Source of the DNA: Aureispira sp. CCB-E
Lineage (GTDB): Bacteria; Bacteroidota; Bacteroidia; Chitinophagales; Saprospiraceae
Direction of reading: 5' to 3'
Assembly (NCBI RefSeq): GCF_031326345.1
Contig: NZ_CP133671.1
Coordinates: forward strand, 3,410,001 to 3,474,000
Length of the DNA: 64,000 nucleotides
Notes under the pieces: generated by a model
What the model saw: only the letters and a program-made list of their open reading frames with translations
What the model was told of the DNA's origin: nothing
Database searches by the model: none
Made by a program: the position numbers and the translations under genes
In this document: one piece after another, positions 1 to 64,000 of the stretch
How the letters are laid out: each line of letters begins with the position of its first letter
Position numbering within the stretch: the first letter of the stretch is position 1

Positions 1-87
1 CGATTTGACGATGTTTTTTTGGACTTGGGAAGAAGCCGCTAGAGTGCATCCAAAGACGAATGCCATTGTTAGGAATAAATATTTCAT
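1..87 (-). CDS. 5' end of a secreted protein gene (truncated by the window edge)
   Basis: Reading leftward from an ATG at 87 there are 29 open codons to the window edge. They encode a typical signal peptide (MKYLFLTMAFVFGCTLAASS) followed by QVQKNIVKS. The start of the mature part resembles the protein encoded at 743-1159, which has QSQKTFVKS just after its own signal peptide, so the two may be tandem paralogues. Only the N-terminus is visible and no function can be assigned. The start is supported by the well-formed signal sequence. Confidence 0.7.
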   Translation of the reverse strand, partial: MKYLFLTMAFVFGCTLAASSQVQKNIVKS

Positions 88-742
88 ACGCTTGCTTTTT
101 GGCTCATGTACTGCAGGGAATATACATGACTTGTGATTGAATAAATTGGGTGTGTTTGCTGTGTTTGTAGTTAGGTAGTTTGTTCTAATATTAACTTATT
201 AAAAAATGTGTTTAGGAACAATAAGAATAATATTATGGGCAAAGATAACTAAAACTAATATGATTAAATATATATCAATTAAACTCTTTTTTAAGATACG
301 AAAAATGTATGATTATCAAAAGATTATAAGATGAATGTTATCCTCGGAAGGATATTTTTATTTTGCTTGTATTGAATGTTTGTGTATTTATAAAACGAAA
401 CAAAATAGCAAAAGGTTGGTATCGTCAAAAAAAATAGCTTAGAATTTTTCAAAAACAGCCTAAATATTTATGAATTGTCGCAAAAAGAACAAAAAGAGTA
501 AGGAATCTTTTTATTTTTTTTAAATAAAGAGAATTGGTCTATGACTTTAATCGAGGGATTACTTCAACGAGACAAAGTCAGTTTACTTATAAGCTAGGAA
601 TAATGATAATGGTTGGATATATTAACAGCTAGGAGAGAGGCGAGATTTACTTATAAAAAAAGCCATCCCTTTATTATAGAATGGCTTTCTTCTCAAAAAA
701 GTTATCTTAAGCAATGAATTGGTGATTTAGTAAACTAATTAT
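88..742. other. Intergenic region, AT-rich, 655 bp
   Basis: No convincing coding region lies here on either strand. It should hold the promoter of the leftward gene starting at 87. At its right end it carries the terminator of the gene ending at 743. The rest is AT-rich with no repeat or RNA gene that I could recognise. Confidence 0.6.
653..688 (-). terminator. Intrinsic terminator of the gene ending at 743
   Basis: An inverted repeat, AAAGCCAT (659-666) with ATGGCTTT (681-688), is followed on the minus strand by a T-rich run (complement of the A-run at 655-660). It sits about 55 bp past the stop codon. The right arm also ends in T's on the plus strand, but no plus-strand gene precedes it. 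Confidence 0.75.
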
Positions 743-1159
743 TTAGTTAACTGTACTATCATTGTCAGGATTCGAAATCATTTCGACAGTTACGCCTTCA
801 GGAACAAGAATCTCATAAGTTAAAACTTCATTAAGGACTTGACCTCTAATGGTAACTTTTGTAGCTAGTTTAGGCATTTGAATTGTCATAACGCCATTAT
901 CAGTAGTTGTTTCTATGTTGTAACGTCCCACAGAAACCAAGCGTTTGAGGATTTCCTCATTAAAGTTGGTCAATTCAATAGTGGTGGTTACACGAATGAA
1001 GGATTCTTCCCACTCTCTAACTTGAGTTGTCCCCTCTAGGTTGATCGCAACACTAGAAGCATCGGCAGCTAGGGATTTGACAAATGTCTTTTGACTTTGT
1101 CCAAAACTAGCTGAAACAAAAAGAATAGAAAGAATAAAAAGTGTAAAGATTTTTTTCAT
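743..1159 (-). CDS. Small secreted hypothetical protein
   Basis: The protein has 138 residues. A signal peptide (about residues 1-20, KKIFTLFILSILFVSASFG) precedes a mature domain rich in beta-strand-like alternation (VAINLEGTTQVREW, TTTIELTNFNEE, VMTIQMPK, EVLTYEILVPEGVTVEM). This pattern is typical of small secreted Bacteroidota proteins with an adhesin-like head, but I do not recognise a family. The ATG at 1159 is preferred over one 26 codons upstream because it begins the signal peptide directly. The start of the mature domain resembles that of the truncated gene at 1-87, suggesting a duplicated pair. It is followed by a clear terminator. Confidence 0.75.
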   Translation of the reverse strand: MKKIFTLFILSILFVSASFGQSQKTFVKSLAADASSVAINLEGTTQVREWEESFIRVTTTIELTNFNEEILKRLVSVGRYNIETTTDNGVMTIQMPKLATKVTIRGQVLNEVLTYEILVPEGVTVEMISNPDNDSTVN

Positions 1160-1622
1160 AATAAATTTAATTTTTGGGTTAAAGAATAAGGAAAAAATAT
1201 GCCATTCCTTAATTAGGTTGTTCTTTTGGGAGTGCAAAGATGCGATTTTTATGTCATAAAGTCAAGCTATTTTTTAACTGAGAATGAATGATCTACATCA
1301 AAAAATTCATTTAAAACTAGAATGCGAAATATTATTTGGTTCAAAAAGCTTGTTGCCTTCTTTCTCGCTCATTTTAAACTCCTTATAGACATAACATTTT
1401 TTTTAGAAAAATAATTCTATTTATTGATTTTAAGTTTTTTTAACACAAAAAGAGGGCATAATGAAACTATTTTTAAAAAACTACAATTGTTAAGTAACCA
1501 CTTTCAAAAACTTTGTATAAATTCGTTGGCTAAACTATGAATGCAGACTCAAATTTTAGCATAAATACTTCACAAAACAATGAAGCGTACTTTAGTCCAA
1601 TGCATAATTAGTTGTAGTAGGT

Positions 1623-1644
1623 TTTACCATTTGCTGATGGTAAA
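1623..1644. repeat. Short perfect inverted repeat upstream of leuS
   Basis: TTTACCAT, a six-base spacer TTGCTG, and ATGGTAAA form a perfect 8-bp dyad about 230 bp before the leuS ATG. It could be a protein-binding site or an RNA hairpin in a long leader. There is no U-run, so it is not an intrinsic terminator. Confidence 0.5.
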
Positions 1645-1689
1645 TCATAGCATTACTTCGTTAAAAAATTGTATTAGTTTACTTTGTGA

Positions 1690-1797
1690 GCGATCTCACG
1701 ACCGCAGAGAGCTACCATGAAGTAGTACCGCAGGTAACTAAGCTTGCGATCTCATGACCGCAGGGAATAATCAACGGAGTATTATCATAGGTAACTA
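1690..1797. repeat. Imperfect tandem duplication (two units offset by 56 bp) upstream of leuS
   Basis: Unit one begins GCGATCTCACGACCGCAG at 1690. Unit two begins GCGATCTCATGACCGCAG at 1746. Both end in AGGTAACTA (1732-1740 and 1788-1796), and their middles have diverged. Pieces such as 'accatgaagtagtaccgcag' resemble the dispersed intergenic repeat seen elsewhere in the window (for example 21671-21702), so this is probably a degenerate tandem pair of the same family. Confidence 0.65.
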
Positions 1798-1875
1798 TCA
1801 ATAAATAGAAAATAACTTTTTACATAAACAGTAAGCAATTATTGCTTACATACCAACAACTATTTAATTATAACA

Positions 1876-4683
1876 ATGGATTACGAATCAAGTGAAATTG
1901 AGGCGAAATGGAAACAGTATTGGGCTGAGCATGAGGTATACAAAACTTCTAACGATACCTCAAAACCCAAGTATTATGTATTGGATATGTTCCCCTATCC
2001 ATCTGGAGCTGGGCTACATGTAGGGCATCCGCTAGGCTATATTGCTAGCGATATTTTTGCTCGATACAAGCGTTTACAAGGTTATAACGTATTGCATCCA
2101 ATGGGATACGATGCTTTTGGTTTGCCTGCTGAGCAGTACGCCATTCAAACAGGAGTGCACCCTGCTGTTTCTACCAATCAGAATATTAGTTTCTATCGTA
2201 AGCAGTTGGATAACTTAGGCTTTTCTTTTGATTGGAGCCGTTCTGTGAATACTTCAGATCCAAAGTATTATAAATGGACACAGCATATTTTCTTGAAATT
2301 GTTTGCTCATTATTATAACAATGAAATAGATAAAGCTGAACCGATAGAAAATCTAGTTGAACTATTTGAAAAAGAAGGAAATAAAAATGTTCAGGCTGCT
2401 TCTAGCCAAGAAACTATTTTTTCTGCGGATGAATGGAATGGTTACAGTCCCAAAGAACAGGACGATGTATTAATGAATTATCGTTTGGCGTATCGTAAAG
2501 TTGGTTTTGTAAACTGGTGCGAAGAATTAGGAACTGTTTTGGCAAATGACGAGGTCAAGGATGGTGTATCGGAGCGAGGAGGATACCCCGTTGTCAAAAA
2601 ACCAATGCGCCAGTGGGCATTGCGTATTACTGCTTATGCAGAACGTTTGTTGAATGGCTTGGAACAAGTCGAATTTTCAGAAGCTTTAAAGACGCAACAA
2701 CGCAATTGGATTGGACGTTCAGAAGGAGCACAATTGTTTTTTGACGTACACAATAGCAATGAGAAAATAGAAGTCTTTACAACACGCCCGGATACTATTT
2801 TTGGTGCTACATTTATGGTGTTGGCACCAGAGCATGATTTGGTAAAGGAGATTACAACAGAAGCACAAAGACAAGAAATAGAAGATTATCAGGCATATGC
2901 CAACAGCCGCTCTGAAAGAGATCGTATGGCTGATGTAAAGTCCATCACAGGTGCTTTCACGGGTGCTTATGCTGTCAATCCATTTACAGGAAACAGAATT
3001 CCTATTTGGATTGCCGATTATGTATTGATTGGATATGGAACAGGAGCAATTATGGCTGTTCCTAGCGGAGATGAAAGAGACGAACGTTTTGCAAAACACT
3101 TCGGCTTAGAGATTGTACAGGTGGTAGATCAATCGGCTTATGAAGGTGCTGCAATTGGTGATAAAGTGGGCACGATGATTAATTCTGGTTTCTTAAACGG
3201 CTTCCCTGTTACAGAAGCAATTACGAAGGCAATTGAAGAAATCAATGCTAAGAATATAGGAGAAGGAAAGATCAATTATCGCTTAAGAGATGCTAACTTT
3301 AGCCGTCAGCGTTATTGGGGAGAACCATTTCCCGTGAAATATGACAAAGACGGTGTGGCGCACGCTGAAACGAATTTGCCATTGGAATTACCTACATTGG
3401 ATAATTTTAAACCAACCAAAGAAGGCAAGGCACCTTTGGCTAGAGCTGAAGAATGGGTGCATCAAGATGGTATGACGCGAGAAATTGATACTATGCCTGG
3501 TTTTGCGGGGTCTTCTTGGTATTTCTTACGCTACATGGATCCAAATAATGATGAGGCGCCATTTAGTGCTGAGGCGGTTAATTATTGGAAAGAAGTAGAC
3601 TTGTATGTCGGTGGAGCTGAACATGCTGTAGGACATTTGATGTATTCTCGTTTTTGGCATAAATTTATGTTTGATCTAGGCATGGTACCAACGCGTGAGC
3701 CATATAAAAAATTGGTGAACCAAGGTATGTTGCAGGGAGTTATCGAGTTTTTGTATATGCTCAAAGAAAAACAAGATGGTCAATCTGTATTTGTAAGTGC
3801 CGATCAATTGTCAGAATACGATGGGCAAGAGTTTGCTCAAATTCCTGTGCATATTGATTTTGTAACAGATTATGGCAAACCAGAATCTTATTTAAATGAA
3901 GAAGGTAGAAAGCAATTTAAGGCTTGGAGACCAGATTATGCAGGGGCTGTTTTTGTAACGAATGCAAAAGGGCAGGTAGTTACTCATAGTGAAATCGGTA
4001 AAATTTCTAAGCGTTATTTCAATGTTGTTAATCCTGATGATGTGGTAGCGCAATATGGAACAGACTGTTTCCGTATGTATGAAATGTTCTTGGGGCCATT
4101 GGAAGATAGTAAGCCTTGGGATACAAAGGGAATTACAGGAGTATCAAAATTCTTGCGTAAATTCTGGAATTTATTCTACAAGGATGGGCAATGGGCTATC
4201 AGCGAGGAAAAAGCAACGCCAGACGAGTTGAAAATTTTGCACACTGCGATTAAAAAAGTGAACCAAGATATTGCTAATTTCTCTTTTAACACTTGCATTG
4301 CTCATTTTATGGTGGCAACCAATGACTTAAAGAAAGTTAATTGCAACAAACGAGAAGTTCTAGAACCATTGGTTGTTTTGATGGCTCCGTTTGCACCATT
4401 TATTACAGAAGAGTTGTGGCAGCAACTGGGACATGAAGGTTCTGTTCATGCCAACGGGAAATACCCAGAGCACAATCCTGCTTATTTAGTACAAAGTACG
4501 ATTACGTATCCTGTTTGTGTGAATGGCAAAAAACGTGCAACGGTCACTTTTGCGGCAGATGCGACAAAAGACGCTATTGAGCAAGAAGCTTTGGCTGTTG
4601 ATGAGGTACAAAAATGGATTGATGGAAAGCCAATTCGAAAGATAATTGTCGTACCTAAGCGAATGGTTAATATTGTAATTTAG
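1876..4683 (+). CDS. leuS: Leucine--tRNA ligase (LeuRS)
   Basis: A class I aminoacyl-tRNA synthetase of 935 residues that charges tRNA-Leu in the cytoplasm. The HIGH-type motif is HVGH at residues 48-51. The CP1 editing domain (about 240-440) holds TTRPDTIFGATF near 302 and GTGAIMAVPSGDERD. The zinc-less insertion before the second signature (about 630-705) is common in Bacteroidota LeuRS. The C-terminal anticodon-binding and tail domains are complete, ending in IRKIIVVPKRMVNIVI. An oddity is that the KMSKS loop reads KISKR at 709-713 (GKISKRYFNVVNPDD). The gene stands alone, with a long upstream region and a strong terminator downstream. Confidence 0.97.
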   Translation: MDYESSEIEAKWKQYWAEHEVYKTSNDTSKPKYYVLDMFPYPSGAGLHVGHPLGYIASDIFARYKRLQGYNVLHPMGYDAFGLPAEQYAIQTGVHPAVSTNQNISFYRKQLDNLGFSFDWSRSVNTSDPKYYKWTQHIFLKLFAHYYNNEIDKAEPIENLVELFEKEGNKNVQAASSQETIFSADEWNGYSPKEQDDVLMNYRLAYRKVGFVNWCEELGTVLANDEVKDGVSERGGYPVVKKPMRQWALRITAYAERLLNGLEQVEFSEALKTQQRNWIGRSEGAQLFFDVHNSNEKIEVFTTRPDTIFGATFMVLAPEHDLVKEITTEAQRQEIEDYQAYANSRSERDRMADVKSITGAFTGAYAVNPFTGNRIPIWIADYVLIGYGTGAIMAVPSGDERDERFAKHFGLEIVQVVDQSAYEGAAIGDKVGTMINSGFLNGFPVTEAITKAIEEINAKNIGEGKINYRLRDANFSRQRYWGEPFPVKYDKDGVAHAETNLPLELPTLDNFKPTKEGKAPLARAEEWVHQDGMTREIDTMPGFAGSSWYFLRYMDPNNDEAPFSAEAVNYWKEVDLYVGGAEHAVGHLMYSRFWHKFMFDLGMVPTREPYKKLVNQGMLQGVIEFLYMLKEKQDGQSVFVSADQLSEYDGQEFAQIPVHIDFVTDYGKPESYLNEEGRKQFKAWRPDYAGAVFVTNAKGQVVTHSEIGKISKRYFNVVNPDDVVAQYGTDCFRMYEMFLGPLEDSKPWDTKGITGVSKFLRKFWNLFYKDGQWAISEEKATPDELKILHTAIKKVNQDIANFSFNTCIAHFMVATNDLKKVNCNKREVLEPLVVLMAPFAPFITEELWQQLGHEGSVHANGKYPEHNPAYLVQSTITYPVCVNGKKRATVTFAADATKDAIEQEALAVDEVQKWIDGKPIRKIIVVPKRMVNIVI

Positions 4684-4751
4684 TATTGTCCGTATCTATT
4701 CTTAATCTCATTATTTAGATTTATAAGGCGGATTATCGTTATAAAAGCTTT

Positions 4752-4785
4752 GGTGCAAGTACATGGGGTACTTGCACCTTTTTTA
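4752..4785 (+). terminator. Intrinsic terminator of leuS
   Basis: A perfect 11-bp stem (GGTGCAAGTAC at 4752-4762, GTACTTGCACC at 4768-4778) with a 5-base loop is followed directly by a run of T's. It lies about 70 bp after the leuS stop. Confidence 0.93.
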
Positions 4786-4828
4786 TTGAATTTTTTTGTC
4801 AACAGGCGTAGTTAAAAAAGCAAAGGGC

Positions 4829-4850
4829 TCACGAACTACTACGCTACGTA
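4829..4850. repeat. Degenerate copy of the dispersed intergenic repeat
   Basis: CACGAACTACTACGCTACGT resembles the better copy CACGAAGTAGCAGCGTAGCT at 21671-21690. It lies between the leuS terminator and the next ATG. Assignment to the family rests on visual similarity only. Confidence 0.4.
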
Positions 4851-4865
4851 TACTTATATTTTAAG

Positions 4866-5531
4866 ATGCTACTAGTTTACCGTTTTTTATTACTTTTATT
4901 TATAATAATCAGCAAGCCTCTAGCTGCACAAGATTGTGAAAAAGCTTGGATGTATTATGAGCAAAGATTGGAATTAAGCCAAATCACAGAGCGTCATTTT
5001 GGTATAAGTGTTCCTGTAGAGAAGATACAGATTGATTTTTTGGGCGCTCCTGTAGGCATTCCTTTTAATTATACGATTCAAAAATATAGTACAGATAACG
5101 ACCACATCATATTAGAAAATGAAAAGGGTTTATATTTGCATAAAGAGGCGTATCAAGCTTTAGAAGCCATGCGTGTGGAATCAGAGAAAGAAGGAATTTA
5201 CCTCCAACTTAATAATACTTATCGTAGTTACAGCTACCAAAAACACTTGCACAACAAATTAGGGGCAAAACAGGCTGAGCGACCAGGGTATTCAGAACAT
5301 CACTTGTTTACAGCAATAGATTTAGAACGAGTAACGAACAAGAAGTTTCTTTGGTTGTTGCGCCACGCATTTGATTTTGGCTGGGTGCCAAGTTATTATT
5401 TTAGAGAGGGAAGTGCTATAAAAAAAGAACCTTGGCATTGGCGCTATGTAGGAAAATTGGCTGCGACAAAATTTAGATGTGCTTGGAAGGAGGAAATTGA
5501 TCGTCGTATTTGGAAGTTAAAGAAAAAGTAA
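4866..5531 (+). CDS. Secreted VanY-like D-Ala-D-Ala carboxypeptidase (peptidase M15B)
   Basis: The protein has 221 residues with an N-terminal signal peptide (about 1-21, ending PLAAQ), so it is exported, probably to the periplasm. Peptidases of this family trim the terminal D-Ala of peptidoglycan stem peptides. Visible family motifs are TYRSYSYQ near residue 118, the zinc region GYSEHHLFTAIDLE near 139-152 (consensus SxHxxGxAxD) and the C-terminal EPWHWRYVG near 188-196 carrying the catalytic Glu and the last zinc His. The usual glycine of SxHxxG is phenylalanine here, but the His and Asp ligands are intact, so activity is expected. It converges with the gene ending at 5605. Confidence 0.88.
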   Translation: MLLVYRFLLLLFIIISKPLAAQDCEKAWMYYEQRLELSQITERHFGISVPVEKIQIDFLGAPVGIPFNYTIQKYSTDNDHIILENEKGLYLHKEAYQALEAMRVESEKEGIYLQLNNTYRSYSYQKHLHNKLGAKQAERPGYSEHHLFTAIDLERVTNKKFLWLLRHAFDFGWVPSYYFREGSAIKKEPWHWRYVGKLAATKFRCAWKEEIDRRIWKLKKK

Positions 5532-5543
5532 ACTCATCTTCCA

Positions 5544-5576
5544 TAAAAAAAGCATTCCCTAAAATTAGAGAATGCT
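5544..5576 (-). terminator. Intrinsic terminator of the M1-family gene
   Basis: The stem is AGCATTC-C-CTAA with TTAG-A-GAATGCT (5551-5576), 11 pairs with one mismatch and a two-base loop. On the minus strand it is followed by T's (complement of the A-run 5545-5550). It lies 29 bp past the stop of the leftward gene. Confidence 0.85.
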
Positions 5577-5604
5577 GATATATTGTGAGGCATCAAAAAA
5601 GAGC

Positions 5605-7638
5605 TTAAAAAATCTCTTTAATACGTTTTAAGCGTAAGATTTTAGTGAACGTTTCTCCTTTTCCTGTAACGACAATTTTGTAGACACCACGAGAGCTATA
5701 TCCTAGTGGTATTTTAAGATTATGAATTTGTTCCCCAGATTCTTTTTTGTATTCTTGAACCTCAATAGACTTGTCTTCCATTAAGCTAATGCCATCTGCT
5801 ACTTCAAATAGTTCAATGCGAATATCTTGTTTTTTGGGAACATTATATTTGATTTGAGCTTTTCGTCGGTGGTTGCTTGTTGTGATCTCGAAGTCTTCCA
5901 ATGCAAAACGATCGTTTTCTACTTTACGAACATATTTTAGATCTTTAAAAATCCAGTTGTCTGGATCAAAACGAACATCTTTGACGGTTCCATTGACTGG
6001 AATTTCAAAATACTGATTAGTTTCATTAAATACCTCGTCTCTTTGATTGGTGTTAATTGTTTCTTTGATAAGGGTACCATCCTCCAACTCAATTTCAATT
6101 TTGTAGGGCATTGTAAATATAGAAGGCTGTGATTCCAATTCTTTTTGAACTACATTTAGAGAAACGCTACCATTATTGATAGAATAAGAGATATGATAAG
6201 TAGGATAGTACTCTCCACGAATCCATTGATCAAAGAAATATTGATAATCTACTTCGATATTTTCACTAGCGTAGTATTCGGCAATTTTTCTAAAGTTCTC
6301 TGTGCTTAGATAGGTTTTAGACCATTCCCCTTCCATTCTTTTTCCAGAAGTAATTGCTTTTAAAGTTTGAAAGAAATAAACATCAGACATAATTCCTCTA
6401 AGCATATGTATGGCATACATTCCCTTTTTGCTCAATCGCTCTTCTGAATAATCTTTTCGATTTGCCAAATACAATTTACCACCTTCAAAATACTCCTTTT
6501 CGTCTAAGATAATTTGATAAACCGTTAAGCCTCGCTTGTATTCTTGCCACATTGCTTCTGCATAAGTAGCTAAAGCTTCTGTAATCCATGCATCTTGCCA
6601 TTTTTTAGGTGAAATATGATTACCAAACCACATACTGGCCATTTGATGCACCACCATATACATATGTACCCCTTTCATGTCTTCTAAAAGGACATTTGTT
6701 TGAGTAGGCATGCCGTCCATTCCTAAATTAATACCAACTTGAGTAACATTAAAGCCTTCGTCTTTGTATGGGTAAGGACCAAATGTATTGGTTAAACAGG
6801 TCATGATTTCTGGCACCCGACGCATCATAGATGAAGATTCTTTCAATTTTTCAGGAAATAAGTAAAAGTTGATAGGAAAACCATAACCACGCCCTTTAAA
6901 TTCAGACTCTGCTTTCATAAAATTAGAAATAGCCAATAGAACATGATGCGGTGCAATACGGTGACGGTGGCGCCATTGGTATTGTTTCTTTTTCTCATTT
7001 TCAAGTTTCTGAATGGCTTCAAGTTTTCCATTTGAAACAGCTATGATGGGCATTTCTTTGGCTTCTTCTTTTTTCGTTTTAGGATTCATGAAAACTTCTG
7101 TAACCATAGTATCTTGAATGGTTATATCGACGTAGATAGAATCTACTTTATCGCCAAGTCCTCGCTTGCAAGGAAACCACAAATAGCCACCATTAGGATA
7201 ACACACACTAGCGATAACCAAATTATTTTTTTTGCCATGCGTATCATAGATTAGACCTTTTTTTACACCGTTGTTACTAGTGATCACAGGAGGTTCTCCT
7301 TCGTAGTGAACGGTAATTTCAGAACGTTGTTCTTTTTTTAGAGGATCGCCTGATAATTTGACTATAAGCTTGTTGTCTTTTTGTTCAAAAGAACTTGCCC
7401 CATCGACTTTGCTAACTTTTAATTGGTCAGCGAGATCTAAGGATAATTGCGTAACATTTTCTTTTACTGCGACAAACTCACATTTAGCATTTCCTTTGAT
7501 ATAAGACTTGTCCAACGATACCTCAACATCCAAATGATAAAATTTCATATTGGTAAATGTAGCAGGGGCTTGTCCAAAAGAAAGCACAGTACTTACCAAG
7601 AATAGTGCAAGAGTCAAAATGTATTGCTTCATTGTCAT
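5605..7638 (-). CDS. Secreted M1 aminopeptidase homologue lacking catalytic residues (probable pseudoenzyme)
   Basis: The protein has 677 residues, with a signal peptide in the first 25 (ATG at 7638 or 7632). The N-terminal beta-sandwich (FYHLDVEVSLDKSYIKGNAKCEF) and the middle (YLWFPCKRGLGDKVDSIYVDITIQ) are those of M1 metallopeptidases. The zinc motif HEXXHX18E is degenerate. Near residue 332 the sequence is VVHQMASMWFGN, so the catalytic Glu is Gln and the second zinc His is Ser; the third ligand survives (WITEALATY). The substrate loop GxMEN reads GMDGMPTQTN. Hydrolysis is therefore unlikely and a binding or scaffold role is more plausible. The last 85 residues (SRGVYKIVVTGKGETFTKILRL) resemble a T9SS sorting domain. 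Confidence 0.85.
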   Translation of the reverse strand: MTMKQYILTLALFLVSTVLSFGQAPATFTNMKFYHLDVEVSLDKSYIKGNAKCEFVAVKENVTQLSLDLADQLKVSKVDGASSFEQKDNKLIVKLSGDPLKKEQRSEITVHYEGEPPVITSNNGVKKGLIYDTHGKKNNLVIASVCYPNGGYLWFPCKRGLGDKVDSIYVDITIQDTMVTEVFMNPKTKKEEAKEMPIIAVSNGKLEAIQKLENEKKKQYQWRHRHRIAPHHVLLAISNFMKAESEFKGRGYGFPINFYLFPEKLKESSSMMRRVPEIMTCLTNTFGPYPYKDEGFNVTQVGINLGMDGMPTQTNVLLEDMKGVHMYMVVHQMASMWFGNHISPKKWQDAWITEALATYAEAMWQEYKRGLTVYQIILDEKEYFEGGKLYLANRKDYSEERLSKKGMYAIHMLRGIMSDVYFFQTLKAITSGKRMEGEWSKTYLSTENFRKIAEYYASENIEVDYQYFFDQWIRGEYYPTYHISYSINNGSVSLNVVQKELESQPSIFTMPYKIEIELEDGTLIKETINTNQRDEVFNETNQYFEIPVNGTVKDVRFDPDNWIFKDLKYVRKVENDRFALEDFEITTSNHRRKAQIKYNVPKKQDIRIELFEVADGISLMEDKSIEVQEYKKESGEQIHNLKIPLGYSSRGVYKIVVTGKGETFTKILRLKRIKEIF

Positions 7639-7692
7639 AAATAGTTTTTAGTAATTTTATTGTTTGATTAAGTTGGCTGTTATTGAGTTTTA

Positions 7693-7716
7693 GTCGTTAA
7701 CTGCGCTGCTACTGTA
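7693..7716. repeat. Degenerate inverted copy of the dispersed intergenic repeat
   Basis: GTTAACTGCGCTGCTACTG reads on the other strand as CAGTAGCAGCGCAGTTAAC, close to the family core CAGCGTAGCTAAC preceded by GTAG. It lies in the 283-bp gap between two leftward genes. No coding sequence is evident in that gap. Confidence 0.4.
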
Positions 7717-7921
7717 TGGTTTGCCCCACAGTTGCTATGTTGTGGTTTTTACGAACGGCTGTAAGTTGTTAACCCTTTCATTCACTTTTGGGATTCGTAA
7801 GATCGCAAGATAGGCGCTTAGTCAACTCAGAACGAACAACCAAACGTATGTCTATAGTGGGTTGTTCATTGGATAAAAGTATTAATATACTAATACTCTA
7901 CCTAAATTAATGCCAATTCAT

Positions 7922-9853
7922 TTACAAGATTCCTTGTTGTTCTAAAATTGCTTGATAATTAGGATATTTTTTTATTAAGTGTTGAATGACAGGCTGTGCT
8001 TCTTGACGGCGTCCAGTTTGCAACAGCAAACCAACTTTATTGAGCAAGGCATTCTTATAATCAGGGTCTAAAGCCAAGGCTTTGTTATACAGTTGTAGTG
8101 CTTGATTGATATTGCCTTGTTGGGCGTTAAGCAACCCCAAATTAGCCAAAGCCATTTTTCGATTCGGATCTTCTTTTAGAATGAAGTTAAAAACCTTTTT
8201 GGCAGCATTCAACTGCCCTGACTGAGCATAAGTACTACCCAGTTTTTCTTGAAAAATTAAGCTGTACGGCTTTAAATTCGTCGCTTGTTTGTAATAAGCT
8301 AACGCTTTTGGAAGGTTTTTGTTTTTGTATGCTGCTTCACCAATACGATAAGCTGTCCAAGCATCTTGAATTTCCTGTGGTGCTAAGGCAATGGAAACGA
8401 GCAAAGCATACTCTTGTTTGTTAAAATAATAATGTACCAAGGTATTGAATTTTTCGGCTCGGCTAGCTTTTGATAGATCTAGATAATATTTGGCTGAATC
8501 TAAAACTGCTGGAGTACCCATGAATTTATCCCATAAGGCTAGATAACCTCGTGCCATTTCTAGGGGACTTGCATTTTTTATAACCAAACTCTCCAAGCCT
8601 AAAAATCCAGCAATTTCTTCTACTTTTTCTTGACTTAGGGTATCGGGTGATTTAATATTATTTTTGCTAATGTGATGATCTGTAATGTTCACATGAGGAA
8701 TATCAATACTACCAGAGCGTGGCATATGACAACCAACACAATTGTCTTGTTCTAAATTGCGTTGAGCAATCGGTGCAGAACAATTGAACAGCTTGCTTTG
8801 GGTAGAGTTGTCTTTGTGGCAACTCAAGCAGGCGGTGTTATAATTGTTTTTAGTAGTAGAATGCACGTCATGATGTGGGTTATGGCAGGTGATACAAGAC
8901 AATTTTTTAGACACATTGAAACAATCACTTAATTGCAAACGATCTGCTTGGGATGCCATAATAAACCGTTTGTCGGAGTTGGTGAACCGAGGTAAAAACA
9001 CATTCATAACATCTGATAATTCCATCCCTGGTTTAAAATCATAAAAGGTTTTTCCTTCATTCAATACAGCAACTCCTTGAAGGTGACAGCGTTGGCACAA
9101 GTCCATTTGGCGATCAATGGGCAAATGCTTGGGATTTACAATACTATAATCAACATACTTAGAAGTATCAACATGCTTGCCCATCAGTTTTTCTTTGACA
9201 TGAAGCCCTCCAGGACCATGACAGCGTTCACACTCAATGCCCAAAGGCATTTTGTGATACTTGTTATCAGAACCAGTAGCAGGTGTAGGTGTGTGATTGT
9301 GGCACGTTAGGCATTCTGATAAAATAGCACGTCCAAAACGCTCGTTGTTTTCTTCAAAACCTGGCGCTAAATCCCATTTTTTATCTTGGGTATAGTAGGT
9401 GATGGGAGCTTGATAGACGTATCCATTTCTGTTGATCATATGGGAGTTGGTGTGATGCCCTGAACCAATAATGTAGTCAATTCGCTCAATGCGTTTGTGT
9501 ACTGTATCTTTCCCATTCAATCTAAACTCCATAACATACATGACAGAATCTTGGAAATAAGGTTTATAATAAAAATCCAACTGTTTGTCATAAACCAAGG
9601 CACTATCTCCAAATTCAGCAGCTGTTTTTTTTAGATTTGCTTTGCCAAAAGATTGCCCCATTCCTGTTTGGATATAAGTTTGATAAACATTTTGATGGCA
9701 ACTTTGACACATTTGCATGCCAACATATTCAACAGAATCATTAAGATTTAAGAAGGCATCTACTGATTTTTCTGAAGTAGGATTGGGCGCACAAAACCAC
9801 ATACAGGAGGCTATTAAAAGTAAAATTACAATTGGGATACCATATTTTGTCAT
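7922..9853 (-). CDS. Seven-heme c-type cytochrome lipoprotein with C-terminal TPR domain
   Basis: The protein has 643 residues from the ATG at 9853; an upstream ATG would add 29 residues before the signal sequence. A lipobox-like LIASC near residue 18 suggests a lipid anchor. Seven CXXCH heme-binding sites follow: CQSCH (about residue 47), CLTCH, CERCH, CQRCH, CITCH, CLSCH and CVGCH (about 372). Residues from about 460 to the end form tandem tetratricopeptide repeats (YRIGEAAYKNKNLPKALAYY, ALANLGLLNAQQGNINQALQ). The layout matches the Bacteroidota multiheme cytochromes with TPRs, thought to move electrons in the periplasm or at the outer membrane; the redox partner is unknown. It lies 142 bp downstream of the FKBP gene. 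CcmC- and CcmD-like genes at 27.9-29.4 kb could mature it. Confidence 0.9.
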   Translation of the reverse strand: MTKYGIPIVILLLIASCMWFCAPNPTSEKSVDAFLNLNDSVEYVGMQMCQSCHQNVYQTYIQTGMGQSFGKANLKKTAAEFGDSALVYDKQLDFYYKPYFQDSVMYVMEFRLNGKDTVHKRIERIDYIIGSGHHTNSHMINRNGYVYQAPITYYTQDKKWDLAPGFEENNERFGRAILSECLTCHNHTPTPATGSDNKYHKMPLGIECERCHGPGGLHVKEKLMGKHVDTSKYVDYSIVNPKHLPIDRQMDLCQRCHLQGVAVLNEGKTFYDFKPGMELSDVMNVFLPRFTNSDKRFIMASQADRLQLSDCFNVSKKLSCITCHNPHHDVHSTTKNNYNTACLSCHKDNSTQSKLFNCSAPIAQRNLEQDNCVGCHMPRSGSIDIPHVNITDHHISKNNIKSPDTLSQEKVEEIAGFLGLESLVIKNASPLEMARGYLALWDKFMGTPAVLDSAKYYLDLSKASRAEKFNTLVHYYFNKQEYALLVSIALAPQEIQDAWTAYRIGEAAYKNKNLPKALAYYKQATNLKPYSLIFQEKLGSTYAQSGQLNAAKKVFNFILKEDPNRKMALANLGLLNAQQGNINQALQLYNKALALDPDYKNALLNKVGLLLQTGRRQEAQPVIQHLIKKYPNYQAILEQQGIL

Positions 9854-9995
9854 TGAATACCTATTTTTAATCTTATAAGTTGAATTGTTGTCATTGCTAT
9901 GTTTCAAGAAAATACCTAAGCCTCTTAATACACCAAACAAGGCAATAAAAACTAGCTATAGAATTGTAGCTGTTGCGGAATTATTTTTTTGTTGT

Positions 9996-10460
9996 TTAGA
10001 AGTGTGGAAAAACTTCTATTAACTCAATATCAAAAATTACGACTGAATTAGGAGGAATTTTGCCGTGCCCCTCTTCACCATAGGCAAGTCTTGAAGGCAA
10101 AAATAACAACATTTTATCGTTGATATCCATATGAGGAAGGGCTAATTGCCAGCCATAAATGCTCTTATCTAAGTCAACTCTTTCACTTAAATTGTTCGTA
10201 TTATAGACACTAGTGCCATCTAACAAGTAAGCTTTGTATTTTACCTCAACAACAATATCATTGTCTCTTATTGGAGCAACACTGTCACCACTTTCAACAT
10301 AAATATGATAAAATAAATTAGACTGTTTATCTTCTGTTGCATTGATATTATTAGCCAACAAGTAATCTTTTATAAGCTGAATATCGTTGTCGTGTTGGAT
10401 GGCTTCTTTTTGGCAAGACAACATAGATAGAACAAAACATAAAAATATCAAATAACGCAT
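9996..10460 (-). CDS. FKBP-type peptidyl-prolyl isomerase lipoprotein
   Basis: The protein has 154 residues. The N-terminus is a short lipoprotein signal (FLCFVLSMLSC, Cys16) followed by QKE, which resembles the Bacteroidota signal for outer-surface lipoproteins. The FKBP fold occupies about residues 60-154 (VEVKYKAYLLDGTSVYNT, GWQLALPHMDINDKMLLFLP, LAYGEEGHGKIPPNSVVIFD, ending IELIEVFPHF). FKBPs catalyse cis-trans isomerisation of prolyl bonds and help fold exported proteins. Its ATG overlaps the stop of the upstream gene (TAATG at 10462-10458), so the two are almost certainly co-transcribed and translationally coupled. Confidence 0.9.
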   Translation of the reverse strand: MRYLIFLCFVLSMLSCQKEAIQHDNDIQLIKDYLLANNINATEDKQSNLFYHIYVESGDSVAPIRDNDIVVEVKYKAYLLDGTSVYNTNNLSERVDLDKSIYGWQLALPHMDINDKMLLFLPSRLAYGEEGHGKIPPNSVVIFDIELIEVFPHF

Positions 10461-10687
10461 TAGGACTTATTTTTAGAAGCATGTAGAACGATAGGACGTT
10501 TTAGAATTAAGACAGCGTATTGGCTAAAACCATTTTTTTGTCTTGTAAATTGAGTGGTTAATTCCCAACCCATTCTTCCCAGTAGATTTAGTTCATCTTC
10601 TATGAGTTCCATATCTAAATCTATTTTTTTAGAAAATAAGGTGCTTTTGAGAGGCACTGTTAATGTTTTGTATTCGAACTGTTGCAT
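10460..10687 (-). CDS. Small DUF4177-like protein
   Basis: The protein has 75 residues and contains FEYKTLTVPL at the start and LNLLGRMGWELTTQF in the middle, ending YAVLILKRPI. This is the pattern of DUF4177, a small soluble family of unknown function. The ATG at 10687 is preferred over 10726, because the longer start would fall inside the stem of a strong terminator (10714-10750). Its stop codon overlaps the ATG of the FKBP gene. Confidence 0.72.
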   Translation of the reverse strand: MQQFEYKTLTVPLKSTLFSKKIDLDMELIEDELNLLGRMGWELTTQFTRQKNGFSQYAVLILKRPIVLHASKNKS

Positions 10688-10713
10688 TGGTGTATTGATT
10701 TTGGATGAGTCTA

Positions 10714-10750
10714 TAAAAAAATACAAGATGCGAGCAAACTCACATCTTGT
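10714..10750 (-). terminator. Intrinsic terminator of the endonuclease/phosphatase gene
   Basis: The stem ACAAGATG-C-GAG (10723-10734) pairs with CTC-A-CATCTTGT (10739-10750) around the loop CAAA. On the minus strand it is followed by a T-run (complement of the A's at 10715-10721). It ends the gene whose stop is at 10847 and separates it from the small gene starting at 10687. Confidence 0.88.
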
Positions 10751-10846
10751 ACAGATGAATCGGTTGATTGCTTCAACCCAAAATACAGATTTATTTTGAA
10801 TTTTGTTTGCAGATAGAATTGCTATCCTTAAAACAAATTATTCTCC

Positions 10847-11914
10847 TTAAGGTTTTGGTTGTACTTTTTTTACCAAATAAACACAAACAGGCAAGTGATC
10901 GCTGTAACCACCAACGTACTTGCCAAAAGAGTACGTGCGGAAAGGATAGCCCTTAAAACGTCCTGCTTTACTAATTAAGTAAGATTTATTAAAAATAGAA
11001 TTTTTGTAAAAATAATACCCTTCACCATCATTTTGTGTAATAGATTGGCTTAGGATAATTTGATCAAACAGGTTCCAAGAATCGCGGTAAGCCAAGGTGC
11101 CAATCCCTGCTTTATACAATTTGCCCCAAGGGTTGTAAAAACCACCTTTTTTGACTTGTCCTTTTTTGTCTTTGGCATTGATAACATCCTTAACACTAGG
11201 ACTAACAGGGTCGTCATTTAAATCCCCCATGATAATAATTTTAGCCCTAGGGTTCTCATCTTGAATACCTGCAATAAAGTCTTTGCAATATTTGGCCGCT
11301 CCTTCACGAAGGTAAGAACCGCCTCTACGAGAAGGCCAGTGGCAAACAATTATATGAACTATATCACCGTCCAAACGCCCCTTTACCCATAACATATCTC
11401 TTGTCCAAACAGTATCTCTTTTGGCTGCATCAGGAGTTTTATCATAAAAAAGCTTTGGCGTAATTTTACCACTCTCGATGACTTTAAAATATTTGGGATT
11501 GTAAAGCAGTGCAACATCAATACCTCGTTTATCTAATGATTCGTAATGAACAATTTGATAATTTCTATTTTTTATTTTAGGCTGTTGAGTAAAATCTTCT
11601 AAAACTTTTCTGTTTTCAATCTCTGCAACGCCCAAGATAGCTGGACCATCGGGAGTTAGCTCTGTACCAAGTTCAGAAACGACATGAGATAAATTACCCA
11701 GCTTCTCTTGATAAACTTTGGAATTATAGAGTAACTTTCCGTTTGGTGTAAAATCTCCGTCTCGTTTGCCTTTTGTGTCTACGGTGTCAAATAAATTTTC
11801 AAAGTTATAAAACCCTACGCAAACCACTTTATGAGCTTGTTTTTCTGCTTGAGCAAAACTAAAAGTACTTATTAATAATAAGCTTAATAGAGATAACAGT
11901 GTCTGTTTTTTCAT
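10847..11914 (-). CDS. Secreted endonuclease/exonuclease/phosphatase (EEP) family protein
   Basis: The protein has 355 residues with a signal peptide (about 1-21, ending STFSFAQ). Catalytic blocks of the DNase I/EEP fold are visible in order: NFENLFDT, GVAEIENRKVL with the metal-binding Glu, the HWPSRRGG block with the catalytic His, GDLNDDP, and a final YSDHLPVCVYL. Substrates in this superfamily include DNA, RNA, inositol phosphates and sphingomyelin, so specificity is open. The divergent TonB receptor and the DUF5689 lipoprotein nearby, with which such enzymes often cluster in Bacteroidota, suggest scavenging of extracellular nucleic acid or phosphate. A good promoter candidate lies at 12132-12161. 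Confidence 0.9.
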   Translation of the reverse strand: MKKQTLLSLLSLLLISTFSFAQAEKQAHKVVCVGFYNFENLFDTVDTKGKRDGDFTPNGKLLYNSKVYQEKLGNLSHVVSELGTELTPDGPAILGVAEIENRKVLEDFTQQPKIKNRNYQIVHYESLDKRGIDVALLYNPKYFKVIESGKITPKLFYDKTPDAAKRDTVWTRDMLWVKGRLDGDIVHIIVCHWPSRRGGSYLREGAAKYCKDFIAGIQDENPRAKIIIMGDLNDDPVSPSVKDVINAKDKKGQVKKGGFYNPWGKLYKAGIGTLAYRDSWNLFDQIILSQSITQNDGEGYYFYKNSIFNKSYLISKAGRFKGYPFRTYSFGKYVGGYSDHLPVCVYLVKKVQPKP

Positions 11915-12490
11915 TTTATTATTGATTGATATAATGATTTGGAACGCTTAGAACGTTTCATTGATATGATGATTTGGAAAGCAGAAAGAAAAAGCTAATG
12001 GTGTATTGTTTCATTTGATTGCTAAAAAATGGGTATTAACTTCAACAATATGCTTCCTAAATAGCTTCTAGTTAGTCTGTTTTCAAATAACAATATGTAT
12101 ACACTATTCTATTTTTGTACCAAAAAACGCACAAATATAGAATTTCTTGGAGTTACGGCAATATGAATGCTGCATTTATCTTTAATTCTAGCGCATAAAT
12201 CAATTTTTTTAACCTTCCCGCAACTTATATTTAACAAAGCAATCTACCTAATCGTAGTAATTGGGGGCAGAATTGCACAATTCGTGTCAAAAAAAGCAAA
12301 ATTGGAGATGGTTAACTTTTTTTATTCGGACAAGCATTAACTTTTTATTAAGTTTGCAGCTCAATGTGAGTTTTATTCCTTCCTTATTTGTAACTTGCAG
12401 CCTCAAATTAGAACAGAACAACCCAATGAAATTAGGGCAAGCAGGAAGATGGCAATTTTTCTGTGGATTGATTAAAACAAAAACTAAGAT
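11915..12490. other. Divergent intergenic region between the EEP gene and the TonB receptor
   Basis: The 576-bp gap carries a leftward promoter candidate (12132-12161) and a possible rightward -7 box TATTTTTG (12110-12117). Short overlapping open frames on both strands near 12261-12506 have no family features and I do not regard them as genes. Confidence 0.55.
12132..12161 (-). promoter_or_regulatory. Bacteroidota-type promoter candidate for the EEP gene
   Basis: On the minus strand TTG (12161-12159) is followed after 19 bases by TATATTTG (12139-12132), fitting the -33 TTG / -7 TAnnTTTG consensus. The predicted transcript would have a leader of about 215 nt before the ATG at 11914. Confidence 0.55.
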
Positions 12491-15328
12491 ATGCAGCATT
12501 GTTTAAAAAGTATGTTTGTACTCTTGCTGAGTTTTTCAGCATGTTTGATGTACGGGCAAGGATCTGTAAAAGGAGTTATGCAAGACGCCGGCAACAAAGG
12601 TAAATTAGCCGGGGTTTTGGTCGAGATTCAAGGCACAGATTTTTATGCTCAAACAAATTCCTCAGGAATGTTTGAAATTACCGCCATACCTTATGGCGAA
12701 TACACCATTCAATTTAGTGCAGAAGGCTACGGCTTGGAGACTAAAACTATTAAAATTACGGATGGTGTTTTGGATTTAGGGGTTGTGAACTTGGATAATA
12801 TTGGAGCTGAAAACCCAGCAGCAGAAGATATTATTCCTACCATTATGTTATCCGATGAGCAAATCGAAAATGGTGCAGGTGGAACACAGTCGATTTCTGG
12901 TGTTCTGAATGCCAACAATGACGTGCTTTCTTCTAAAGTAGCATTTGCTTGGGGGGCTGCTCGATTTAGACTACGAGGCTATGGTTCAGAGAATACCACT
13001 GTATTTATGAATAATATTCCTATGAACGACCTAGAATCTGGTCGTCCTACTTGGTGGTCTTGGTCTGGGCTAAACGACGTTATGCGCAATCGTTCGTCTT
13101 CTCTAGGTTTGGCTGCAACAGCCTACACACTAGGAGATATCGGTGGAGCTTCGTCTTTAGATAGCCGTGCAGGAAGTCAACGTAAAGGACTAACTTTTAC
13201 CTATTCTTATGCCAACCGTTCTTACAATCATCGTGCAATGTTGACGTACAATACAGGGCTTTTGCCAAGTGGTTGGGCGTTTTCTGCCTCTGGTTCTTGG
13301 CGTTATTCTGAGAATGGTGCCTTTATAAAAGGAGCTTCTTACAATGCTGCTTCTTACTTCTTGTCAGTAGAAAAACGATTCAAAAAACATTCTTTCTCCT
13401 TTACAGCTATGGGAGCTCCTTCTGTGAGAGGAAAGGGGAGTCCAGCTACACAAGAAATGTTTAGTTTAGCGAACAGCCATTATTACAACCCCAACTGGGG
13501 CTATCAAACAAGTGGCGTAACTGGCAAAAAACAGATTAGAAACTCTAGAATGACAGACTCTCATCAACCTTTGTTTATTCTAACGCACGAAGCGCAGTTG
13601 AGTGAGAAACTAAAGCTTACAACTGCCGCTAGTTACCAATTTGGCAAGTATGGTAGTACGGCATTAGATTGGTATGATGCGCAGGATCCTCGTCCTCAGT
13701 ATTATAGAAATTTGCCTTCTTATATTGAAGATCCTATTCAAAGCCGCTTAGCTTCAGATTTGTATGTTCAAAACGAAGCCGCTCGCCAAGTAAATTGGGA
13801 TAGAATGTTTGAGGTAAATAGAAACTCTTATGATTTTGTTGCCGATGCTAACGGAGTACAAGGGGATACCGTATGGGGCAATCGTGCTCGCTATGTAGTA
13901 GAAGAGCGTCGTTACGATAGTCAAAAAGCCAATTTCAATATGATTTTGAATGCTAATGCAGCAAAATTCTTAAATATCGACGCAGGATTGACTTACCAGT
14001 TTTATAATAGCAAGAATTTCAAAGTGTTGGAAGATTTGTTAGGAGCCGATTTTTATGTTGATATCAATCGTTTTGTAGAGCGTGACTCGGCAGCTGTTGG
14101 AAATACATCTGCTTCGCAAAATGACTTGGCTAACCCAAATCGAATTTTAAAAGAAGGAGATGTGTTTGGTTATAATTACGAAGCATTTATCCATAAAGCA
14201 TCGGCTTGGGCTCAATTGAACTTTACATTCAACAAGTTGGACTTCTTTGTGGGGGGACAAGGAAATTATACCACATTTTGGCGTAAAGGAAATGTTCAAA
14301 ATGGACAATTTCCAGATAACTCTTTAGGAAAGTCAGAAGAGCAACAGTTCTTTAATTATACAGTAAAAGGTGGGGTAACGTACAAAATTGATGGACGTAA
14401 TTATTTATATGCCAACGGTTCATACCAAACTAAGGCACCTTATTTCCGTTATGCTTATGTAGCACCTCGTACAAGAGATCAAGTAACAGATAGTTTGAGA
14501 AGTTCTAGCAACTACTCTGTAGAAGGTGGATATATTTTAAAAGCACCTCGATTTAAAGCTAAGGTGACAGGTTATTATACGAAGTTCCAAAATGAATTTT
14601 TTCAACGTAGTTTCTACTTGGATAGAAGTGGTTCGCCAGCAGGAATTGGAGGAAACTTTGTGAATTATGTCATGACAGGGATCGAAAAGCAACATGCAGG
14701 AATCGAGTTAGCGGGAGAAGTTAATTTGAATGGAAATGTTACGTTAAGTGCAGCAGCAGCAATAGGAGAGTATATTTATACTTCTAGACCAAAAGCTACT
14801 TTATACTTAGATAATGATCCTACTATAGCTAGAGGAACGCAAACTATTTATTTGAAAAACTTTTATGTTCCGAATACGCCACAGATGGCTTTTAATGTAG
14901 GCGTATGGTGGCGTGCACCTAAATTCTGGTCGTTTAGCTTTAACTTTAGCTATACTCATGCCACTTACTCGGATATGAACTTTGATAGACGTACTATTCA
15001 AGCTGTTTCGAATACAGGATTGGCACCAGAATATGTACAAGATGCTGTACAACCAGGTTCTGACTTGTGGAAAAGCATTCTTTATCAGGAGCAATTACCA
15101 GGCAACTTTATGGCTGATATTTACATTCGTAAATCATGGAAAGTTAAAAACTTTTATGTCATATTGGGAGCTGGCGTTAGTAATATCTTGAATAATACAA
15201 ATATGAGAACAAGTGGATTTGAGCAGTTCCGATTTGATTATGAAGGGAAGAATGTAGACCGTTTCCCAAATACTTATTACTATGCTTATGGTACAAACTT
15301 TATGATTAGTTTGACCTTTAGAATGTAA
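12491..15328 (+). CDS. TonB-dependent outer membrane receptor with carboxypeptidase-like regulatory domain
   Basis: The protein has 945 residues. A signal peptide (about 1-22, ending LMYGQ) is followed by a CarboxypepD_reg-like beta-sandwich (about 24-98: GSVKGVMQDAGNKGKLAGVL, GMFEITAIPYGEYTIQFSAE). A plug domain comes next (about 130-230: FRLRGYGSENTTVFMNNIPM). The rest is a long beta-barrel with alternating aromatic strands ending in FMISLTFRM, a C-terminal aromatic typical of barrel proteins. These receptors import ligands across the outer membrane using TonB energy. Here the cargo is inferred to be a nucleic-acid breakdown product or similar, from the adjacent secreted EEP enzyme and DUF5689 lipoprotein. 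Confidence 0.93.
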   Translation: MQHCLKSMFVLLLSFSACLMYGQGSVKGVMQDAGNKGKLAGVLVEIQGTDFYAQTNSSGMFEITAIPYGEYTIQFSAEGYGLETKTIKITDGVLDLGVVNLDNIGAENPAAEDIIPTIMLSDEQIENGAGGTQSISGVLNANNDVLSSKVAFAWGAARFRLRGYGSENTTVFMNNIPMNDLESGRPTWWSWSGLNDVMRNRSSSLGLAATAYTLGDIGGASSLDSRAGSQRKGLTFTYSYANRSYNHRAMLTYNTGLLPSGWAFSASGSWRYSENGAFIKGASYNAASYFLSVEKRFKKHSFSFTAMGAPSVRGKGSPATQEMFSLANSHYYNPNWGYQTSGVTGKKQIRNSRMTDSHQPLFILTHEAQLSEKLKLTTAASYQFGKYGSTALDWYDAQDPRPQYYRNLPSYIEDPIQSRLASDLYVQNEAARQVNWDRMFEVNRNSYDFVADANGVQGDTVWGNRARYVVEERRYDSQKANFNMILNANAAKFLNIDAGLTYQFYNSKNFKVLEDLLGADFYVDINRFVERDSAAVGNTSASQNDLANPNRILKEGDVFGYNYEAFIHKASAWAQLNFTFNKLDFFVGGQGNYTTFWRKGNVQNGQFPDNSLGKSEEQQFFNYTVKGGVTYKIDGRNYLYANGSYQTKAPYFRYAYVAPRTRDQVTDSLRSSSNYSVEGGYILKAPRFKAKVTGYYTKFQNEFFQRSFYLDRSGSPAGIGGNFVNYVMTGIEKQHAGIELAGEVNLNGNVTLSAAAAIGEYIYTSRPKATLYLDNDPTIARGTQTIYLKNFYVPNTPQMAFNVGVWWRAPKFWSFSFNFSYTHATYSDMNFDRRTIQAVSNTGLAPEYVQDAVQPGSDLWKSILYQEQLPGNFMADIYIRKSWKVKNFYVILGAGVSNILNNTNMRTSGFEQFRFDYEGKNVDRFPNTYYYAYGTNFMISLTFRM

Positions 15329-15364
15329 AATTTTAATTTAAAAACAACCATTATTTCATATAAT

Positions 15365-15409
15365 GTATTCAATGGGGTATTTGATTATTATGAATAGTCC
15401 ATTGAATAC
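15365..15409. repeat. 11-bp inverted repeat between the receptor and lipoprotein genes
   Basis: GTATTCAATGG (15365-15375) and CCATTGAATAC (15399-15409) are perfect complements around a 23-base loop. There is no T-run after it, so it is unlikely to terminate fully. It may be an mRNA-stabilising or processing hairpin that sets receptor to lipoprotein ratios, or a regulator site. A 'CACGAAGTAT' fragment of the dispersed repeat follows at 15428. Confidence 0.55.
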
Positions 15410-15468
15410 AAAGTGGTCGATAAAAACCACGAAGTATCATTAACTTATAATTATATAATAATAGCCTT

Positions 15469-18108
15469 ATGAAAGCTAGATATTTTAATTTTTCCTCTTT
15501 TTTACTATTAGTAACATTATTGGTATTTAGTGCCTGTAAAAAAGAGTTTGATGAGCCCCCAATTAGCGAGTTGCCAAACTTGACGGCAAATGCTACTATT
15601 GCTGATGTGATCGCATTGGCATCAACTTCGCCTGTCGCTTTAGGGAACCAAATATTAGAAGCAACTGTAATTGCTGATGATAAATCAGGAAATTTCTACA
15701 AGCAATTGGTGATACAAGATTCTACAGCTGGTATTCGCATTGATATTGATGCTTTTAGTATTTACAATGATTTTCCAATTGGTCGCAAAGTATGGATCAA
15801 GTGTCAGGGCTTATTTGTTTGGCAAGACGGAGATGTGGTTGCTTTGATTGGAAGTAGCAATACGAACAATTCTAGAATTCCACAATCAACTTACCGCCAA
15901 TTTATTATAGGTGGAGCGTACAATCAACCTATGACACCTAAAGTGAAAACGTTGGCAACATTGACTTCAGCAGACTACAACACGTTGATTCAGTTGGATA
16001 ATGTAGAGTTTGCAGACTGTTTTGCAGGAAGTTCTTATGCTTATGCCTCAACTCAAGAAAGCAAAAACGCAGATTTGACAGAGTGTGCTTCAGGAGGAAC
16101 TGTTATTGTTAGAAATAGTGGTTTTGCTGATTTTGCAAACGAATTGATGCCAACAGGAAATGGTTCTATCATTGCTGTATTCAATTCTTTTAATGGTACT
16201 TCTCAATTGTTTATTCGCAATCCTAATGATGTTAGCAGCATGACTGGTACACGTTGTGTTTCATTGGCAAACTATACTAGCGTTAGCATCCAAGATTTAA
16301 GAGGTCAATTTTCAGGTGCTCCAGCAACCGCTACAGGAAAAATTAGAGGTATTGTAATTTCTGATCCTAATACAGGACAGTGGCAAAGCCGTAATATGGT
16401 GATTCAAGAGCCAAATGGTTCTGGTATTACAGTACGTTTTGATGATGATCATAGTTTTGCGTTGGGAGATTACGTAGAAGTGAAAGTAGGAGGAGCAACA
16501 CTAGAAGAGTTTAATGGCTTGTTGCAAGTTAATAATTTACCATTGTGTCGTGCTACTGCATTGCCAAACCCTGGAGGACTTGTGATTAATCCACGTGTCG
16601 CAACTGTAGCTGATATTACTGCTAATGCCACAGCATGGGAATCTACTTTGATACAAGTACAAAATGCGAACCTAAACGGAGGAACCACTTATGGTGATTT
16701 TGGAATCATGTTGAATGATGCGACAGGTTCTATTGGCTTGTTTAGTGGTTTTGCTAATTTTGCAAGTGCTCCAATCCCAACAGGAACAGGTACTGTGACG
16801 GCTGTTGTAGGTGATTATAATGGTACACAACTAAATATTCGTAACCTTTCAGACGTGAACATCTCTGGTGGCGGAGGTGGAGGTGGTGGTGGCACCACGC
16901 TTAACCAAATTACAATTCAAGATGCTCGTAACTTATTTACAGGAACAGCGGTAACAGCACCTGATACTACCAAAATCGTTGGAGTAGTAATTTCTGATTT
17001 AGTTGGTGGCAACTGGGTAGATCGTAACATGGTTATCCAAGAGCCAAATGGTGCTGGTATTACAGTGCGTTTTGATGCTGCACACAATTTTAATCTAGGA
17101 GATGAGGTAGAGGTTATTATTTCTCAATTAACAATCGAAGAATTTAACGGTTTATTGCAAGTAAATGGTGTGCCAAATGCTAATGCAACAGTATTGTCAA
17201 CAGGAAATTCAATCACACCACGTGTCGCAACTGTAGCTGATATTACTGCTAATGCCACAGCATGGGAATCTACTTTAGTACAAGTAATGAATGCTAATCT
17301 AAATGGTGGATCTACATATGGTGATTTTGGAATTATGCTAAATGATGCAACAGGTTCTATCTCTATGTTTAGTGCCTTTTCTAATTTTGCAAGCACTGCT
17401 ATTCCAACAGGAACAGGAGATGTGACAGGTGTTGTAGGAGATTATAATGGAACACAAATTAATATTCGTAACACGTCAGATGTTAATATCTCTGGTGGCG
17501 GAGGCGGAGGTCCAACCAACTTCATTACAATAGGCGCTGCACGTGCTTTGTTTACAGGAAGTTCAACAACGGCACCTGCAACTACTTCTATTGCTGGTAT
17601 CGTAATTTCTGATAAAGACAATCAAAATATCACAGGAAGAAACTTAGTATTGCAACAAACAGGCGGTGTAGGTATTGTTGTTCGTTTTGATGCCAATAAT
17701 ACAACTTTTGCTTTGGGAGATAGTATTACTGTCGATATTTCAGGGGCTACAATTTCTGAGTTTAATGGTTTGTTGCAAGTTAGCAATATACCAAATGGTA
17801 ATGGTGCTGTTGTTTCTAGTGGTAACTCTATTACTCCAAGAGTAGCAACCGTAGCAGATGTTTTGGCAAACGCAGAAAATTGGGAATCTACACTAGTTGT
17901 TATTAACAGTGCTACGATTTCTGGAGCTTCTACTTACTCTGGAACAACTACTGTGACAGATGCAACAGGAAGTATTGATATGTATACTCGTTCTGGGGCT
18001 ACTTTCTCTACGAATAGTGTTCCTGCTGGTAATGTTAATATTACTGCAATTGTATCTCAATTTACAGGTTATCAGATTAACATTCGTAATGCGACAGACG
18101 TACAATAA
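15469..18108 (+). CDS. DUF5689 surface lipoprotein with four repeated domains
   Basis: The protein has 879 residues. The N-terminus is a lipoprotein signal (LLVFSACKKEFDE, Cys23), and the acidic/lysine residues after Cys resemble the Bacteroidota surface-export signal. A DUF5689-type region leads (about 30-260). Three further copies of a roughly 205-residue module follow (about 270-470, 480-680 and 690-879). Each has GIVISD, RNMVIQEPNG-like, EFNGLLQV, TPRVATVADI and YNGTQ-NIRN blocks, which suggests paired OB-like beta-barrels. Glycine runs (near residues 465-473 and 676-681) link them. A 59-nt exact repeat joins modules two and three. It is probably the lipoprotein partner of the upstream TonB receptor; the ligand is unknown. 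Confidence 0.85.
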   Translation: MKARYFNFSSFLLLVTLLVFSACKKEFDEPPISELPNLTANATIADVIALASTSPVALGNQILEATVIADDKSGNFYKQLVIQDSTAGIRIDIDAFSIYNDFPIGRKVWIKCQGLFVWQDGDVVALIGSSNTNNSRIPQSTYRQFIIGGAYNQPMTPKVKTLATLTSADYNTLIQLDNVEFADCFAGSSYAYASTQESKNADLTECASGGTVIVRNSGFADFANELMPTGNGSIIAVFNSFNGTSQLFIRNPNDVSSMTGTRCVSLANYTSVSIQDLRGQFSGAPATATGKIRGIVISDPNTGQWQSRNMVIQEPNGSGITVRFDDDHSFALGDYVEVKVGGATLEEFNGLLQVNNLPLCRATALPNPGGLVINPRVATVADITANATAWESTLIQVQNANLNGGTTYGDFGIMLNDATGSIGLFSGFANFASAPIPTGTGTVTAVVGDYNGTQLNIRNLSDVNISGGGGGGGGGTTLNQITIQDARNLFTGTAVTAPDTTKIVGVVISDLVGGNWVDRNMVIQEPNGAGITVRFDAAHNFNLGDEVEVIISQLTIEEFNGLLQVNGVPNANATVLSTGNSITPRVATVADITANATAWESTLVQVMNANLNGGSTYGDFGIMLNDATGSISMFSAFSNFASTAIPTGTGDVTGVVGDYNGTQINIRNTSDVNISGGGGGGPTNFITIGAARALFTGSSTTAPATTSIAGIVISDKDNQNITGRNLVLQQTGGVGIVVRFDANNTTFALGDSITVDISGATISEFNGLLQVSNIPNGNGAVVSSGNSITPRVATVADVLANAENWESTLVVINSATISGASTYSGTTTVTDATGSIDMYTRSGATFSTNSVPAGNVNITAIVSQFTGYQINIRNATDVQ
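16591..16649 (+). repeat. Exact 59-bp direct repeat, copy 1 (within the DUF5689 gene)
   Basis: The sequence from CCACGTGTCG to ATCTACTTT is identical to 17218-17276. The two copies are 627 bp (209 codons) apart and in frame. They encode PRVATVADITANATAWESTL. Identity at third positions points to recent duplication or gene conversion between modules. Confidence 0.9.
17218..17276 (+). repeat. Exact 59-bp direct repeat, copy 2 (within the DUF5689 gene)
   Basis: This is the second in-frame copy of 16591-16649. A diverged third version follows at about 17834 (PRVATVADVLANAENWESTL). Confidence 0.9.
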
Positions 18109-18143
18109 AAAGAAACCTTAATTGGTTCAAACTATATTAAAGG

Positions 18144-18180
18144 TAGCCACTTGACCATATGTGTTGAGTGGCTATTTTCT
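18144..18180 (+). terminator. Likely terminator of the DUF5689 gene
   Basis: TAGCCACT (18144-18151) pairs with AGTGGCTA (18167-18174), followed by TTTTCT. It overlaps the last codons of the convergent WD40 gene. The 15-base loop and short T-run make it moderate in strength. Confidence 0.6.
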
Positions 18181-19872
18181 ATTCCTTAGATTTATTAAAA
18201 AATTTTTGTACAACTTTCTTGGGTTATATTCTTCTGTAGGTGCCTTTGTCTGAATGTATTGTTGCCAAATTTTATAGGTGTATTCAGTACTAAAGTTATT
18301 GACATAGGGCGTAAGTTGATCCATGTAAACCTTCAAATCTGTTTCCCAAATATTTAGTTGACCATTAGCCGTACCTGTTACCAAATAGTGTCCATTGGGA
18401 CTAAAGGCAACCGAAGTTACCCAGTCGGTGTAATTATCCAATACAATAGGATCAAAGTTAGGATTTAGATAAGGATATAGTGTTTCTTGATTCCCGTACT
18501 GTTTAGATGGGTTGATGCTCCATAACGTTGCTGTTTTATCCAGACTGCCGACAGCCAACCTCGTACCATCAGCATTAAATTCAACATCAGATATGTAGGC
18601 TTTGTGGTGCAAAATCTTCTTAGGTAGATAGGTCGAATCTGATTTAGCTCTGTTGATGTCCCAAATCATTAAGGAACCATCTTGATACCCCGCAGCAAGA
18701 AGCGTTTTTTGTGGGTTAAAAGCAATAGCTGTAACACGTTTTCTATTTTTAGGAATTTTTAACAAAAACTCACGATGAAACTGCTCTAAATTCCAAATCC
18801 ATATAGTCGCAGAATCACCTGCCCCTGCCAAATATTTTCCATCGGTAGATAGGTCCCAAGAAGTTAAACGGTAGGGGATGCTGTCGATGGTCTGTGTAGT
18901 TGTATTGGTGCTGTTTTGATAACGTACAATGGTCTCACGAGTCATATTCCCTTCAGCTATAACAATTCCCTTTTTATTAGATACATACTTTACTGCCCAG
19001 ATACGATGTCCTTTGGGAATTGCTAATTGGGAATAGGTTTTGCCAGAAATAGCATTGGTCGTTAAAATTTTATGACCATCACCAGCACTGATTAATTCTT
19101 TTCCATTCGAACTAATATCCAAGGTTCTTGAAATTGTAGGGTTGATCGCAAGTACTTGAGGTTTGTTCATCGTATCATAACGGGCACTCTTATTTTTATA
19201 AGTATTTAATTCCCATTTTAATAACAATCCATCCGAACTAAGTGTATACATTATTTGATTGCTGCTGTCTATTTTTATCATTCGAATTCGTCCAAGGCGA
19301 GTAAACCCTTTAGGTGTTTGATTGAGCACATTGAAATTAGGATTATCTTGGTAGACTGTTTCTAGTCGAAGTAATGCTTTGTAAACAGCTTCATATACAA
19401 AGGGATCGTTCTTTGTGTTTGGATAGGTAGTGCTCAAAAAATGGGCTTCTTTGGCTAATAGTGCTTGGATGTCTTCATTGTCCACCTTCATAGATTGAAT
19501 TGCCATAGATTGGGCTAAAGACAACCCTTTGATTGTAAGATTATTTTTTTGTTTAGAAAGCTCCTGTTGTTGTAACTTTATCTTAGTCGTTAGGCTACTT
19601 GCTGTTTCACTAGGATGAAATTTGCTTTCATTCAATCTTTTTTGTTCTTGTTCTAGTAGTTCTTTTTGTTGGTAATAATTATAAAGGTCATAAAGATAGA
19701 GCTCAGGAGAAGTGTGACAGGAGCAAGGAGTTGGGCTATCAGCTAGTATTGCAAGTGCTTGAGCTTTGTTTTTTAATGCTATTAAATTGCTGTCTTGTAA
19801 TGCTGTCCAAGGCTGTTGACCCCATATCGTTGTAGCCATGAAAAAAGCTATGCATAAGGTTATAAATGGCAT
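18172..19872 (-). CDS. Secreted WD40-repeat protein
   Basis: The protein has 566 residues from the ATG at 19872; a TTG two codons upstream is also open. A signal peptide (about 1-19, MPFITLCIAFFMATTIWGQ) is followed by a helical, partly coiled segment (about 60-190) with ELLEQEQKRLNESK. From about 190 to 530 come WD40-type beta-propeller repeats, seen as DGKYLAGAGDSATIWIWNLE, KTLLAAGYQDGSLMIWDINR, GTRLAVGSLDKTATLWSINP and GHYLVTGTANGQLNIWE. Such propellers bind partners and have no catalysis of their own. It may be periplasmic. The related C-terminal WD40 regions of Bacteroidota often belong to larger caspase or kinase proteins, but no such domain is present here. Confidence 0.85.
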   Translation of the reverse strand: MPFITLCIAFFMATTIWGQQPWTALQDSNLIALKNKAQALAILADSPTPCSCHTSPELYLYDLYNYYQQKELLEQEQKRLNESKFHPSETASSLTTKIKLQQQELSKQKNNLTIKGLSLAQSMAIQSMKVDNEDIQALLAKEAHFLSTTYPNTKNDPFVYEAVYKALLRLETVYQDNPNFNVLNQTPKGFTRLGRIRMIKIDSSNQIMYTLSSDGLLLKWELNTYKNKSARYDTMNKPQVLAINPTISRTLDISSNGKELISAGDGHKILTTNAISGKTYSQLAIPKGHRIWAVKYVSNKKGIVIAEGNMTRETIVRYQNSTNTTTQTIDSIPYRLTSWDLSTDGKYLAGAGDSATIWIWNLEQFHREFLLKIPKNRKRVTAIAFNPQKTLLAAGYQDGSLMIWDINRAKSDSTYLPKKILHHKAYISDVEFNADGTRLAVGSLDKTATLWSINPSKQYGNQETLYPYLNPNFDPIVLDNYTDWVTSVAFSPNGHYLVTGTANGQLNIWETDLKVYMDQLTPYVNNFSTEYTYKIWQQYIQTKAPTEEYNPRKLYKNFLINLRNRK

Positions 19873-20121
19873 AATCAAAAAATTAGGAAAACTGTTGAGT
19901 GATTTAGAGTATAAATATAAAGAAAATAGACTGATTTTGTGGAGTTTAGATTTTAAAGGAGGAGGTCTGTATCAAATTTTTTATAAATTAACAATAGAAA
20001 TGGTAGAAAAGAGATCGTCTGATTGTATCCAACTTCGATCTTTCTTTAAACAATTTGGATCTCCCATAAGTTATTAATAAACAGCCCTTGTCTATTATCG
20101 AAATTTATAAAAAAACGAACT

Positions 20122-21528
20122 ATGATCAAAGTCAAAATGTATGGAGCCGACTGGTGTCCTGATTGCCGTCGTGCAAAAAGTTATTTGGAGAAACACCAGA
20201 TAGAATATGAGTTTATTGATGTAGATATGAATGCAGATGCTACGGCTACGGTAGAAAAAATTAATAATGGGAAACGCATCATTCCTACTATTATTGTCGA
20301 TGAAAAAAGCTATACGAATCCTAGTAACTCAATGCTTGCTTGTGTCTTAGGAATAAACCCCAAAGGACGTATCTTTTTCTATGGAGCCGATTGGTGTCCT
20401 GATTGTCGTCGTGCAAAAGGCTATTTGCAAAGCAACGGAATCAATTATCTTTTTATTGACATTGATGCACACGATTGGGCTGTGCAAAAAGTGGAAGAAA
20501 TCAACGATGGTAAGCGAATTATTCCTACGCTCATTTTTAATGGAAGAACATATACGAACCCCAGCAATGTAACGTTGAGGGATGTATTAGAAATAGACAA
20601 AGAGAAAAAAGACAAAATTTATGATACCATTATCATAGGGGGCGGTGCCGCAGGACTTACGGCTTCCATTTATGCTCAAAGAGATCGTTTTGATACGTTA
20701 ATTTTAGAAAAAAAGAATATAGGAGGCAATGCTTTTTTGACAGAGAAAATTGAAAATTATCCAGGATTTAAGGATATCTCTGGTCCCGATTTGATGGATC
20801 GAATGGAAGATCAAGCGGAAACGTATGGTGCTGATATTAGAACAGGAGAGGAGGTGACGACAATTGACAAAAAGGGCAACATTTTTCATGTGACCACAGA
20901 AATGGGGGAATATTCAGGAAAGACAATTGTACTGGCAACAGGATCGACGTATCGAAAATTGGGAATTCCCAACGAAAGTGCGTTGATAGGTTCGGGAGTG
21001 CATTTTTGTGCTACTTGTGATGGGGCGTTTTATCGAGGGAAGGAGATTATTGTTATTGGTGGAGGAAACTCGGCTTTAGAAGAAGGTATTTTTTTAGCTA
21101 AATTTTGCAAGAAAGTAACCATCGTTAACCGTTCAGAAGAATTTTCGGCTTCCAAAACGTATACAGACAAATTGTCTTCGATGGATAATGTGGTAGCGCT
21201 AAAAAATAAAACTTCGGTTGCTTTTGAAAAAACAGAGGATGGTTTGTTTAAAGGTTTAATCATAAAAGATAATAAAACCGAAGAAGAAGAATTGATTGAA
21301 GCCGCAGGTGCTTTTATTTTTATTGGTCTAATTCCTAACACAGATAATTTCAAAAACTTGGTGGATATGAATGAAGAAGGCTTTGTTTTGACAAAGAATT
21401 TGGGAGAAACATCTGTCAAGGGCATTTTTGCGGCAGGGGATTGTCGAGAAGGTGCCATTGCACAAGTCGCCGCTGCGACAGGCGAGGGCGTTTTGGCAAG
21501 TTATGGTGTTCGAGACTTTTTGAAATAA
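20122..21528 (+). CDS. Fusion of two glutaredoxin-like domains to thioredoxin reductase
   Basis: The protein has 468 residues in three parts. Two glutaredoxin/NrdH-like domains (about 1-77 and 82-157) each carry YGADWCPDCRRAK, with redox cysteines at C12/C15 and C92/C95 and the cis-Pro segment KRIIPT. A flavoprotein thioredoxin-disulfide reductase follows (about 163-468), with the FAD motif IIIGGGAAGLTAS, redox motif CATC at 296-299, NADPH-type VIGGGNSALEEG and FAD-binding GIFAAGDCREGAIAQ. The fusion suggests electron flow from NADPH through FAD and CATC to the attached CPDC domains and on to a cytoplasmic substrate. The two Grx modules are near-duplicates. It is monocistronic with its own terminator. 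Confidence 0.93.
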   Translation: MIKVKMYGADWCPDCRRAKSYLEKHQIEYEFIDVDMNADATATVEKINNGKRIIPTIIVDEKSYTNPSNSMLACVLGINPKGRIFFYGADWCPDCRRAKGYLQSNGINYLFIDIDAHDWAVQKVEEINDGKRIIPTLIFNGRTYTNPSNVTLRDVLEIDKEKKDKIYDTIIIGGGAAGLTASIYAQRDRFDTLILEKKNIGGNAFLTEKIENYPGFKDISGPDLMDRMEDQAETYGADIRTGEEVTTIDKKGNIFHVTTEMGEYSGKTIVLATGSTYRKLGIPNESALIGSGVHFCATCDGAFYRGKEIIVIGGGNSALEEGIFLAKFCKKVTIVNRSEEFSASKTYTDKLSSMDNVVALKNKTSVAFEKTEDGLFKGLIIKDNKTEEEELIEAAGAFIFIGLIPNTDNFKNLVDMNEEGFVLTKNLGETSVKGIFAAGDCREGAIAQVAAATGEGVLASYGVRDFLK

Positions 21529-21563
21529 TAATGTATTATCATTTTACAATAGTTCGTTGAAAC

Positions 21564-21581
21564 CACGCAGTAGCAATGAAG
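21564..21581. repeat. Degenerate copy of the dispersed intergenic repeat
   Basis: CACGCAGTAGCAATGAAG is a shortened relative of CACGAAGTAGCAGCGTAG at 21671. Both sit in the gap after the thioredoxin reductase gene. Confidence 0.45.
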
Positions 21582-21670
21582 TTGAATTTTGATCTTGATA
21601 GTCAGTAAGTTGTGAATTTGTTTTTTGCGTTAAAATTTTAATTATCAACTGCGCAGCACTCATGCAATAC

Positions 21671-21702
21671 CACGAAGTAGCAGCGTAGCTAACTACTAAT
21701 TT
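21671..21702. repeat. Best copy of a dispersed intergenic repeat
   Basis: CACGAAGTAGCAGCGTAGCT followed by AACTACTAATTT. The stretch 21681-21702 is identical to 32199-32220 over 22 bases, and looser relatives lie at 4829, 15428, 34019 and 50863. All known copies in the window are intergenic. Confidence 0.7.
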
Positions 21703-21720
21703 TAAGAAATAATCAATTAT

Positions 21721-21757
21721 ATAGCTGTCTAAATTTACTTAGATGGCTATTTTTATT
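21721..21757 (+). terminator. Intrinsic terminator of the Grx-TrxR gene
   Basis: ATAGCTGTCTAA (21721-21732) pairs with TTAGATGGCTAT (21739-21750) over 12 positions, two of them G-U, around the loop ATTTAC. TTTTATT follows. It lies between the two genes and argues that the ankyrin gene starts at the later ATG, not at the TTG at 21756. Confidence 0.85.
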
Positions 21758-21809
21758 GTTGATTAAAAAATGCTCTCAAACTATAAAACAAGGAGCTAAA
21801 AAACCATCA

Positions 21810-23009
21810 ATGAAACGAAAAATGAAAAAAGCAATTGAATTAATCGAAAGAGGAACCATTACCGAATTTAAAACAGCATTTGATAACCCAAAGGATATGA
21901 TGAATCTGCTGGTAACGGATAGTTTGGGATTGTTTAAAGGAACCTTACTGCATTATGCGGTTAATTATAGAAAATTGTCTTTTGTCAAATATTTTGTCCA
22001 ACTAGGAGCTGATATAGAATCTACATTAGGGACGGGACACAGCCCATTGTATGAAGCAATCTTATCTAGATCAACAACAATTGCTCAATATTTAATTGAT
22101 GCAGGAGCCGACAAGCATACCACCAATCAGCAGGGCGAAAATTTATTTTATGCCATTGTTCAAATGCGGTATGGCGACCGTTCTACAACTAAAGTAAAGT
22201 TATTATCTTTTTTAATTGGTTTGGGGTTAGACATCAATGAAAAAAATGAAGGAGGACGAACTATCTTATTTGAATTAGTAAAGTGGGACGAACCCAAAGT
22301 CTTGAATTGTTTGCTATGTCATGGGGCTGATGTGAATATCCAAGATAAATATGGTTATACAGCTATGCATGTTGCTGCTGCAAAAGATTGCGTCCAAATT
22401 TGTCGATTATTGTTGAAGGCAGGAGGTGCTCTCAATCAGGAAAATCACTATGGTTGGACGCCACTAGATATGGCAGTTGTGTGTGACTCTAAATCTACAA
22501 TAGAATTTTTAGGAGGAGAAAAAGCGGTGCTGTCTGTTAATAATATAGGTTTAGAAATCTTGCGGCATATCCTTTCTAAAAAGGAACATCAAATAGTACC
22601 TCTATTGTCAAAATTAGACGACCCTAATTTGTATGATTACAATCAATTATCTTTGTTAAATAGGTTGGTTAGAGAAGAAGCCGTGGTTGTAGTGAAAGAA
22701 TTCTTAAAGAAAAACGATGTTGAGTTGGAAGGAGCACTAAATATGGCTTGTTTCAAAGGGAATTATTTGTTAGTCAAACTTTTGTTAAATTATGGAGCAA
22801 ATCCCAATCAATCAAATAAAAATGGGTCTCCACTTTATAACTTATTGATGTTTTCTAAGCTGGATGATAACCTATTAAATATCGTTCAATTACTGTTAGA
22901 CAATGGCTTAGCTTATGACCCTACAGAAACAAATTTTAGAGGAAATATACTAGACTTAATCCTACAGAAAAAAAGTACAGAATTAAATACAATGTTGGAA
23001 ATATTATAA
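21810..23009 (+). CDS. Ankyrin-repeat protein
   Basis: The protein has 399 residues from the ATG at 21810; an AGGAG lies about 14 bases upstream, and the open frame from the TTG at 21756 starts inside a terminator. No signal peptide or membrane segment is seen. Ankyrin repeats of about 33 residues run through most of the chain: LLHYAVNYRKLSFVKYFVQL, PLYEAILSRSTTIAQYLIDA, YTAMHVAAAKDCVQICRLLL, WTPLDMAVVCDSKSTIEFL, and a later pair from NMACFKGNYLLVKLLLNYGA. Ankyrins mediate protein binding; no partner is indicated. Only 23 bp separate it from the downstream transporter gene. Confidence 0.85.
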   Translation: MKRKMKKAIELIERGTITEFKTAFDNPKDMMNLLVTDSLGLFKGTLLHYAVNYRKLSFVKYFVQLGADIESTLGTGHSPLYEAILSRSTTIAQYLIDAGADKHTTNQQGENLFYAIVQMRYGDRSTTKVKLLSFLIGLGLDINEKNEGGRTILFELVKWDEPKVLNCLLCHGADVNIQDKYGYTAMHVAAAKDCVQICRLLLKAGGALNQENHYGWTPLDMAVVCDSKSTIEFLGGEKAVLSVNNIGLEILRHILSKKEHQIVPLLSKLDDPNLYDYNQLSLLNRLVREEAVVVVKEFLKKNDVELEGALNMACFKGNYLLVKLLLNYGANPNQSNKNGSPLYNLLMFSKLDDNLLNIVQLLLDNGLAYDPTETNFRGNILDLILQKKSTELNTMLEIL

Positions 23010-23032
23010 ATACCTTTGGGGCAAAAAAGACA

Positions 23033-23989
23033 ATGAATCTGGAAAAATTGCGTTCCGATCGCTATTTAATCCCCATCGCTTATTTTTGCATTTATTTTAT
23101 TTGGGGATCTACTTATTTGGCAACCGATTGGGCTTTTCAATCCTTTCCGCCCTTTTTTATGACTGCTATTCGATTTATAACAGCAGGATTGATATTGTTA
23201 TCAATCAGTTATCAAGGCGTAAAGACAGCGACGGTCAAACAACTTAAAAATGCCGCTTTTTTTGGCATTCTGATTTTGGGCATAGGGTCAGGAGGAACCA
23301 TGTGGTCTGTTTTGTATTTGGATACAGGAATGGCTTCTTTAATTGTAGGCTGCGAACCTTTGTTGTTGGTTTTACTATCTTGGCTTTTGGTTGGTCAGCG
23401 GGCTAGTTTTCAGAAGTTATTAGGGGTTGGATTGGGAATGATTGGTATGTATATTTTGGTTAGCCAAGAGACAATAACAACAAATCCAGATGCTTACAAA
23501 GGAATTATTGCTATTTCTATCGCCATTGTAAGTTGGACAATTGGTTCTATTTATATTAAGCAGATGGACATGCCTGAATCAAAAGTTGCGAATACCGCCA
23601 TTCAAATGCTGGCAGCAGGCTTTGTACTATTTATGGTGAGCACGGTTTTGCAAGAAGATTTAACGACAATTCCAGCACGGTTTACATGGAAATCATTTTT
23701 TTCATTATTATACCTTCTGTTTTTTGGTTCTATCATCGCTTATTCTGCGTTCAACTATTTGTTGTTAAAAGACGACCCTAGAAAGGTTGCTACAGTAACT
23801 TATATCAATCCGATTATAGCTTTGGCATTAGGGGCGTATTTGAATGATGAGGTGATTACAACCCAATCTGCTTGGGCCGCAACCATTTTGATTTTGGGGG
23901 TTGTTTTTATAATTCGAGAAGATAAAGTTGTCACTGCTGCTAGACAGGTGGAAGTATTGGATTCTGATATATCGGACTTAAAAAGCTAG
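23033..23989 (+). CDS. EamA/DMT-family transporter
   Basis: The protein has 318 residues and is strongly hydrophobic, with about ten membrane helices arranged as two EamA halves. The first half begins IAYFCIYFIWGSTYLATDWA with the conserved FIWGSTY motif and includes PPFFMTAIRF. The second begins GIIAISIAIVSWTIGSIYIK and ends YINPIIALALGAYLNDE, also a family signature. DMT exporters move small metabolites such as amino acids across the inner membrane; the substrate cannot be told from sequence. It follows the ankyrin gene at 23 bp and may share its transcript. Confidence 0.9.
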   Translation: MNLEKLRSDRYLIPIAYFCIYFIWGSTYLATDWAFQSFPPFFMTAIRFITAGLILLSISYQGVKTATVKQLKNAAFFGILILGIGSGGTMWSVLYLDTGMASLIVGCEPLLLVLLSWLLVGQRASFQKLLGVGLGMIGMYILVSQETITTNPDAYKGIIAISIAIVSWTIGSIYIKQMDMPESKVANTAIQMLAAGFVLFMVSTVLQEDLTTIPARFTWKSFFSLLYLLFFGSIIAYSAFNYLLLKDDPRKVATVTYINPIIALALGAYLNDEVITTQSAWAATILILGVVFIIREDKVVTAARQVEVLDSDISDLKS

Positions 23990-23997
23990 AAATGTTT

Positions 23998-24041
23998 TCT
24001 GCCTCATAGAAAGTAGGTATTACTTATTGCTATGAGGCAGA
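23998..24041. repeat. 12-bp inverted repeat between convergent genes
   Basis: TCTGCCTCATAG (23998-24009) and CTATGAGGCAGA (24030-24041) are perfect complements with a 20-base loop. No T-run follows on either strand, so it is not a standard intrinsic terminator. Its position just after one stop and before the opposing stop at 24050 still suggests a role in transcript 3' end formation. Confidence 0.6.
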
Positions 24042-24049
24042 AGATAAAG

Positions 24050-24367
24050 TTACTGGTATTTTGTACCATCAAAATATTCATCGTAGGCATCTGGATTGTG
24101 ATGCGCTAAAATAACAACGGCTATTCCGCCAAAAACTAAACCCAATTTGAATAGAAAAGAACCAAGAATTCCCATGCTTTCTATCCACACTAGAAACCCT
24201 ATTTTTAGACCTACAGAGTTAACAATGAGACAAAGTGCTCCTGTAAAAAACATTAAACAACCAATAAAGGTCCATAAGGTTTTTAAATTAGGGTTCTTTT
24301 CAACAGTTGTTGTCGTAAGGTATATTGTTATGGCTAATATAAAAAAGCCAACAAGTTGCATAATCAT
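24050..24367 (-). CDS. Small membrane protein of unknown function
   Basis: The protein has 105 residues with three or four hydrophobic segments: QLVGFFILAITIYLTTTT (about 4-21), LWTFIGCLMFFTGALCLIV (31-49), LVWIESMGILGSFLFKLGLV (59-78) and GGIAVVILAH. It ends in a polar tail DAYDEYFDGTKYQ. No recognisable family. A -7 box TATCTTTG lies about 60 bp upstream on its strand (24436-24429), within the palindrome described there. Confidence 0.7.
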   Translation of the reverse strand: MIMQLVGFFILAITIYLTTTTVEKNPNLKTLWTFIGCLMFFTGALCLIVNSVGLKIGFLVWIESMGILGSFLFKLGLVFGGIAVVILAHHNPDAYDEYFDGTKYQ

Positions 24368-24408
24368 CTAGTTGTAATTTTATTTTTCTTCTTGTAATGC
24401 AAGTCATT

Positions 24409-24436
24409 TATCTTTGCTATTGTTAATGCAAAGATA
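24409..24436. promoter_or_regulatory. Palindrome built of two opposed -7 boxes
   Basis: TATCTTTGC (24409-24417) and GCAAAGATA (24428-24436) are perfect inverted copies around a 10-base spacer. Each half is a TAnnTTTG box, one facing right and one left. The leftward one could serve the small membrane protein at 24367. The rightward one faces HMG-CoA lyase, which has another TATCTTTG at 24490-24497. The -33 elements are poor, so this is tentative. Confidence 0.4.
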
Positions 24437-24612
24437 AGGGATTATTTGCAAACAATTGCCCATCTATTTAGTATTTTAAACTTTAGCTTTATCTTTGTGA
24501 CTCCAAAATAAGTAGAATGCTTGCTTATTAAACAAATTAGACGAAAACAGTTGATAAAGGACAATATTCTACCTTAGAATATTGTATAGAAGTCCTAAGG
24601 AATATAAACATT

Positions 24613-25470
24613 ATGGTAAAAATAGTGGAATGCCCCAGAGATGCTATGCAAGGTATCAAAGAATTTTTTATTGATACAGAAGTTAAAGCTCAGTACATCA
24701 ACAAACTACTAAAAGTTGGTTTTGATACCATTGATTTTGGTAGTTTTGTGTCGCCCAAAGCCATCCCCCAAATGAGAGATACTGCAAAGGTTTTGAGTCA
24801 ACTAGAATTGGATACAACCAATAGTAAGTTACTAGCAATTGTTGCGAATGAAAGAGGAACACAAGATGCCTGTCAATTTGATGAAATTACTTATTTAGGT
24901 TATCCATTCTCAATATCAGAAACCTTTCAATTACGAAATACAAATGCCACAATTGATCAATCTTTAAAGCGTTTAGGAAATATTCAAGAGTTGACACAAA
25001 AATACAACAAACAATTGGTCGTTTATGTGTCTATGGGATTTGGTAACCCTTATGGCGATGTATGGAATGTTGATATTGTTCAAAAATGGGTCGATTTGTT
25101 AGCTGATATGGGCATTAAAATTTTGTCCTTGTCGGATACCATTGGGGTTGCTAATAGAGAAACAATTGAGTACTTGTTTAGCAATTTAATTCCCCCTTAT
25201 CCTGATGTTGAGTTTGGAGCGCATTTCCATACTCGTCCTGATGAATGGGAAGAAAAAATAGATGCTGCATTTAAGAATGGCTGCCGCCGATTTGACGGAG
25301 CTATTAAAGGATATGGTGGTTGTCCTATGGCAAAAGATGATTTGACAGGAAATATGCCTACCGAAAAAATGTTGAGCTATTTTCCTAAAAAAGGAGCGGA
25401 GTTAAATCTAAATATGGATATTTTTGCAGAAGCTATGGGAATGACACACTTGGTCTTTCCTGAGCATTAA
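24613..25470 (+). CDS. Hydroxymethylglutaryl-CoA lyase
   Basis: The protein has 285 residues with the HMGL-like TIM barrel. It cleaves HMG-CoA to acetoacetate and acetyl-CoA in leucine breakdown. Motifs visible are ECPRDAMQ at 5-12 (the catalytic Arg-Asp and Gln), FGSFVSPKAIPQM with the conserved SxVSPK-like segment, the metal-binding AHFHTR near 204, and the active-site loop KGYGGCPMAKD near 235-245 holding the family cysteine. Canonical enzymes run about 300 residues, so it is full length. The gene stands alone, in the same part of the window as glutamate dehydrogenase and 3-hydroxyacyl-CoA dehydrogenase. Confidence 0.9.
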   Translation: MVKIVECPRDAMQGIKEFFIDTEVKAQYINKLLKVGFDTIDFGSFVSPKAIPQMRDTAKVLSQLELDTTNSKLLAIVANERGTQDACQFDEITYLGYPFSISETFQLRNTNATIDQSLKRLGNIQELTQKYNKQLVVYVSMGFGNPYGDVWNVDIVQKWVDLLADMGIKILSLSDTIGVANRETIEYLFSNLIPPYPDVEFGAHFHTRPDEWEEKIDAAFKNGCRRFDGAIKGYGGCPMAKDDLTGNMPTEKMLSYFPKKGAELNLNMDIFAEAMGMTHLVFPEH

Positions 25471-25856
25471 TCCAAAATGTAATATCGTTAAACAGGAGCT
25501 TTTAACCTTTGTCGAAAAAAATAAATTCCAACACACCAAAAGAAGAGTAGAAGTGCATCTTCATAGATAAAAGGGAATTATTTTTTGCGACTTGTTCAAA
25601 AATTGGATATTAATGTTGTTTTTTTTCAATAAAAAATAAGTATTATTGCAATCAAAGAGTAAGAACAGCATTTTCTCTTTGCAAGAGAAAAAAATAAGTT
25701 GTTAGAAATTGCTAGCCGTATTTTGAAATTTGTTTTCAACAAACAATAGTTAGCTATATTGCTTTGATTATGTATAAATACGTCGTCATAAATATATTTA
25801 CGTATACTTGCCTTCAATAGGTAAATGAAAAACAAACTATTAACAACATACTACAA
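25471..25856. other. Intergenic region, 386 bp
   Basis: This AT-rich gap precedes the operon that starts at 25857 and should hold its promoter. I see no gene, clear terminator or repeat in it. Confidence 0.5.
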
Positions 25857-26468
25857 ATGAAAATTGCACTGAATATTTTGTTGACATTAGCTGCTATTGG
25901 ATTAATTTACTTATTGGTAGAGTCCATTCGCAAGCCAATTAATTTTACAGAAACAAGAGAGTTAAGAGAAGAACTCGTTCGCGAACGATTGACTCAAGCG
26001 GCTGAGCTTCAAAAAATTTACAAATCATTGCGTGGTAAATATGCAGATAGTTACGATTCTTTGAGATACGTATTGACACACGATACTTTCTTGGTAGATA
26101 AAGTGATTGGAGACGAATACGATACAACACAAACTATTCAAAGAGTTCAAGTAAAACTTCCTGCAAAAGATTCTTTGTTGTCTTTTATCAAAAAGACAAA
26201 ACCAGAAATGTCTGTCGACGAGTTTTTTAAATTTGTAAGCACAGTACCATTTTCTGAAGGGAAAAAGTTTTATATCAAAACAGGAGAAGCAATCGTAGAA
26301 GGAACAGATTCTATGATGACCTCTACCTTTGAAGTAGGGACAACTATAGGCACTTACATGCAAGAATTTGATTCTGCAAGTCATGTAATTTATGATCCAG
26401 AGTACAACCCAAATAGATTGAGAAAAGTAGGGGATTTGTACAAACCATCAACAAACGGTAATTGGTAG
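25857..26468 (+). CDS. Membrane-anchored hypothetical protein
   Basis: The protein has 203 residues. One N-terminal membrane helix (about 5-22, NILLTLAAIGLIYLLVES) is followed by a charged, probably coiled-coil stretch (about 32-75: TRELREELVRERLTQAAELQ, KIYKSLRGKYADSYDSLRY) and a mixed alpha/beta C-terminal part to NGNW. I do not recognise the family. It heads a tight run with the DUF3822, rsmD, CcmC-like and CcmD-like genes. Its stop at 26466-26468 lies within the first codons of the next reading frame. Confidence 0.8.
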   Translation: MKIALNILLTLAAIGLIYLLVESIRKPINFTETRELREELVRERLTQAAELQKIYKSLRGKYADSYDSLRYVLTHDTFLVDKVIGDEYDTTQTIQRVQVKLPAKDSLLSFIKKTKPEMSVDEFFKFVSTVPFSEGKKFYIKTGEAIVEGTDSMMTSTFEVGTTIGTYMQEFDSASHVIYDPEYNPNRLRKVGDLYKPSTNGNW

Positions 26469-27307
26469 ATATAATATACAATATATTTGAAGACGATTTT
26501 AATAAATCGTTGACGCATACTTATAACCTATCCGTCCTTATGGGCACGGATAGGTTGTCTTATTTAATCAGTAATGAACAAAACCAAGTTGTTGCGCTTC
26601 GATCGTATCAGCTTTCTGGTTTGCCTCATGAATCGCCACTCAAACAAGTTTTAATAGAAGATAGCATTCTTCGAGCCAAGTTCAAAACGGTTCGAGTTGG
26701 TTTGTTTGCCCCCAAGTTCTCATTGATACCTTTGTCTTTGTTTAGCGAAGAAGAAGCTAGTGTATACTTGCAACAAACAACTACCTTGAATAAGTCTGAT
26801 CAGGTGTTTTTTGATTTGGTAGAGAGTCTGAAAGCAGCCAATGTTTATGCCTTTGCAATACCTTATATCCAAGACTTCAAAGAACATTTTTCAGAGGTGA
26901 ACTTTTGTCATGTATCTACTGGTTTAATTAATAATTTTATTAATAATTTTGATAGCAGTAGCTCTAAAAATATTTTTCTGAATATTTATGATCATTATGT
27001 TATGATTACGGTAATTGAAAATAACAAATTACTTTTTCATAATATTTTTTCTTTTAAAGCTTCGCCAGATTGCTTGTACTACATTTTGTTAGTTTACAAA
27101 CAATTAGGCTTGATGCCAGATCGACATCCTTTGTATATCGTAGGTGAATTGGTAGCGGATTCAGAAATTCATAAATTGCTATACAAATACATAAAAACGA
27201 TACATTTTGTGAATCGTCCTAATTTTTATGTTTTTGGAGAGAAGCTTCAGGCGAGTTTTGCTCAGAATTTTTTCTTTGATTTGTACAGTCTTAAATTATG
27301 CGAATAG
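26462..27307 (+). CDS. DUF3822 family protein
   Basis: The protein is about 281 residues if it starts at the TTG at 26462, which overlaps the previous stop. The first in-frame ATG is at 26540 and would cut into the first conserved strand (THTYNLSVLMGTDRLSYLI), so a non-ATG start is likely. DUF3822 proteins are Bacteroidota-specific and have an actin-like ATPase type fold resembling pilus-assembly proteins; their role is unknown. Visible here are FSLIPLSLFSEEEASVYLQQ and HNIFSFKASPDCLYYILLVY. It is commonly found just upstream of rsmD, as here, where the genes overlap by 10 bp. Confidence 0.85.
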   Translation: MVDIIYNIFEDDFNKSLTHTYNLSVLMGTDRLSYLISNEQNQVVALRSYQLSGLPHESPLKQVLIEDSILRAKFKTVRVGLFAPKFSLIPLSLFSEEEASVYLQQTTTLNKSDQVFFDLVESLKAANVYAFAIPYIQDFKEHFSEVNFCHVSTGLINNFINNFDSSSSKNIFLNIYDHYVMITVIENNKLLFHNIFSFKASPDCLYYILLVYKQLGLMPDRHPLYIVGELVADSEIHKLLYKYIKTIHFVNRPNFYVFGEKLQASFAQNFFFDLYSLKLCE

Positions 27308-27846
27308 TTAGTGGCTTTTTGAAAGGTCGTCGATTTGACTTGCCTAGTTCCAAATGGAAAACACGTCCAACAACCGATTATGCTAAAGAAAGTTTGTTTA
27401 ATATTTTGTCTAATTGGATAACATTGGACGGCATACAAGTATTGGATCTGTTTGCAGGAACGGGGAATATGTCGTATGAATTTGCATCAAGAGGAGCTAG
27501 TTACATTTGTTGTGTTGACAAATTTTCGGCTTGCGCCCGATATATCCAAGAACATGCAAAGCTATTCAAAATAGAGGATGTCTTAGAGGTTAGAAAACAA
27601 GATGTTTTTCAATTTTTGGGCAAACACCGCAAAAAATACGATATTATTTTTGCAGATCCTCCTTATGACTCACCCAAGTTTCAACTGTTAGCGAATATAA
27701 TTTTTGAACAAGAATTGTTAAATGAGAATGGATTGTTAATTATCGAACATGATTCTCGTCAAAATTTTGCAAATCATCCCAAATTTGTAGAACTTCGCCA
27801 ATACGGACAATCCTACTTTAGTTTTTTGTCGAATGAAGAGGCATAA
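27298..27846 (+). CDS. rsmD: 16S rRNA (guanine(966)-N(2))-methyltransferase
   Basis: The protein has 182 residues. The N-terminus MRIVSGFLKGRRFDLPSS and the RPTTDYAKESLFNIL block are hallmarks of RsmD. The SAM-binding loop is LDLFAGTGNMSYEFASRGA (about 53-71) and the catalytic motif is ADPPYDS (about 119-125). The enzyme methylates G966 of 16S rRNA in the small ribosomal subunit. Its ATG overlaps the end of the DUF3822 gene by 10 bp, implying translational coupling. Confidence 0.93.
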   Translation: MRIVSGFLKGRRFDLPSSKWKTRPTTDYAKESLFNILSNWITLDGIQVLDLFAGTGNMSYEFASRGASYICCVDKFSACARYIQEHAKLFKIEDVLEVRKQDVFQFLGKHRKKYDIIFADPPYDSPKFQLLANIIFEQELLNENGLLIIEHDSRQNFANHPKFVELRQYGQSYFSFLSNEEA

Positions 27847-27912
27847 AGAAGGTTTTTAGCCGAATACTTTGCATATTTGTATGGTATTAATTAAAAGTAG
27901 TTGAAGAGAAGC

Positions 27913-28986
27913 ATGAAGAATATATACAAAATATTGGGAGTCATTTTAGTAAGTTATAGTCTCCTTGCTGGTATGCTAATTCCTTTGGGAACAGGAATTA
28001 TTAATGTTTCACCAAGAGTTGCTCAAGGAGGAGAACCTTTAGATCTGAAAATAAAAGGATACAATGCCAACTTTTTGAAAGACAAAGGTAATTATGAAGC
28101 TCGTATTCGCCTCAATCCCAAGTTGGCAATTTGTGCCAAGAATATAACGGTTAAAAACAACCAAGAATTAGAGTTGTCGTTTGATCTACCTTTAGGAAAA
28201 TTACCAATCCAAACCCTAACAGAGAATGGTAAAAAATCTAGCTTTCCATTGTTGGAGGTATCTGGAAAAAACAACGGTTACAGTTCACTAGAGTCTGCTG
28301 TTTACATCAAAGATAGCTTGGTTGAAAATACCATACAAGATTTTTGTGATGTCGTTCCTTTTGCGCAGACAGAAGAAGAACAAATCAGTTTTCCTTTCTT
28401 AAATATTTTAGAAGAAACCATCCGCAATTTATTCTATCATGTGCCAATGTGGTTTGCCATGATGTTATTAATGCTAATATCTGTCGTTTATAGCATTTTG
28501 TATCTGGCAAGACCAGAAATAGAACGATATGATATTCAAGCAACTTCCTTTGCTGCTGTTGGGGTACTTTTCGGAGTGATTGGAATTTTGACAGGCGCAT
28601 TGTGGGCAAAACATACTTGGGGAGCTTATTGGTCGTTTGACGTTAAACAAAACACTTCTGCAGTTGCTTTGTTAATCTATTTAGCGTACTTCGTATTGAG
28701 AAGCTCTTTTGATGATATGGATAAACGTGCTAGAGTAGCGGCTATTTATAATATCTTTGCTTTTGCAACTTTAATTCCGTTGCTTTACATTGTTCCTAGA
28801 ATGGTAGATAGTTTACACCCAGGAATGGGAGGAAATCCAGCCTTTAGTAAATTGGATTTAGACAATACCATGCGAATGGTGTTTTACCCAGCGGTGTTGG
28901 GGTGGATGATGATGGGAATTTGGATTTCTAATCTAGGTGGGAGAATCGAACGATTGATGCGAATAAAACTAGAATTAGAGGAGTAA
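27913..28986 (+). CDS. CcmC/CcsA-type heme-handling protein with extra N-terminal extracytoplasmic domain
   Basis: The protein has 357 residues from the ATG at 27913; a TTG four codons earlier is also open. A first membrane helix (about 5-25) precedes a roughly 140-residue non-membrane domain (INVSPRVAQGGEPLDLKIKG to YSSLESAVYIKD) resembling an Ig/TIG-like beta-sandwich. The CcmC core follows, with HVPMWFAMMLLM, the heme-handling motif WGAYWSFDVKQNTS (WWD-like) and the second His in SLHPGMGG, spread over five more helices. CcmC moves heme across the membrane for cytochrome c maturation. Canonical CcmC is about 220-250 residues, so the extra domain is notable. A CcmD-like gene follows. Confidence 0.87.
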   Translation: MKNIYKILGVILVSYSLLAGMLIPLGTGIINVSPRVAQGGEPLDLKIKGYNANFLKDKGNYEARIRLNPKLAICAKNITVKNNQELELSFDLPLGKLPIQTLTENGKKSSFPLLEVSGKNNGYSSLESAVYIKDSLVENTIQDFCDVVPFAQTEEEQISFPFLNILEETIRNLFYHVPMWFAMMLLMLISVVYSILYLARPEIERYDIQATSFAAVGVLFGVIGILTGALWAKHTWGAYWSFDVKQNTSAVALLIYLAYFVLRSSFDDMDKRARVAAIYNIFAFATLIPLLYIVPRMVDSLHPGMGGNPAFSKLDLDNTMRMVFYPAVLGWMMMGIWISNLGGRIERLMRIKLELEE

Positions 28987-29175
28987 TTTTATGCCTTTGT
29001 GGCTAATAATAAGATATTTAATTATTTGATTGTATTTTGTTGGTAATTAGGTTGTTGTGGGTTTTGGGGAGGCGAGTCAGAAGTTTATCTAATTTAAAGT
29101 CCTACTAATTGCTCAAAATATAATTTGGAAAAATTCTTTTTTTTTAAAAAAAACACCATTTTTAGGTCTATATTA

Positions 29176-29388
29176 ATGAAGCAAATTATTAACATATTAA
29201 TACTCAGTTTAATACCTGTTTGTGTATCTGCTCAAACAACAACTGGAAATGACTTTTTTAGTAATATTGGGAAAATATACGTAACTGTAGGTGTTATCCT
29301 CATTTTATTCGTAGGAATTGTTGCATTTTTAGTTCGTTTAGAACGAAAAGTAGCAAGCCTAGAACAAGATATGGGAATAGAAGAATAA
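29176..29388 (+). CDS. CcmD-like small membrane protein
   Basis: The protein has 70 residues from the ATG at 29176. A signal-like N-terminus (KQIINILILSLIPVCVSAQ) is followed by FFSNIGKIYVTVGVILILFV, a single membrane helix, and the charged tail RLERKVASLEQDM. Bacteroidota CcmD-family proteins look like this, and CcmD helps release heme-loaded CcmE from the CcmC complex. An upstream ATG at 29125 would add 17 lysine/phenylalanine-rich residues and spoil the signal. It follows the CcmC-like gene by about 190 bp. Confidence 0.82.
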   Translation: MKQIINILILSLIPVCVSAQTTTGNDFFSNIGKIYVTVGVILILFVGIVAFLVRLERKVASLEQDMGIEE

Positions 29389-29492
29389 GTAAAAATAGGA
29401 GTGTGTATTTTGAATAAACTACTTAATCATTTAGAACTACACACTTCTTAAAAATAACTAACCGTTTATAATAACTTTAACCAAAAAAAACT

Positions 29493-30902
29493 ATGTCAGA
29501 TTATAGCTTTTTTGAAGGAGTCGAGAAAAATTTTGATAAAGCAGCCAAACATACAGATTTGTCTAGTGGATTGCTTGAGCAAATTAAAGGTTGTAACGCC
29601 GTTTTCCGCATGAATTTTCCTGTTAAAATAGGAGATTCGGTAGAAGTAATTGAAGCATACCGTGTACAACACTCGAACCATAGATCTCCTACTAAAGGAG
29701 GAATTCGCTACAGCACGGGAGTGAATCAAGACGAAGTAATGGCTTTAGCTGCTTTGATGACCTATAAATGTGCCGTTGTAGACGTACCATTTGGTGGTGC
29801 AAAAGGAGGGGTTAAAATCAATGCAAAAGATTATACAGAAGAACAATTAGAACAAATCACTCGCCGTTATGCTGCTGAGTTGGTTCGCAAAAATTTTATC
29901 GGTCCAGGTATGGATGTTCCTGCTCCTGATTATGGAACAGGACCTCGTGAAATGGCTTGGATTATGGATACATATGCTGCCTTAAATCCTGGTGAAATTG
30001 ATGCTGCTGGATGTGTTACTGGTAAGCCTGTTTCTCAAAATGGTATCGCAGGTCGTACTGAGGCAACAGGTCGTGGTGTTTACTACGCTGTTCGTGAAGC
30101 TTGTAACTACGAAGAAGATATGGCTGCTCTAGGTTTGACAACGGGGCTAGCTGGAAAAACAATGGTTATCCAAGGTTTGGGAAATGTAGGTTCTTATACA
30201 GGAATGATTTCTCAAGACGAAGGTAATGTTAAAATTATTGGTGTTGCTGAATACGAAGGTTCAATTTATAATAAGGATGGAATCGATATTCATGCTTTAT
30301 TGGACTTTAGAAAACAAACTGGATCTATCATTGGATTCCCTGGTACAACAACTTTAGAAAATAGAGGGGATGCTTTGGAATTAGAATGTGATATCTTGGT
30401 TCCTGCAGCTTTAGAAAATCAAATTAACGAAGACAATGCTGATAGAATTAAAGCTAAAATCATTGTAGAAGCAGCAAATGGTCCTGTTACGCCAGAAGCA
30501 GAAGAAGTATTGTTGGACAAAGGATGTTTGATTATTCCTGATATGTACGCCAATGCAGGTGGGGTAACTGTATCTTATTTTGAGTGGTTGAAAAACCTTT
30601 CTCACATGCGTTTTGGTCGTATGCAAAAACGTTTTGAAAGCAATCGTTACGAATTGTTGGTTGACTTGGTCTTGAAAATGACTGGAAAGGAGTTGAGTGA
30701 CAACGAGCGTAAATTGTTGACATTTGGTGCCGATGAGGTAGACTTAGTTCGCTCTGGACTAGAGGAAACAATGATTACTGCTTATAATGGTATCCGTGAT
30801 ACTTTGAAAAGAAAATACATCAAAGATTTACGTACTGCTGCATTTGTTTATGCTATCGAAAAAATCGGAAGCGATTATACTGCATTGGGTATTTGGCCTT
30901 AA
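29493..30902 (+). CDS. Glutamate dehydrogenase (Glu/Leu/Phe/Val family)
   Basis: The protein has 469 residues. It interconverts glutamate and 2-oxoglutarate plus ammonia with NAD(P). Motifs include HSNHRSPTKGGIRYS (about 59-73), the catalytic-lysine block KCAVVDVPFGGAKGGVKI, GPGMDVPAPDYGTGPREM with the catalytic Asp, and the Rossmann loop IQGLGNVGS. The C-terminal part contains the family's NAGGVTVSYFEWLKN. Its length and long C-terminal tail match the hexameric enzyme common in Bacteroidota. It is flanked by a good terminator downstream. Confidence 0.95.
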   Translation: MSDYSFFEGVEKNFDKAAKHTDLSSGLLEQIKGCNAVFRMNFPVKIGDSVEVIEAYRVQHSNHRSPTKGGIRYSTGVNQDEVMALAALMTYKCAVVDVPFGGAKGGVKINAKDYTEEQLEQITRRYAAELVRKNFIGPGMDVPAPDYGTGPREMAWIMDTYAALNPGEIDAAGCVTGKPVSQNGIAGRTEATGRGVYYAVREACNYEEDMAALGLTTGLAGKTMVIQGLGNVGSYTGMISQDEGNVKIIGVAEYEGSIYNKDGIDIHALLDFRKQTGSIIGFPGTTTLENRGDALELECDILVPAALENQINEDNADRIKAKIIVEAANGPVTPEAEEVLLDKGCLIIPDMYANAGGVTVSYFEWLKNLSHMRFGRMQKRFESNRYELLVDLVLKMTGKELSDNERKLLTFGADEVDLVRSGLEETMITAYNGIRDTLKRKYIKDLRTAAFVYAIEKIGSDYTALGIWP

Positions 30903-30925
30903 GATTTTAATAAAAATATGTTTTA

Positions 30926-30960
30926 CAAAGCCTGTTTCTTTTTTAGAAATAGGCTTTTGT
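30926..30960 (+). terminator. Intrinsic terminator of the glutamate dehydrogenase gene
   Basis: AAGCCT-G-TTTCT (30928-30939) pairs with AGAAA-T-AGGCTT (30945-30956) around a short T loop, followed by TTGTTTT. It lies about 25 bp after the stop. Confidence 0.88.
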
Positions 30961-31090
30961 TTTATGAGCTCAATGTGATGAAATTTATAGAGAGAATGTT
31001 CGTGGCTTACTAGCTACTCATTGATACTAACCTGCGACTTTTACCCAGAAGGAATACCACTAGAAATGATGAATTTTGAATCTACTTCTG

Positions 31091-31098
31091 TATCTTTG
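31091..31098 (+). promoter_or_regulatory. Possible -7 box of the hydroxyacyl-CoA dehydrogenase gene
   Basis: TATCTTTG matches the Bacteroidota -7 consensus and lies 45 bp before the ATG. I could not find a well-spaced TTG for the -33 element, so confidence is limited. Confidence 0.4.
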
Positions 31099-31142
31099 TG
31101 TCATTGTTGAACATTGAAGAATAACTCACTTTTAAATCTAAA

Positions 31143-32048
31143 ATGATGAAAAATATTGTTGTAATAGGTGCGGGAACGATGGGAAATGGAATCGCACACG
31201 TTTTTGCCATGCATGATTATGCTGTATCTTTAGTAGATATTTCAGAAGCTGCACTAGAAAGAGCGTTGGCTACTATTTCGAAGAACTTGGACCGAATGGT
31301 TAAAAAAGAAAAAATATCCGAAGAAGATAAGGCGGCAACTCTATCAAATATTACAACTTCAACAAACCTAGATGAAGCTGCTGCATCAGCAGACTTAATC
31401 GTAGAAGCAGCAACGGAGAATATTGACTTAAAGTTGAAAATATTTAGACAAATTGATGCTGCTGCTCCTGCCAATGCGATTTTAGCAACCAATACATCTT
31501 CTATTTCAATTACTAAAATAGCTGCTGAAACTAGCCGTCCCGATAAGGTGATTGGCATGCACTTTATGAATCCTGTGCCTGTGATGAAATTGGTAGAAGT
31601 AATTCGTGGTTATGCTACTTCAGATGAAGTAACAGAAACCATTATGGCAATGTCAAAAAATTTAGGAAAAATCCCTACAGAGGTAAACGATTACCCTGGA
31701 TTTATTGCGAATCGAATTTTGATGCCTATGATTAATGAGGCAATTTACTCGTTATACGAAAGTGTGGCAGGAGTGGAAGAAATTGATACGGTTATGAAAC
31801 TAGGAATGGCGCACCCTATGGGACCATTGCAATTAGCCGATTTTATAGGTTTGGATGTATGCTTGTCTATTTTAAACGTTTTACATGACGGCTTTGGCAA
31901 CCCTAAGTATGCTCCATGTCCATTGTTGGTAAATATGGTGACAGCAGGTTATTTGGGACGCAAAACAGGGGAAGGTTTCTACAAATATGAAAAAGGGAGC
32001 AAGGAATTGGTTGTTTCTTCAAGATTTCAAAAGAAGCAATTGGTTTAA
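31143..32048 (+). CDS. 3-hydroxyacyl-CoA dehydrogenase (3-hydroxybutyryl-CoA dehydrogenase type)
   Basis: The protein has 301 residues. It oxidises (3S)-hydroxyacyl-CoA to 3-ketoacyl-CoA with NAD. The Rossmann motif is NIVVIGAGTMGNGIAHVFA (3-21), followed by EAATENIDLKLKIF, then NTSSISITKIA and IGMHFMNPVPVMKLVEVI with the catalytic His of the family. The C-terminal domain (DYPGFIANRILMPMINEA, MAHPMGPLQLADFIGLD, GRKTGEGFYKYEKG) is complete. The size is that of stand-alone PaaH/Hbd enzymes. It may act in fatty acid or amino acid oxidation. Either of two adjacent ATGs could start it. Confidence 0.93.
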   Translation: MMKNIVVIGAGTMGNGIAHVFAMHDYAVSLVDISEAALERALATISKNLDRMVKKEKISEEDKAATLSNITTSTNLDEAAASADLIVEAATENIDLKLKIFRQIDAAAPANAILATNTSSISITKIAAETSRPDKVIGMHFMNPVPVMKLVEVIRGYATSDEVTETIMAMSKNLGKIPTEVNDYPGFIANRILMPMINEAIYSLYESVAGVEEIDTVMKLGMAHPMGPLQLADFIGLDVCLSILNVLHDGFGNPKYAPCPLLVNMVTAGYLGRKTGEGFYKYEKGSKELVVSSRFQKKQLV

Positions 32049-32140
32049 TCGCTTGAGATGACGGCAATAACTCAAGGCAAATATATACACGCAAGAGAAA
32101 CATAAATTATAGACATACAATAATAGAAAGTCATTCTAGG

Positions 32141-32166
32141 AGCCATTCTTAGAATGGCTTTTTTTT
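32141..32166 (+). terminator. Intrinsic terminator of the hydroxyacyl-CoA dehydrogenase gene
   Basis: AGCCATT (32141-32147) pairs with AATGGCT (32153-32159) around CTTAG, followed by a run of eight T's. Confidence 0.9.
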
Positions 32167-32190
32167 GTAGAGCTAAGTTATATTTATCAA

Positions 32191-32246
32191 TAGTTAGCAG
32201 CGTAGCTAACTACTAATTTATGTAATAATCAAAAAATCACGAAGTA
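32191..32246. repeat. Dispersed intergenic repeat copy with internal palindrome
   Basis: TAGTTAGC (32191-32198) and GCTAACTA (32205-32212) form a perfect dyad. The part CAGCGTAGCTAACTACTAAT from 32199 is identical to 21681 onward. CACGAAGTA occurs again at 32238, so pieces of the family are rearranged relative to the copy at 21671. Confidence 0.65.
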
Positions 32247-32350
32247 TTAAACCTTAAAATAGCATTTTTATTAAAAATCTAACTAGCAACTTATTATATT
32301 AGTTCTAGAAGAATCCCTCCAAAATCAATCAATTAAAAAACAGGAATTTT

Positions 32351-33199
32351 ATGGATGCTATTGTAGACTACTTTTCTAGGTTGGAACACCTTCCCCTACA
32401 CCGAGCAGGTTATTTGTTTGGAGGTTTATTTATCTTTTTTTTAATAGAAAACACACTTCCACTATTCAAAGCGTCTTACAACAAGACCAAACACACAGGG
32501 TTGAATATCTTTTTTACAATGACAACGATTGTCATTAATTTTGCTATGGCATTTATTTTAGCTTGGGCAGCTCTTTTTGTTGAGACAAATAATTTTGGAA
32601 TTTTAAATTGGATCGGAGCCTCTATTTTTGTCTCTATGACACTTGGTTTGTTACTAATGGATTTTATAGGTGCTTGGTTGGCGCATTATATTGAACACCA
32701 TGTAACATGGATGTGGCAGTTTCACGTTATTCATCATACCGACCAAAATGTAGATACGACAACAGGCAATCGACATCATCCAGGAGAAAGCGTCATTCGA
32801 TTCTTATTTACCACAGCAGCAGTTTTAATTGTTGGTGCGCCAATTTGGTTGGTGTTTTTATACCAAACATTGTCAGTCATTCTAACGCAATTCAATCATG
32901 CTAATGTCAAAATGCCATCTTGGCTAGATACGGCATTAAGGTTAGTGTTTTGTACGCCCAATATGCATCGAGTACACCACCATTACCGTCAACCTTATTC
33001 AGATTCTAATTATGGTAATATCTTTTCGTTTTGGGATCGAATTTTTGGAACATATGTAGTCGTTGATAATTCTAAATTGATTTATGGGGTAGATACTTAT
33101 ATGGATAAAGAAGTTACCGAAGATGTCGTAGCCTTGCTCAAAATTCCTTTTCAAGGACATCGGAAACATATAGAATACGATGATGAAGAGGTATTGTAA
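32351..33199 (+). CDS. Fatty acid hydroxylase / sterol desaturase family membrane protein
   Basis: The protein has 282 residues with about four membrane helices (AGYLFGGLFIFFLIENTLPL, FAMAFILAWAALFVE, FVSMTLGLLLMDFIGAWLAH, VLIVGAPIWLVFLYQTLSV). The di-iron histidine clusters are all present: HYIEHH near 115, FHVIHHTD near 125, RHHPGES near 140 and NMHRVHHHYRQPYSDSNYGN near 210. Such enzymes hydroxylate or desaturate lipids such as sterols, hopanoids or fatty acids at the inner membrane. The substrate is not evident. It is a single-gene unit with its own terminator. Confidence 0.9.
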   Translation: MDAIVDYFSRLEHLPLHRAGYLFGGLFIFFLIENTLPLFKASYNKTKHTGLNIFFTMTTIVINFAMAFILAWAALFVETNNFGILNWIGASIFVSMTLGLLLMDFIGAWLAHYIEHHVTWMWQFHVIHHTDQNVDTTTGNRHHPGESVIRFLFTTAAVLIVGAPIWLVFLYQTLSVILTQFNHANVKMPSWLDTALRLVFCTPNMHRVHHHYRQPYSDSNYGNIFSFWDRIFGTYVVVDNSKLIYGVDTYMDKEVTEDVVALLKIPFQGHRKHIEYDDEEVL

Positions 33200-33528
33200 C
33201 GAATCATTAATAAAGATATTGAATAGGTTGTAAGAAATTGCAGCCTATTTTTATTTGTAGTAGAATGCAGTAAGTATTATTTTGAAAATCAAGATTGTAC
33301 TTGCTGGATTATCTAAAGGACAATGGTACAGAAAAAATAAAAATGTAATTAATTTAGTGATTTTGAAACATTGTGATCGTTATTTGAGTATATAGGGAGG
33401 TTTTAATATTGGAGTTATTGGCTCTAATAATTTGTTAAAACCAAACATAGTAATACAGCTAGTTTTTACGACTAATTACTTAATACTGGTTACAATTACA
33501 ATACTAGTAATAACATCAAACACACCAC
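33200..33528. other. Intergenic region, 329 bp, before the DUF4132 pair
   Basis: Apart from the terminator at its left end, I see only AT-rich sequence. It probably holds the promoter of the two-gene unit starting at 33529. Confidence 0.5.
33222..33254 (+). terminator. Intrinsic terminator of the hydroxylase gene
   Basis: AATAGG-T-TG (33222-33230) pairs with CA-G-CCTATT (33241-33249) with one mismatch, followed by TTTATTT. Confidence 0.8.
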
Positions 33529-33954
33529 ATGGAAATCCATTACTCTATCAAGCAATTGGGAAAAAAACACCCCATCATTGATAAAGCCACGCTTTCAATA
33601 GAACTTCTCGAAACAAAAACTACCTTTCGTTCCTTGTTAACAGCAATTGTCCAGCAACAGGTACGAGCTTATAACCTTCAAAAAACAACTCCTATTGTTC
33701 TCAACATTTTGAGTACGAAACAACTTAATCAAGCTAGCCAAGAAGGGAAAATTAGTTTTGGTGACACTGAAAATACAACGATTGCTCAAGAGGAAGCAGC
33801 TATAAAAACTGCTTTAGAAGCTTTTGAAGATGGTTTATTCGCTGTATTTCTAAATGATGATCCCATTGAGTCATTAGAGCAAATCGTAGAACTCAACCAA
33901 GACAGTGTTTTTACGTTTATTCGCCTGACATTCTTAGCGGGGAGCATTTGGTAA
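33529..33954 (+). CDS. Small protein with MoaD/ThiS-like (beta-grasp) features, partner of the DUF4132 gene
   Basis: The protein has 141 residues, with no signal peptide or membrane segment. The N-terminus reads as a beta-hairpin then helix (ATLSIELLETKTTFRSLLTA). The C-terminus (FAVFLNDDPIESLEQIVEL then DSVFTFIRLTFLAG) looks like the last strands of ubiquitin-like MoaD/ThiS proteins, with the pattern 'vNg..v...d..L..gs.Vtf....lAG'. Unlike MoaD and ThiS it ends LAGSIW rather than in Gly-Gly, and about 50 residues are inserted in the middle. I recall similar small proteins beside DUF4132 genes in other phyla, but this is from memory. It lies 89 bp upstream of the DUF4132 gene. The fold is an inference. 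Confidence 0.75.
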   Translation: MEIHYSIKQLGKKHPIIDKATLSIELLETKTTFRSLLTAIVQQQVRAYNLQKTTPIVLNILSTKQLNQASQEGKISFGDTENTTIAQEEAAIKTALEAFEDGLFAVFLNDDPIESLEQIVELNQDSVFTFIRLTFLAGSIW

Positions 33955-34006
33955 ACCTTTATTCAATTATAAGCAGCAACAATCATTCAGAAAAAAATTA
34001 TACAAT

Positions 34007-34039
34007 TACGCAATATGAGCGTAGCTAAACACCCAATTT
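34007..34039. repeat. Degenerate copy of the dispersed repeat inside a probable operon
   Basis: 'acgcaatatgagcgtagctaaacac' just before the ATG at 34044 echoes the family core GCGTAGCTAAC. If genuine, it sits in the short spacer between the two genes of the DUF4132 unit. Confidence 0.35.
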
Positions 34040-34043
34040 AACA

Positions 34044-37000
34044 ATGGAAAACCAAGTAGATTTACAAACAAACTATATCAACGAAAAGTGCAAAAATGCT
34101 TGCAAACAATTAAGTAAGCATTACTCTTCGGAAAAAGGTTTATTATTAAAATTGAAACGAGCCTTAGGTTCCTCTGAAACCAAAGTAGTTGAAGTAGCAA
34201 GTTTGTTGGGGAATTCAACCGTCAAGTTGTCTAAAAACGCTTTAGAAATGGCTTTAATATTGGTGAACGGTTTTCCTGAATTAAGATCAAACCAACGCAA
34301 TAGTTACTATTGGATTTATCAAGAAACAGTTGATTTATTTTCAAAGCGCTATGCTAAATTTAATGAGTTATATAAGAATGAGGATTTGTGGTGTGCCGAA
34401 TATGAAGCGGTATTAGAATATTTTTATGGCAAAGAACGTGTAAAGTACATTCAACAAGCATGGCATAAAATCCCTGAATTAGCTTACCAAAGTGGGTATT
34501 ATAGACGATCTTTTCGTGCGCCTCATTTAACTTACACAACAAGAGTCAATCAACTGAACTTCTTAATACAACTCAACATAGAGTTGTCGTACAATTTGGA
34601 CATGGAAACGTACATCATCAACGACCATGCTTTGTACACTTATGGAAGCAATTGGAAGGCACATGTATGGGCTGCTGCGATTGATGCAGGAGATGAAGCT
34701 ATATTTCAGTTATTATTGGATATTGTCTATCAACGACATCCAAAAGGAAAAGTAAGTCGGCAAATTATCAAGGCTTTATTATTATCTACCAAAGAAGAAG
34801 CTTGGAAGGCTGTTAAAGATTTGTTGCTGAGTGCACAACGCCAAGAAGGATTGAGACAAACGATATTAGAATGTTTGGATGAAACTTCTTTAGGAGCCAT
34901 GAAGTACTTAATAGAGGTAATCTTAGAGCATAATTTAACAAGATTTTCGTCGGTTGTAAGAGCAGTAGATACGTGGGCTGGATTAGGTTGGGAAGGAGCC
35001 AAGCAAAGTACTGTAAAGCGTTTTTTGGAAGCAGGAAGCAACTATTTGAACAATCCAGAGTTGATTCCCAATGCTATCAAAGACAAAGATAATACAGAGG
35101 TGTATATGGCTTTGTGGGCGCAAGGCGTGTTAGACGTTGAGCAGTGTTACCCTTTTATTCAATATTTGTGGGAAAAAGGAACGATAGAAAAACGCTGCTT
35201 GGCTTTGTATTTTGCAAACCAAACTCAAGTTGGTAAACTAGAATTGGAATTTGCAGAGGAGGCACTGAAGGAAGAAAATCTGAAGTTGTTGTATTGGGGA
35301 TTAAGGGCGTTTAATTCCTATACCTTTAATGATCAATATTTGGTTTCTAATGCTCGTGGTTTACAAATTTTTAGAAATATAGAAGGGCAGTTGGAACGAA
35401 TTCCCAAAAAGGGGAAAAGTCTTTCTAACATGGTATTTTCTTGGTTAAGTGTTGAGATTCATCCTTCGATGGCATATAAAGCAATGCTAAAATTGATTGA
35501 TGCGACCAAAGAAGAGGATGTACGGTTAATTTTACCCCATTTTTCTAAAATGTCTGTGGCTGATCGAGAGCAGGTGACTCAGATTATATTGCCTACGTAT
35601 TATCCTTATTATAACAATGATAATAAAAAGAATAAGGGAGTGTTAACACCATTTCAGCGAGAGTTTGCATTTACTATTCTAACCGATAGGGGGCAATTAA
35701 TTCGAGACACAGGAATGAATGCTTTGAAAAATGCAGAGCTAAACGATGAAGAGGTACAGCAATTCGAATTGTTGTTAAAACGAAAAAGTGCGGCAACCCG
35801 AAAAAGTGTGATTCAGTTAATTCTAAAAAAAGACAAGCCGCAAATCATTGCTAGTACAGAGCGTTTGGTAGCCTCGAAGTCAATTGATCAACGTTTGGCT
35901 GGATTGGATATTTTGAACCAAGTATACACAGACGAAACCTTAAAAGATTGGACGGTTACTACGGCTCAAAAATACCAAGAACGCCCCACATTAACAGAAG
36001 CAGAATCAATTTTGCTGCAAAATATTGTCAATACACAAGAAACAAGACAGGAGTACACTTGGGAAAATGGTCTTGGTTTATACGACCCATTAGTGAAAAC
36101 AGCTGCTGTTCAACCAAAAAAGCCAAGTGAAGGAGAGTATGTGGAACGTACTAAGAAAAATCCATTAGGATTGAGTATGCCTGCAAAAAAGATAGAAAAT
36201 GCGTTGAAAGAACTACACGATCTAGTTCAAAAATACCAAGACTACGAGTACGAGGTACAGCATTGGGGAGGACAGCGAGAGGTAATCGTACTGGGGAATC
36301 AGTTTAGACAGATTTCAAACGATTTGGGAGAAGAGGCAACAAGAGAAGAACATATTCAGAATTATCCGCTATCCGAAGTTTGGTTAAAATGGTATGAAGA
36401 TGCTAAGTTGACCCCTTGTGATTTATTTTTATTAAATCAAAATAAGAACGTACAAATCATTCAAACTAAGTCAAAAGTACAGAAACAGTTTGAGTGTTAT
36501 ACCTATTACCCCAATATCCCTAAAATAGGAACTTATTATTGGCAAAATCCAATTTATAAGATATTGGAGTTATTGGTTTACGCCTTTCCCTACCAAGAGA
36601 AAATGGCTTTTTTGAAAGGTCTGATAGCTCAATTAATGGCTGTGGTGCCTAAAGGTGAAATTGATAAGGCAGTAATAGAAAAGAATCGTTGGCAAACGAA
36701 TGTAAGAACTTGGAGAGATTTAGTTGCATTTTCAGTTCCTTATAATGCTTATAAAAATAATAGTATAGCATTTTCGGACGAAGCGTTTAAATCTTATTGG
36801 AAGATGGAACATTGGTGCAAATCAACATTGCCCAAAGAAGCTGAGGAGGCTGATTATCTATTACCTCAATTGATTGATGTAGCTAGAGCTTACGAATTGA
36901 ATTTGATTACTATAGATGAGCTATATCATAGAGTATTGAAACCTGATGCTATTCGATTGTTGACACAAAGAAACAAGCATCCACAAGCATTTAACTACTT

Positions 37001-39149
37001 AGAACGTTTTCCTTTTTTAGCCGATGTTTTGAAAAAATGCCGAGATCGAATTTTGGAAATTGAGTTGGCTAGGGGAGATAGCTCTACGCTCGTTACTCCG
37101 TTGGCACAAAGTTTATCAGAAATTTACGGCATTCATAATTTTGTTCAAATTTTTAAAGCATTGGGAAAAGAGAGTTTGAACAGGGGGTATGTTTGGAGTG
37201 GCTCGGATTATAGTAAAAAGCAAATATTGAGTGAACTTCTGAAAAGTTGTAAACCGCTCAAAACAGAAACTCAACAGGACTTTAATGAGTTGGTGAAAGA
37301 GGCAAAATTATCAGATAAACGTTTGATAGAGGCGGCGGTTTATGCCCAACAATGGATTCCTTTTGTTAGTACTTACTTGAAGTGGAAAGGATTGGACTCG
37401 GCTATTTGGTGGTTGCACGCGCATACAAATGCTTATCATACGGCTGAAACAGAAACAGAGATTGCAAAATATTCCAAAGTTCAAGTAACTGATTTTAAGG
37501 ATGGGGCAGTAGACACTGAGTGGTTCAAAGCAGCGTATAAAAATATGGGGAAAGCCAAATGGAAAGTCCTGTACGATGCGGCAAAATATATTTCTGATGG
37601 GAGAGGGCATAAACGAGCGCAATTGTATGCCGATGTAATTTTAGGCAACACAAAGATTAAAGAAGTAACACAACGTGTCAAGGAGAAGCGAAACCAAGAC
37701 TATTTGCGGGTGTATGGTTTGGTTCCATTGAGTAGAGCGAATCGAGAAAAAGATTTGCTTAAACGGTATCAGTACTTGCAGCAATTTAAGAAAGAGAGCA
37801 AGCAGTTTGGTTCGCAACGTCAAGCAAGTGAAGGTTTAGCAGTACGGATTGCAATGGATAATTTAGCTAGAACGGCAGGATATAGCGATCCTATTCGATT
37901 GACTTGGGCAATGGAGGCTGCCGAGGCACATCAAATTATGGAGAAAGCTAAAAGGTTAACTTTTGGTGCTGTTGAAATTTATTTAACGATTGATGAGTTG
38001 GGTAAATCGTCTATTGTTTGTGAAAAACAAGGCAAAAAATTAAATGCTATACCTGCCAAACTACGAAAAGAGAAAGCAGTTGTGGAATTAAAAGCGTTTA
38101 ATAAAACACTTCGAAACCAATATACCCGTACCCGTAAAAGCCTAGAAGAAGCTATGGTCAATGGGGATGCGTTTACAACCTCAGAAATACAAAATTTGCT
38201 ACAACATCCTGTGGTAGAACCGATGCTAAAAAAACTAGTGCTCAAAAGCAACAACCAACTAGGTTTTGCTACAACAGAAGGGCTTAAAAGTGTCCATAAT
38301 AAGAAGTATGAATGGGGAGAAACCGTATGGATTGCTCATTGTTCAGATCTTTATCAAGATGGAGATTGGTCTGCGTACCAGCGTTATTGTTTTGATGAAA
38401 AAATAAAGCAACCTTTTAAGCAGATATTTAGAGAGCTTTATTTGGCAACGCCCGATGAATTGAAAGAGAGAACTATTTCTCGTCGATATGCAGGGCATCA
38501 AGTTCAACCTAAAAAAACAGTTGCTCTTTTAAAAACTAGAGGGTGGACGGTTGATTATGAAGAAGGCTTGCAAAAAGTTTATCACAAGGAGGGGATTATT
38601 GCCAAAATGTATGCAATGGCAGACTGGTTCTCGCCTGCGGATGTTGAAAGCCCTACTTTAGAAACAGTGGAGTTTTTTAATCGAAAAACATACAAGCCTG
38701 TTGCCTTTGAAGATTTAGAACCTAGATTGTTTAGCGAAGTGATGCGGGATATTGATTTAGTGGTCAGTGTGGCACATGTTGGAGGGGTAGACCCAGAGGC
38801 AAGCCATTCAACAATTGAAATGAGAGCCGTCTTGGTAGAGGAAACAGCTCGACTGTTCAAATTGAAGAATGTTAGCACTCAAAAACACCATGTTTACATA
38901 GATGGTACTATGGGACGCTATACGGTGCATTTAGGAAGTGCTGTGTGTCATAAGATACCAGGACGCTATCTTTCTATTTTACCTGTTCATTCTCAGCATC
39001 GTGGTCGCTTATTTTTGCCTTTTGTAGACGACGATCCTCGTTCTGCTGAGTTAATGTCAAAGGTTTTGTTATTGGCTAAAGATGATAAAATACAAGATCC
39101 AACAGTATTAAGCCAAATTTATGATAAAGTAGAAAATACATCTTTGTAG
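34044..39149 (+). CDS. Giant DUF4132 (MolR-type) protein
   Basis: The protein has 1701 residues, with no signal peptide or obvious membrane helix, so it is cytoplasmic. The first 1000 residues are helical and look like HEAT/armadillo-type solenoid repeats (EEAWKAVKDLLLSAQRQEGL, TIEKRCLALYFANQTQVGKL). Residues from about 1280 on match the DUF4132 and adjoining C-terminal region of MolR-like proteins, with RVYGLVPLSRANREKDLLKR, FGAVEIYLTIDELGKSSI, GHQVQPKKTVALLKTRGW and RYLSILPVHSQHRGRLFLPF. E. coli MolR belongs to this family, but its biochemical role is not known. Other DUF4132 loci often include MoxR ATPases and VWA proteins; none are here. It follows a small beta-grasp-like gene and ends in its own terminator. 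Confidence 0.85.
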   Translation: MENQVDLQTNYINEKCKNACKQLSKHYSSEKGLLLKLKRALGSSETKVVEVASLLGNSTVKLSKNALEMALILVNGFPELRSNQRNSYYWIYQETVDLFSKRYAKFNELYKNEDLWCAEYEAVLEYFYGKERVKYIQQAWHKIPELAYQSGYYRRSFRAPHLTYTTRVNQLNFLIQLNIELSYNLDMETYIINDHALYTYGSNWKAHVWAAAIDAGDEAIFQLLLDIVYQRHPKGKVSRQIIKALLLSTKEEAWKAVKDLLLSAQRQEGLRQTILECLDETSLGAMKYLIEVILEHNLTRFSSVVRAVDTWAGLGWEGAKQSTVKRFLEAGSNYLNNPELIPNAIKDKDNTEVYMALWAQGVLDVEQCYPFIQYLWEKGTIEKRCLALYFANQTQVGKLELEFAEEALKEENLKLLYWGLRAFNSYTFNDQYLVSNARGLQIFRNIEGQLERIPKKGKSLSNMVFSWLSVEIHPSMAYKAMLKLIDATKEEDVRLILPHFSKMSVADREQVTQIILPTYYPYYNNDNKKNKGVLTPFQREFAFTILTDRGQLIRDTGMNALKNAELNDEEVQQFELLLKRKSAATRKSVIQLILKKDKPQIIASTERLVASKSIDQRLAGLDILNQVYTDETLKDWTVTTAQKYQERPTLTEAESILLQNIVNTQETRQEYTWENGLGLYDPLVKTAAVQPKKPSEGEYVERTKKNPLGLSMPAKKIENALKELHDLVQKYQDYEYEVQHWGGQREVIVLGNQFRQISNDLGEEATREEHIQNYPLSEVWLKWYEDAKLTPCDLFLLNQNKNVQIIQTKSKVQKQFECYTYYPNIPKIGTYYWQNPIYKILELLVYAFPYQEKMAFLKGLIAQLMAVVPKGEIDKAVIEKNRWQTNVRTWRDLVAFSVPYNAYKNNSIAFSDEAFKSYWKMEHWCKSTLPKEAEEADYLLPQLIDVARAYELNLITIDELYHRVLKPDAIRLLTQRNKHPQAFNYLERFPFLADVLKKCRDRILEIELARGDSSTLVTPLAQSLSEIYGIHNFVQIFKALGKESLNRGYVWSGSDYSKKQILSELLKSCKPLKTETQQDFNELVKEAKLSDKRLIEAAVYAQQWIPFVSTYLKWKGLDSAIWWLHAHTNAYHTAETETEIAKYSKVQVTDFKDGAVDTEWFKAAYKNMGKAKWKVLYDAAKYISDGRGHKRAQLYADVILGNTKIKEVTQRVKEKRNQDYLRVYGLVPLSRANREKDLLKRYQYLQQFKKESKQFGSQRQASEGLAVRIAMDNLARTAGYSDPIRLTWAMEAAEAHQIMEKAKRLTFGAVEIYLTIDELGKSSIVCEKQGKKLNAIPAKLRKEKAVVELKAFNKTLRNQYTRTRKSLEEAMVNGDAFTTSEIQNLLQHPVVEPMLKKLVLKSNNQLGFATTEGLKSVHNKKYEWGETVWIAHCSDLYQDGDWSAYQRYCFDEKIKQPFKQIFRELYLATPDELKERTISRRYAGHQVQPKKTVALLKTRGWTVDYEEGLQKVYHKEGIIAKMYAMADWFSPADVESPTLETVEFFNRKTYKPVAFEDLEPRLFSEVMRDIDLVVSVAHVGGVDPEASHSTIEMRAVLVEETARLFKLKNVSTQKHHVYIDGTMGRYTVHLGSAVCHKIPGRYLSILPVHSQHRGRLFLPFVDDDPRSAELMSKVLLLAKDDKIQDPTVLSQIYDKVENTSL

Positions 39150-39179
39150 AGATAGAGGCTAAAGCAAAAAAAAAACGGT

Positions 39180-39231
39180 GGTATAGATTTATTTGTTTGG
39201 CATGAAATAGGTGAATTTATACCATCTTTTT
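39180..39231 (+). terminator. Probable terminator of the DUF4132 gene
   Basis: GGTATA-G-ATT (39180-39189) pairs with AAT-T-TATACC (39214-39223) over a 24-base loop, and ATCTTTTTG follows. The long loop lowers confidence. Confidence 0.6.
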
Positions 39232-39426
39232 GATTGGAGTTGAGCTTGAAAAGGAGCTTTCTATAGTAAAGCAAACGTATTTATTTTGTCGTGTTCTTTG
39301 GTACATAAAATGTATAAGGAGAACAAGAATTGAGGCATGACAAAAGCCAGTCACTAGCTTTACTACATGGTTTTAATGAACTATTGTAGATCAATATTGT
39401 TAATAAAAATAAAAATGCTTTGAGTT

Positions 39427-39897
39427 ATGAGTTCTACAGTTCTTAAAAACCTAGTTATTTTTTTAGTGATTAACTTTGGAGCCTTGGCACTAGGGGGCTT
39501 GGCAACCAATGCAGCTGTTAATGGAGAATGGTACCAAAGTGTTAACAAAGCACCATGGACACCACCAGGATGGGTGTTTGGAGCTGCTTGGACAACAATA
39601 ATGATTTGTTTTTCCATTTTTATGGCTTATGCATGGGAAGAAGTAATGGACAAAACAAAATTAGCTATCCTATTTGGTATTCAATGGATTTTGAACGTAG
39701 GGTGGAACCCCCTCTTTTTTGTTTATCACTATGTTTTGTTGGGTTTAATCGTCATTAGTTTATTGACAATATTAGTAGGGTATTTTTTATTTGGATACCG
39801 ATCTACTATGAAAGCCAAAGCCTTTTTGATGTTGCCTTATTTTGTGTGGTTATTAATAGCTACCTCTTTAAATGCTTATATATTGCTGTACAACTAA
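39427..39897 (+). CDS. tspO: TspO/MBR family membrane protein
   Basis: The protein has 156 residues with five membrane helices. Family hallmarks are WYQSVNKAPWTPPGWVFGAA (about 38-57), tryptophan-rich helix two, and the WILNVGWNPLFFVYH segment near 95-109. TspO binds porphyrins, heme intermediates or cholesterol and in bacteria affects tetrapyrrole handling and stress responses. Length is normal. It converges with the acetyltransferase gene; the 38-bp gap has only a weak dyad (ATACTTTAGTAT). Confidence 0.92.
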   Translation: MSSTVLKNLVIFLVINFGALALGGLATNAAVNGEWYQSVNKAPWTPPGWVFGAAWTTIMICFSIFMAYAWEEVMDKTKLAILFGIQWILNVGWNPLFFVYHYVLLGLIVISLLTILVGYFLFGYRSTMKAKAFLMLPYFVWLLIATSLNAYILLYN

Positions 39898-39935
39898 TTC
39901 AATGCAAATTCAAAATGCTATACTTTAGTATCTTT

Positions 39936-40454
39936 TTATAATTCTAACTCATAAAGCATTAACTCTTCGGCATCGCCATCTAGTTGAATTATTTTAGAAA
40001 ATTTTAGCCCCAATTTTTCTAGTAGACCTTGAGAGGCTTTATTGGTCTTTATAGTAATGCCACTAACTTTGGAAAGTTTAAACTCTTCTTTGGCTAATGT
40101 CATCAATTTATTAGCAGCCTCAAACGCATAACCTTTTCCCTCAAATTCGGGCAACATCGCAAAGCCAATGTCAACCCCTTCAATACCTTCGCGATTGTAC
40201 AAGCCAGAAGAACCCATTTTGGCACCATCTGATTTTCTAATTAAAGTATAATTAGAAAAGCCCAATTTCTCTAATTGGGGAAGCATTCTATTGGTAATAT
40301 AATCTTCTGCTTCTTTTAGTGAGTGTACATTTCGATCTCCAATGTTTTGAATCCACTTGGGGCTATTCAAGAGTTCTAATACAAAGGCAGCATCATCAGC
40401 AGATGTAGGACTTAAAAAAAGTCGCTCGGTTTCATATACTTTAGGTGTTGGCAT
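39936..40454 (-). CDS. GNAT-family N-acetyltransferase (RimJ/RimL-like)
   Basis: The protein has 172 residues and starts ETERLFLSPTSADDAAFVLE, the usual opening of RimJ/RimL-type GNAT enzymes. The acetyl-CoA-binding region is VDIGFAMLPEFEGKGYAFEA (about 95-114), followed by KASQGLLEKLGLKFSKII, the typical NxxSxxxxEKxGF pattern. It transfers an acetyl group from acetyl-CoA to an amine; the acceptor may be a protein or small molecule. It lies 29 bp after the ABC transporter gene on the same strand, so the two are probably co-transcribed. Confidence 0.9.
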   Translation of the reverse strand: MPTPKVYETERLFLSPTSADDAAFVLELLNSPKWIQNIGDRNVHSLKEAEDYITNRMLPQLEKLGFSNYTLIRKSDGAKMGSSGLYNREGIEGVDIGFAMLPEFEGKGYAFEAANKLMTLAKEEFKLSKVSGITIKTNKASQGLLEKLGLKFSKIIQLDGDAEELMLYELEL

Positions 40455-40483
40455 GATTGATTTTTTATTTGCTAAATATTACA

Positions 40484-42268
40484 TTACTCAACTTCTTCTA
40501 AACGCTGGTTTTCATACATTTCATAATAATACCCGTTGTTTTGCATCAATTCTTCATGAGTTCCCATTTCTGTAATTTTACCATCATCCAAAACTATTAT
40601 TTGATCAAATTGCAATGCAGCATACAAGCGGTGGGTAATGATAATGGTTGTTTTATCTGCACAAGCAGTATTTAAATAGTCCGTAATTTGAGCTTCTGTC
40701 TTGGTGTCAACAGCAGACAAACAATCATCTAATAAAACGATGTCTGGTTCTTTGATCAAAGCACGAGCAATAGAAATGCGTTGTTTTTGTCCTCCCGAAA
40801 GTGTGACACCACGCTCACCAACAACAGTATCAAACTGTTCTGGCAAATTCATGATATCGTCATAAACAGCAGCGTGTTTGGCGTATTCTCGAATGGTTGA
40901 TTCGTCAACGTCTGTTTTTCCAAAAGCGATATTGTTATAAATAGAATCAGAAAATAAGAAGACATCTTGAGGAACATAAGCGATTGCTGCCCTTAGATGA
41001 GCTAAATTATGCTTCTGGATGGGTTGGTTGTCAATTAAAATTTGTCCATTATCGGTGTCGTACATTCTCAGTAGTAAATCTGCAATGGTTGTTTTCCCTG
41101 ATCCTGTGCGACCAATAATCGCCATTTTTTCCCCTTTTTTCAGTTTAAAAGAAATGTTTTTCAGGGCAGTAATACCTGTATCTGGATATACAAAGGTCAC
41201 CTTATCAAACTCAATCTCTCCTTTTATAGGCGTAACTGGAGCGGTGTGGTCAATATCAATATCGGGCTCTGTTTTTAGAAAATCATTGATTCGTTTTTGA
41301 GATGCAGCGGCTCTTTGTATGATCGAGGCTACCCACCCAATCGAAGTAACAGGCCAAGCTAGCATATTAATATAAATGACAAATTCGGCAATGTTTCCAG
41401 TAGAAATTTCACCACTCATCACCAACAGTCCACCTACATAAATTGTAATAATGGTGCTAATTCCAATTAAAAAGAGCATTAGAGGATGAAAGAAGGCATT
41501 TACTTTAGCCAATTCTAGTGATTTTGTTTTGAAATCTTCGGTTTCTGTCTTAAAGAAGTTTCCCATTGCTTTTTCTTGTCCATAAGATTTGACAACACGT
41601 ATTCCTGAGTAGACTTCCTGTGATAAGCTGTTTAAAACAGATAATTGTGCTTGTATTCGAGCACTTTTTTTATTGATAATACTAGTGACGTAGTATATGG
41701 ATAGCGAAAGAATAGGAAGAGGAATTAAAGAATATAATGTCAACGTAGGACTAACCTGTATCATGGAATAAATCACCATGGTAAACAAAATCACTAAATT
41801 GATGCTATACATAACCGCTGGTCCCAAATACATACGTACATGGTTGACATCTTCGGTGATTCTTGCCATCAAGTCGCCTGTATTGTTGCGTTTGTAGAAG
41901 GCAAGGGTTAACTTCTCATAGTGTGCATATATTTCATTGCGCAAATCATATTCGATTAACCTTGACATCACAATCAACGTTTGGCGCATAAAAAACATAA
42001 AAAAGCCCATTAGAAAGGCAAAACTAATGACCAAAATCATAAAGAAAAATAGGATACTTCCTATTCGTTCAAATAATTGGTCTTTGACAGAAAAACCGTC
42101 GTACAAGCCATAGAGCGTTACGTTTTCAATTACTAAGTCCAGCGAATAACGGATGATTTGTGGCTGCCAGACACGAAAATAATTAGAGATTGCAATAAAT
42201 ACAATTCCTAATAAAAAACGCCATTTGTATTGCGCAAAATATTTATTTAAATAGGCTAATTCTTTCAT
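40484..42268 (-). CDS. ABC exporter, fused permease and ATPase (half transporter)
   Basis: The protein has 594 residues from the ATG at 42268; the longer frame's first 39 residues show no conservation and are disregarded. The membrane domain (about 1-320) has six helices, including FLLGIVFIAISNYF and LFFFMILVISFAFLMGFFMF. The ATPase domain carries Walker A GRTGSGKT (about residue 378), signature LSGGQKQRISIARAL, Walker B DIVLLDDCLSAVD and H-loop ITHR. It has the shape of lipid or multidrug exporters of the MsbA type; the substrate is unknown. A TATATTTG box lies at 42280-42273, just before the ATG. Confidence 0.93.
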   Translation of the reverse strand: MKELAYLNKYFAQYKWRFLLGIVFIAISNYFRVWQPQIIRYSLDLVIENVTLYGLYDGFSVKDQLFERIGSILFFFMILVISFAFLMGFFMFFMRQTLIVMSRLIEYDLRNEIYAHYEKLTLAFYKRNNTGDLMARITEDVNHVRMYLGPAVMYSINLVILFTMVIYSMIQVSPTLTLYSLIPLPILSLSIYYVTSIINKKSARIQAQLSVLNSLSQEVYSGIRVVKSYGQEKAMGNFFKTETEDFKTKSLELAKVNAFFHPLMLFLIGISTIITIYVGGLLVMSGEISTGNIAEFVIYINMLAWPVTSIGWVASIIQRAAASQKRINDFLKTEPDIDIDHTAPVTPIKGEIEFDKVTFVYPDTGITALKNISFKLKKGEKMAIIGRTGSGKTTIADLLLRMYDTDNGQILIDNQPIQKHNLAHLRAAIAYVPQDVFLFSDSIYNNIAFGKTDVDESTIREYAKHAAVYDDIMNLPEQFDTVVGERGVTLSGGQKQRISIARALIKEPDIVLLDDCLSAVDTKTEAQITDYLNTACADKTTIIITHRLYAALQFDQIIVLDDGKITEMGTHEELMQNNGYYYEMYENQRLEEVE

Positions 42269-42707
42269 GCTGCAAATATAAGAATACTCTATGGAATTAC
42301 GAATTATAAAATCAGTTCGGCGATTGCGAATGTTGATTATAACAAAAAAGAATTTTAATTGTTCTAAAAGCTTTTGATTCGTCAACTAAAAATAGATTCA
42401 AGAAGCATTTCAACACAAATTTGCGTACACAAGAACTCTGACATCAGCAAAAACATGACATTTTTGCCTTGAAATCCTTTAAACATCAATATTATTACTT
42501 ATTTTTGTTGGCTGTAAAAATAGTAGTTGGCTAAATTTTACTTTTTGAATAAAAAGAACATGTTGTAGGTATGAAAATACAACATCATCTTTGTGATAGA
42601 AGTATGTAAACTCATTTCACTTAACGTGTTTCGCAGATTCGTAATTTTGTTATAGCCCATCCCAAGGTAATTGGACTACTAATTTCAATCATTGATTTTA
42701 TAAAAGA
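42269..42707. other. Divergent intergenic region between the ABC exporter and ftsK
   Basis: The 439-bp gap holds the leftward -7 box next to 42268. A rightward TATTTTTG (42500-42507) could serve ftsK but lacks a well-spaced -33 TTG. No gene or repeat was recognised. Confidence 0.5.
42273..42280 (-). promoter_or_regulatory. -7 box abutting the ABC exporter start codon
   Basis: On the minus strand TATATTTG ends five bases before the ATG at 42268. If it is the working -7 element, the mRNA would have almost no leader. No good TTG was found at -33, so this is tentative. Confidence 0.4.
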
Positions 42708-45260
42708 ATGGCTAAAAAGAAGAAAAAACAAGTTTCTATAAAGGGAGGAGTACAAGACGATCGTTTTCCAAAGTTAGTAGGACTGTTTTGCTTATTTTTT
42801 ACTTTATACCTTTTTATTGCATTTTCCTCTTACCTGTTTACTTGGAAGGAAGATATGGACAAAGCCAACTGGTCTGTTCTATTGTCTCCACATGATATGG
42901 AGAATTGGCTAGGACGATTGGGGGCAGTGTTGTCGCACCAGTTTATCTATTATGGGTTTGGCTTTTCTTCTTTCATATTGGTATTTCTGTTATTTACAAC
43001 AGGAATGAGTTTAATTGTTGAAACACCCCTCAAAAAACTAATACCTGTTTATAAGCGTTCTATATTGACCATGCTTTGGACGAGTTTTTTGTTTGCATTT
43101 GTTTTTCAAGGCTACGAATTTCCTTGGGGAGGTGCCATAACAAGGTTTTTGGTAGGAGTGTTAGATGGTTTAGTAGGAGCAATTGGAACAATCGCAATTT
43201 TAATATTTGCTTTTCTAGGATTTGTTGTTTGGAATAAAAATCCAAACTTTAAAGATGGTTTAACGGTAGAGGAGATTAAAAGTGCTTTTTCTGTTAGCAA
43301 TCTACTAGCAACACTCAAAAGTCTTTTCCGTTTGACTCCAGAGGCGCAACCAGAACCAGAAGCACCAGAAATGAAAACTGTTACCGTGCTGAAACCGAAA
43401 ACGAATACTTTAAAAACTTCGGTTGCTACCAATACAACTGAGACGGGAACGGTAGTCGAAGATGCAAATAATACGACAGAAACAAGTCCTAATACAGCAG
43501 AGCTAGAAGTTCCAAAAGTTATCAAGCAATCAACCAAAGATGAGTTGGAAAATAAAGTCAAAAAATTGACTCAAAATCAATTGTCTTTAGATTTGGAAAA
43601 GGCAGCTAAGGAAAAACTTAAGGAGGAGAATGATGGGGAATTAGAAATGGAAATTTCAAAAGAAGGTGATACGATTGATATTGGTATTGCTGAGGAAAAT
43701 AAAGACCATTTTGAACCTTATGATCCGACACTGGATTTGCCTAGGTATGAAAACCCTGTTATCGACTTGTTAGAAAGTTATGACGACCAAAAACCAGTTA
43801 TAGATCGAGCAGAACTAGAGTCGAACAAGGATCAAATTATAGAGACATTGCTAAATTACAAGATCGAAATTGTAAAAATAAAAGCAACAATAGGTCCTAC
43901 AGTGACACTTTATGAGATTATTCCAGCTCCAGGAGTTCGCATTTCTAAAATTAAAAGTTTAGAAGATGATATTGCTTTGAGTTTGGCTGCACTAGGAATT
44001 CGTATCATTGCACCAATTCCAGGTAAAGGTACGATTGGTATAGAAGTTCCTAACAGGAACAAACAAGTTGTTTCTCTGAAAGAAGTATTGGCTTCTAAGA
44101 AGTATAGAGAAGCTAAAATGGATTTGCCAATTGCTCTAGGTAAAACAATTTCTGATGAGGTGTTTATTGCAGATTTAGCCAAAATGCCGCATTTATTGAT
44201 AGCAGGGGCAACAGGGCAAGGTAAGTCGGTTGGTATTAATACCATTATTATGAGCTTGCTGTATAAGAAGCACCCTTCGCAATTGAAGTTGATTTTGATT
44301 GATCCTAAGAAGGTAGAATTATCTTTATACAATCGAATTTCTGCTCATTATTTAGGATACTTACCAGATGAAGAAGAGGCAATTGTAACGGATGTAACCA
44401 AAGTTGTCCAAACTTTATATTCTTTAACGGTCGAGATGGACGAGCGTTACAATCTATTAAAAAAGGCTTCGGTTCGTAACCTCACAGAGTACAATCAAAA
44501 ATTTGTTGCGCGCAAACTCAATCCTGAAAAAGGGCATCGCTTTATGCCTTATATTGTCTTAATTATTGATGAGTTTGCAGATTTGATTATGACGGCAGGA
44601 AAAGAAGTTGAGCTACCAATTGGTCGCTTGGCGCAGTTGGCTCGTGCTGTTGGTATACATTTAATTATTGCGACGCAACGTCCATCGGTGAATATTATTA
44701 CAGGTATTATCAAAGCAAACTTCCCAGCACGTCTTGCTTTTAAAGTAACATCTAAAATTGATTCTAGAACAATTTTAGATGGTGGAGGTGCTGACCAGTT
44801 GATTGGACGCGGAGATATGTTGCTTTCTTCTGGAGGGAATTTAATTCGTATTCAATGTGCTTTTGTAGATACGCCAGAGGTGGAACGTGTCATTAATCAT
44901 ATTGCCAGTCAACCTGGCTATCCACAGCCATTCTTACTGCCTGCCTATGGAGAAGAAGGTGGAAGTGGAAATGATAGTGAGCAAAAATTAAATCAAGTCT
45001 TGCACGAACTTGATGAGCATTTTGATGATGCCGCTCGTTTGGTAGTAATGAATCAACAGGGATCTACTTCTATGATTCAACGCCGTCTTAAATTAGGCTA
45101 TAACCGAGCTGGACGTATTATGGATCAATTGGAAAACACAGGCATTGTAGGACCCAATGAAGGCTCCAAAGCTCGACAAGTATATATCAACGATGAAATA
45201 GAGTTAGAGCAATTCTTAAAAGCGTTACACGAGCGCAAACGCAAGATTTCATTCCGATAA
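42708..45260 (+). CDS. ftsK: DNA translocase FtsK/SpoIIIE
   Basis: The protein has 850 residues. The N-terminal domain (about 20-185) has four membrane helices (LVGLFCLFFTLYLFIAFSSY, FIYYGFGFSSFILVFLLFTT and two more). An acidic, glutamate-rich linker follows (about 205-345). The motor has the alpha/beta domain, Walker A AGATGQGKSVG (about 499-509) and Walker B LIIDEFADLI (about 622-631). The C-terminal winged-helix gamma domain (about 765-840: LVVMNQQGSTSMIQRRLKLG, GRIMDQLENTGIVGP) is complete and reads KOPS-type sequences to steer chromosome pumping during division. It converges with the next gene, only 10 bp away. Confidence 0.96.
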   Translation: MAKKKKKQVSIKGGVQDDRFPKLVGLFCLFFTLYLFIAFSSYLFTWKEDMDKANWSVLLSPHDMENWLGRLGAVLSHQFIYYGFGFSSFILVFLLFTTGMSLIVETPLKKLIPVYKRSILTMLWTSFLFAFVFQGYEFPWGGAITRFLVGVLDGLVGAIGTIAILIFAFLGFVVWNKNPNFKDGLTVEEIKSAFSVSNLLATLKSLFRLTPEAQPEPEAPEMKTVTVLKPKTNTLKTSVATNTTETGTVVEDANNTTETSPNTAELEVPKVIKQSTKDELENKVKKLTQNQLSLDLEKAAKEKLKEENDGELEMEISKEGDTIDIGIAEENKDHFEPYDPTLDLPRYENPVIDLLESYDDQKPVIDRAELESNKDQIIETLLNYKIEIVKIKATIGPTVTLYEIIPAPGVRISKIKSLEDDIALSLAALGIRIIAPIPGKGTIGIEVPNRNKQVVSLKEVLASKKYREAKMDLPIALGKTISDEVFIADLAKMPHLLIAGATGQGKSVGINTIIMSLLYKKHPSQLKLILIDPKKVELSLYNRISAHYLGYLPDEEEAIVTDVTKVVQTLYSLTVEMDERYNLLKKASVRNLTEYNQKFVARKLNPEKGHRFMPYIVLIIDEFADLIMTAGKEVELPIGRLAQLARAVGIHLIIATQRPSVNIITGIIKANFPARLAFKVTSKIDSRTILDGGGADQLIGRGDMLLSSGGNLIRIQCAFVDTPEVERVINHIASQPGYPQPFLLPAYGEEGGSGNDSEQKLNQVLHELDEHFDDAARLVVMNQQGSTSMIQRRLKLGYNRAGRIMDQLENTGIVGPNEGSKARQVYINDEIELEQFLKALHERKRKISFR

Positions 45261-45270
45261 CTCTTGAACA

Positions 45271-46239
45271 CTACTTGGCTGAGAAATCACTAAAAAGAAT
45301 GCTTTGAGAATCTGCTTCTTGAATGAAGGCTTGGGCATATTGTATTCCAAATTGGGAGGTGTTCATTAATTGGAATACTGTCTTATCAATTAATGGATGG
45401 CTATAGGGAGCAAGTAAAAAGCATTTAACTTTTTTGGTGTTGAGAATTGGCTGAATGTACTGATTGTTTTGAGCAAATTGTATGTTTTTATTCAAAACAT
45501 CGAGTAGTATATGAGCATAGAAAAACATTTCAGAAAGTACACCTACTTTCCGATTTTGGGCTTTTTTTAGTTCAAATAGGCAGCAATTATCATCTTGATC
45601 TATACCCCAAATATCAATAGCACTCTTACGACCTGAAAAAACTCTAGTAGAATTGCTGATATTAGCTTCAAAAATGCCAACAGGAAGCTGATAATCAATT
45701 TTTTTTAAGTTGAAATGCTGTTTAAAGGCATTAGAAGTCTGTGGATCAAACAAAATAAGGGCTTCCAATTCGCTTTCGGTATATGCTTCTAGCTCTTTTT
45801 TGACAACAGTTTTGGTAGCGCGTTTGGTAGAAGGTGTATTCATAAGAAGGTTCTTGCTTGTTTTGAATGTTGAAGTAGCAAGATCCAATTGATTGGAAGG
45901 GGGAATGGTTACCCAAGGAAAAGCTTTAGAAATTTTATCCATTCTATATAAAAAACGTTGATAATGGTATACTGCATTTTCTTTGGTAGAAATATAATCT
46001 GGTGGAAGAGACTCCCATTTAATAATTACTTTTTCAATTTTAGGAATCCATCTTTTTAAAAGAAAAATCCAACTCTCAATGGCAGCGCCATCTGTTTGCA
46101 TATTTTCAAGCGTTCTTTTGGTAGGAATATCTATTATCAGAGTGGTCTTTTCTAAGAAAATATTAAGGCTTTTAGGTAGTTGTACCGCTGCTTGTTTAGC
46201 ATTGTGTCGGAGGAGTTGTAATAGTTCGTATTGATTCAT
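45271..46239 (-). CDS. Hypothetical protein with a PD-(D/E)XK-like motif
   Basis: The protein has 322 residues from the ATG at 46239; the alternative at 46326 would overlap the upstream gene. The N-terminal half is helical (about 1-130). Near residues 210-240 the pattern SAIDIWGIDQDDNCCLFELK followed by KAQNRKVGVLSEMFFYAHIL fits the Asp...GluXLys core and following helix of restriction-like PD-(D/E)XK nucleases. Whether it cuts nucleic acid is unproven, since the fold is also used by non-nucleases. The next gene upstream encodes a macrodomain protein, and 38 bp separate them. Confidence 0.75.
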   Translation of the reverse strand: MNQYELLQLLRHNAKQAAVQLPKSLNIFLEKTTLIIDIPTKRTLENMQTDGAAIESWIFLLKRWIPKIEKVIIKWESLPPDYISTKENAVYHYQRFLYRMDKISKAFPWVTIPPSNQLDLATSTFKTSKNLLMNTPSTKRATKTVVKKELEAYTESELEALILFDPQTSNAFKQHFNLKKIDYQLPVGIFEANISNSTRVFSGRKSAIDIWGIDQDDNCCLFELKKAQNRKVGVLSEMFFYAHILLDVLNKNIQFAQNNQYIQPILNTKKVKCFLLAPYSHPLIDKTVFQLMNTSQFGIQYAQAFIQEADSQSILFSDFSAK

Positions 46240-46277
46240 AATGTTGGGGATAAAATGAGTGTTAAAGAGAAGCGATT

Positions 46278-46889
46278 TTACTTGCTGCCAGTAATTTCTT
46301 GATCTCGATGGATTAAGTTTTTCCAAACGAGATTTCTTGTTGGTTTAAGAAAGTTTTTATAAGCTAAAGCCATTTGTCTAGCGGCTTCCTTTAGAGGAAC
46401 ATTACCTGTTGCTGTTCCAAGTCCAGGGCAAAGAACCGTTTTTATTTTGTAATGATTGGATTTATTGTGATTCGCTACTGCTCTGAGCATTGCAAACATA
46501 GCATTGTAAACATTATCTGTTTGGGTAATGTTTTTGGGGACTCTCATTGTCGGTGTGTGCGCAAGAAAGGGATGATTTTCATCAGCTGTTTCAACAATAA
46601 CAGAGCTTCCTACTGGTTGTTCTCCATAGAACTCTTTTAGGATAACTTTATGGACAGCATATTGGAGTTGCATACCAAAATAGTTCCGAATAGCTAAATC
46701 AATACCACCATCCATAAGACCAAAAGAATTGGCAGGACTAACTATACAATCATAGTGACTGATTTCTTGAAAATAGCCATTGTGTACTCTCACATTATCA
46801 AATGCTGAAAACTCTGATTTCCAATTTATACAGAGCTTTTCTTGTAAATCAACTAAGATTAAATCAAATTTTTTAGGCGAATAATTCAT
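46278..46889 (-). CDS. Macrodomain protein
   Basis: The protein has 203 residues from the ATG at 46889; the longer frame would run into the neighbouring gene's end at 46954. The ADP-ribose-binding macro fold is recognised from DCIVSPANSFGLMDGGIDLA near 55-74, the GEQPVGSSVIVETADENHPF strand-helix and VLCPGLGTATGNVPLKEAAR near 160-180. Similar proteins are often labelled 'phage tail protein', which is misleading because nothing phage-like surrounds it. Macrodomains bind or remove ADP-ribose from proteins, nucleic acids or metabolites. It may pair with the PD-(D/E)XK-like gene. Confidence 0.85.
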   Translation of the reverse strand: MNYSPKKFDLILVDLQEKLCINWKSEFSAFDNVRVHNGYFQEISHYDCIVSPANSFGLMDGGIDLAIRNYFGMQLQYAVHKVILKEFYGEQPVGSSVIVETADENHPFLAHTPTMRVPKNITQTDNVYNAMFAMLRAVANHNKSNHYKIKTVLCPGLGTATGNVPLKEAARQMALAYKNFLKPTRNLVWKNLIHRDQEITGSK

Positions 46890-46953
46890 ATGTTTTTTTG
46901 TATATTCGAAGGGGGAATATAGATGTTGACCAACAATATAGAATACCTTCGAA

Positions 46954-47901
46954 TTATAGTTTTTTAGAAAATACAAATAATAGCTCTCCTTTTTCTGCTT
47001 CAGATTCTATATCATGGGCTTCTACACAACCGTTAGGATTGTTAAGGGAAGGTTGTAGTAATTGAAAAAGCTGAAAGCCTTTTTCGGTATCTTCAACAAC
47101 AAAATATTTTCTTTCAGAAGGCAAGTAATAGGTTCTTTCGGAAGAATTAAGTTCATAGGTTCTTCCATATTTTTCTTCGAGTGCTATATACACGACATGA
47201 GAGCCACTGAAAAAGGATTCATAATCAAATGGATAATTTGTACCATTGATAAAATTTTGAATAGAATGGTTTTCAATTTTTACATTAGGATAAACTTGGT
47301 TGGTTTTCTTATCTAAGACTTCATAGTTTCCGCTAAAATATAACAATTCAATTGGAAATTCGAGTTGATAGAAGCCATCTTGGTTATTATCATCTATGTC
47401 ATCACTAACTTTGATGTACATCGTATCTTGATTTAATTCATCAACATATTGAGCACCCCAATAAAAGTTAGTAGAAAGCAAAAAAGAATGATTATCTTCT
47501 TTAATATCAAAAAAGTAATCTGCTTTTTTTTGAGGGTAAGCAGGCTGAAAGTAATAATGTCCGTTTACCATAGAAACCGTTCCATTCTGAATGCCATAAG
47601 CATTGCCAATTTCAAGTTGTCCTTGATTGTTGGCGATATAGGTTTTTAGATGGTTTTCTATAAATAGAGACGTCAAGTTGCCATTTTGAAGAGAATCATA
47701 ATAGCTTTTTCCTATCCAAAAACCTTGTGGAAATGTCTGAGGATTGATAGCTTGGAGTGTATGTGTTTCCTTTTTTTCAATAGAATCTCTTGAGGTAGTG
47801 TTGTTGGTGTTAATCAATTCTTTAGATGCTGGAGCGGTTGAATTGTCGCAAGCAACTAAAAACAATACAATACAAATGGGAAGATATTTAATCGTAAACA
47901 T
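46954..47901 (-). CDS. Lipoprotein of unknown function
   Basis: The protein has 315 residues. The N-terminus MFTIKYLPICIVLFLVACDN is a clear lipoprotein signal with the lipidated Cys at 18, followed by a Ser/Thr/Asn-rich linker (about 20-50). The rest is beta-rich, with alternating aromatic strands such as HYYFQPAYPQKKADYFFDIK and QDGFYQLEFPIELLYFSGNY. No family was recognised. It lies 64 bp upstream of the macrodomain gene and 11 bp after the next gene on the same strand, so it probably belongs to one transcript with them. Confidence 0.78.
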   Translation of the reverse strand: MFTIKYLPICIVLFLVACDNSTAPASKELINTNNTTSRDSIEKKETHTLQAINPQTFPQGFWIGKSYYDSLQNGNLTSLFIENHLKTYIANNQGQLEIGNAYGIQNGTVSMVNGHYYFQPAYPQKKADYFFDIKEDNHSFLLSTNFYWGAQYVDELNQDTMYIKVSDDIDDNNQDGFYQLEFPIELLYFSGNYEVLDKKTNQVYPNVKIENHSIQNFINGTNYPFDYESFFSGSHVVYIALEEKYGRTYELNSSERTYYLPSERKYFVVEDTEKGFQLFQLLQPSLNNPNGCVEAHDIESEAEKGELLFVFSKKL

Positions 47902-47912
47902 AGGATGAGGTG

Positions 47913-48776
47913 TTATTTTCCTTTAAAATATTCTTTTATCGCATTCAGTCCTTGTTGCTTAATAGGATGAGGGATATTTTCAATTTTTTGATTGAAGAAT
48001 TTGCGTGATTGCATGGCATCGTGAAAGGCTCGTCCCCATTTAGTCTCATGGTTCATATGTCGTAGCATTTTTGTCCCTAGTTTTGGAGTCGCCATTAATT
48101 TTTTCCCTTCAGCTGAGCTAATTTCGAGGACGTAGTTTTGAATAGGAGAGTAAGCAATAGAGGGGGAAATTTCATTAACTAAAGTTTGTAAAAGATAGAC
48201 ATTTTTAAGTTTAGGTAGTCCAAATAATTCATTGGGAATCGTGTGTAAATAAATACAATTTAAAAGGTTGAGTTCTTCTAGGTTTCTTAATTGCCATATT
48301 TCACGAGGAAGTTCAGTAAATAGGTTTAGACTCAAATCAAGTTTTATTAGAGATGAAATTTCAAAAATTGATAAAGGAATTTTTTCTTGATCTAGAAGGT
48401 AAATTTCTAGTTCTTCGAGATGATTGAAATAAGAGATGGTTTGGGGAACATATATTTCTACATGGGCGGCAATAGTTAATTGTTTTAGGTTTTTTAGGAG
48501 ATAGATGCTGGCTGGGAGAATTGCAAATGCAGTATCCTTTATGGTTATAGAAAGAGATGTAGTGGTTAAGATTTGATGAATTTTGTACGCCAACGATATT
48601 TTAGGAGAGGCATTAAATGCACCAATATTTAATAAATAGTCGAATAGCGTTTCAAAGTGTACCAACGATAAGTCTAGGTCTGATTCTTTAGATAATTGTA
48701 AAGCTAATTCAATATTTTCAATAGTTCCAGATTTAAAAATTTCAAAGAGAGCATTTATTTCTTTTTTAGAGTACAT
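47913..48776 (-). CDS. Leucine-rich-repeat protein, first of two paralogues
   Basis: The protein has 287 residues and no signal peptide. The N-terminal helical region (TIENIELALQLSKESDLDLS) resembles that of the gene at 48976-49833. From about 85 to 240 there are leucine-rich repeats in the Bacteroidota style: LPASIYLLKNLKQLTIAAHV, IPLSIFEISSLIKLDLSLNL and LPREIWQLRNLEELNLLNCI. The C-terminal 60 residues are non-repeat (MLRHMNHETKWGRAFHDAMQ). Leucine-rich repeats serve protein binding. It is followed at 11 bp by the lipoprotein gene. Confidence 0.83.
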   Translation of the reverse strand: MYSKKEINALFEIFKSGTIENIELALQLSKESDLDLSLVHFETLFDYLLNIGAFNASPKISLAYKIHQILTTTSLSITIKDTAFAILPASIYLLKNLKQLTIAAHVEIYVPQTISYFNHLEELEIYLLDQEKIPLSIFEISSLIKLDLSLNLFTELPREIWQLRNLEELNLLNCIYLHTIPNELFGLPKLKNVYLLQTLVNEISPSIAYSPIQNYVLEISSAEGKKLMATPKLGTKMLRHMNHETKWGRAFHDAMQSRKFFNQKIENIPHPIKQQGLNAIKEYFKGK

Positions 48777-48975
48777 GAGTAAGGGATAGTTTGATTAGGA
48801 AATTAATAATCTAAATATAATTAATTCTGTATAACTTTTTAGCGAATTATGTAGAATTATAGAGGCTATATTCCCTAGGAAATATTGTATTGAGACATTA
48901 TAAATTAAGAAAATGCAGCTTGTAGTAAATGAGCGGTCTGTTTATTATGCTTTGAATTATAAAGAGGAGGAATGA

Positions 48976-49833
48976 TTAGTTTTTGTTGTAGTATATTGTA
49001 CAATTAGGGAGTTTTTTTCTTAAATCTTTTACTTCTTGTTTGGGAATAGAATTACCTCCTAAATACAATTCTTTTAGATTCGTAAGAGAGCTCATTGCTT
49101 TAGGTAAATGTTTGATTCGATTATGTCTCAAATAAAGTCGTTCTAATTTTTGGAGTTGATGAATGTTTGGGGGGAGGGCTGTCAGAAGATTATTATTCAG
49201 GTTTAAGATTTCCAATTGAGGTAACAGAAGGATACAACAAGGGAACTCTTGAAAGAGGTTGTTTTCAAGGGTAAGGTATCTTAAATTAGTCAATTTATGA
49301 ATACTTTCTGGTAACTGGGATAGCCTATTGCTTAATAAGTTAATACTTGTGAGCTCCGTTAAGTTTCCAATACTTTCTGGAATAAAAGTCAATTTGTTGT
49401 CGTAAGGATTAAATTTTTTCAATTTAACGAGTTGACCAATACTTTCGGGAATAGAAGTGATGTTATTTGAATACAAACTTAATAAGGTCAAATCGCTTAA
49501 TTCACCAATGCTTTCAGGAATAGATTGTAACAACTGTTCCGTTATGACTATTGATTTAAGTTTTTTTAATTTACCTATTGTATCGGGAATTGATGAAACC
49601 TTCCTTTTTTCTTTGTTAATAAAAATGAGCCGTTCTAAATGTAGCATCTTACAAAGACTTTGGGTAAGAGATTTTTCATTAATTTGAGTGAATTCTAGTA
49701 AATACTTCCATGGCTTTAATAGTTCTATTATGGGTACATTTTGGCTTTGAGCTAGTTGAAATGCTAACTCAATATTTTCAATTTGAGCAGTAGAAATCAA
49801 GTACTGCATTTTTTCATGAGTGGAGTTGAACAT
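48976..49833 (-). CDS. Leucine-rich-repeat protein, second paralogue
   Basis: The protein has 285 residues with no signal peptide. Its N-terminus (AQIENIELAFQLAQSQNVPI) matches the neighbour's, so the pair arose by duplication. Leucine-rich repeats of about 23 residues run from about 78 to 275, seen as SIPESIGELSDLTLLSLYSN, FIPESIGNLTELTSINLLSN, QLPESIHKLTNLRYLTLENN and HLPKAMSSLTNLKELYLGGN. This regular form probably forms a curved binding surface in the cytoplasm. The gap to the first paralogue is 199 bp with no repeat or gene in it. Confidence 0.87.
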   Translation of the reverse strand: MFNSTHEKMQYLISTAQIENIELAFQLAQSQNVPIIELLKPWKYLLEFTQINEKSLTQSLCKMLHLERLIFINKEKRKVSSIPDTIGKLKKLKSIVITEQLLQSIPESIGELSDLTLLSLYSNNITSIPESIGQLVKLKKFNPYDNKLTFIPESIGNLTELTSINLLSNRLSQLPESIHKLTNLRYLTLENNLFQEFPCCILLLPQLEILNLNNNLLTALPPNIHQLQKLERLYLRHNRIKHLPKAMSSLTNLKELYLGGNSIPKQEVKDLRKKLPNCTIYYNKN

Positions 49834-49923
49834 ATTATATATTTAACTGTAAAAATAAGGTGTAATTTCTGGAACCATGAGAATATACTATAGGCGTCAT
49901 TGCTCTTAGCAGTTTTAAAAAGA

Positions 49924-50379
49924 CTACCATCCAGGACCAAGTTTTTCTTTGGGGGCAGGCGTTATTGTTTTTAAGTGATTTAGTTGCATAGGGTTTTCTC
50001 TAAGTTGAATTCTTTTATGCATGTCTAATAGTGTTGTAAGAAGAAATACTACTATTTCATTATTACTATTTTGAATACTTTTTTGTTTAGCCAATGCGTT
50101 CTGAGTAGCCTGCCAAAAATAACCTTGGTTTGTTGGAGTAAAAGACCTCAAATCAAAGTTGAACATAACAATTTCCCTATCTCTAATAAATCCACCAAAA
50201 CCATTGGCTATGTCTCCTTCCTCTTCCTTAAAAACGAATTTCTCTAGATAAGCACAGAATTCTTCCGCACCATCAATGCTTTTTAGTTCAGCAGTGATTA
50301 ACTGAAGGATAAATGCCATAGCCGACCATCTTCGAGCGAATGTTCTACCATCTTCTAATGTCCAAAATGCAGATGCCAT
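49924..50379 (-). CDS. Hypothetical protein, orphan
   Basis: The protein has 151 residues and no signal peptide. It begins MASAFWTLEDGRTFARRWSA and is rich in aromatic and charged residues, with helices likely around AMAFILQLITAELKSI and EFCAYLEKFVFKEEE. The ending is KTITPAPKEKLGPGW. No family was recognised. It lies 90 bp upstream of the leucine-rich-repeat genes on the same strand and may be in the same transcript. It could be an immunity-like or small regulatory protein, but there is no direct support. Confidence 0.68.
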   Translation of the reverse strand: MASAFWTLEDGRTFARRWSAMAFILQLITAELKSIDGAEEFCAYLEKFVFKEEEGDIANGFGGFIRDREIVMFNFDLRSFTPTNQGYFWQATQNALAKQKSIQNSNNEIVVFLLTTLLDMHKRIQLRENPMQLNHLKTITPAPKEKLGPGW

Positions 50380-51037
50380 ATATAAGTTGATTTAAGTCAT
50401 GAGTTAAAAAAAGAGATAAAGATGTTTGCATTGAGACAATTCAAAAATATGGCTATAAACATTGGGTAGATCTTAAATGAACTTCTATTACCCCTTATTT
50501 TAAAAACAGCACTTTCAGGAGTAAAATATATTTCCGAATAGCGCAAATTTTGTAGGTGTCAACTTGAGGTAATTTTTTTATGCAAGTTGATTTCTGCTAC
50601 CAGTTGATTGCGTTTATAAAAACAAAAAAACATTTCCTATCTCAAGCCCCAAATGACCATAACTATCTCCATGATAAATCCAAGTTACATAATCTTAGTC
50701 AAAAATAGTTAATTCTTTAAATACAATTAGGTGGTTAGGATTGGATTAATAGTCGTTTATCTCCTTTTCTAAATGGTGTGAAAGATTCTTATTTATAAAT
50801 ACATTCAACGATTAATTAAGGAATTATTATATTTAAGTAATCGTTCAAAAAAATGACAAGTACCACGCAGTAGCAGCAGAGCTGAAACTGCCTTCTTCTT
50901 CGATTAACAGAAAATAATCTCATTTTTTGTTATTATTTTCTCTGACTACTTATTTAATATCTATTATGCAGCTGTAATATTTCTCTATAAAAAGTATTTT
51001 AAAGAAATGAAGTTTTTATTTGTAAAACAGAATACTT
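50380..51037. other. Intergenic region, 658 bp
   Basis: This gap lies between divergent genes. It is AT-rich and carries one copy of the dispersed repeat at 50863-50890. No gene or terminator was seen; it should contain promoters for the flanking genes. Confidence 0.55.
50863..50890. repeat. Copy of the dispersed intergenic repeat
   Basis: CACGCAGTAGCAGCAGAGCTGAAACT resembles CACGAAGTAGCAGCGTAGCT at 21671 with scattered changes. It lies between divergent genes, 150 bp before the ATG at 51038. Confidence 0.5.
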
Positions 51038-51568
51038 ATGCCTAGTCCGATACTTGATGACGATAAATCAAAGAAAATATTATTAAAAGAGTTTTTTAGT
51101 GAAGATACCATTGGATTTATTCAATTAGAAATAGCAATTATTGGTATCATGCATGTACTTGTAGGTTTTCATGATGTACATGAGTTTTATGAATATATTG
51201 AGAGAGGGGAGATGTCACGAGTAGCAACATTTTTTTTACTACAAACCCAATATATAGGAGGCTTCTTGCTTTCTGGTCTTTCTCTACTTTTAGGAGTGTT
51301 TATTGTAAGAACTTTTTTTGAAGGTCTAGATATAAAAGGAGAGTCGATTATTTGGGGCGTATTTATTATTTCTTCGGTAGTAATGGTCATTTGTTTAACC
51401 TTGATTTTATGGAACCATCTAAGTTACTTAATAACAATTAACATACATCCTCAATTTATTATTCTTGTGTGCTGGACATTACCTTATTCCTTAGGATTAA
51501 TAATTTGGAGTATCATGTTTTGGGGGATTACCTTGCTCATAATGCCTAAAAAACATAATTTTTTATAG
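51038..51568 (+). CDS. Membrane protein of unknown function
   Basis: The protein has 176 residues with four hydrophobic segments: IGFIQLEIAIIGIMHVLVGF (about 26-45), FFLLQTQYIGGFLLSGLSLL (66-85), IIWGVFIISSVVMVICLTLI (104-123) and FIILVCWTLPYSLGLIIWSI (140-159). The N-terminal 20 residues and short loops are charged, and the C-terminus is polar (MPKKHNFL). No family was recognised. A strong bidirectional hairpin follows. Confidence 0.75.
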   Translation: MPSPILDDDKSKKILLKEFFSEDTIGFIQLEIAIIGIMHVLVGFHDVHEFYEYIERGEMSRVATFFLLQTQYIGGFLLSGLSLLLGVFIVRTFFEGLDIKGESIIWGVFIISSVVMVICLTLILWNHLSYLITINIHPQFIILVCWTLPYSLGLIIWSIMFWGITLLIMPKKHNFL

Positions 51569-51631
51569 GTAGCCATTTTATTGTATTATGATAATGCCTA
51601 TGCTATGTTAGAGCTTTTTTATGAAAAATAA

Positions 51632-51670
51632 AAAAGCCGTTACCCAATTTTTATTTAAGTAACGGCTTTT
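51632..51670. terminator. Bidirectional intrinsic terminator
   Basis: AAAAGCCGTTAC (51632-51643) and GTAACGGCTTTT (51659-51670) are perfect complements around a 15-base loop. Runs of A and T flank both sides, so it can end transcription from the membrane-protein gene on the left and the giant gene on the right. Confidence 0.92.
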
Positions 51671-51678
51671 ATTTTAAA

Positions 51679-54600
51679 CTAGAATTTATTTTTAATCACT
51701 TTAGCTATGTGAACATAACCTGTCTTTTTGTGGTAAACTCTGACCATGTAAGTTCCTGGTGGATATTCATTCAAGTCAGTAGGAATGTTATTCGTTCCCA
51801 AAACAGCTTGATGTTCTTTTACCTCAATTAATTTACCCAAAACATCCATAACCTTTATTTCTAACATTTCTGCGTTTTCTGCTTCGTATTGATAGTACAG
51901 AACTCCATCAGTAGGGTTAGGATAGAAGTTATAAACCAGATTGCCTGTTTCGATGCTTAGCAATACAACATTAGAATAGGTAGATGTTCCGTCTAAATCG
52001 ACTAGTTCTAAACGGTAGTAGTTGGGACCTTTGAATGGATGAATATCATCAAAAGAATAATGCGTAGTTTTGGTTGATTGACCTTGGGCTTTGACCTGAC
52101 CAATTTTTTCAAAATTAAACCCATCTTTACTGCGCTCAATATTAAAGTAATCCGTGTTGTCCTCCGTTTCGGTTCCCCAAGTCAAGAAGTTAACTTTGTT
52201 GTTTGTTGTCCCATCAAAGTAAAGCCAATCTACAGGAAGCAAATCTATAGGTATTAAAATCAAACCAATCGAACCACCTGAGAAACTATTAATATTTTGT
52301 AGCTCTCCATAATTGACTCCATTAATAGTCGTCCCCAAAGGTCCTGTTAGGTGTAAACTGTCGTAAACAGGCGCATCGTAATTTGCACCTTCATTTTTGA
52401 AAAAGTACGAACCTAAAGGATAAGGATATTTGTAAGTATATCCACAAGCAGGGTAGGTTGCCATCCAGTTAATAGCAGCTGTCTCAATGGCTACTCGTTC
52501 TGCGGGCTCATAGTAAAAACGTACATTATAAGGGGCATTAACAGCACCACCGCCCAAATCTACATTCCAGCTACGCTCCATCTCAAAACGTTCTTCCCCT
52601 GGTGTCCAGCCTGTTGCACACGACGTAGGGGCAAAAGGTCCTTCGGACTCTTGATAATAACTAGTGGAATCCCATATCGTTACAAGAGGGAAACCTGGCA
52701 TTGCTCCTGTCGTAATATCTCCTTGTATAGAGAAAATAATATCGTCTCCAACAAAGAAATGATGCCACCCATTGTTATCCGTACAATAGGTATTGGTACT
52801 CGTACCATTCAAGGCATAAATATATTGTTTGACAGTTATAGTAATACTTGAATCCACAGTATTGCCACACAAACTTTCTCGACGTACATAGTACGTTGTA
52901 GTAGTATCCGTGACGATATTAATACTATTTCCTGTGCCAACAAAACTACCTGTTCCATTAGGTCCCGTATACCAGTTGGTAACCGCACCTGTACCTGCAA
53001 TCCCACCCGTGGCAACCAAGTTAACGGTTGTATTAGGGCAGAAACTGCCTGTCAATGGTGTGATGATAGGTGGAGTAGAAACGATAGGAGTCGTTATTAC
53101 AATGCTAGCACTATCGGTACACCCTCGTGCATCTGTCACTGTAACAGCATTAAATCCTGGACACAAGTTAGCGGGGATAGCATTGGTATTACCATTTGAC
53201 CAAAGGTAAGTATAAGGACCATTGCCACCTGTAGTAATGGCTGTTGCGCTTCCTACACAAAGTAGAGAATCGCAGCCAGATTGAACAATGTTTGTCAAAC
53301 TAATTGCTAATGGACTTGGTTCTGTTATTGTAACTTGTGTAGAATCAGAACAACCAGCATTATCAAAAACGGTAACAGAATAAGTCCCTGCACAGAGATT
53401 AGTAGCTGTAGCTGTTGTTTGGTTGCTAGCAGCAGCATCCCATAAATAAGTGTATCCTGTAGTTACCGTACCTCCAATTCCTACAACTGTTGCTTGACCG
53501 TCACAAGCTGCATTACAACTTACATTAGTTGGAGGTAAGGTTGCTGCGGTCATTAGCAAACCATCGTCAACAAAGACGCTTGCCGTATCTGTACAGCCAT
53601 TGGATCCTGTGATTGTTACCGTATAGGTGCCTGATGCTAGTCCAACTATCGTAGAATCTGTGCCGCCATTAGACCACAAGAATGTAAATGGTGGGACGCC
53701 ACCTCCAGTCACAACTGCTGATGCTGTTCCATCGTTTGTACCAGAGCAGGTTAGAGGAGTAGAGACTGGATCTAAGATTGGATTGACAGTCGTCGTAACC
53801 ATCACTTCTCCTTGGTTGTTACCACCTGCATTACCAAATCCACCATCAATTTGGATGACATAAGGTGTGTTTGGAGTTAATCCAGTGTATGTAAAGTTCC
53901 AGTTGATGGGTTGGACATCACAAGCCGTAAACGATTGACAGTCCACTAACGCAGAAGGATTGTTGTCACAAGGGGTTGCATCTTGGAATAGTGAAATGTT
54001 AAACCCATCTGTTGGGTTGATTCCCAAAAGACAACTACCATTAATTTGACCATTCATAATGTGTAACGTAACATCGCTACCATTACAATCGGATTCAAAG
54101 TAGTAATAAACAGAATTTTCAGGATTATCCCCTTCACTACATTCATCATAGCCAGGAGCACCACCAGAAATGTTTTCACCACCAGCACCTGAGGTATTCC
54201 AACAATAAGGAACATTAGGTAGCATAGGGACTAATAAAGCATCCAAACAGTTATCAAAACCACAGCCTTCAGAAATACAAATTTGATAATCTTCTCCATT
54301 ATCGTCACCATCGTCATTGAATACTTGCAACCAAACCGTTGTGCCTGGAGCTGCTGCCACTTGGAAAGAAACATCGCTAGTCAGTCCTCCTTGGTCGCAG
54401 TCAATAGGCGTCAGACTACCACAAGTTCCTGTATAAGCAACTACGGTCAATTCAGAATAATCGCCAAAAGTTCCTCCAATCGCATCATCATTTCCTTCAA
54501 TAACAGCATTACCAGAAGCTGGCATGGTAAATTGATACCAAGTTGCCCCACAGTTGCCACCACAACCTTGTGCATAAGCAGGATTGTAAGTAATGGTTGG

Positions 54601-57600
54601 ATAACCATAATTGTTGGTTTGGAAGGTACCTGCTCCATTTAGACACGACTCAGATTGAACAGGCAACGCAATAGCATTGTTACAGCTATCATTGCTAGGT
54701 TGTGGATCGCCTGCAACTCCTGTTCCATAAGTTGGCATCATATCTATGATGTCGATATTGAAACTCCCTTCAATAACCAAGTTGGATCCATCGACTTGAA
54801 TGAAGTATTGATTACCAGGAACAAGGCAGGTTGCTTCAATATTTTCTGTTACTAATGCCGTTGGCCAGTTGGAACTTTCAACCTCTGATAAGGTTCCTGT
54901 ACAAGTATTATTAGAAGAAGCAAAAATGCGCACTTCTGGATCCATTCCTAAGATTACATTAGTAGAAGTAACATTTACCTCAACACGCCCAGATGGTGGG
55001 GCTGTGAATTGATACCAAACCGTATGTGTAGCATAGTTGCCAACTCCTGGCTCACCTACTTCTATATTAGCACAAATATTACTCTCATTGGTGCGAGTTT
55101 GCAAAGTACCTGTTGGTGTACCAAAGCTAAAGGCATCGCAAATGCCATTGTTGTATGGAGCATTGCTTGTACCTCCATCGTCATTGATTTGCAAGGTAAA
55201 CCATCCATCTTCATCGCCAAGCAAACCACCAGAACCATCAACTTGTAGATAATAAATGCGACCGCCTTCTAAGCAATCTATAGACAGTTCTTCGTCTTTA
55301 TTTAGGATGTCATAATCGCTATCTACTTCTAAGAAATTTCCTGTACAAGTATTATCATCAGAATAGTAGAGAGCCAATTGTAAATCAATTTCATCTCCTA
55401 CATTGTTAGGGTCATTGTATCCATTAATCGTAATGTTACCAGATGCTGGTGCGACAAAGGTAAACCAAGCCGTTTTTTCAATGCCAAAAGCTGACGGAGT
55501 TGGTTCTCCTGGTTCTGTATCCGAACAAAGGTTGGTATAATTGACATTATTGTTAATAGCGCCTCCATTCGGAACAGTTCCTAAGTTAACAGCATTACAC
55601 AACATATTATAAGGAGGACGCAGCCCTTGACCATCATCTTGAATATCAATTCTAAAATAACCCTCTTGATTTAAAAGAGAACCATCTACTTGTACGTAAT
55701 AACGCTGCCCTGGATACAAACAAGTAACACTAACACTAGCATCAAAACTTGTTAGTGGATCGGCATCGCCATCTTCTAGTAAATTCATAGTACCTGTACA
55801 AAGCGTATTGCTAGATTCATAAACTGCTAATTGCAAATCAACAACATCCCCTAAACCTCCAGGATCTGCTGTAACGTTAACCGTCACTTCAGAAGTAGCA
55901 TTTAGCCCAACGTGATTGGGAGCAACAAAGGAGAACCAAACGGTTTGTTCAATCGCAAAAGGATTGGGTTCACCCGCTTCGATGTCGGAGCAGAAATTGG
56001 AATAATCTACCCCATTATTGATCGCCCCTCCAACAGGAACAGTTCCTAGGTCAATGTAATCACAGATTAAGTCGTTTGTTGGAATTGGGACTGGAGTTGC
56101 AGGGGTTAAATTTAAATCAAAGTACCCTTGAACATTTAAAACAGAACCATCTACCATCAAGAAATACGTTTTGTTTTCTTCTAAACAGCGGACGTTCATA
56201 AATTCGTTGAACAAGTCTAAAACAGAGTATTCGCTAGTCATTTCAGTCAATGTTCCTGTACAACTATTGTTAGATGATTCAAAGACTGCTAGCTGTAGGT
56301 CTACCGCATCGGTTCCAAAAGGCCAAGGCAAGTCTGAGGTTGCTTGGATATCTAATGCAAAAGGTCCTCCTGTAGTTGGGGTTGTAAATGTATACCAAAC
56401 GGTATTGTCGGTGCCAAATGCAGTTGGATTAGGATCGCCCAAATCGTCTGCGCACAAATTGTGTTGGTTGGCAATACTGACAGGTCCTGCCCATGGGTTA
56501 CCTAGTGGAATGGCACCACAAATCGTATCATTAGGAGAAACAGGAATAGGGGGAATTTCGGTAATGGTAATGTCGAAATAACCTTCGTGACCTTCTAGAA
56601 GAACAGGCGGTTCGCCATCAATTTGGACATAATAGGTATCGCCAGGAACCAAGCACCATAAGTCCATATCAACATCGTAGGTTAAATCGCTGCCACTTAT
56701 TTCTTCAATCCAAGGTCCAGTACAGCTTGGAGATCGGTAAACAGCAATTTGCAAATTGATGGCATCAACGCCCCCAATTACAGGGTCGCTATTTAAATCA
56801 AAATTAACAGCTCCTGTCGATGGTGCGACAAAGGTGTACCAAACAGTTTGATCTGCTGTAAAGTTAGACGGCTGTGGTTCTCCAACGGCATCCGCACAGA
56901 AGTTATTTTGAGAACCATGCAAAGGAGTAGGCGAAGTACCAACAGAACCTCCTGTTGGGTCTCCTAGTGCAATCGCATTACAAGGTTCATCGTTGGCGGC
57001 AGGCGGATCTTGAGGGTCTCCATAGACCTCTATATCAAAAACACCTTCTTGTAAGTCAGGGTCAATTAAAGAGCCTTCACCATCGACCATTATCCAATAT
57101 TCACGCCCAGGAATCAAACAATCAACCCACATGTCTTCGTCCCATACTACACCAATTCCATCGTGTTCTGATTTTATTTCAGTAGGAGTTCCTGTACAAA
57201 CAGCACCTGTCAAATCATAAACGACAACTTGTAAGTCAATTCTATCAGGGCTTAGTAAGCCATAGTCGTTTAATCGAATTTCCACTTTTCCTGAAGGGGG
57301 AGCAATAAAGGTATACCAAATCCCTTGGTCATTTCCCCAGTTGGCAGGAATGGGTTCGAATAAATTATTGGCACAATAGTTATATTGACCTGTTAAACCA
57401 ACGGTTCCTCCTGGCGCTGGTTGTCCTAGTGGAATGGCATCACAAATCAAATCATTGGGGGCAGGGAATTGACCACCATCAGTAATGGTTAAATCAAAAA
57501 TACCATCAACATTCAAGGGCGAGCCATCGACCATTACCCAATAGTTTTCTCCTGGCGTCAAACAACGAACATCCATTTCTTCACCAAATAACCCTGGAGT

Positions 57601-58857
57601 ATAGTCACTGTAAATATGATTGAGTGTGCCAGTACAGGTTCCGTTACTAGTACCATAAACAGCCAACTGCAAATCTACCGCATCGGTTCCTATAGGAAAT
57701 GGAAGGTCGCTATCTGCATTGATGTAAACGTGACCAGATGGTGGCGCTTGAAACATAAACCAAACTGTTTTGTCGGAGCCCCATGCCCCTGGATTGGGAT
57801 CGTTGGTATTCGTAGCACAGACATTAGAGCGACTTAGATTTGGGGTGGCAACAGAGCCACCACTAGGAACAGTTCCTAGGTTTTCTGCATCACAGATTTC
57901 GTCTCCTGCTTGTTGAATTCCATTGTCATTGATTTGCAGACCAAAAAAACCTTCTATTCCATTATTAGTAAGTAGTGTAAAAGCTTCCCCATCGACTAAA
58001 AGAAAATATGTAGTATTAGGTTGTAAGCAATTGATAGACATGTCTTCATCCCAGACAACCCCTGCTCCTTGATAATCTTCGGCTACTAAGCTAAGTGTAC
58101 CACTACAAGTTCCGTTACTAGATTCGTATAAGGCTAACTGTAAGTCTATGCCATCCCCACGATTTTGTGGATCGCTGTTCGCATCGAAGTCGATAACAGC
58201 TGCGGGCATTGGACCTGTTGTAAAACGAAACCAAACTCCTTGATCGTTATTACCTCCCCAAGGGTTAGGATCCCCAGCATTGCCTGCACAAAAATTACCA
58301 TAGTTACTGAGGTTACTATTACCAACAGAACTATTAGAATTTAAGGTGCCTAAATTGATGGCATTACAAACTTGATCATAACCCGAACCAGGAGGGTAGG
58401 AGCCTGTTGCAGTAATGGTGAAGTTGACATTAGCGGTACTAGAACCGCCTACATTCAAATTATAAGTAATGGAATTGCCAGGAGTAGGCGTTGCAAAATT
58501 TTGGCAACGTTGTTCCAAGCAACTTTGACTAACGACACAAGCAGTACCATCGTCTTCAAATGCTCTAAGGCAAACTTGTAGACTATTGGGATAACTGCTA
58601 GGGCAATTAAAGGTCTCGTTGTACTGTGTATTTGGAGGATTTGTAAAACAAATGCCTGCTCTAGGGTAGGTTGTATAGCCTTGTCCTGCTACCTCTACTC
58701 TCCAATGAGGTTCTGGAGCACCACCAAAAAAACCATCGGTACAAGTGGTGGTTGAGTTTCCGCTGTTGATTCGAACCGTAAGAGTTACTTGGGCAGATAA
58801 ATTAGTACTAATTAAAAAAAGAAATGCAAAAAAAAAGTGTAGACATCTTAATTTCAT
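51679..58857 (-). CDS. Giant T9SS-exported repeat protein (putative adhesin)
   Basis: The protein has 2392 residues from the ATG at 58857; the longer frame to 58926 adds residues ahead of the signal peptide (KLRCLHFFFAFLFLISTNLS). From about 160 to 1390 come eight modules of about 140-155 residues, each opening CxAxxLG (for example CDAENLGTVPSGGSV) and holding a W-Y/F-x-F strand (VWYTFVAPSTGAV) and CLxPGxxYYVQVDG. Two divergent relatives follow (to about 1690), then three SprB-type repeats (about 1690-1935: SGTYTVTITGSNGCTDTASV) and an Ig-like domain. The last 85 residues (FYPNPTDGVLYYQYE to VIKNKF) are a type A T9SS sorting domain. It is probably a surface adhesin. Confidence 0.9.
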   Translation of the reverse strand: MKLRCLHFFFAFLFLISTNLSAQVTLTVRINSGNSTTTCTDGFFGGAPEPHWRVEVAGQGYTTYPRAGICFTNPPNTQYNETFNCPSSYPNSLQVCLRAFEDDGTACVVSQSCLEQRCQNFATPTPGNSITYNLNVGGSSTANVNFTITATGSYPPGSGYDQVCNAINLGTLNSNSSVGNSNLSNYGNFCAGNAGDPNPWGGNNDQGVWFRFTTGPMPAAVIDFDANSDPQNRGDGIDLQLALYESSNGTCSGTLSLVAEDYQGAGVVWDEDMSINCLQPNTTYFLLVDGEAFTLLTNNGIEGFFGLQINDNGIQQAGDEICDAENLGTVPSGGSVATPNLSRSNVCATNTNDPNPGAWGSDKTVWFMFQAPPSGHVYINADSDLPFPIGTDAVDLQLAVYGTSNGTCTGTLNHIYSDYTPGLFGEEMDVRCLTPGENYWVMVDGSPLNVDGIFDLTITDGGQFPAPNDLICDAIPLGQPAPGGTVGLTGQYNYCANNLFEPIPANWGNDQGIWYTFIAPPSGKVEIRLNDYGLLSPDRIDLQVVVYDLTGAVCTGTPTEIKSEHDGIGVVWDEDMWVDCLIPGREYWIMVDGEGSLIDPDLQEGVFDIEVYGDPQDPPAANDEPCNAIALGDPTGGSVGTSPTPLHGSQNNFCADAVGEPQPSNFTADQTVWYTFVAPSTGAVNFDLNSDPVIGGVDAINLQIAVYRSPSCTGPWIEEISGSDLTYDVDMDLWCLVPGDTYYVQIDGEPPVLLEGHEGYFDITITEIPPIPVSPNDTICGAIPLGNPWAGPVSIANQHNLCADDLGDPNPTAFGTDNTVWYTFTTPTTGGPFALDIQATSDLPWPFGTDAVDLQLAVFESSNNSCTGTLTEMTSEYSVLDLFNEFMNVRCLEENKTYFLMVDGSVLNVQGYFDLNLTPATPVPIPTNDLICDYIDLGTVPVGGAINNGVDYSNFCSDIEAGEPNPFAIEQTVWFSFVAPNHVGLNATSEVTVNVTADPGGLGDVVDLQLAVYESSNTLCTGTMNLLEDGDADPLTSFDASVSVTCLYPGQRYYVQVDGSLLNQEGYFRIDIQDDGQGLRPPYNMLCNAVNLGTVPNGGAINNNVNYTNLCSDTEPGEPTPSAFGIEKTAWFTFVAPASGNITINGYNDPNNVGDEIDLQLALYYSDDNTCTGNFLEVDSDYDILNKDEELSIDCLEGGRIYYLQVDGSGGLLGDEDGWFTLQINDDGGTSNAPYNNGICDAFSFGTPTGTLQTRTNESNICANIEVGEPGVGNYATHTVWYQFTAPPSGRVEVNVTSTNVILGMDPEVRIFASSNNTCTGTLSEVESSNWPTALVTENIEATCLVPGNQYFIQVDGSNLVIEGSFNIDIIDMMPTYGTGVAGDPQPSNDSCNNAIALPVQSESCLNGAGTFQTNNYGYPTITYNPAYAQGCGGNCGATWYQFTMPASGNAVIEGNDDAIGGTFGDYSELTVVAYTGTCGSLTPIDCDQGGLTSDVSFQVAAAPGTTVWLQVFNDDGDDNGEDYQICISEGCGFDNCLDALLVPMLPNVPYCWNTSGAGGENISGGAPGYDECSEGDNPENSVYYYFESDCNGSDVTLHIMNGQINGSCLLGINPTDGFNISLFQDATPCDNNPSALVDCQSFTACDVQPINWNFTYTGLTPNTPYVIQIDGGFGNAGGNNQGEVMVTTTVNPILDPVSTPLTCSGTNDGTASAVVTGGGVPPFTFLWSNGGTDSTIVGLASGTYTVTITGSNGCTDTASVFVDDGLLMTAATLPPTNVSCNAACDGQATVVGIGGTVTTGYTYLWDAAASNQTTATATNLCAGTYSVTVFDNAGCSDSTQVTITEPSPLAISLTNIVQSGCDSLLCVGSATAITTGGNGPYTYLWSNGNTNAIPANLCPGFNAVTVTDARGCTDSASIVITTPIVSTPPIITPLTGSFCPNTTVNLVATGGIAGTGAVTNWYTGPNGTGSFVGTGNSINIVTDTTTTYYVRRESLCGNTVDSSITITVKQYIYALNGTSTNTYCTDNNGWHHFFVGDDIIFSIQGDITTGAMPGFPLVTIWDSTSYYQESEGPFAPTSCATGWTPGEERFEMERSWNVDLGGGAVNAPYNVRFYYEPAERVAIETAAINWMATYPACGYTYKYPYPLGSYFFKNEGANYDAPVYDSLHLTGPLGTTINGVNYGELQNINSFSGGSIGLILIPIDLLPVDWLYFDGTTNNKVNFLTWGTETEDNTDYFNIERSKDGFNFEKIGQVKAQGQSTKTTHYSFDDIHPFKGPNYYRLELVDLDGTSTYSNVVLLSIETGNLVYNFYPNPTDGVLYYQYEAENAEMLEIKVMDVLGKLIEVKEHQAVLGTNNIPTDLNEYPPGTYMVRVYHKKTGYVHIAKVIKNKF

Positions 58858-59017
58858 ATATCTAAAATTTAGTATTGCCAGTGGGGAGGACAATAGGACA
58901 TTAGCAATAAATGGGGGGTGAATCATTATTAAAGATAGAAAAAAAAGTAGATAAAGATTAAAAAAAGAATAAGGTTTGTGTTTTCATGCTTTTGATAATC
59001 TGTTAAATAGCTTGATT

Positions 59018-60343
59018 TTATCGAGCTAATTCTATTAATACTTTTTTCTTTTTAATGCGTTGTTTATGAACGTTTTTAATGACTTGTTTAACCTTACTTT
59101 CGTGTACAGCAGCATAAGCTAAGTGTTCTTTTACAACAACCAATCCTAAGTCTTCTTTTTGAAGTCCTCCTTTTTTGAATAAAGTGCCAACAATGTCGAA
59201 CTTATTAATTTTGTCTTTTTTCCCAGCACTAATGTAGAGTGTTTTCCAAGTTGGTTTCTGTAAAGGAAGAACCTTTTCTGGCAGTTCAATATATTCTATT
59301 GTTTCATCAATATAGGTTCTCCATGGCTTGTCCTGTTCCAAAATAAGATAAGCGGTTCCTGTTGCTTTCATCCGTGCTGTTCGACCATTTCTATGGATGA
59401 ATTCTGCCTCGGTATGCGGTAGTTGATAATGAATAATGTGTTGAATGGTTGGAATGTCTAAGCCCCTTGCTGCTAAATCTGTCGTAACAAGGATGTTGTG
59501 ACTTCCATTTCTAAATTTGATTAGGGCTAATTCTCTGTCTTTTTGCTCCAAGCTACCATGAAATACATCGTGAATTATCCCCGCTCTAGAGAGCATCTGA
59601 TGTACTCGTTCAACGGTTGTTTTTTGATTGCAAAAGATAAGCGTTGCTTCCGAGCCAACATAGTTGACCAACTTCAAAAAATCGTTTTCTCGATGCGCAC
59701 TAGTAGTTACCAAAGCTTTGGTGCTTAGAGCTTCAGCGTTTTTGTCAGCAAGAAAATTTAAGGTAGTATAGTCGTTTAGACCAACAAATTCAGGTACTTC
59801 TACAGCTGTAGTCGCAGATGTCAGATGTCGGCGTTGCAAATTAGACAAATGTTCGATAATAAAAGACATTTCCTTGGAAAAGCCTAATTCTAATGATTTA
59901 TCAAATTCATCTAGAACAAGATGTTCAATATTTTGAGTAGAAAAGCTTTCCCGCCGCAAATGATCTGCAATCCGACCAGGTGTTCCAACCAAAAGGGTTG
60001 GAGGAACTTGAAGGCTATTTAGTTCGGTTTGAATAGAGTGACCACCATAACAGCAGCTAACTTTGTATCCTGTCTGCATGTCCTTAAAAACTTGCGTAAT
60101 TTGAAGCGCAAGCTCTCTTGAAGGCGTTAATATTAAAGCTTGAACCCCAAGCTCAGGTGCGTCGTTAAGTTGTTGTAAGAGTGCTACTAAAAAAGCAAGC
60201 GTTTTCCCAGATCCAGTAGGCGAGAGCAAGACAATGTTCGGAGCCTGTTGAGCTGTACGTTCCATTGCCTGTTGCATTTCGTTCAAAGCATCAATTTGCA
60301 ACCGCTCAAGAATGTGTTTTGTTGTAATTTTGTTCGATTTCAT
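59018..60343 (-). CDS. DEAD-box RNA helicase, DbpA-like
   Basis: The protein has 441 residues from the ATG at 60343. It has the two RecA lobes of DEAD-box helicases: Walker A SPTGSGKTLAF, PSRELALQIT, TPGRIADHL, a DEAD motif in the form DEFD (VLDEFDKSLELG), SATTA, TDLAARGLDIP and HRNGRTARM. The C-terminal 75 residues (TLYISAGKKDKINKFDIVGT) match the DbpA-type RNA-binding domain that targets 23S rRNA, so a role in large-subunit assembly is likely. The DEFD variant is compatible with activity. Its promoter sits just past the preceding gene's stop. Confidence 0.9.
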   Translation of the reverse strand: MKSNKITTKHILERLQIDALNEMQQAMERTAQQAPNIVLLSPTGSGKTLAFLVALLQQLNDAPELGVQALILTPSRELALQITQVFKDMQTGYKVSCCYGGHSIQTELNSLQVPPTLLVGTPGRIADHLRRESFSTQNIEHLVLDEFDKSLELGFSKEMSFIIEHLSNLQRRHLTSATTAVEVPEFVGLNDYTTLNFLADKNAEALSTKALVTTSAHRENDFLKLVNYVGSEATLIFCNQKTTVERVHQMLSRAGIIHDVFHGSLEQKDRELALIKFRNGSHNILVTTDLAARGLDIPTIQHIIHYQLPHTEAEFIHRNGRTARMKATGTAYLILEQDKPWRTYIDETIEYIELPEKVLPLQKPTWKTLYISAGKKDKINKFDIVGTLFKKGGLQKEDLGLVVVKEHLAYAAVHESKVKQVIKNVHKQRIKKKKVLIELAR

Positions 60344-60347
60344 AGCA

Positions 60348-60376
60348 CAAAGATATATAAATATTGAACAAGTCAA
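60348..60376 (-). promoter_or_regulatory. Promoter of the DEAD-box helicase gene, near-leaderless
   Basis: On the minus strand TTGAC (60376-60372) is followed after 16 bases by TATCTTTG (60355-60348), a near-consensus Bacteroidota promoter (18 bases if measured from TTG). The ATG at 60343 lies only four bases beyond the -7 box, so the message should start at or within a few bases of the ATG. The whole promoter fits in the 36 bp between the two genes. Confidence 0.65.
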
Positions 60377-60379
60377 TAG

Positions 60380-62602
60380 CTAATTTTGGTCAATCATCTT
60401 AAAGGTAGCTTTTTTTACGGCAGACTGATTTTTGAGTTGTAATAAATTCTTTTCTGCTCGCATGGTGGCAATAGAAGTTGAAAAACGCAGTGCCTGTTGA
60501 TTGGTTTGTGTAGGAGATTTGATGGTAATGATAATTTCGTCATTTAAAGCAGCAGAAAAGTGGATGGCGTTGGGGATAGAAGGCTTGTATTTTGAACCGA
60601 CTGTATCTTGCAAAATTACCTCATAACCTAAGTCGGGGTATGTGCTGTTAGGGTTTTTGTTATTTCTAACTTGAATAGCGTAAACAACCTGTTGCCATTC
60701 TTTACTATATAGTTCTTGTAAGTAAAATCCAATGGTTTCTACCTTTGTTTGTGAATAATTGTAAGACTCTGTCCTAGACTCGGATAGTGTGAAATTAGCT
60801 CCTTGTGCTTGTAGGGTAACGCTGTAGTGGGCACCTTCTTGCATGATTCGATAGGGAATAAAAACTCGAATATCTTTTTGATTGTGAATCGGAAATTGAA
60901 GGCTTTGTTCGGCATTTTCGTTGATAAAAAATCCTTCTTGGATTGGTTTTCCATTTTCTAGAATTTGAATTTGGAAAATACCTTTACTATGGTAATAATC
61001 AGGAATATTGGTTTTAAACTGAAATAGTTGTCCAGAAATACCTGTAAATAGAATTTCTTTATGGTTAGTCGCTTCGATTCTAATATCGTTCAAACTATTA
61101 GGTCGAGCGTAATTTTTAGTGTCAAATGTTGCTAGTTTAATGGAAGGAACATCAATAGCTTCTATACTTAAGCGAGGTGCTAATTGTATGGTTGATGGGG
61201 CGACAAAATAAGGAAGAAAGATGAAAATAGTCTGTTGATTAAGAGAAGGTATTTTGGGTTCAACTCCTTTGTATACTTTATTAGGATGGATGGCATTCCA
61301 GTAGAATAATTCCGCAATTGTTTTATCAGGTAATGTCGGGAAAGACAGTTTTAGCTGAGCTTGACTAGGAATTTCTGGAATATTAAAATCTATTTGATAT
61401 AAGATGCCTGAAATGCCTTGGTGCTGGTAACCAACACTTTGTTGTACTTGAAGGGCTTCAATCGTTTTAGCAATGTTTAAACTATCAGATATATGTTGTT
61501 GAATTAAAAAATCATTGCCTGTTAGTTTTAATTGAATAGCTTGAGACCCTTGTAAATTATAATAAGCAATGAAATAACTATACTTGCCAATAATCCGATT
61601 GCCTTGCACCGTTCGTTGTCCTGTTATTTCTAGTATATTCTCTAATCGAGCTTGCTTTTTATCCGTAATGTGTATCCGAATGTGTTTGCGTTTGTAAGAT
61701 AAAGGGAGGCTGTATTGAAAATCAACTTGGATGCCCTTGATGCCTTTATAGTTCATGTTTTCAATTACGTGGAAGTTGGTAGAAGCAGGTTTTCGTTCGA
61801 TTTTTTTTACTTCGAAATTAGCTGATTTAATTTGGTTGGTATGGACATTTTGATAATCCTTGTAAAAATCTGAATTGCCATGCTCTATTTGAAAACATCC
61901 TAAATACTGATAAGCAGTTGGATCGGCATTGTAAATGCAGACAGAAAGGCTATCGTAATTGCTAATTGCTGTGCTGAATGTTTGAGATTTAGTTTTAAGT
62001 GAATTTTTGTTTTTGACGCCATGCAAGGTAAGGTCTGAACTAATATTTACCAACCATTTAGGATCTGGTACACTGTAACCTAAACTAATAGGGTTGGCAT
62101 TTGTATCTGGAAAAATAACAGCTGCTTTTAGGTCTAGAAATAGATCATAAATTTTGACTTGTTTTAAGCGGTATGCACGGTTGTAAATGGGGAGTCCTTG
62201 TCCTTTTATCCAAATCGTTAAACTAACATCATGCAAACCCTCTTCTACATCTATTTCACGGTATGGAATATAAATGTGAAGCAGGGTGTCTAAATTGAAA
62301 CTATCCATACCTAAGCTGTCAATCCAATACGCCAAACTATCGCTGCATTGATAAGAAAAATCAATGCTTTTAGCAGCAATCATTTGCCCATTGTTCTTGA
62401 TCTCTACAGAAAATTGTTGAGTAGGGATGCTAAGTACATAGGGTGTGCACTTAAATTGAATATCAATCCCTTGAGTAGTGCCGTGTTGTCCTTGGATATT
62501 GGTGTTAGGAATAACTCTAAACTGGCTTAATTGATAGTTAGATTGAGCTTGTACAATACTTGTCAAACACGTAAGGTATAAAATGTAGAGAAAACAATGC
62601 AT
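60380..62602 (-). CDS. Secreted protein with four related beta-rich domains
   Basis: The protein has 740 residues with a signal peptide (about 1-19, ending SIVQAQ). Four segments of about 170 residues share a strand pattern at their openings: TTQGIDIQFKCTPYVLSIPT (about 42), YKGIKGIQVDFQYSLPLSYK (about 285), QGISGILYQIDFNIPEIPSQ (about 395) and FTGISGQLFQFKTNIPDYYH (about 520). This suggests repeated beta-sandwich domains. There are no cysteine-rich or catalytic motifs, and the ending KKATFKMIDQN has no T9SS sorting signal. Function is unknown. It lies 48 bp downstream of the TraB/GumN gene. Confidence 0.78.
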   Translation of the reverse strand: MHCFLYILYLTCLTSIVQAQSNYQLSQFRVIPNTNIQGQHGTTQGIDIQFKCTPYVLSIPTQQFSVEIKNNGQMIAAKSIDFSYQCSDSLAYWIDSLGMDSFNLDTLLHIYIPYREIDVEEGLHDVSLTIWIKGQGLPIYNRAYRLKQVKIYDLFLDLKAAVIFPDTNANPISLGYSVPDPKWLVNISSDLTLHGVKNKNSLKTKSQTFSTAISNYDSLSVCIYNADPTAYQYLGCFQIEHGNSDFYKDYQNVHTNQIKSANFEVKKIERKPASTNFHVIENMNYKGIKGIQVDFQYSLPLSYKRKHIRIHITDKKQARLENILEITGQRTVQGNRIIGKYSYFIAYYNLQGSQAIQLKLTGNDFLIQQHISDSLNIAKTIEALQVQQSVGYQHQGISGILYQIDFNIPEIPSQAQLKLSFPTLPDKTIAELFYWNAIHPNKVYKGVEPKIPSLNQQTIFIFLPYFVAPSTIQLAPRLSIEAIDVPSIKLATFDTKNYARPNSLNDIRIEATNHKEILFTGISGQLFQFKTNIPDYYHSKGIFQIQILENGKPIQEGFFINENAEQSLQFPIHNQKDIRVFIPYRIMQEGAHYSVTLQAQGANFTLSESRTESYNYSQTKVETIGFYLQELYSKEWQQVVYAIQVRNNKNPNSTYPDLGYEVILQDTVGSKYKPSIPNAIHFSAALNDEIIITIKSPTQTNQQALRFSTSIATMRAEKNLLQLKNQSAVKKATFKMIDQN

Positions 62603-62650
62603 TATTGGTTAGTTGTTATCAAAGAACTGCTGTCATTACTCAACTGCAAA

Positions 62651-63445
62651 TTAGTAATAAACAGGTTTAACAGTATATCCTTTCTTTTTTAATAATCTCA
62701 AAACTCCTTTTTTTCCTCCCAAATGCCCTGCTCCAATGGCGGCAAAAAGACTTTGTTCTTTTGCAAACTGTTCAAATCTATTTGCCATGAGGATGTTACG
62801 ATCATAAAGCAATACTTGCCGCATGCCACCAATTGATTTTTTTGCCTTTTTTAGCAACTTTTGCAAATCACCTTGTATATACAACTCCGATGTTTTTTTT
62901 ATCTCTCTTCTAAAAGAAACAAAATGCGTTGCCATCTTTTTTAGGGAGCGACATTGTTCCTTGATATCAACTTTAGAAAACACACTCATTTGTTCTTGAA
63001 ATGTCTCTAAACCCATCAATTCTTTATCCGCTTTTTCCGCAATATTGTAAAGGGCGCTATCTAATGCAACCGCATTGTCTTTTTGAAATTGAGATTCAGA
63101 GATCAAATTAAAAATCAAAATAGGAGAACTGTATTTTAGGTGCTCTAATTGATGACCTGTTTCTTTCTGCAATAGTCGTTCTAGTTTTTTATAGATTCTA
63201 GGATTTAAATAATCTTCTAAAGATACACCTTCAGGAAGTGTCGTAGCCTCTTGGAGTTGTTGAGGGTTGGCATCTTTTAAGTCAAACTCAGCTGCAAAAG
63301 CCGCACAGTTTTGAATGCATTGTTCCAAAAAATCAATATTTCTAAAAGCACGGTTATCTCTTACATGCATGGTGCCAAAGAGATAAGATGGTGTGGCTAA
63401 ACTTTGACCGCTAATTTCCCAAAGAAGGCTGTGTTTTTTTGTCAT
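62651..63445 (-). CDS. TraB/GumN family protein
   Basis: The protein has 264 residues. The family's two GX2H-type motifs are both visible: YLFGTMHVRDNRAFRN (about 22-37) and AAIGAGHLGGKKGVLRLLKK (about 235-254). These are thought to form a metal-dependent active site, and related proteins include the Tiki metalloproteases. No signal peptide is seen at the chosen start (MTKKHSLLWEISGQS), although many bacterial members are exported; a cytoplasmic location is therefore possible. It is the first gene of a leftward run with the four-domain secreted protein. Confidence 0.88.
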   Translation of the reverse strand: MTKKHSLLWEISGQSLATPSYLFGTMHVRDNRAFRNIDFLEQCIQNCAAFAAEFDLKDANPQQLQEATTLPEGVSLEDYLNPRIYKKLERLLQKETGHQLEHLKYSSPILIFNLISESQFQKDNAVALDSALYNIAEKADKELMGLETFQEQMSVFSKVDIKEQCRSLKKMATHFVSFRREIKKTSELYIQGDLQKLLKKAKKSIGGMRQVLLYDRNILMANRFEQFAKEQSLFAAIGAGHLGGKKGVLRLLKKKGYTVKPVYY

Positions 63446-64000
63446 TCTAATTATTATCTGGTATAATATTGCACCGTTTTGTGTTGACCTATATTAAAAT
63501 ATACTATCAAAATGGTTGCCAAAATGAATTAGGTAGTATGTAAAATTAGTCATTAGTTATGAGCTACTAGGTGGTTTGAACAAACGATTGATAATCTTAA
63601 TAGCTCATCTGTTATTTTGTAAATCGTATAAGATTAAAGCAACACTTAGTAGATGGTTGATGCATGAATAAATCGTTTAATGGAACGACAAGGTAAGGAA
63701 AATTTTAAACTGATCGCTTACTTATTCAGAATTTAGTCTCGTCATTTAGCCCTAATCATGTCTTAAAAGTCAGAATAGAATCCTGCTATTTTTAAACAAT
63801 TATTCTTATCATACGTTTTTATTTCAAATGCCCTTCAACAAAGGGATAGGGAATCTAATAAGAGTTTTTTTTGTAAATTTTGTTGAACCAAAAGATGAAA
63901 ATTAACAAAATTATTTGAATATTTGTTGAATGTTTGTCGTAGCAGTTGATTCTCTAACTTTTTAGTATATTGGTATTCTTCTTTTTGAGTAACTTTGGGA
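63446..64000. other. Intergenic region at the right edge, 555 bp
   Basis: AT-rich sequence with no credible coding region on either strand and no tRNA, repeat or clear terminator. It should contain the promoter of the leftward TraB/GumN gene. Confidence 0.55.

Follow-up and report, generated by a model that had tools for sequence, protein, structure and literature searches.

The window analyzed here, a stretch of 64,000 nucleotides from Aureispira sp. CCB-E, contains two open reading frames that are separated by 89 nt and lie where the initial annotation had placed them (Table 1). The larger gene product carries DUF5724, DUF4132 (166 bits), and DUF7737 (118 bits), all of which score far over the Pfam cut-offs. 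We found no biochemistry in the literature for any of these three domains, a PDB search with a DUF4132-DUF7737 profile matched no solved chain, and a single-sequence AF2 prediction of the last 162 residues had a pLDDT of 35. The eight genes flanking the pair (27.9-45.3 kb of the window) are annotated as cytochrome c assembly, Glu dehydrogenase, 3-hydroxyacyl-CoA dehydrogenase, fatty acid hydroxylase, TspO, GNAT, ABC transporter, and FtsK genes. A PADLOC run returned no match.

Table 1. Coordinates of the gene pair and its features in the window
Feature	Position	Strand	Evidence
141-aa MoaD/ThiS/Urm1-like protein, tail FLAGSIW, member of the W-tail branch	33529..33954	+	ORF, family alignments A1-A3, MoaD/ThiS profile match
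A-G-S-I-W codons; G138-S139 stand where relatives have Gly-Gly, and I-W come after	33937..33951	+	alignments
1701-aa partner, DUF5724-DUF4132-DUF7737	34044..39149	+	ORF, Pfam
DUF5724 region, residues 91-1290	34314..37913	+	Pfam
DUF4132 domain, residues 1330-1501	38031..38546	+	Pfam
DUF7737 domain, residues 1591-1692; tracks the small protein	38814..39119	+	Pfam, genome comparison
Ser1644 codon (YLSILP); the site is Cys (YLCIVP) in the partners of 41/41 scored Gly-Gly pairs	38973..38975	+	partner comparison

The small protein and its association with DUF7737

The family of the 141-aa protein remains below every Pfam and NCBIfam cut-off. The C-terminal end of the window translation (FIRLTFLAGSIW, with the tail LAGSIW) had been read in the initial annotation as MoaD/ThiS-like, and profile comparison supported this reading. 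When 36 small proteins were compared with 28 ThiS/MoaD-type proteins by hhalign (A3), the alignment covered the C-terminal region as far as the tail, with a score of 27.7 and a probability of 52%; none of 200 column shuffles and none of 200 tail-kept shuffles was as good, and the best of 19 small decoy families reached 17.9. The match is nevertheless modest, as the probability did not exceed ~8% with profiles of MoaD or ThiS alone and Pfam ThiS and Urm1 each matched one member below the cut-off (E ~0.06-0.1), with unrelated families scoring better. With the A2 set, 2/200 tail-kept shuffles equalled the real match, and the match of the Gly-Gly subset alone fell inside the range of its own 60 shuffles. 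PDB searches with A2, A3, and A4 returned nothing significant; an Urm1 chain ranked fifth after unrelated chains (E 0.78). A single-sequence AF2 model of the small protein, made with no alignment, was of low confidence (pLDDT 42). For the Deinococcus ortholog DR_A0165, a published model is described, in the accessible part of that paper, as resembling MOCS2A, SAMP1, and MoaD (PMC9650054). Together, the profile match and this model support the assignment of the small protein as MoaD/ThiS/Urm1-like, with a putative beta-grasp fold that the window copy would share.

The 141-aa ORF is real and not a chance ORF, because the family profile matched 28/396 genomes of the order, including the genome studied here, and because tblastn detected relatives in Deinococcus, Bacteroides, Nonomuraea, and Novosphingobium records. 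The profile matches were almost always full length, and one genome (G027) matched in pieces only. The distribution in the genus is patchy, with matches in 2/8 genomes (own genome included) and in one more genome of the same species. No relative was found in viral contigs with profiles A2 and A4, or in phages by tblastn with one Gly-Gly small protein and the Nonomuraea DUF7737 region.

The linkage of the small gene to the giant is conserved, as the initial annotation had anticipated, but it is a linkage to DUF7737 and not to DUF4132 in general. A DUF4132 domain was located within 6 kb on the same contig for 25/30 small-protein matches (the second G027 piece not counted), and a same-strand small gene lies within 3 kb of 70/94 DUF7737 proteins. 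The small protein was present in 27/31 genomes encoding DUF7737, whereas it was detected in 0/12 genomes with DUF4132 but without DUF7737. For 17/59 Cys-type DUF7737 proteins there is no small gene within 3 kb, and in the draft genome G116 a Cys-type partner is present and the small protein was not found. Clustering of 316 neighbour ORFs from 20 loci recovered the small and the large protein in 17/20 loci each; the next commonest cluster occurred in just 4/20, which ruled out a third gene conserved at all loci. It is very improbable that the small ORF has no relationship to ubiquitin-like proteins and stands in its neighbourhood by chance: single-sequence profile matches do remain under all cut-offs, but the pairing is conserved in four phyla, the tail correlates tightly with a partner Cys (see below), and the DUF7737 link and the 70/94 adjacency strongly contradict an incidental neighbourhood.

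Joint presence and absence of Gly-Gly and a DUF7737 cysteine

The initial annotation had pointed out that the small protein lacks a terminal Gly-Gly. This is true for the window copy and its own branch, yet Gly-Gly is common among relatives and stands directly before the stop codon in members from Bacteroidota, Actinomycetota, Alphaproteobacteria, and Deinococcota. We scored 70 neighbouring pairs and found Gly-Gly together with the partner Cys in 41, another tail without Cys in 28, another tail with Cys in one, and Gly-Gly without Cys in none. The small protein thus ends in Gly-Gly in 41/42 pairs with a Cys-type DUF7737, the sole exception (L221) ending in GV. The 41 Gly-Gly pairs correspond to 39 small genes, as L214 and L222 each have one small gene and two neighbouring partners. 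Excluded from scoring were L161 (same plasmid region as L159, from another Acetobacter), L009 (the window locus in another record), and the short windows L040-L068 except L043 and L048, most of which repeat counted loci; L043 was scored as unpaired, its own small protein (L039, tail FLTGLL) lying on the same contig at a different locus. Five pairs outside the table agree with it, four with Gly-Gly and Cys (G221, G182, G192, G162 C100) and one with a W tail and Ser (G410).

The Cys stands out among the conserved positions of the partner. Among 35 columns that are invariant across 29 Cys-type partners, only the Cys column holds a residue that is absent from 14/14 W-branch partners (L152 was placed in neither group). 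It is replaced by S, N, G, A, Y, F, M, or H, and 24/28 small proteins that have another tail and a no-Cys partner end in Trp. The paired no-Cys DUF7737 proteins form one branch, so that they represent essentially one co-loss and not 28. On a quick tree, the fewest changes were two for the Cys and two for the tail, the states being essentially this one branch plus Acetobacter, which has no adjacent small gene; in a careful tree, support for the W branch was 91/95, slightly below the starred level. The correlation therefore reflects essentially one or two co-loss events and not dozens of them. That Gly-Gly and Cys are kept or absent jointly hints at a ubiquitin-like reaction, which was probably lost in the window copy.

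E1-like neighbours and comparison with known systems

In five Gly-Gly loci (G250, G238, G752, G1201, G162), a MoeB/ThiF-like gene directly follows the pair and starts within ~30 nt of the end of the DUF7737 gene or overlaps it. These neighbours surfaced in a ThiF search only, not in the neighbour-ORF clustering. The pattern C-x-x-x-G-[VIL], whose Cys we take to be the E1 active-site Cys, is present in 5/5 of the operon proteins, including the short one of G1201 (194 aa), and in 12/20 other ThiF-family loci inspected. The five operon proteins do not group as a single clade in a tree, and we therefore do not propose one E1 family dedicated to the pair. Pfam analysis of the flanking genes revealed no E1-like gene beside the window pair, and the one ThiF-family gene of the same genome lies away from it.

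These genes bear on a structural reading, in which every lineage uses the small protein as a non-covalent subunit, its tail packs on the YLCIVP strand, and Gly-Gly and Cys co-vary as interface neighbours with no chemistry. The W branch is consistent with it, as it has neither Gly-Gly nor Cys yet retains the pair, the remainder of the DUF4132-DUF7737 core, and a tail of stereotyped form. However, this reading leaves unexplained both the E1-like genes of the five loci and the placement of Gly-Gly exactly at the stop codon in four phyla, and we consider it rather unlikely.

The pair shares with the MoaD/ThiS/Urm1/SAMP and MoeB/ThiF/UbaA systems the MoaD/ThiS-like C-terminal part, Gly-Gly in many family members, and the E1-like neighbour in five loci. 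It differs from them in that the small proteins are larger (~130-141 aa, with an apparent middle insert), remain under the Pfam ThiS and Urm1 cut-offs, and are paired with DUF7737, and in that the window branch is without Gly-Gly. E. coli YehI, which is encoded beside yehL (MoxR-type ATPase) and yehP (VWA), has the DUF4132 domain in common with the window giant, but no MoxR or VWA gene occurs among the eight genes around the window pair. A 26-kb yeh stretch contained no match to the small-protein or DUF7737 profile, and YehK was ruled out as a hidden small protein on the same ground. Bil and CBASS Cap2/Cap3 belong to the bacterial Ubl/E1/E2/JAB operons. Such operons have an E1-like gene next to a Ubl gene in common with the pair, as in those covered in the accessible sections of Iyer et al. 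2006 (PMC1779556). In contrast to them, no E2 or JAB gene was found among nine Pfam-tested neighbour genes and the eight genes around the window pair; by analogy, the DUF7737 Cys would occupy the E2 position.

A proposed reaction and the Deinococcus radiodurans operon

We regard it as somewhat probable that the two genes descend from a ubiquitin-like carrier and its DUF4132-DUF7737 partner, the carrier being activated by an E1 and loaded on the DUF7737 Cys, and that Gly-Gly and this Cys were both lost in the window branch. The dedicated pair would consist of a MoaD/ThiS/Urm1-like protein and a large enzyme or scaffold, and its ancestral form probably had a small protein ending in Gly-Gly. A MoeB/ThiF-like E1 would activate the Gly, its gene lying beside the pair in some genomes and its activity probably being supplied in trans in others. 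The activated carrier may then react with, or pass to, the Cys of YLCIVP in thioester-type chemistry, serving either protein modification or a sulfur/acyl carrier step. In the window branch, Gly-Gly and Cys are gone and the remaining DUF4132-DUF7737 core is kept; there, the small protein would most probably be a non-covalent subunit whose usually Trp-ended tail docks on the giant. Among the roles suggested in the initial annotation, modification or carrier is a plausible one where the small protein ends in Gly-Gly, and an E1-like gene lies beside the pair in five such relatives. For the window protein, adaptor or subunit is the likelier role, since its branch has neither Gly-Gly nor the partner Cys. 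An E2-like fold of DUF7737, suggested by the pattern HLGS...YLCIVP, was dropped as there was no evidence for it and the order of elements does not fit the one expected of E2 enzymes. The linkage to a ubiquitin-like protein, the single candidate catalytic Cys, and the E1-like neighbour give DUF7737 proteins a testable reaction, for which the branch without Gly-Gly and Cys is a natural control.

The D. radiodurans operon DR_A0165 (SEP068184)/DRA0166 contains orthologs of both window genes, a small protein and a DUF5724-DUF4132-DUF7737 giant; unlike the window pair, it retains Gly-Gly and Cys and is under DdrO/IrrE control. Locus L121 of our data set would correspond to drA0165-drA0166, because a thioredoxin gene precedes it and the RDRM matches (found by motif search at L121:9906-9922). 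According to the accessible part of PMC8533742, mitomycin C induces DRA0166 in an IrrE-dependent manner and an RDRM is located at drA0165. The two genes were treated separately in two papers, and among the papers listed in our literature searches we found no presentation of the pair as a ubiquitin-like system; the earlier candidate for an undescribed two-gene system had therefore been described in part, as the D. radiodurans genes have been studied singly.

An alternative is that the small protein is a sulfur carrier, in which a thiocarboxylate formed by a MoeB/ThiF-like enzyme gives sulfur to a DUF4132-DUF7737 product and the Cys acts as a relay. The MoaD/ThiS profile match and the MoeB/ThiF-like character of the adjacent E1s fit this, as does the binding of DR_A0165 to thioredoxin DR_A0164 in pull-downs, for which the sections of PMC9650054 at hand show no conjugate. 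It is nonetheless improbable: the nine Pfam-tested neighbour genes and the eight around the window pair include no cofactor gene and none for a rhodanese or a cysteine desulfurase, and moeA, moeB, and other molybdate-related genes are given in the available part of PMC8533742 as not differentially expressed with the operon. Returning to the E1-activated carrier, we tentatively put forward as possible that the Gly-Gly relatives are a compact, unrecognised ubiquitin-like pathway (E1-like protein, Ubl, and the DUF7737 Cys in place of an E2), which would act in the DNA-damage response of some species, and that the window branch has lost the chemistry and uses the Ubl as a structural subunit. The damage-induced ortholog operon in the genetically tractable D. 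radiodurans makes this idea open to direct checking there.

A small protein paired with DUF7737 partners

Both open reading frames of the window pair were confirmed (see table below). The giant consists of DUF5724, DUF4132 and DUF7737, and all Pfam and NCBIfam matches of the small protein fell below cut-off. The small protein and the DUF4132 protein are each encoded once in the genome, and a 100% identical small protein is encoded in an Aureispira sp. CCB-QB1 record. Since a match was found in only 2 of 8 genomes of the genus, including its own, the pair looks accessory.

The small protein is paired with its partner well beyond this genus. The first distant members ended in Gly-Gly and adjoined open reading frames reading like DUF4132 proteins, which a profile confirmed for G040. 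Of 396 genomes of the order, 28 gave a match to the family profile. Four of the five hits lacking a nearby DUF4132 gene are in genomes with DUF4132 on a different contig, while the fifth (G027), from a genome with no DUF4132 hit, is a fragmented gene. By tblastn, we additionally found relatives in Deinococcus, Bacteroides finegoldii, Nonomuraea, and Novosphingobium records. In the first two, a DUF4132 giant is the next annotated gene; in the latter two, which are unannotated at this place, a DUF7737 open frame follows, overlapping the small gene as a stop-to-stop frame. At two loci (L214, L222), DUF4132-DUF7737 genes stand in tandem and outnumber the small-protein genes, which suggests that a single small protein may be shared by several partners.

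The initial annotation had proposed a conserved linkage to the giant's family. Adjacency bears this out, with a DUF4132 hit within 6 kb on the same contig for 25 of 30 small-protein hits, but the linkage does not extend to DUF4132 proteins without DUF7737. DUF7737 is present in 31 of the 43 DUF4132 genomes of the order sample; the small protein occurs in 27 of these 31, compared to none of the 12 genomes with DUF4132 alone. Among the four exceptions (G014, G052, G116, G232), the partner is cut or short in G014 and G232 and broken in G052. The small protein is specific to DUF7737, a domain found in 12 of 395 genomes of a further sample and in 15 of 296 and 25 of 241 genomes of two more, each overlapping the 395-genome sample. 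DUF4132 itself reaches eight copies in G182 and five in G197, which lacks DUF7737; three of the G182 copies and four of the G197 copies share one contig in each genome.

Coordinates of the features discussed
Feature	Record	Position	Strand	Remark
Small protein, 141 residues	window	33529-33954	+	tail LAGSIW
Giant, 1701 residues	window	34044-39149	+	
Second E1-like fragment	L072	1477-1881		near the G238 three-gene operon; stop-interrupted; sequence very close to the intact E1
G752 three-gene operon	L139	8891-11308		YhcG-type nuclease and phage-type integrase genes lie alongside
Exact 17-base RDRM motif	L121, D. radiodurans isolate DRR11	9906-9922		upstream of the start codon (9986) by 64-80 nt

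Gly-Gly tail and DUF7737 cysteine

We scored 94 DUF7737 proteins for a cysteine (motif YLCIVP), counting as paired those with a same-strand small gene within 3 kb. With the cysteine, 41 pairs have a small protein ending in Gly-Gly and one pair has another tail (LVGV); without it, no pair has Gly-Gly and 28 have other tails, 24 of them Trp-terminated. Of the proteins without a nearby small gene, 17 have the cysteine and 7 lack it; a genome-wide search of part of the 17 located the small gene elsewhere in the genome for several (e.g. G010, G217, G152, G171). The last 560 residues of the partner contain 56 conserved columns, 35 identical across 29 Cys-type partners, and among these 35 the cysteine is the only residue missing from all 14 W-type partners (no cysteine, tail without Gly-Gly). 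The window giant has serine (residue 1644) at this site. Partners of at least 1500 residues occur in 4 of the 41 Gly-Gly pairs, all Deinococcus, showing that Gly-Gly and cysteine also occur alongside DUF5724.

A tree of 90 partners requires two changes for the cysteine state, read as the W branch and Acetobacter, and two for the tail state, read as the W branch and L221 (a Cys partner whose small protein ends in GV). The W branch comprises 31 proteins and lies beside the Deinococcus giants. No small-protein match was present on two Acetobacter plasmids, the plasmids alone being searched. The correlation of tail and cysteine is a real co-loss with very few events behind it. Because the tree was rooted at its midpoint, we infer, rather than observe, that Gly-Gly and cysteine are ancestral.

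Likeness to MoaD/ThiS and E1-like neighbours

In hhalign, a profile of 36 small proteins (A3) aligned with 28 ThiS/MoaD-type proteins drawn from relatives over 38 C-terminal columns up to Gly-Gly (score 27.7, probability 52%). This score was reached by none of 200 plain shuffles (best 17.7), none of 200 shuffles with the last ten columns kept (best 23.2), and none of 19 small decoy families (best 17.9). The smaller alignment A2 performed less well: its score of 25.3 was matched by 2 of 200 shuffles with the tail kept. For the Gly-Gly subset by itself, the probability was 1.9, and its 60 shuffles reached up to 2.5. Our AF2 runs were of low confidence. In PMC9650054, a structure model of DR_A0165 from D. 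radiodurans is likened to MoaD-type, MOCS2A, and SAMP1 structures. The MoaD/ThiS likeness suggested by the initial annotation has the A3 profile score, unmatched by its shuffles, and the published model in its favour, but Pfam ThiS and Urm1 stayed below cut-off against single members (E 0.06-0.1, ranked under unrelated families). Some other entries listed as similar to the DR_A0165 model are presumably Urm1-like. Overall, a ubiquitin-like relationship of the small protein is supported, short of proof.

A ThiF-family search covered 40 genomes carrying the Gly-Gly type (some of them both types) and 12 chosen as W type. Of these 52, 50 gave hits; G619 (W type) and G217 (69% complete) gave none. 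At five Gly-Gly loci (G250, G238, G752, G1201, G162), the gene immediately downstream of the DUF7737 gene, on the same strand, is E1-like. These operon E1s are MoeB/ThiF-like, and the four tested fell below every NCBIfam equivalog cut-off. The five did not all group in a tree with weak support, which weakly suggests repeated recruitment. A profile from four of them revealed no further E1 neighbour in the other listed loci within the downstream DNA covered, and the eight genes around the window pair include no E1-like gene. The genes beside the G752 operon (see table) hint at a mobile island.

With moderate confidence, a covalent ubiquitin-like step is the best explanation for the Gly-Gly relatives, and the small protein of the window is probably a non-covalent descendant. 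No paper treating the pair as a ubiquitin-like system was found in a literature search of mainly open-access journal papers, in part among the matches listed, which took in the DUF4132 papers PMC8533742 and PMC9334617.

Orthologs in Deinococcus radiodurans

The D. radiodurans form of the pair is drA0165-drA0166. PMC8533742 reports that mitomycin C raises DRA0166-V5 in an IrrE-dependent manner, and PMC9650054 that deletion of DR_A0165 increases catalase activity and katA mRNA and that DR_A0165 binds the thioredoxin DR_A0164. The latter also describes the protein as restricted to Deinococcus, contrary to the family's spread found here. The two papers conflict on the RDRM, which PMC8533742 lists upstream of drA0165 and PMC9650054 reports as absent; the motif is present in L121 (see table).
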